The position numbers and the translations under genes were made by a program. Positions 1-11,657 of a DNA stretch of 11,657 bases are shown one piece after another (the first letter of the stretch is position 1; each line of letters begins with the position of its first letter). The DNA comes from Myxococcales bacterium (GTDB lineage: Bacteria > Myxococcota_A > Polyangia > Fen-1088). The stretch covers positions 8,866 through 20,522 of the forward strand of contig PMZX01000270.1 in the NCBI GenBank assembly GCA_003170035.1. The letters run 5' to 3'. The notes beneath the pieces were generated by a model. That model saw only the letters and a program-made list of their open reading frames with translations, searched no databases and had not been told where the DNA came from.

Positions 1-705
1 CCGGTCACCACCAGCAAGACCGATCCGGGTGCGCAGCAGGCGACGGCACAGCTCGCAGGGCCGCCCAGCATCGTCCGGCGCAAGCTGCCCGATGAGAGGC
101 GATCGGTGACGCACAAGTTCTCGGTGGCGGGGCACGAGGGCTATATCCACGTGGGCCTCTACGAAAACGGCGAGCCCGGCGAGATCTTCGTGCGCATGGC
201 CAAGGAGGGCTCGACCATCTCGGGCCTGATGGACAGTTTCGCCACGGCTATTTCGCTTGCCCTACAGTACGGCGTGCCCCTCAAGCTATTTGTGGACAAG
301 TTTTCGCGCACGCGCTTCGAGCCTTCGGGCTTCACGGGGAATCCGGCGCTACCCCGCGCTTCGTCGATCATGGACTACCTGTTCCGCTGGCTGGGTTCCA
401 AGTTCGTGCGGGACGAATCGGCCAGCGAGATCCCGGTGGCCAGCCGGCCGGCGAGCGAGGCGCCTACCCCCGCCGAGCCGACCGGGACGCCGAGCGTGGG
501 GGTGCAGGCCGCGCCCACTCCAGCCGAGGGCAGCAACGGTCACAACGGCAAGAACGGCAACGGCCACAGCCCGACCGGTGGTGAGATGTACAGCTTCCTG
601 GTGCGCAGCGACGCACCCACCTGTCCCGAGTGCGGCTCGATCACGGTGCCCAACGGCAGCTGCCACAAGTGTATTAACTGCGGGACCACCACCGGCTGCT
701 CGTAG
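1..705 (+). CDS. nrdJ: Adenosylcobalamin-dependent (class II) ribonucleotide reductase, C-terminal part
   Basis: This is the 3' end of a class II ribonucleotide reductase, which makes deoxyribonucleotides using adenosylcobalamin and needs no oxygen. The reading frame is open from base 1, so the gene starts outside the window; 234 C-terminal residues are visible. The stretch from about base 94 to 400 (HKFSVAGHEGYIHVGLYENG, then AKEGSTISGLMDSFATA, then FEPSGFTGNP and SIMDYLFRWLG) is the conserved TSCPD-type C-terminal region of NrdJ. A hydrophilic linker rich in Pro, Ala, Asn, Gly and His follows. The protein ends in a Cys-rich tail (CPECG, then CHKCINCG and a final GCS), typical of the redox-active, zinc-ribbon-like C-terminus that re-reduces the active site. 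The GTG at 106 is internal, not a start. The next gene begins 54 bp downstream on the same strand. The family call is secure. Confidence 0.95.
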   Translation, partial: PVTTSKTDPGAQQATAQLAGPPSIVRRKLPDERRSVTHKFSVAGHEGYIHVGLYENGEPGEIFVRMAKEGSTISGLMDSFATAISLALQYGVPLKLFVDKFSRTRFEPSGFTGNPALPRASSIMDYLFRWLGSKFVRDESASEIPVASRPASEAPTPAEPTGTPSVGVQAAPTPAEGSNGHNGKNGNGHSPTGGEMYSFLVRSDAPTCPECGSITVPNGSCHKCINCGTTTGCS

Positions 706-759
706 CAAGGCTCCGCCCCGGGGAATCGACTTTCCCGTTATGCGTGACAACCTTAGTCT

Positions 760-1413
760 ATGCTTCGCAACAGCGTTGCCGTGGGGCCGGTGGGATGCAA
801 CTGCTCGGTGGTTGTCTGTCCAGTCACGCGTGAGGCCCTGATCGTCGATCCGGGCGGAGATGCGGAGAAAGTCCTGGCTCTGCTTGCCATGATGGGGGCG
901 CGGGCGGTCGGGATCGTGCACACGCACGGGCACTTTGATCACATCCTCGGCACGCGCGAGGTGGCGGCGGCGACCGGCGCCCCGGTGTCCATCCACGGTG
1001 GCGACCTGGACCTGTATCGGGGGTTGGTGCGCCAGGCGCGCTACTTCGATCTGGCAGCCGAGGAGCCGACTGAGCCGACTCAGATTCTTGCCGGCGGCGA
1101 GATGCTGAGTTTCGGTCGGCTCCACGCGCGCGTGTTGCACACGCCCGGGCACACACCCGGCTCGATGGGCCTGTACATCGAGCCAACTTCGGGTGCGCCG
1201 CTGCTGCTGGCAGGCGACACCCTGTTTGCAGACGGCATCGGTCGCACGGATTTTCCCGGCGGCTCCTTCAAGCAGATCCTGCGCTCGATCCGCGACACCC
1301 TGTTTGCGCTACCCGATGAAACCGTGGTGGTGCCAGGCCACGGCCCCGAGACCACCATTGGTGAAGAGCGCGAGCACAACCCGCACGTCGGGCGCCTGGT
1401 TAGTGGCGGATGA
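760..1413 (+). CDS. MBL-fold metallohydrolase, glyoxalase II-like (YcbL type)
   Basis: A 217-residue cytoplasmic hydrolase of the metallo-beta-lactamase superfamily. The metal-binding signature is complete: HTHGHFDH (H56, H58, D60, H61), H131 in TPGHTPGS, D153 in AGDTLF and H194 in PGHGP. The single-domain length and the end GEEREHNPHV match the short glyoxalase II/YcbL-like branch, which hydrolyses thioesters such as S-lactoylglutathione; the true substrate cannot be read from the sequence. The ATG at 760 begins the family's usual N-terminus (VGPVGCNCSVV), and no clear Shine-Dalgarno site precedes it. It lies 54 bp after nrdJ and may be read through from it. Its last 14 bp overlap the 3' end of the convergent DUF155 gene, so no terminator fits between them. 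Confidence 0.92.
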   Translation: MLRNSVAVGPVGCNCSVVVCPVTREALIVDPGGDAEKVLALLAMMGARAVGIVHTHGHFDHILGTREVAAATGAPVSIHGGDLDLYRGLVRQARYFDLAAEEPTEPTQILAGGEMLSFGRLHARVLHTPGHTPGSMGLYIEPTSGAPLLLAGDTLFADGIGRTDFPGGSFKQILRSIRDTLFALPDETVVVPGHGPETTIGEEREHNPHVGRLVSGG

Positions 1414-2182
1414 GACTGAGCACGATCTCGAAGACGATGAGCAACACGATGGCCGCCTCGAGCAAAACAAGGCGGCGGTCACGCGCCACATCGGTTATGA
1501 GCTCCAGCGCGTCCTGCACGCTGCGCAGTTTGAGCTCAAGTGCCTGGTAGCGATCGACCAGATCGAACTCCGCCCGCAGCTCACCGTAGATGTGGTCCGC
1601 GCCTGGGTCGTCCCAGATGGATTCGGGCTTGTCGAGCAGGTGTAGGATCGAGAGCACCTCATTGCGCGTTCCCAGGGCTGCGCCGATGAACTTGTGCAAG
1701 TGCCGGGTCCGCAAGGGCACCGTTCCCAGCTTCTCCAGCCGGTCCACCAGCTTGTCAGTCTCACTGAACATCTGATCGACGATACGGTCGTAGTAATCCA
1801 TGGCGGCGCTTTGAGCCACGGTGAGCGCCACCACGCTGGCGCGTTCGAAGGTCAGTCGATCGAGCGTCAACACGCCGTTGACCACGTCGGGCCGCACGCC
1901 GGGATCCTCGCGCACGGTGAATTGCTCGTCCATCACTTGCGTGGCGGTCAGGTCTGGCCGGATACGGCGCAGAAGGGCCAGTTCGGTCTCGCGCACCTCC
2001 GGCCCGACGTCGTAGAAGACCAACGCGCCGAACGGATAGATGAAGACCGTGCCACCGGAGGCGGGCGCGAACCAAAGCTCGCGCGGCGTGCGCTTAGATT
2101 CGGGATAGTGGGCGGCCATCTCCTTGAGCGGAAAGTTCTCGACGAAGGCGGTGGCGAAGAAAGTGTGGACCGGACTGCTCAT
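1400..2182 (-). CDS. DUF155 / RMD1-family membrane-anchored protein
   Basis: A 260-residue protein that I recognise as the DUF155 (RMD1/YagE) family, widespread in bacteria and present in eukaryotes as mitochondrial Rmd1-type proteins; its biochemical role is not established. Visible features are the N-terminal beta region with the family-style FIYPFGALVFYD segment, a helical middle (MDYYDRIVDQMFSETDKLVD, then HKFIGAALGTRNEVLSILHL) that may form coiled coils, and one C-terminal membrane helix (LEAAIVLLIVFEIVLSLI) just before the end. This is the usual tail-anchored layout. I start it at the ATG at 2182 because GGGAG lies at 2194-2198, 11 nt upstream; a TTG 24 bp further out is open but would overlap that site. 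It is divergent from the acyl-CoA dehydrogenase relic and convergent with the hydrolase gene, which it overlaps by 14 bp. Confidence 0.88.
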   Translation of the reverse strand: MSSPVHTFFATAFVENFPLKEMAAHYPESKRTPRELWFAPASGGTVFIYPFGALVFYDVGPEVRETELALLRRIRPDLTATQVMDEQFTVREDPGVRPDVVNGVLTLDRLTFERASVVALTVAQSAAMDYYDRIVDQMFSETDKLVDRLEKLGTVPLRTRHLHKFIGAALGTRNEVLSILHLLDKPESIWDDPGADHIYGELRAEFDLVDRYQALELKLRSVQDALELITDVARDRRLVLLEAAIVLLIVFEIVLSLIRH

Positions 2183-2251
2183 GCGCGCGACAGCTCCCTT
2201 CTGCAAGACACGGGACCTTTTACTTTAGAGTATTGATGGAAGAGAAGCCCG

Positions 2252-2489
2252 GTGGACTTCGAGCTGACCGACGAACAGAAAAGCTTTCGCGATCGGGTGC
2301 GCCGGTTTGCCCGCGAGGAACTCGCGCCTCACGCCGGCACCATCGATCGCGCGTGGGCGATTCCGGTCGAGCCGCCTGACCGACCAGGTGGTAGATGGCC
2401 ACTTCCGCGACGCCAAGCTCACCGAGGTCTACGAGGGCACGAGCGAGATCCAGCGACTGACCATTGCTTCCGCGCTGCTATCGGTTTAA
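2252..2489 (+). pseudogene. Acyl-CoA dehydrogenase remnant (internal deletion plus frameshift)
   Basis: Only the two ends of an acyl-CoA dehydrogenase remain. From the GTG at 2252 the frame reads [20 protein letters not shown] and continues [13 protein letters not shown], the normal N-terminus of these flavoproteins, which oxidise acyl-CoA thioesters in beta-oxidation. Homology fades after about base 2371. From about 2397, in the next frame (+1), the sequence reads [19 protein letters not shown] and ends ASALLSV at a TAA (2487-2489), the conserved family C-terminus. Intact members are about 380 residues, so roughly 310 codons, including the substrate and FAD domains and the catalytic Glu, are missing. 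The two ends are still easy to recognise, which suggests a fairly recent deletion; an assembly collapse is the alternative. GGAAGAGA at 2238-2245 could be the old ribosome-binding site. Confidence 0.85.
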
Positions 2490-2537
2490 GACCACAGTCG
2501 TTGTTCTCTCGAACCTTGCGACGCGGAGGGCCATGAG

Positions 2538-2984
2538 ATGAAGGCGACCTACATTCTGTTCGCGATTGGAAGCGGTCTCGTCCTCGGGGCTTGCGCCTCG
2601 GCCACCTCTACCCCACGGGACATGGAGAATGGCCCACGCCCTGTGATCGTGCGAGACGACGCCCAGATCGTCATTGACACCGGCGGGGTGCCACCGGACA
2701 AGGAGGCAGAGATCAAGCTGCTCTTGCAGGAGCGCGATTCCTCGGCGCGCCGGTGCTACCAGGACGTGCTCAACGAGAAGCACACCCGCGAGTTCAAGGG
2801 TACGGTCAAGGTCATCATCACCATCGACACCGCCCGACACGGCAAGCCGCGCGTGGCAGGGGGTACGCTGGGGAACCAGGACGTTGCGAACTGCCTGCTT
2901 GGAGTGTTGCGGGAGTTTGAATATCCAAAGCTGGATAGGGGTGGCGACGTCCAGTACGAGTACAAGTTCGAGCCGCAGTACTAA
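2538..2984 (+). CDS. Lipoprotein with AgmX/PglI-like C-terminal domain
   Basis: A 148-residue predicted lipoprotein. The signal peptide has a short charged start, a hydrophobic core and the lipobox LGAC with the lipidated cysteine at residue 19. The mature part, from about residue 55 to the end, has the layout of the AgmX/PglI C-terminal (TonB-C-like) domain common in myxobacterial envelope and gliding-related proteins: a helix ending ARRCYQDVL, a strand pair FKGTVKVIITIDTARHGKPR, then VANCLLGVLREFEYPKL. C73 and C119 are the two conserved cysteines, plausibly a disulfide. The start is supported by GGAGGG at 2525-2530, 7 nt before the ATG; the ATG at 2533 meets a stop after two codons. It shares its domain type with the next plus-strand gene. 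The exact role is unknown. Confidence 0.82.
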   Translation: MKATYILFAIGSGLVLGACASATSTPRDMENGPRPVIVRDDAQIVIDTGGVPPDKEAEIKLLLQERDSSARRCYQDVLNEKHTREFKGTVKVIITIDTARHGKPRVAGGTLGNQDVANCLLGVLREFEYPKLDRGGDVQYEYKFEPQY

Positions 2985-3016
2985 AAACCTGACTCGTCCT
3001 CTCCGATTTCGGCACA

Positions 3017-3036
3017 TGTAGGCGTCCACGCCTGCG
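3017..3036 (+). terminator. Weak hairpin downstream of the first lipoprotein gene
   Basis: AGGCG at 3020-3024 pairs with CGCCT at 3029-3033 around a TCCA loop, and three flanking pairs (one G-C and two G-T) can extend the stem. It lies 32 bp after the stop at 2984. There is no T-run after it, so intrinsic termination is doubtful. Confidence 0.25.
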
Positions 3037-3221
3037 GTCTATCCATGTAGGTCGCGCTGGTTTTGCGCGCTCCTGCGTGGATTAGTGCATTGGAGGGTCC
3101 GGAAAAAGATGGACCGAGGCCAAAAGGTTTGAGCACTGCTGTCCGATAGGATCCCTAATACGTCGTGGTCGTTCTGGCCAGGCCAGCGAAAAGGACGTCA
3201 AAAGTTTGGCCCAAAACACCG

Positions 3222-3249
3222 TTTTCTTGTAGCAAGATTTATGTATAAT
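3222..3249 (+). promoter_or_regulatory. Candidate promoter for the second lipoprotein gene
   Basis: A perfect TATAAT lies at 3244-3249. Sixteen bases upstream is only a weak, T-rich -35 candidate (TTTTCT, 3222-3227). Initiation would fall near 3256, about 6 nt before the ATG at 3262, giving an almost leaderless mRNA. The surrounding AT-rich patch (3200-3260) stands out from the GC-rich background. Confidence 0.5.
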
Positions 3250-3261
3250 ACATCACGAATC

Positions 3262-4068
3262 ATGCGATGTAAGAAATCCAAGGCGGTGTTTGTTCTATGC
3301 GCGCTGGTTTTCGCGTGCGCCTCTGAGCCGGAGACCAGAGGGTCGCGCTTGCCGAAACAGTCGCGCGTCCGGCAAAAGACTTCGGCACGTGCTGGGGTGG
3401 CCGGCGACGACCAGGGGATGGACATGCAGTTGTCCATCGGCGTGCTCGACGAGCGCACGGTGGACAGGGCCATGGCGCCGCATGTGCCCGCCATGGTTGA
3501 CTGCTTCGAACGCGCCGGGGATGCACGCCGGTACCTGTCAGGCCTGGTCGTTCTTCGTTTCGTTGTCGAAGCCAGCGGAGCGGTTTCTGACATTCACGTC
3601 ATCAAGAACGAGTTAGGCAACTATCCTGTCGAGCGCTGCCTGGTTGGTGCTGGCATGCGTATCGTGTTCCCTCGACCCGAAGGCAACTGCAGAACTGATT
3701 TCGAGTATTCCCTGCGTTTCCGATCGACGGGCGAGATGCGCGTGCTGAATTGGAGGGGCGACGACGTGGCAGTTCGTGTGGCCTCGACGAGCGACTTCGC
3801 CGCCTGCGGAGCGTTGGGGCCGCAGAGTGTGGAAGCCATCGCCTACGTCGAACCAGCAGGCACAATCGGCTCGGTGGGCTTCGTGTCGCAAGGGCCCATC
3901 AATCCTGCCGCGGCCTCCTGTGCCGAGGGACAGATGTACAAGCTGAGGGTCACCGACGGCCGTCCCAATGTGGTGCTGCGCACGGTGTTCCCGCTTGTCA
4001 TTGCCGCCCAGGGCACCAGCAGGGCTGACCTGTCGCACCGGTCAAGCAAGCGTTCCCGACATCACTGA
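3262..4068 (+). CDS. Lipoprotein with AgmX/PglI-like domain and unusual C-terminal extension
   Basis: A 268-residue predicted lipoprotein. The N-terminus MRCKKSKAVFVLCALVFAC is a signal peptide with a lipobox-like VFAC; Phe at -2 is uncommon but tolerated, and C19 would carry the lipid. Residues about 60-150 form an AgmX/PglI (TonB-C-like) domain: VLDERTVDRAMAPHVPAMVD, CFERAG, then LVVLRFVVEASGAVSDIHV and YPVERCLVGAGMRIVFPRPE. C81 and C126 match the conserved pair of the smaller lipoprotein upstream. About 115 further residues, with Cys but no recognised fold, end in a basic tail (HRSSKRSRHH). I prefer the ATG at 3262 over one at 3241 because TATAAT (3244-3249) would lie inside the longer version and the signal peptide is cleaner; neither start has a Shine-Dalgarno site. 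It converges on the next gene with only 24 bp between. Confidence 0.75.
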   Translation: MRCKKSKAVFVLCALVFACASEPETRGSRLPKQSRVRQKTSARAGVAGDDQGMDMQLSIGVLDERTVDRAMAPHVPAMVDCFERAGDARRYLSGLVVLRFVVEASGAVSDIHVIKNELGNYPVERCLVGAGMRIVFPRPEGNCRTDFEYSLRFRSTGEMRVLNWRGDDVAVRVASTSDFAACGALGPQSVEAIAYVEPAGTIGSVGFVSQGPINPAAASCAEGQMYKLRVTDGRPNVVLRTVFPLVIAAQGTSRADLSHRSSKRSRHH

Positions 4069-4092
4069 CCGCAGTGGTGGTTCAAAAGCGGT

Positions 4093-5559
4093 TCAGCGAG
4101 CATGGCCAACCACGCCGCGGGCCAGGTTGGTGACCACGGCCAGAAGGCGTTGCAGTTCTTCTCCGGTGGTGCTCGCGCGCAGGAATAGGGTCTTCTCGTC
4201 GCGAGATAGCTCGGCCCGATCGACCAGCGGGGCAAACCCGGCCAAGAAAAGAACCGGGTTCAGCATCAGGCTGCGCTTCCACAAGGGATACTTGCGCTCC
4301 CACGTCTGCGCCTCCGCCTCGTTCTCGAACTCACCCACCACCTCCAAGTAGGGCGTTGGATCGATGCCGGCCACCAGGGTCAATGCCTGCGGTGCTGGCC
4401 CGTAGGGCCCCATCTCGCGCACGTCGTCGTCGACCACACCACGTGTCCCGGGGACCACGGGCGACGGTCCCGGCAAGACCAGGAGATTGACGGCCGTGAT
4501 CATGAAGACCGCATCCTCGGGCAAAGCGCTGTCCTCGGCGTCGATACGAGCAACCAACTCGCGCCAGGTGATGCGCCCGTGACTCTTGCCTGGGGCCGCA
4601 GAACTGGCATCCGCCATACCGCCATCGATGTTCCCTGCATCGCCGGCGGCCTCGCGAGCGCCCGCAGGCTTGCGCGCGGGCCGCCCCAGCAACCGTTCGG
4701 CATAGGCGGGCGGCGCCATCACGGCCAGGAATGGTTGGGGCAATACCAAGATGCGGTCATCCAGGTTAAGACCCGCACTCTCCCTGGGTGCCGCCGCGCG
4801 CGGCCGCCGCACGCCCACTGGCCGGCCGCCCTCCGCGCGCCATGCGATCGTCTGGCCGCTGGCAGCGGCGCCGCGGTCGAGCGCGGCCTCCAGGGTGGCG
4901 TCCTTCATTTGGTGCCGGACAGCGAGGAAGGTGACCTTATCATCCCGCGGTTCAGGGGTAGCGATGAGCAAGGCATCGAAGTCGCGATAGAGATCCAGAC
5001 CAGTTCCGTCGAGCAGCCGGCGCCGATCGGGCAACAGGACAAGAAGCTGATCGATGGCTGGCACCAGGCCCGACCTGAAGGACGAGGCGCGCAATCGATC
5101 CAGACGAAGCAATGCCGTGAGGCGTGAACCTTCGGGGCCGTAGTTGCGCAGGTCACCGGGCCGCCGCCGGCCGCTGTCGGCTTCGTGACCTGCATCGGAG
5201 GTGCCCTTGCCCACTTGGGCCGAGGCGTCAGCGGCACCGGCATCAGGCGCGAGTGCAACCACTCCACCTGCGTGCGACACCCGCGTGCGTGCGGCTTTGG
5301 GTCGACGCACCGGATGCGGTGGGCCTTCATCCTCGATTTTCGCGCCGGTCGAGCGGCCCCCACCCAAGGGCAGCTCCTTGACGTCTATGGCGATGGCCGC
5401 CAATCGAACCGGTGGCACCAGCGCAAATCCGCGCCAGGCAGCGAGTGCCACCGCGGAGGCCACCAGGGCAGCGTGCACGGCCAGGGAAAGGGTGAAGGCA
5501 AGAAGTATTCGGCGCATACCCTTGAGAGAATGGACCGGCGGCGACGGCGGATCATTCAC
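4093..5559 (-). CDS. Inner-membrane protein with TonB-like N-terminus, conserved but uncharacterised
   Basis: A 488-residue protein of unknown function. Residues 17-41 (ILLAFTLSLAVHAALVASAV and following) form one membrane helix after a short cytoplasmic start, followed by IAIDVKELPLGGG, like the N-terminal anchor of TonB-type energy transducers. Residues 70-140 are a low-complexity linker rich in Ala, Asp, Gly and Arg. From about 145 an extracytoplasmic domain follows (LTALLRLDRLRASSFRSGLV, LLPDRRRLLDGTGLDLYRDF, DALLIATPEP), a pattern I associate with myxobacterial proteins of unknown function. No TonB C-terminal domain is present. The start is GTG at 5559, overlapping the upstream gene's stop by 8 bp, which suggests translational coupling. 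An ATG at 5517 (MRRILLAF) is an alternative, but its AAGGG lies only 1 nt away. Confidence 0.75.
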   Translation of the reverse strand: MNDPPSPPVHSLKGMRRILLAFTLSLAVHAALVASAVALAAWRGFALVPPVRLAAIAIDVKELPLGGGRSTGAKIEDEGPPHPVRRPKAARTRVSHAGGVVALAPDAGAADASAQVGKGTSDAGHEADSGRRRPGDLRNYGPEGSRLTALLRLDRLRASSFRSGLVPAIDQLLVLLPDRRRLLDGTGLDLYRDFDALLIATPEPRDDKVTFLAVRHQMKDATLEAALDRGAAASGQTIAWRAEGGRPVGVRRPRAAAPRESAGLNLDDRILVLPQPFLAVMAPPAYAERLLGRPARKPAGAREAAGDAGNIDGGMADASSAAPGKSHGRITWRELVARIDAEDSALPEDAVFMITAVNLLVLPGPSPVVPGTRGVVDDDVREMGPYGPAPQALTLVAGIDPTPYLEVVGEFENEAEAQTWERKYPLWKRSLMLNPVLFLAGFAPLVDRAELSRDEKTLFLRASTTGEELQRLLAVVTNLARGVVGHAR

Positions 5560-6118
5560 GCGGTTCGCCTGGCACGGCCAGTAGCCGCGCTGCTCGAACG
5601 ACCGTCACCGTCGGCGGTGGGGCCGACCCGATGGTGAGCAACGCGCCCTCGCGCGGACGAGCCTGCGTGATGCCGGTCAGTGCCGCCGCCAGGAACAGGG
5701 CAGCCAGCCGCGCCTCGGTTTCTTGGTGCCGGGTGGCGTCCAAGGACACCACCACGCCGTCGAGCCGCAGGGACGGAAGCAAGCCCACCAGGAGGTCTTC
5801 GGCTGCGGCATGGTCTTCCACGTCCATCAGGTTCTCGATGAGGATGGCGCCTGCCACCCCGCGTGCAAGCGGCACGTCTTCCCCCGCTGAAACGACCAGT
5901 AGTGGATGGGCCGCCTTGTTTGCCCGCCTGACCGCACGCATGGCGGCCGACCTCTTGTCTTCTTCGACGAGTGCAAGTACAGGAAAGCTGCTGGCCAGGG
6001 CCTCGGCCAGCCAGAGTGCACTGAGCACCACCGTGGGCTGATGTCCCTGCAGCAGGCGGCAGACCCGGTCAAGGGTGGCGGCACTGCCTAGGGCTCCGGA
6101 GAGAAGTGGTCCTCGCAT
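5552..6118 (-). CDS. Protein resembling a degenerate SAM-methyltransferase fold
   Basis: A 188-residue soluble protein without a confident family. Its order of strands and helices resembles a class I SAM-dependent methyltransferase: a hydrophobic strand and helix at 29-42 (TVVLSALWLAEAL), a strand ending in acid (VLALVEEDK, 47-55), PLLVVSAGEDV at 72-82, VAGAILIENLMDVED at 88-102 in the place of motif IV, then LLVGLLPSLRLDGVVVSLDA at 109-128, like the 'LRPGG' helix-strand. The glycine-rich SAM loop expected near residues 33-40 is absent, so the protein may be catalytically dead or unrelated. It is first in a two-gene minus-strand unit whose second gene starts inside its last codons. No Shine-Dalgarno site precedes the ATG; a -10 box lies 8 nt upstream. 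Confidence 0.65.
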   Translation of the reverse strand: MRGPLLSGALGSAATLDRVCRLLQGHQPTVVLSALWLAEALASSFPVLALVEEDKRSAAMRAVRRANKAAHPLLVVSAGEDVPLARGVAGAILIENLMDVEDHAAAEDLLVGLLPSLRLDGVVVSLDATRHQETEARLAALFLAAALTGITQARPREGALLTIGSAPPPTVTVVRAARLLAVPGEPRE

Positions 6119-6126
6119 TGCCGAAT

Positions 6127-6156
6127 ACTATAGGAGGGCGCGCGAGGTCACGGCAA
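6127..6156 (-). promoter_or_regulatory. Candidate promoter of the methyltransferase-like gene, leaderless layout
   Basis: On the minus strand TTGCCG (6156-6151) and TATAGT (6132-6127) are separated by 18 bp, a good match to a housekeeping sigma-factor promoter. Transcription would start about 2-3 nt before the ATG at 6118, leaving no room for a ribosome-binding site. Confidence 0.5.
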
Positions 6157-6181
6157 GCCGCGGGCGTATCCTCTCGCCGGT

Positions 6182-6451
6182 TCACCTGGCCCCGGGCACA
6201 GGAGGCGGAGGCGGTGGTGGCGGCGGCGGTGGGGGGGGCGGTGGCGGAGGCGGAGGCGGTGGAGGAGGCGGTGGTGGCGGCGGAGGTGGAGGAGGCGGCA
6301 GCGGCGGAGGAGGCGGCACAACTCGCGTGTCCGAGGCGGAAGTCGCGAGTGGCTGCTTCGCGATCGCCGTCTGTTTGGCTTTCTTTGCACAGCCGCCCGC
6401 CAAGGACGCCCCGAGGAGCAAGAGTAAGCAAATTCTGCGGCTGGTCGACAT
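6182..6451 (-). CDS. Small lipoprotein with a near-pure polyproline C-terminal half
   Basis: An 89-residue predicted lipoprotein. MSTSRRICLLLLLGASLAGGC is a textbook type II signal peptide with lipobox AGGC and lipidation at C21. A 24-residue basic and polar spacer (starting AKKAKQTAIAKQ) follows, then residues 46-84 are 38 prolines interrupted by a single Leu, and the protein ends VPGAR. All four proline codons are mixed through the run. I start at the ATG at 6451 because it gives the signal peptide; the frame stays open upstream, but that version would overlap the divergent giant gene and bury the signal. There is no clear Shine-Dalgarno site. A polyproline II rod tethered to a membrane by lipid is the natural structural reading; its function is unknown. 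The plus strand of this region would read polyglycine and has no sign of being a gene. Confidence 0.75.
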   Translation of the reverse strand: MSTSRRICLLLLLGASLAGGCAKKAKQTAIAKQPLATSASDTRVVPPPPPLPPPPPPPPPPPPPPPPPPPPPPPPPPPPPPPPPVPGAR

Positions 6452-6544
6452 GCCACGCAGTCTAGGGCGAAGCGTCCAACTTGGCCAGAGACCTGTGCCT
6501 CTCGGATGTATCGGCACGCCATCCACCGACGCCCGCTCACATGT

Positions 6545-6550
6545 AGTATA
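6545..6550 (-). promoter_or_regulatory. Possible -10 box for the polyproline lipoprotein gene
   Basis: Minus-strand TATACT lies at 6550-6545, with only a poor -35 (GATTGG, 16 bp upstream). It would give a leader of about 90 nt. A weaker alternative is TAGACT at 6464-6459, right next to the ATG at 6451. I cannot choose between them. Confidence 0.3.
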
Positions 6551-6586
6551 CAAGCCTGAATAGCAACCAATCTCACAATTCATTCC

Positions 6587-6616
6587 TTGCAAAACCATGC
6601 GGAAAGCGAGTACTCT
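6587..6616 (+). promoter_or_regulatory. Candidate promoter of the giant repeat-protein gene
   Basis: TTGCAA at 6587-6592 and TACTCT at 6611-6616 are spaced by 18 bp, in the 195-bp region between the two divergent genes. Initiation would fall near 6623, giving a leader of roughly 24 nt that includes the GAGG ribosome-binding site at 6636-6639, 7 nt before the ATG at 6647. Confidence 0.4.
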
Positions 6617-6646
6617 TGAGCGAGGAACAAGCAGCGAGGCACACAC

Positions 6647-9600
6647 ATGAGGCGTCACGGATCAGTCAGACGCCTGACGGCAGGGACGCGCCGTCGGGCG
6701 AATCTTTTTGTTCAAGGGTGGGCGGTCTGCGCTCTGGCATGGACCACTGGCTGCAGTGTCGACACCGCGGTGAGCGCGCAGGACGCGCCGACGGGGGGCG
6801 TGTTGCCCGATGGGGGAGTGGTGCTACTGGCTGACAGTGGCCCTCTCGTGGTGCTGCCTGAGCCGCGCACGACGGATGGTGGCCTTTGTCAAGCGAAGAC
6901 CTGCAGTGCAGGCGCAACCCGGTTCTGCGGGGACATCGACAACTGCGGACAGACCTTGCATTGTGGCGCCTGTGCCGCCGGCAACCAGTGCAAGAACAAC
7001 ACTTGCGTCGCGGTGGGATCGACCACTTGCCTCAAGGGGTGTACGGTTGCGGGCGGGACATATTGCGGAGTGATCGGGGACGGATGCGGCGCGACGCTCG
7101 ACTGTGGGGCCGACTGTGCCGTGGGTTGGACCTGCGGCGTGGACCATATCTGCAAGGGCGGTCCCACTTGCCAGGCAGACACCTGCGTGGCGGCCTCGGG
7201 AGACCACTACTGCGGGAAGATCGGGGATGGCTGCGGCAGCACGCTCGACTGCGGGAATCCTTGTCCCACCGGATGGGATTGTGTGGAAAACCTCTGCGTG
7301 GGCTCGCCGATCGTCTGCCCACCGCTGGCTTGCGTGACCGCGAGTGGCGACCACTACTGCGGGACCATTGGCAATGGATGTGGCGGGACCCTCGAATGCG
7401 GAAACGACTGTCCGACGGGATGGACTTGCGAAGGGCACGTGTGCAAGGCGACGCCTCCCATCTGCACGCCGGTGACCTGCGCGACTGCCACCGGGGATCA
7501 CTACTGTGGGCCCATCGGGGACGGCTGTGGCGGCACGCTCGATTGCGGGGCTGACTGTCCCACGGGATGGACCTGCCTGAATTCCGTTTGCGTCGGCGGG
7601 CCTCCGGCGTGTACGCCGGCCACCTGCGACACGGCAGGCGGCGGACAGTACTGTGGCAAGGTCGGGGACGGCTGCGGCGGCACGTTGAACTGTCCGGCCG
7701 ACTGTCCACAGCCCGGATGGGTGTGCGAGGAGCACCTGTGCAAGGGCGGGGCAACCTGCCCGAAGATCACCTGCGCGACTGCGAGCGGGGACCACTACTG
7801 CGGGACTGTGGGCGATGGTTGCGGCGGGTCGCTGGCCTGCGGGAACGATTGCCCGGCCGGCTGGACCTGTGGGGCCGACCACATCTGCAAGGGAGGTCCA
7901 GGCGTTTGTGCCCATTTGACCTGTACGACCTCGAGTGGGGATCACTACTGCGGAACCGTGGGTGACGGTTGCGGCGGCACGCTGGAATGTGGGAACGACT
8001 GCCTGGCGGGATGGACCTGTGGAACCGACCACATCTGCAAAGGCGGCGTGGCGTGCGCACCGGCAACATGCGACGCGCCCAACGGCGACCACTACTGCGG
8101 AACGATCGGGGACAAGTGCGGTGGCACGCTCGACTGCGGCACGACTTGTCCCAAGGCCGGCTGGTTGTGCAAGAACAACATGTGCACAGGCGACCCTTCC
8201 TGCAAGCCCTTGACCTGTGTGGCGTCGAGCGCGGACAACTACTGCGGGGCGATCGGGGACGGCTGTGGCGGGACCCTCGATTGCGGCACCACCTGTCCCA
8301 AGGCCGGCTGGGTGTGCGACAACGGTCTGTGCAAGGCCGGGCCAACCGCTGGCTGCGTGCCGAGAACCTGCACAACGGCGTTCGGGGATCAGTATTGCGG
8401 TGACATCGGGGACGGGTGTGGATCCACGATTCACTGCGGAACCATCTGCGCAAAGACCGGATGGTCCTGCCAAGACAACCTCTGCAAGGCAGGGCCAACC
8501 GCTGGCTGCTCGCCGCTGGCCTGCATGACGGCGAACGGCGACCAGTATTGCGGTGACATCGGGGACGGGTGTGGATCGACAGTTCACTGTGGAACGACTT
8601 GCGCGAAGACCGGCTGGACCTGCCAGGACAATCTGTGCAAGGCGGGACCGACCGCTGGTTGCGCGCCCCTGACCTGCGCAACCGCCAGTGGCGACCAGTA
8701 CTGCGGAACCATCGGCGATGGCTGCGGCAACTCGCTGGCCTGCGGAACGACCTGCAGCAAGACCGGGTGGACTTGCCAGAACAATCTGTGCAAGGGTGGC
8801 CCAAGTTGCACGCCAGGTAACTGCAAGCCGACTTCCGGCGGTCAGTACTGCGGAACCATCGGCGACGGTTGCGGCAACTCTCTGGTTTGCAGCACCGATT
8901 GCTCGGCCGCGGGCAGCGGCTGGAGTTGCCAGAACAATCTGTGCAAAGGCGGCCCAAGTTGCGCCCCGCTCACTTGCGTGGCGTCGAGCGCGGACAACTA
9001 CTGTGGGTCGATCGGGGACGGCTGCGGCGGGACGCTCCCCTGCAGCACGACCTGCCCCAAGGCCGGGTGGGTGTGCGACCAGGGGCTGTGCAAGGCCGGG
9101 CCAGCCGCTGGCTGCGTGCCGCAGGCGTGTACCACTGCGGCCGGGGATCAATACTGCGGTGACATCGGCGACGGGTGTGGATCAACGGTTCACTGTGGAA
9201 CCACCTGCAGCAAGACCGGGTGGACCTGCCAAAGCAATCTGTGCAAGGCTGGGCCTACGGCCGGCTGTGTGCCGCTGACCTGCACGACGGCAAACGGCGA
9301 CCAGTACTGCGGCGACATCGGCGATGGCTGCGGCTCGACGCTACATTGCGGAACCGTGTGCACAAAGACCGGGTGGACCTGCCAGAGCAACCTGTGCAAG
9401 GCAGGGCCCACCGCTGGCTGCACGCCGCTCACCTGCACCACGGCCAGCGGCGACCAGTACTGCGGCACCATCGGCGACGGCTGCGGCAACTCGCTCGACT
9501 GCGGCACCACTTGCACGAAGAGCGGGTGGACCTGTCAGAGCAACCTGTGCAAGGGCGACCCGCCGGCTTGCACTCCACTGACCTGCAATCCGGCTTCGGG

Positions 9601-11536
9601 TGGCCGGTACTGCGGAACCATTGGCGATGGCTGCGGCCACTCGCTGGATTGCGGCACGGACTGCTCGGCCGCCGGCACCGGCTGGTTGTGCGGCAGCAAG
9701 AACTCGTGCGTGGGTGGGACGGGCTGTGTGCCCGTTACCTGCAACAACGCCAAGGGCGTGCAGCAGTACTGCGGCGGCGTGGGCGATGCTTGTGGTGCGA
9801 CCCTGAGCTGCCCGGCCACATGCGCGACCCCTGGCGTGCCCTGCGGTGCGATCACAGCCAATGTTTGCGAGCCCTGCGGCGGCCTGTGCCTGAATCGGGT
9901 TCGCTGCAGCGGTACGGCCACGACCAGCCTCAGCGGCACGGTGTACGACCCCGCCGGCTACAACCAGCTCTACAACGTGATCGTGTCCATCCCGAATGCG
10001 GCGCTGGACCCCATTCCCGCGGGTGTGAGCTGCACCTCTTGCGACGGCCAGGTATCGGGTCAGCCGATTGCCTCGGCGCTGACCGATGCCAATGGGCACT
10101 TTGTCCTCAACAACGTGCCCTGGGGTGTTGATTTCCCATTGGTCATGCAACTTGGCAAGTGGCGGCGCCAGATCACGATTTCGAGGTCGCTGGTCACCAA
10201 CCAGTGTGCTGACAATCCCATCACCGAGACCAAGCCGGTGACCCTGTTGCGCCTGCCCAGGAACATCCACACTGACTACAACGACCCCAGCGGTCCATTT
10301 AACAACGGCCAATACCTGAGCATACCCAAGATCGCCATAACGGCTGGGCGTGCTCGAAATCCCGACAACACCACTGACGAGCGTCTACAATGCCTGCTTC
10401 GCCGGATAGGGGTCGATGCATCTGAATTCACCCTGCCCAGCGGTTCGGGCTCGGTGCAGTTGTACAATCAGTCGAAGAGCCCAGACACGTGCAGCACAAT
10501 ATCGGGGATCGCGGGAACATTCCCTGACGCGACAACGAGTCTTTGGGACAAACAGGCTGACCTGAACAAGTACGACGTGATCCTACTCAACTGTGGCGGC
10601 ACCCAGGTCGACCCCACCACAACCGGGGGGCAGGGCTTTATTCCGAATCCTGCCGCGGCCAATCTAATGAAGGCCTATCTTGATGCCGGTGGCCGCGTGT
10701 TCGCCGAACACTTTCACTGGGCGTGGATCAAGTCGTTCACGGGCTCGCCGAGCTATCCTTCCGTCTTCGGCGACGTTGCAACCTGGAACACAGGCACCGG
10801 CTTCATCGGAACGACTGCAAGGGACACCCTCATCGATCAATCATTCCCAAAGGGCATCGCGTTTGCTAGCTGGCTGTCAAGCGTCGGCGCATCCACCATC
10901 CCAGGGCACCTGACACTGTCAAGCAGCGCGAAATTCACCGCCATCGACCAGATCCATCCGCCTTCACAGCGGTGGATCTACGAACCTGTAAGCGCAGGGG
11001 CTCCGAATGGGGCGGCACAATATACCCACTACTTCTCTTTCAACACTCCGATCAACACGCAGGCGGACGCGGGCACGGCAACCCAGTGCGGGAAGTTTGT
11101 CTACACTGCTTTGCACGTGACCGATGCGGCAACGACTGATTTCCCTGGAGATCCAGACACCAGCGCAGGCAACGTGTTCCCTGGCTGCTGTTACGCTCGC
11201 ACGGGCCTCTCACCGCAGGAGAAGGCCCTGGAGTTCATGATCTTCGACCTCTCGGGGTGCGTGACTCCGATTGACCTGCCGCCCACGCCGCCGCCGGCTG
11301 CCAGTGCCACGCCTCCTGCGGCTGCGCCGCCGCCCGCCGCGGCGCCGCCGCCTCCTCCGCCGCCACCACCCGCTGCACCGCCGCCGGCTGCCGCACCGCC
11401 AACTGTCTCTGCTCCGCCGCCACCTCCGCCGCCACCGGCTGCCGTGCCACCTGCCGCTTCGCCACCGCCGCCACCGCCGCCACCGCCGGCGCCACCGCCA
11501 GCGCTACCGCCGCCAGACAACCCGTTCAACCAGTAG
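6647..11536 (+). CDS. Giant secreted Cys-rich repeat protein with C-terminal alpha/beta domain and Pro-rich tail
   Basis: A 1629-residue exported protein; no gene name recognised. Order: signal sequence (about 18-36, ending WTTGC, perhaps a relaxed lipobox with C36); an acidic Gly/Asp/Pro linker (37-80); 20 tandem units with eight cysteines each (81-1076); a carboxypeptidase-regulatory-like beta domain (about 1095-1180, SGTVYDPAG to DANGHFVLNNVPWGVDFPL); an alpha/beta domain (about 1230-1540) with LQCLLRRIGVD, YDVILLNCGG (1309) and YLDAGGRVFAEHFHWAW (1342-1358), reminiscent of glutamine-amidotransferase-like folds; and a Pro/Ala tail (1545-1629) with runs of up to nine prolines. The start has GAGG 7 nt upstream. 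The cysteines imply oxidative folding outside the cytoplasm. Similar repeats occur in large myxobacterial surface proteins; the role may be adhesion or matrix binding, which is inference. A Tat-like TRRRANLF is too weak to rely on. Confidence 0.88.
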   Translation: MRRHGSVRRLTAGTRRRANLFVQGWAVCALAWTTGCSVDTAVSAQDAPTGGVLPDGGVVLLADSGPLVVLPEPRTTDGGLCQAKTCSAGATRFCGDIDNCGQTLHCGACAAGNQCKNNTCVAVGSTTCLKGCTVAGGTYCGVIGDGCGATLDCGADCAVGWTCGVDHICKGGPTCQADTCVAASGDHYCGKIGDGCGSTLDCGNPCPTGWDCVENLCVGSPIVCPPLACVTASGDHYCGTIGNGCGGTLECGNDCPTGWTCEGHVCKATPPICTPVTCATATGDHYCGPIGDGCGGTLDCGADCPTGWTCLNSVCVGGPPACTPATCDTAGGGQYCGKVGDGCGGTLNCPADCPQPGWVCEEHLCKGGATCPKITCATASGDHYCGTVGDGCGGSLACGNDCPAGWTCGADHICKGGPGVCAHLTCTTSSGDHYCGTVGDGCGGTLECGNDCLAGWTCGTDHICKGGVACAPATCDAPNGDHYCGTIGDKCGGTLDCGTTCPKAGWLCKNNMCTGDPSCKPLTCVASSADNYCGAIGDGCGGTLDCGTTCPKAGWVCDNGLCKAGPTAGCVPRTCTTAFGDQYCGDIGDGCGSTIHCGTICAKTGWSCQDNLCKAGPTAGCSPLACMTANGDQYCGDIGDGCGSTVHCGTTCAKTGWTCQDNLCKAGPTAGCAPLTCATASGDQYCGTIGDGCGNSLACGTTCSKTGWTCQNNLCKGGPSCTPGNCKPTSGGQYCGTIGDGCGNSLVCSTDCSAAGSGWSCQNNLCKGGPSCAPLTCVASSADNYCGSIGDGCGGTLPCSTTCPKAGWVCDQGLCKAGPAAGCVPQACTTAAGDQYCGDIGDGCGSTVHCGTTCSKTGWTCQSNLCKAGPTAGCVPLTCTTANGDQYCGDIGDGCGSTLHCGTVCTKTGWTCQSNLCKAGPTAGCTPLTCTTASGDQYCGTIGDGCGNSLDCGTTCTKSGWTCQSNLCKGDPPACTPLTCNPASGGRYCGTIGDGCGHSLDCGTDCSAAGTGWLCGSKNSCVGGTGCVPVTCNNAKGVQQYCGGVGDACGATLSCPATCATPGVPCGAITANVCEPCGGLCLNRVRCSGTATTSLSGTVYDPAGYNQLYNVIVSIPNAALDPIPAGVSCTSCDGQVSGQPIASALTDANGHFVLNNVPWGVDFPLVMQLGKWRRQITISRSLVTNQCADNPITETKPVTLLRLPRNIHTDYNDPSGPFNNGQYLSIPKIAITAGRARNPDNTTDERLQCLLRRIGVDASEFTLPSGSGSVQLYNQSKSPDTCSTISGIAGTFPDATTSLWDKQADLNKYDVILLNCGGTQVDPTTTGGQGFIPNPAAANLMKAYLDAGGRVFAEHFHWAWIKSFTGSPSYPSVFGDVATWNTGTGFIGTTARDTLIDQSFPKGIAFASWLSSVGASTIPGHLTLSSSAKFTAIDQIHPPSQRWIYEPVSAGAPNGAAQYTHYFSFNTPINTQADAGTATQCGKFVYTALHVTDAATTDFPGDPDTSAGNVFPGCCYARTGLSPQEKALEFMIFDLSGCVTPIDLPPTPPPAASATPPAAAPPPAAAPPPPPPPPPAAPPPAAAPPTVSAPPPPPPPPAAVPPAASPPPPPPPPPAPPPALPPPDNPFNQ
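8201..8959 (+). repeat. Five-unit block, copy A of a tandem super-repeat
   Basis: Five consecutive units (253 codons) that match, unit by unit and in the same order, the five units that follow. Diagnostic marks are VASSADNYCG in the first unit, GDIGDGCGST and an HCG in the second and third, GDGCGNSLACG in the fourth, and the longer CSAAGSGW form in the fifth. Tails of the first three units all read LCKAGPTAG. Confidence 0.85.
8960..9724 (+). repeat. Five-unit block, copy B of a tandem super-repeat
   Basis: Five units (255 codons) repeating copy A in the same order: VASSADNYCG, two HCG units, a GNSLDCG unit and a CSAAGTGW unit. Copy B is two codons longer because of single-residue additions at the ends of its fourth and fifth units. 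Both copies of the first unit share GTGGCGTCGAGCGCGGACAA; many of the remaining differences are at third codon positions. Confidence 0.85.
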
Positions 11537-11565
11537 ACGGGCTCGACTTCGACGTTCTGATATGG

Positions 11566-11582
11566 GAACCCTAAAAGGGTTC
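11566..11582 (+). terminator. Hairpin after the giant gene
   Basis: GAACCCT (11566-11572) pairs perfectly with AGGGTTC (11576-11582) around an AAA loop, 29 bp after the TAG at 11534-11536. No T-run follows, so it may be an mRNA 3'-end stabiliser or factor-assisted terminator, or part of an intergenic repeat. The remaining sequence to 11657 is C-rich, with CGCTCGCTTCGCTCGG near 11620, and shows no gene. Confidence 0.45.
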
Positions 11583-11657
11583 GCTCCGCCCTTCGGCCCC
11601 CCACCTGCCACCCGCACCCCGCTCGCTTCGCTCGGCCTCGCCATACCCTCCCGCGAT

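Follow-up and report, generated by a model that had tools for sequence, protein, structure and literature searches.

The open reading frame at 6647-11536 (+) of the window (the whole stretch of 11,657 nucleotides that was analysed) encodes a 1629-residue protein with 175 cysteines (10.7% Cys), in which an array of 20 small cysteine-rich units precedes a conserved two-domain head. The protein belongs to a large family that has no model in the libraries searched. Our tentative reading is a lipoprotein at the cell surface, in which a stalk locked by disulfides would hold out a head that probably binds glycans. We rate this reading a little short of an even chance; for this unit and head protein we infer lipidation, surface exposure, stiffness and glycan binding. 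In the proposed scheme, the protein would be anchored in the outer membrane through its lipidated N-terminus, and the 20 units, each with its own disulfides, would build a long stalk that holds the Ig-like and ThuA-like head at its far end, off the cell. The head would probably bind a carbohydrate, which may be a soil polysaccharide or a surface glycan of prey or kin. Stalk length would vary through duplication of multi-unit blocks, and the arrays found behind the head in many relatives may stiffen or shield it, or extend the other side.

A plausible ribosome-binding site, GAGG at 6636..6639, is read directly 7 nt upstream of the ATG; this and all features of the gene lie on the (+) strand. 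Residues 1-36 (6647..6754) resemble a lipoprotein-type signal with Cys36 as putative lipidated residue (WTTGC-S), and are followed by a linker of residues 37-80 (6755..6886). The TTGC motif satisfies a loose lipobox rule but fails the strict L/V/I at -3, where Thr is unusual; this atypical lipobox counts against the lipoprotein reading. Several close relatives carry WTAGCS at the same position. By the loose rule, a lipobox-like signal was observed in 191/225 proteins carrying units and head, versus 681/4500 shuffled N-termini, which favours the earlier proposal, made from the sequence only, that the protein is exported. A strict motif occurred somewhere within the N-terminal stretch in 104 of the 225, while 34/225 relatives failed even the loose rule, a further point against lipidation. 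At the other end of the protein, the Pro/Ala-rich tail pointed out earlier was confirmed (residues 1546-1629, 11282..11533; 49 Pro and 21 Ala in 84 residues). Pro-rich ends are also found in ORFs of the same genome on contigs C333, C240, C282, C481 and C164; the stalk-and-head scheme does not explain the tail. Upstream of the gene and divergent from it, a small lipoprotein-like ORF at 6182-6451 (-) (MSTSRR...LAGGC) ends in a long poly-proline run and adjoins the Pro/Ala-tailed protein.

The array with its linkers covers residues 81-1078 (6887..9880). Counting of cysteines bore out the sequence-only reading of 20 tandem eight-Cys units with divergent ends: 20 consecutive units (residues 81-1074) carry exactly eight Cys each, 160 in total, with a pitch of 47-52 residues and C-x4-C-x8-C-x6-C-x5-C-x3-C-x6-C-x4-C as the commonest spacing. 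The divergent units are the first (6887..7027; spacing 4,7,5,5,2,5,4) and the last, unit 20 (9725..9880; 4,9,6,5,3,6,7). At the DNA level, Tandem Repeats Finder recovered part of the array (period 153, 8.0 copies, 71% matches). Units 10-14 (8201..8959) and 15-19 (8960..9724) are the two copies of a five-unit block, with 80.4% DNA identity over about 760 bases. Mean identity between units at lags 1 to 11 was highest at lag 5 (0.706; 0.696 at lag 1), and nearly the same set of units of the paralogue on contig C333 of this genome matched both blocks. For units 3-10, the best matches kept the same order, with few exceptions, in 7/11 compared sequences, the order not being kept in P0004, P0017, P0025 and L033. 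Together, these comparisons indicate that units of close relatives retain positional identities and that the array studied here was lengthened by a block.

Comparison of 3363 units from 246 proteins showed conservation of the eight Cys, of a Gly after Cys3 (99%) and of D-G-C-G around Cys4. Tyr before Cys3 and Trp before Cys7, present in 19/20 and 18/20 units of the array studied here, had been suggested as ligand-binding positions; across the 3363 units the corresponding model positions carried Tyr in 30% and Trp in 10%. They are therefore best regarded as subfamily traits, and the suggestion does not hold as a general one. No family match was obtained for the unit in Pfam or NCBIfam, whether the whole protein was scanned at E up to 1 or, with NCBIfam and a limit of E 10, five relatives, and a PDB sequence search gave one chance-like row (E 0.51); this agrees with the former statement that no characterised family could be named. 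Three-unit segments, 48 in number, matched 14 Pfam families at E up to 10, a scan in which HMMER filters drop most weak matches. An AlphaFold2 model of units 11-13, built from 48 segments, shows short strands (pLDDT 89.3, pTM 0.60); with a pTM of only 0.60, the unit-to-unit geometry and the stiffness are at best loosely fixed by this three-unit model. Searches with the unit model by Foldseek and VIA-align returned no similar solved structure, and no good viral model either.

We then considered cysteine pairing. All 44 aligned units with a substituted Cys4 also lacked Cys1, and all five with a substituted Cys5 also lacked Cys2. These joint losses support disulfides Cys1-Cys4 and Cys2-Cys5 within one unit, as would be expected if the cysteines pair inside the unit, and provide a concrete prediction for disulfide mapping. 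Of the 44 Cys4-substituted units, 43 seem to be one orthologous position near the array start, P0221 being a separate case, and the Cys5-substituted units come from P0092 and four similar proteins, among them P0179, named Archangium. A few units lose a single Cys, which counts against the scheme, and in a few Cys1 is gone with Cys4 kept. Hevein, or ChtBD1, is likewise a small secreted module with eight Cys and has the two pairings proposed here, Cys1-Cys4 and Cys2-Cys5. Identity with hevein or Chitin_bind_1 was rejected: the spacing is different, the family is absent from the 14 Pfam families matched by the three-unit segments and from the fold hits, and the CC pair typical of hevein is absent from all 20 units, as the sequence-only reading had stated. 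The sole CC of the whole protein (residues 1514-1515) lies in the head.

Behind the array, AlphaFold2 modelled residues 1079-1545 (pLDDT 84.4, pTM 0.89), in agreement with the two folded domains previously proposed there. The region is a conserved head, predicted to combine an Ig domain of CnaB type with a ThuA-like domain. For the Ig-like (CnaB/CarboxypepD_reg-like) domain, residues about 1079-1203 (9881..10255), Foldseek found CnaB pilin domains; PF13620 (CarboxypepD_reg) reached 17 bits, under its curated cut-off of 32.3, and was matched in 47/57 head members at E up to 0.1. Weak sequence and fold similarity thus links this domain to CnaB/CarboxypepD_reg, from which it differs by its own invariant Trp-Arg (GKWRR) and Cys. 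The second domain, residues about 1225-1541 (10319..11269), is predicted to have the fold of the ThuA-like superfamily, or class I glutamine amidotransferases (GATases), and aligned with the ThuA profile over 47 columns, around L-x-x-YD ... GG-x-x-x-x-x-H. Unlike the ThuA family (PF06283), it has four invariant Cys and sits behind an Ig-like domain. Across 57 head sequences, 30 columns were invariant, and Asp1310, Cys1316, His1355 (95%), His1490, Glu1525 and Lys1526 were invariant or nearly so.

Unit and head proteins are widespread in Myxococcota, and no description of them was found in the literature. A profile from the own array alone matched 71/377 sampled genomes of the phylum, and a wide profile built from 29 diverse units matched 134/377; the idea of an undescribed repeat module stood as far as descriptions were searched, while the module is not peculiar to this gene. 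One CGGGG-type array matched 2744 proteins, and units were found in 7 of eight further genomes. The genome of origin (5.2 Mb in 540 contigs, 77% complete) carries long ORFs with unit matches on seven contigs: units and head occur together in ORFs on C327 (20522 bases, to the end of which the window runs), C333, C468, C240 and C164, some of them truncated; on C282 units and head are spread over two frames around a run of N, and for the unit ORF of C481 the head was not found. Among the matches listed, the head was present in 244/246 unit proteins, one of them P0212 (14 units, head profile matched in full), whose UniRef name, 'Tryptophan synthase alpha chain', is for that reason probably an annotation error. 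P0062, P0066 and P0074 have the head and 168-186 Cys, yet the first unit profile did not match them; in these three the head is combined with Cys-rich repeats of other types. The head profile aligns with P0062 as two separate segments (150-570 and 1405-1472), a long Cys-rich stretch (residues about 557-1453) splitting the head ahead of its last conserved segment.

While the whole array of the protein studied here sits between signal and head, arrangements varied among the listed relatives: units stood before the head only in 90, on both sides in 146 and otherwise in 8. Units behind the head, in 152/244 proteins with both, count against a simple stalk, since in such proteins the head does not just form the tip. 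Two further observations oppose the preferred scheme, namely 28/272 listed head proteins without any unit, and a single unit far from the signal, amid other Cys-rich repeats, in L123, L129 and L146. Headless arrays were also seen in the further genomes (such as the 8-unit L119 and the 14-unit L144), and so were headless combinations with RCC1 repeats (L130 and L136), with Big_2 and a sub-threshold laminin-G match (L124) or with a sub-threshold lamin tail match (L125). That the unit is combined with such different C-terminal domains suits a stalk or spacer no less than it suits a module dedicated to binding. Given the internal disulfides, the varied partner domains, the mostly lipoprotein-type signals and the block-wise change in number, the stalk or spacer reading suits the unit best.

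It is unlikely, in our estimation, that binding resides in the units, each part of an adhesion or matrix module with Tyr and Trp facing the ligand and the head secondary. Such binding would suit the many aromatics of this array, the headless arrays of other genomes and the relatives with units on both sides of the head, but the low frequency of both residues across the family speaks against it, and near-invariant Cys and Gly point to a fold and not to a common binding surface. The head could instead be a surface enzyme of the ThuA/GATase-like superfamily, acting on sugars or peptides and only positioned by the array. We hold this rather improbable, notwithstanding the invariant polar residues listed above and the alignment of His1355 with the His of the GGG-x-x-x-x-H stretch of ThuA: the 57-sequence alignment has no conserved Cys directly behind the GGRVFA strand, whereas in class I GATases the nucleophile Cys sits directly after the central strand; ThuA was absent from the families that Pfam matched, at E up to 0.1, in the 57 members, and the ThuA alignment spans only its 47 columns.

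A structural protein of the envelope or spore coat, free of any specific ligand, would account for arrays without a recognised head and for the lack of a conserved neighbour among 606 ORFs from 63 loci; such a role seems highly improbable, as 30 invariant head columns exceed the need of a filler. Very little credence is given to an exported metal sink with reduced, metal-binding cysteines, which would draw on Cys composition alone: the protein is exported, Cys4 and Cys5 losses accompany those of Cys1 and Cys2 in disulfide-like manner, and zinc-finger matches in Pfam were sub-threshold only.

For the glycan-binding head on a stalk, the best functional lead is the resemblance of the head to SGBPlev of Bacteroides, from which the proposal derives by analogy. 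SGBPlev is described as a levan-binding lipoprotein with a ThuA-like glycan-binding domain, which contacts levan and points outward from the cell (PMC7618045). Identity between SGBPlev (BT1761, PDB 8aa2 chain G) and the head is 12% over the aligned part. Its description includes two Ig-like domains but, in contrast to the protein studied here, no array rich in Cys, and places SGBPlev in a four-component sugar-uptake complex. None of this complex was seen around the 63 loci: when the 606 neighbour ORFs were clustered, no cluster occurred in more than 12 loci and no recurrent sugar-uptake neighbour appeared. Moreover, the shared ThuA fold says nothing on function; ThuA-fold domains include enzymes, which counts against the glycan-binding reading.

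Another myxobacterial protein, TraA of Myxococcus xanthus, has a Cys-rich repeat region, for which the role of a stalk carrying a lectin-like domain has been proposed (PMC3325183). Its proposed sorting tag is C-terminal, unlike in the present protein, where PA14 and MYXO-CTERM were absent from Pfam and NCBIfam scans at E up to 1. The 22-position model of the TraA repeat (TIGR04201, Myxo_Cys_RPT) matched neither the protein (E up to 1) nor five relatives (E up to 10), and the one match of the own genome lies on contig C517, not C327.

More broadly, the unit may be a new disulfide-rich fold serving as an all-purpose outer-surface stalk of Myxococcota, and unit plus Ig-ThuA-like head may make up a receptor class not yet described, of which a genome has several paralogues and by which these social predators bind glycans of prey, kin or substrate; we regard this as doubtful. 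For all the module's spread over the sampled genomes, neither Pfam nor NCBIfam matched it in the scanned proteins. A profile model of the unit together with a structure would allow annotation of a large protein set and yield a testable class of candidate surface receptors in Myxococcota, which are known as predators that recognise kin.

Elsewhere in the window, 1-705 (+), truncated by the edge of the window, encodes the C-terminal portion of a vitamin B12-dependent ribonucleotide reductase, with an NF005122 match below the full-length cut-off. In the ORF at 2252-2536 (+), an acyl-CoA dehydrogenase start is recognisable over only about 40 residues; the sequence behind it is unmatched, and the ORF may be a gene remnant. 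Two proteins at 2538-2984 and 3241-4068 (+) carry the AgmX/PglI C-terminal domain (NF033768, both over cut-off) and also match, more weakly, the gliding proteins GltG and GltJ.
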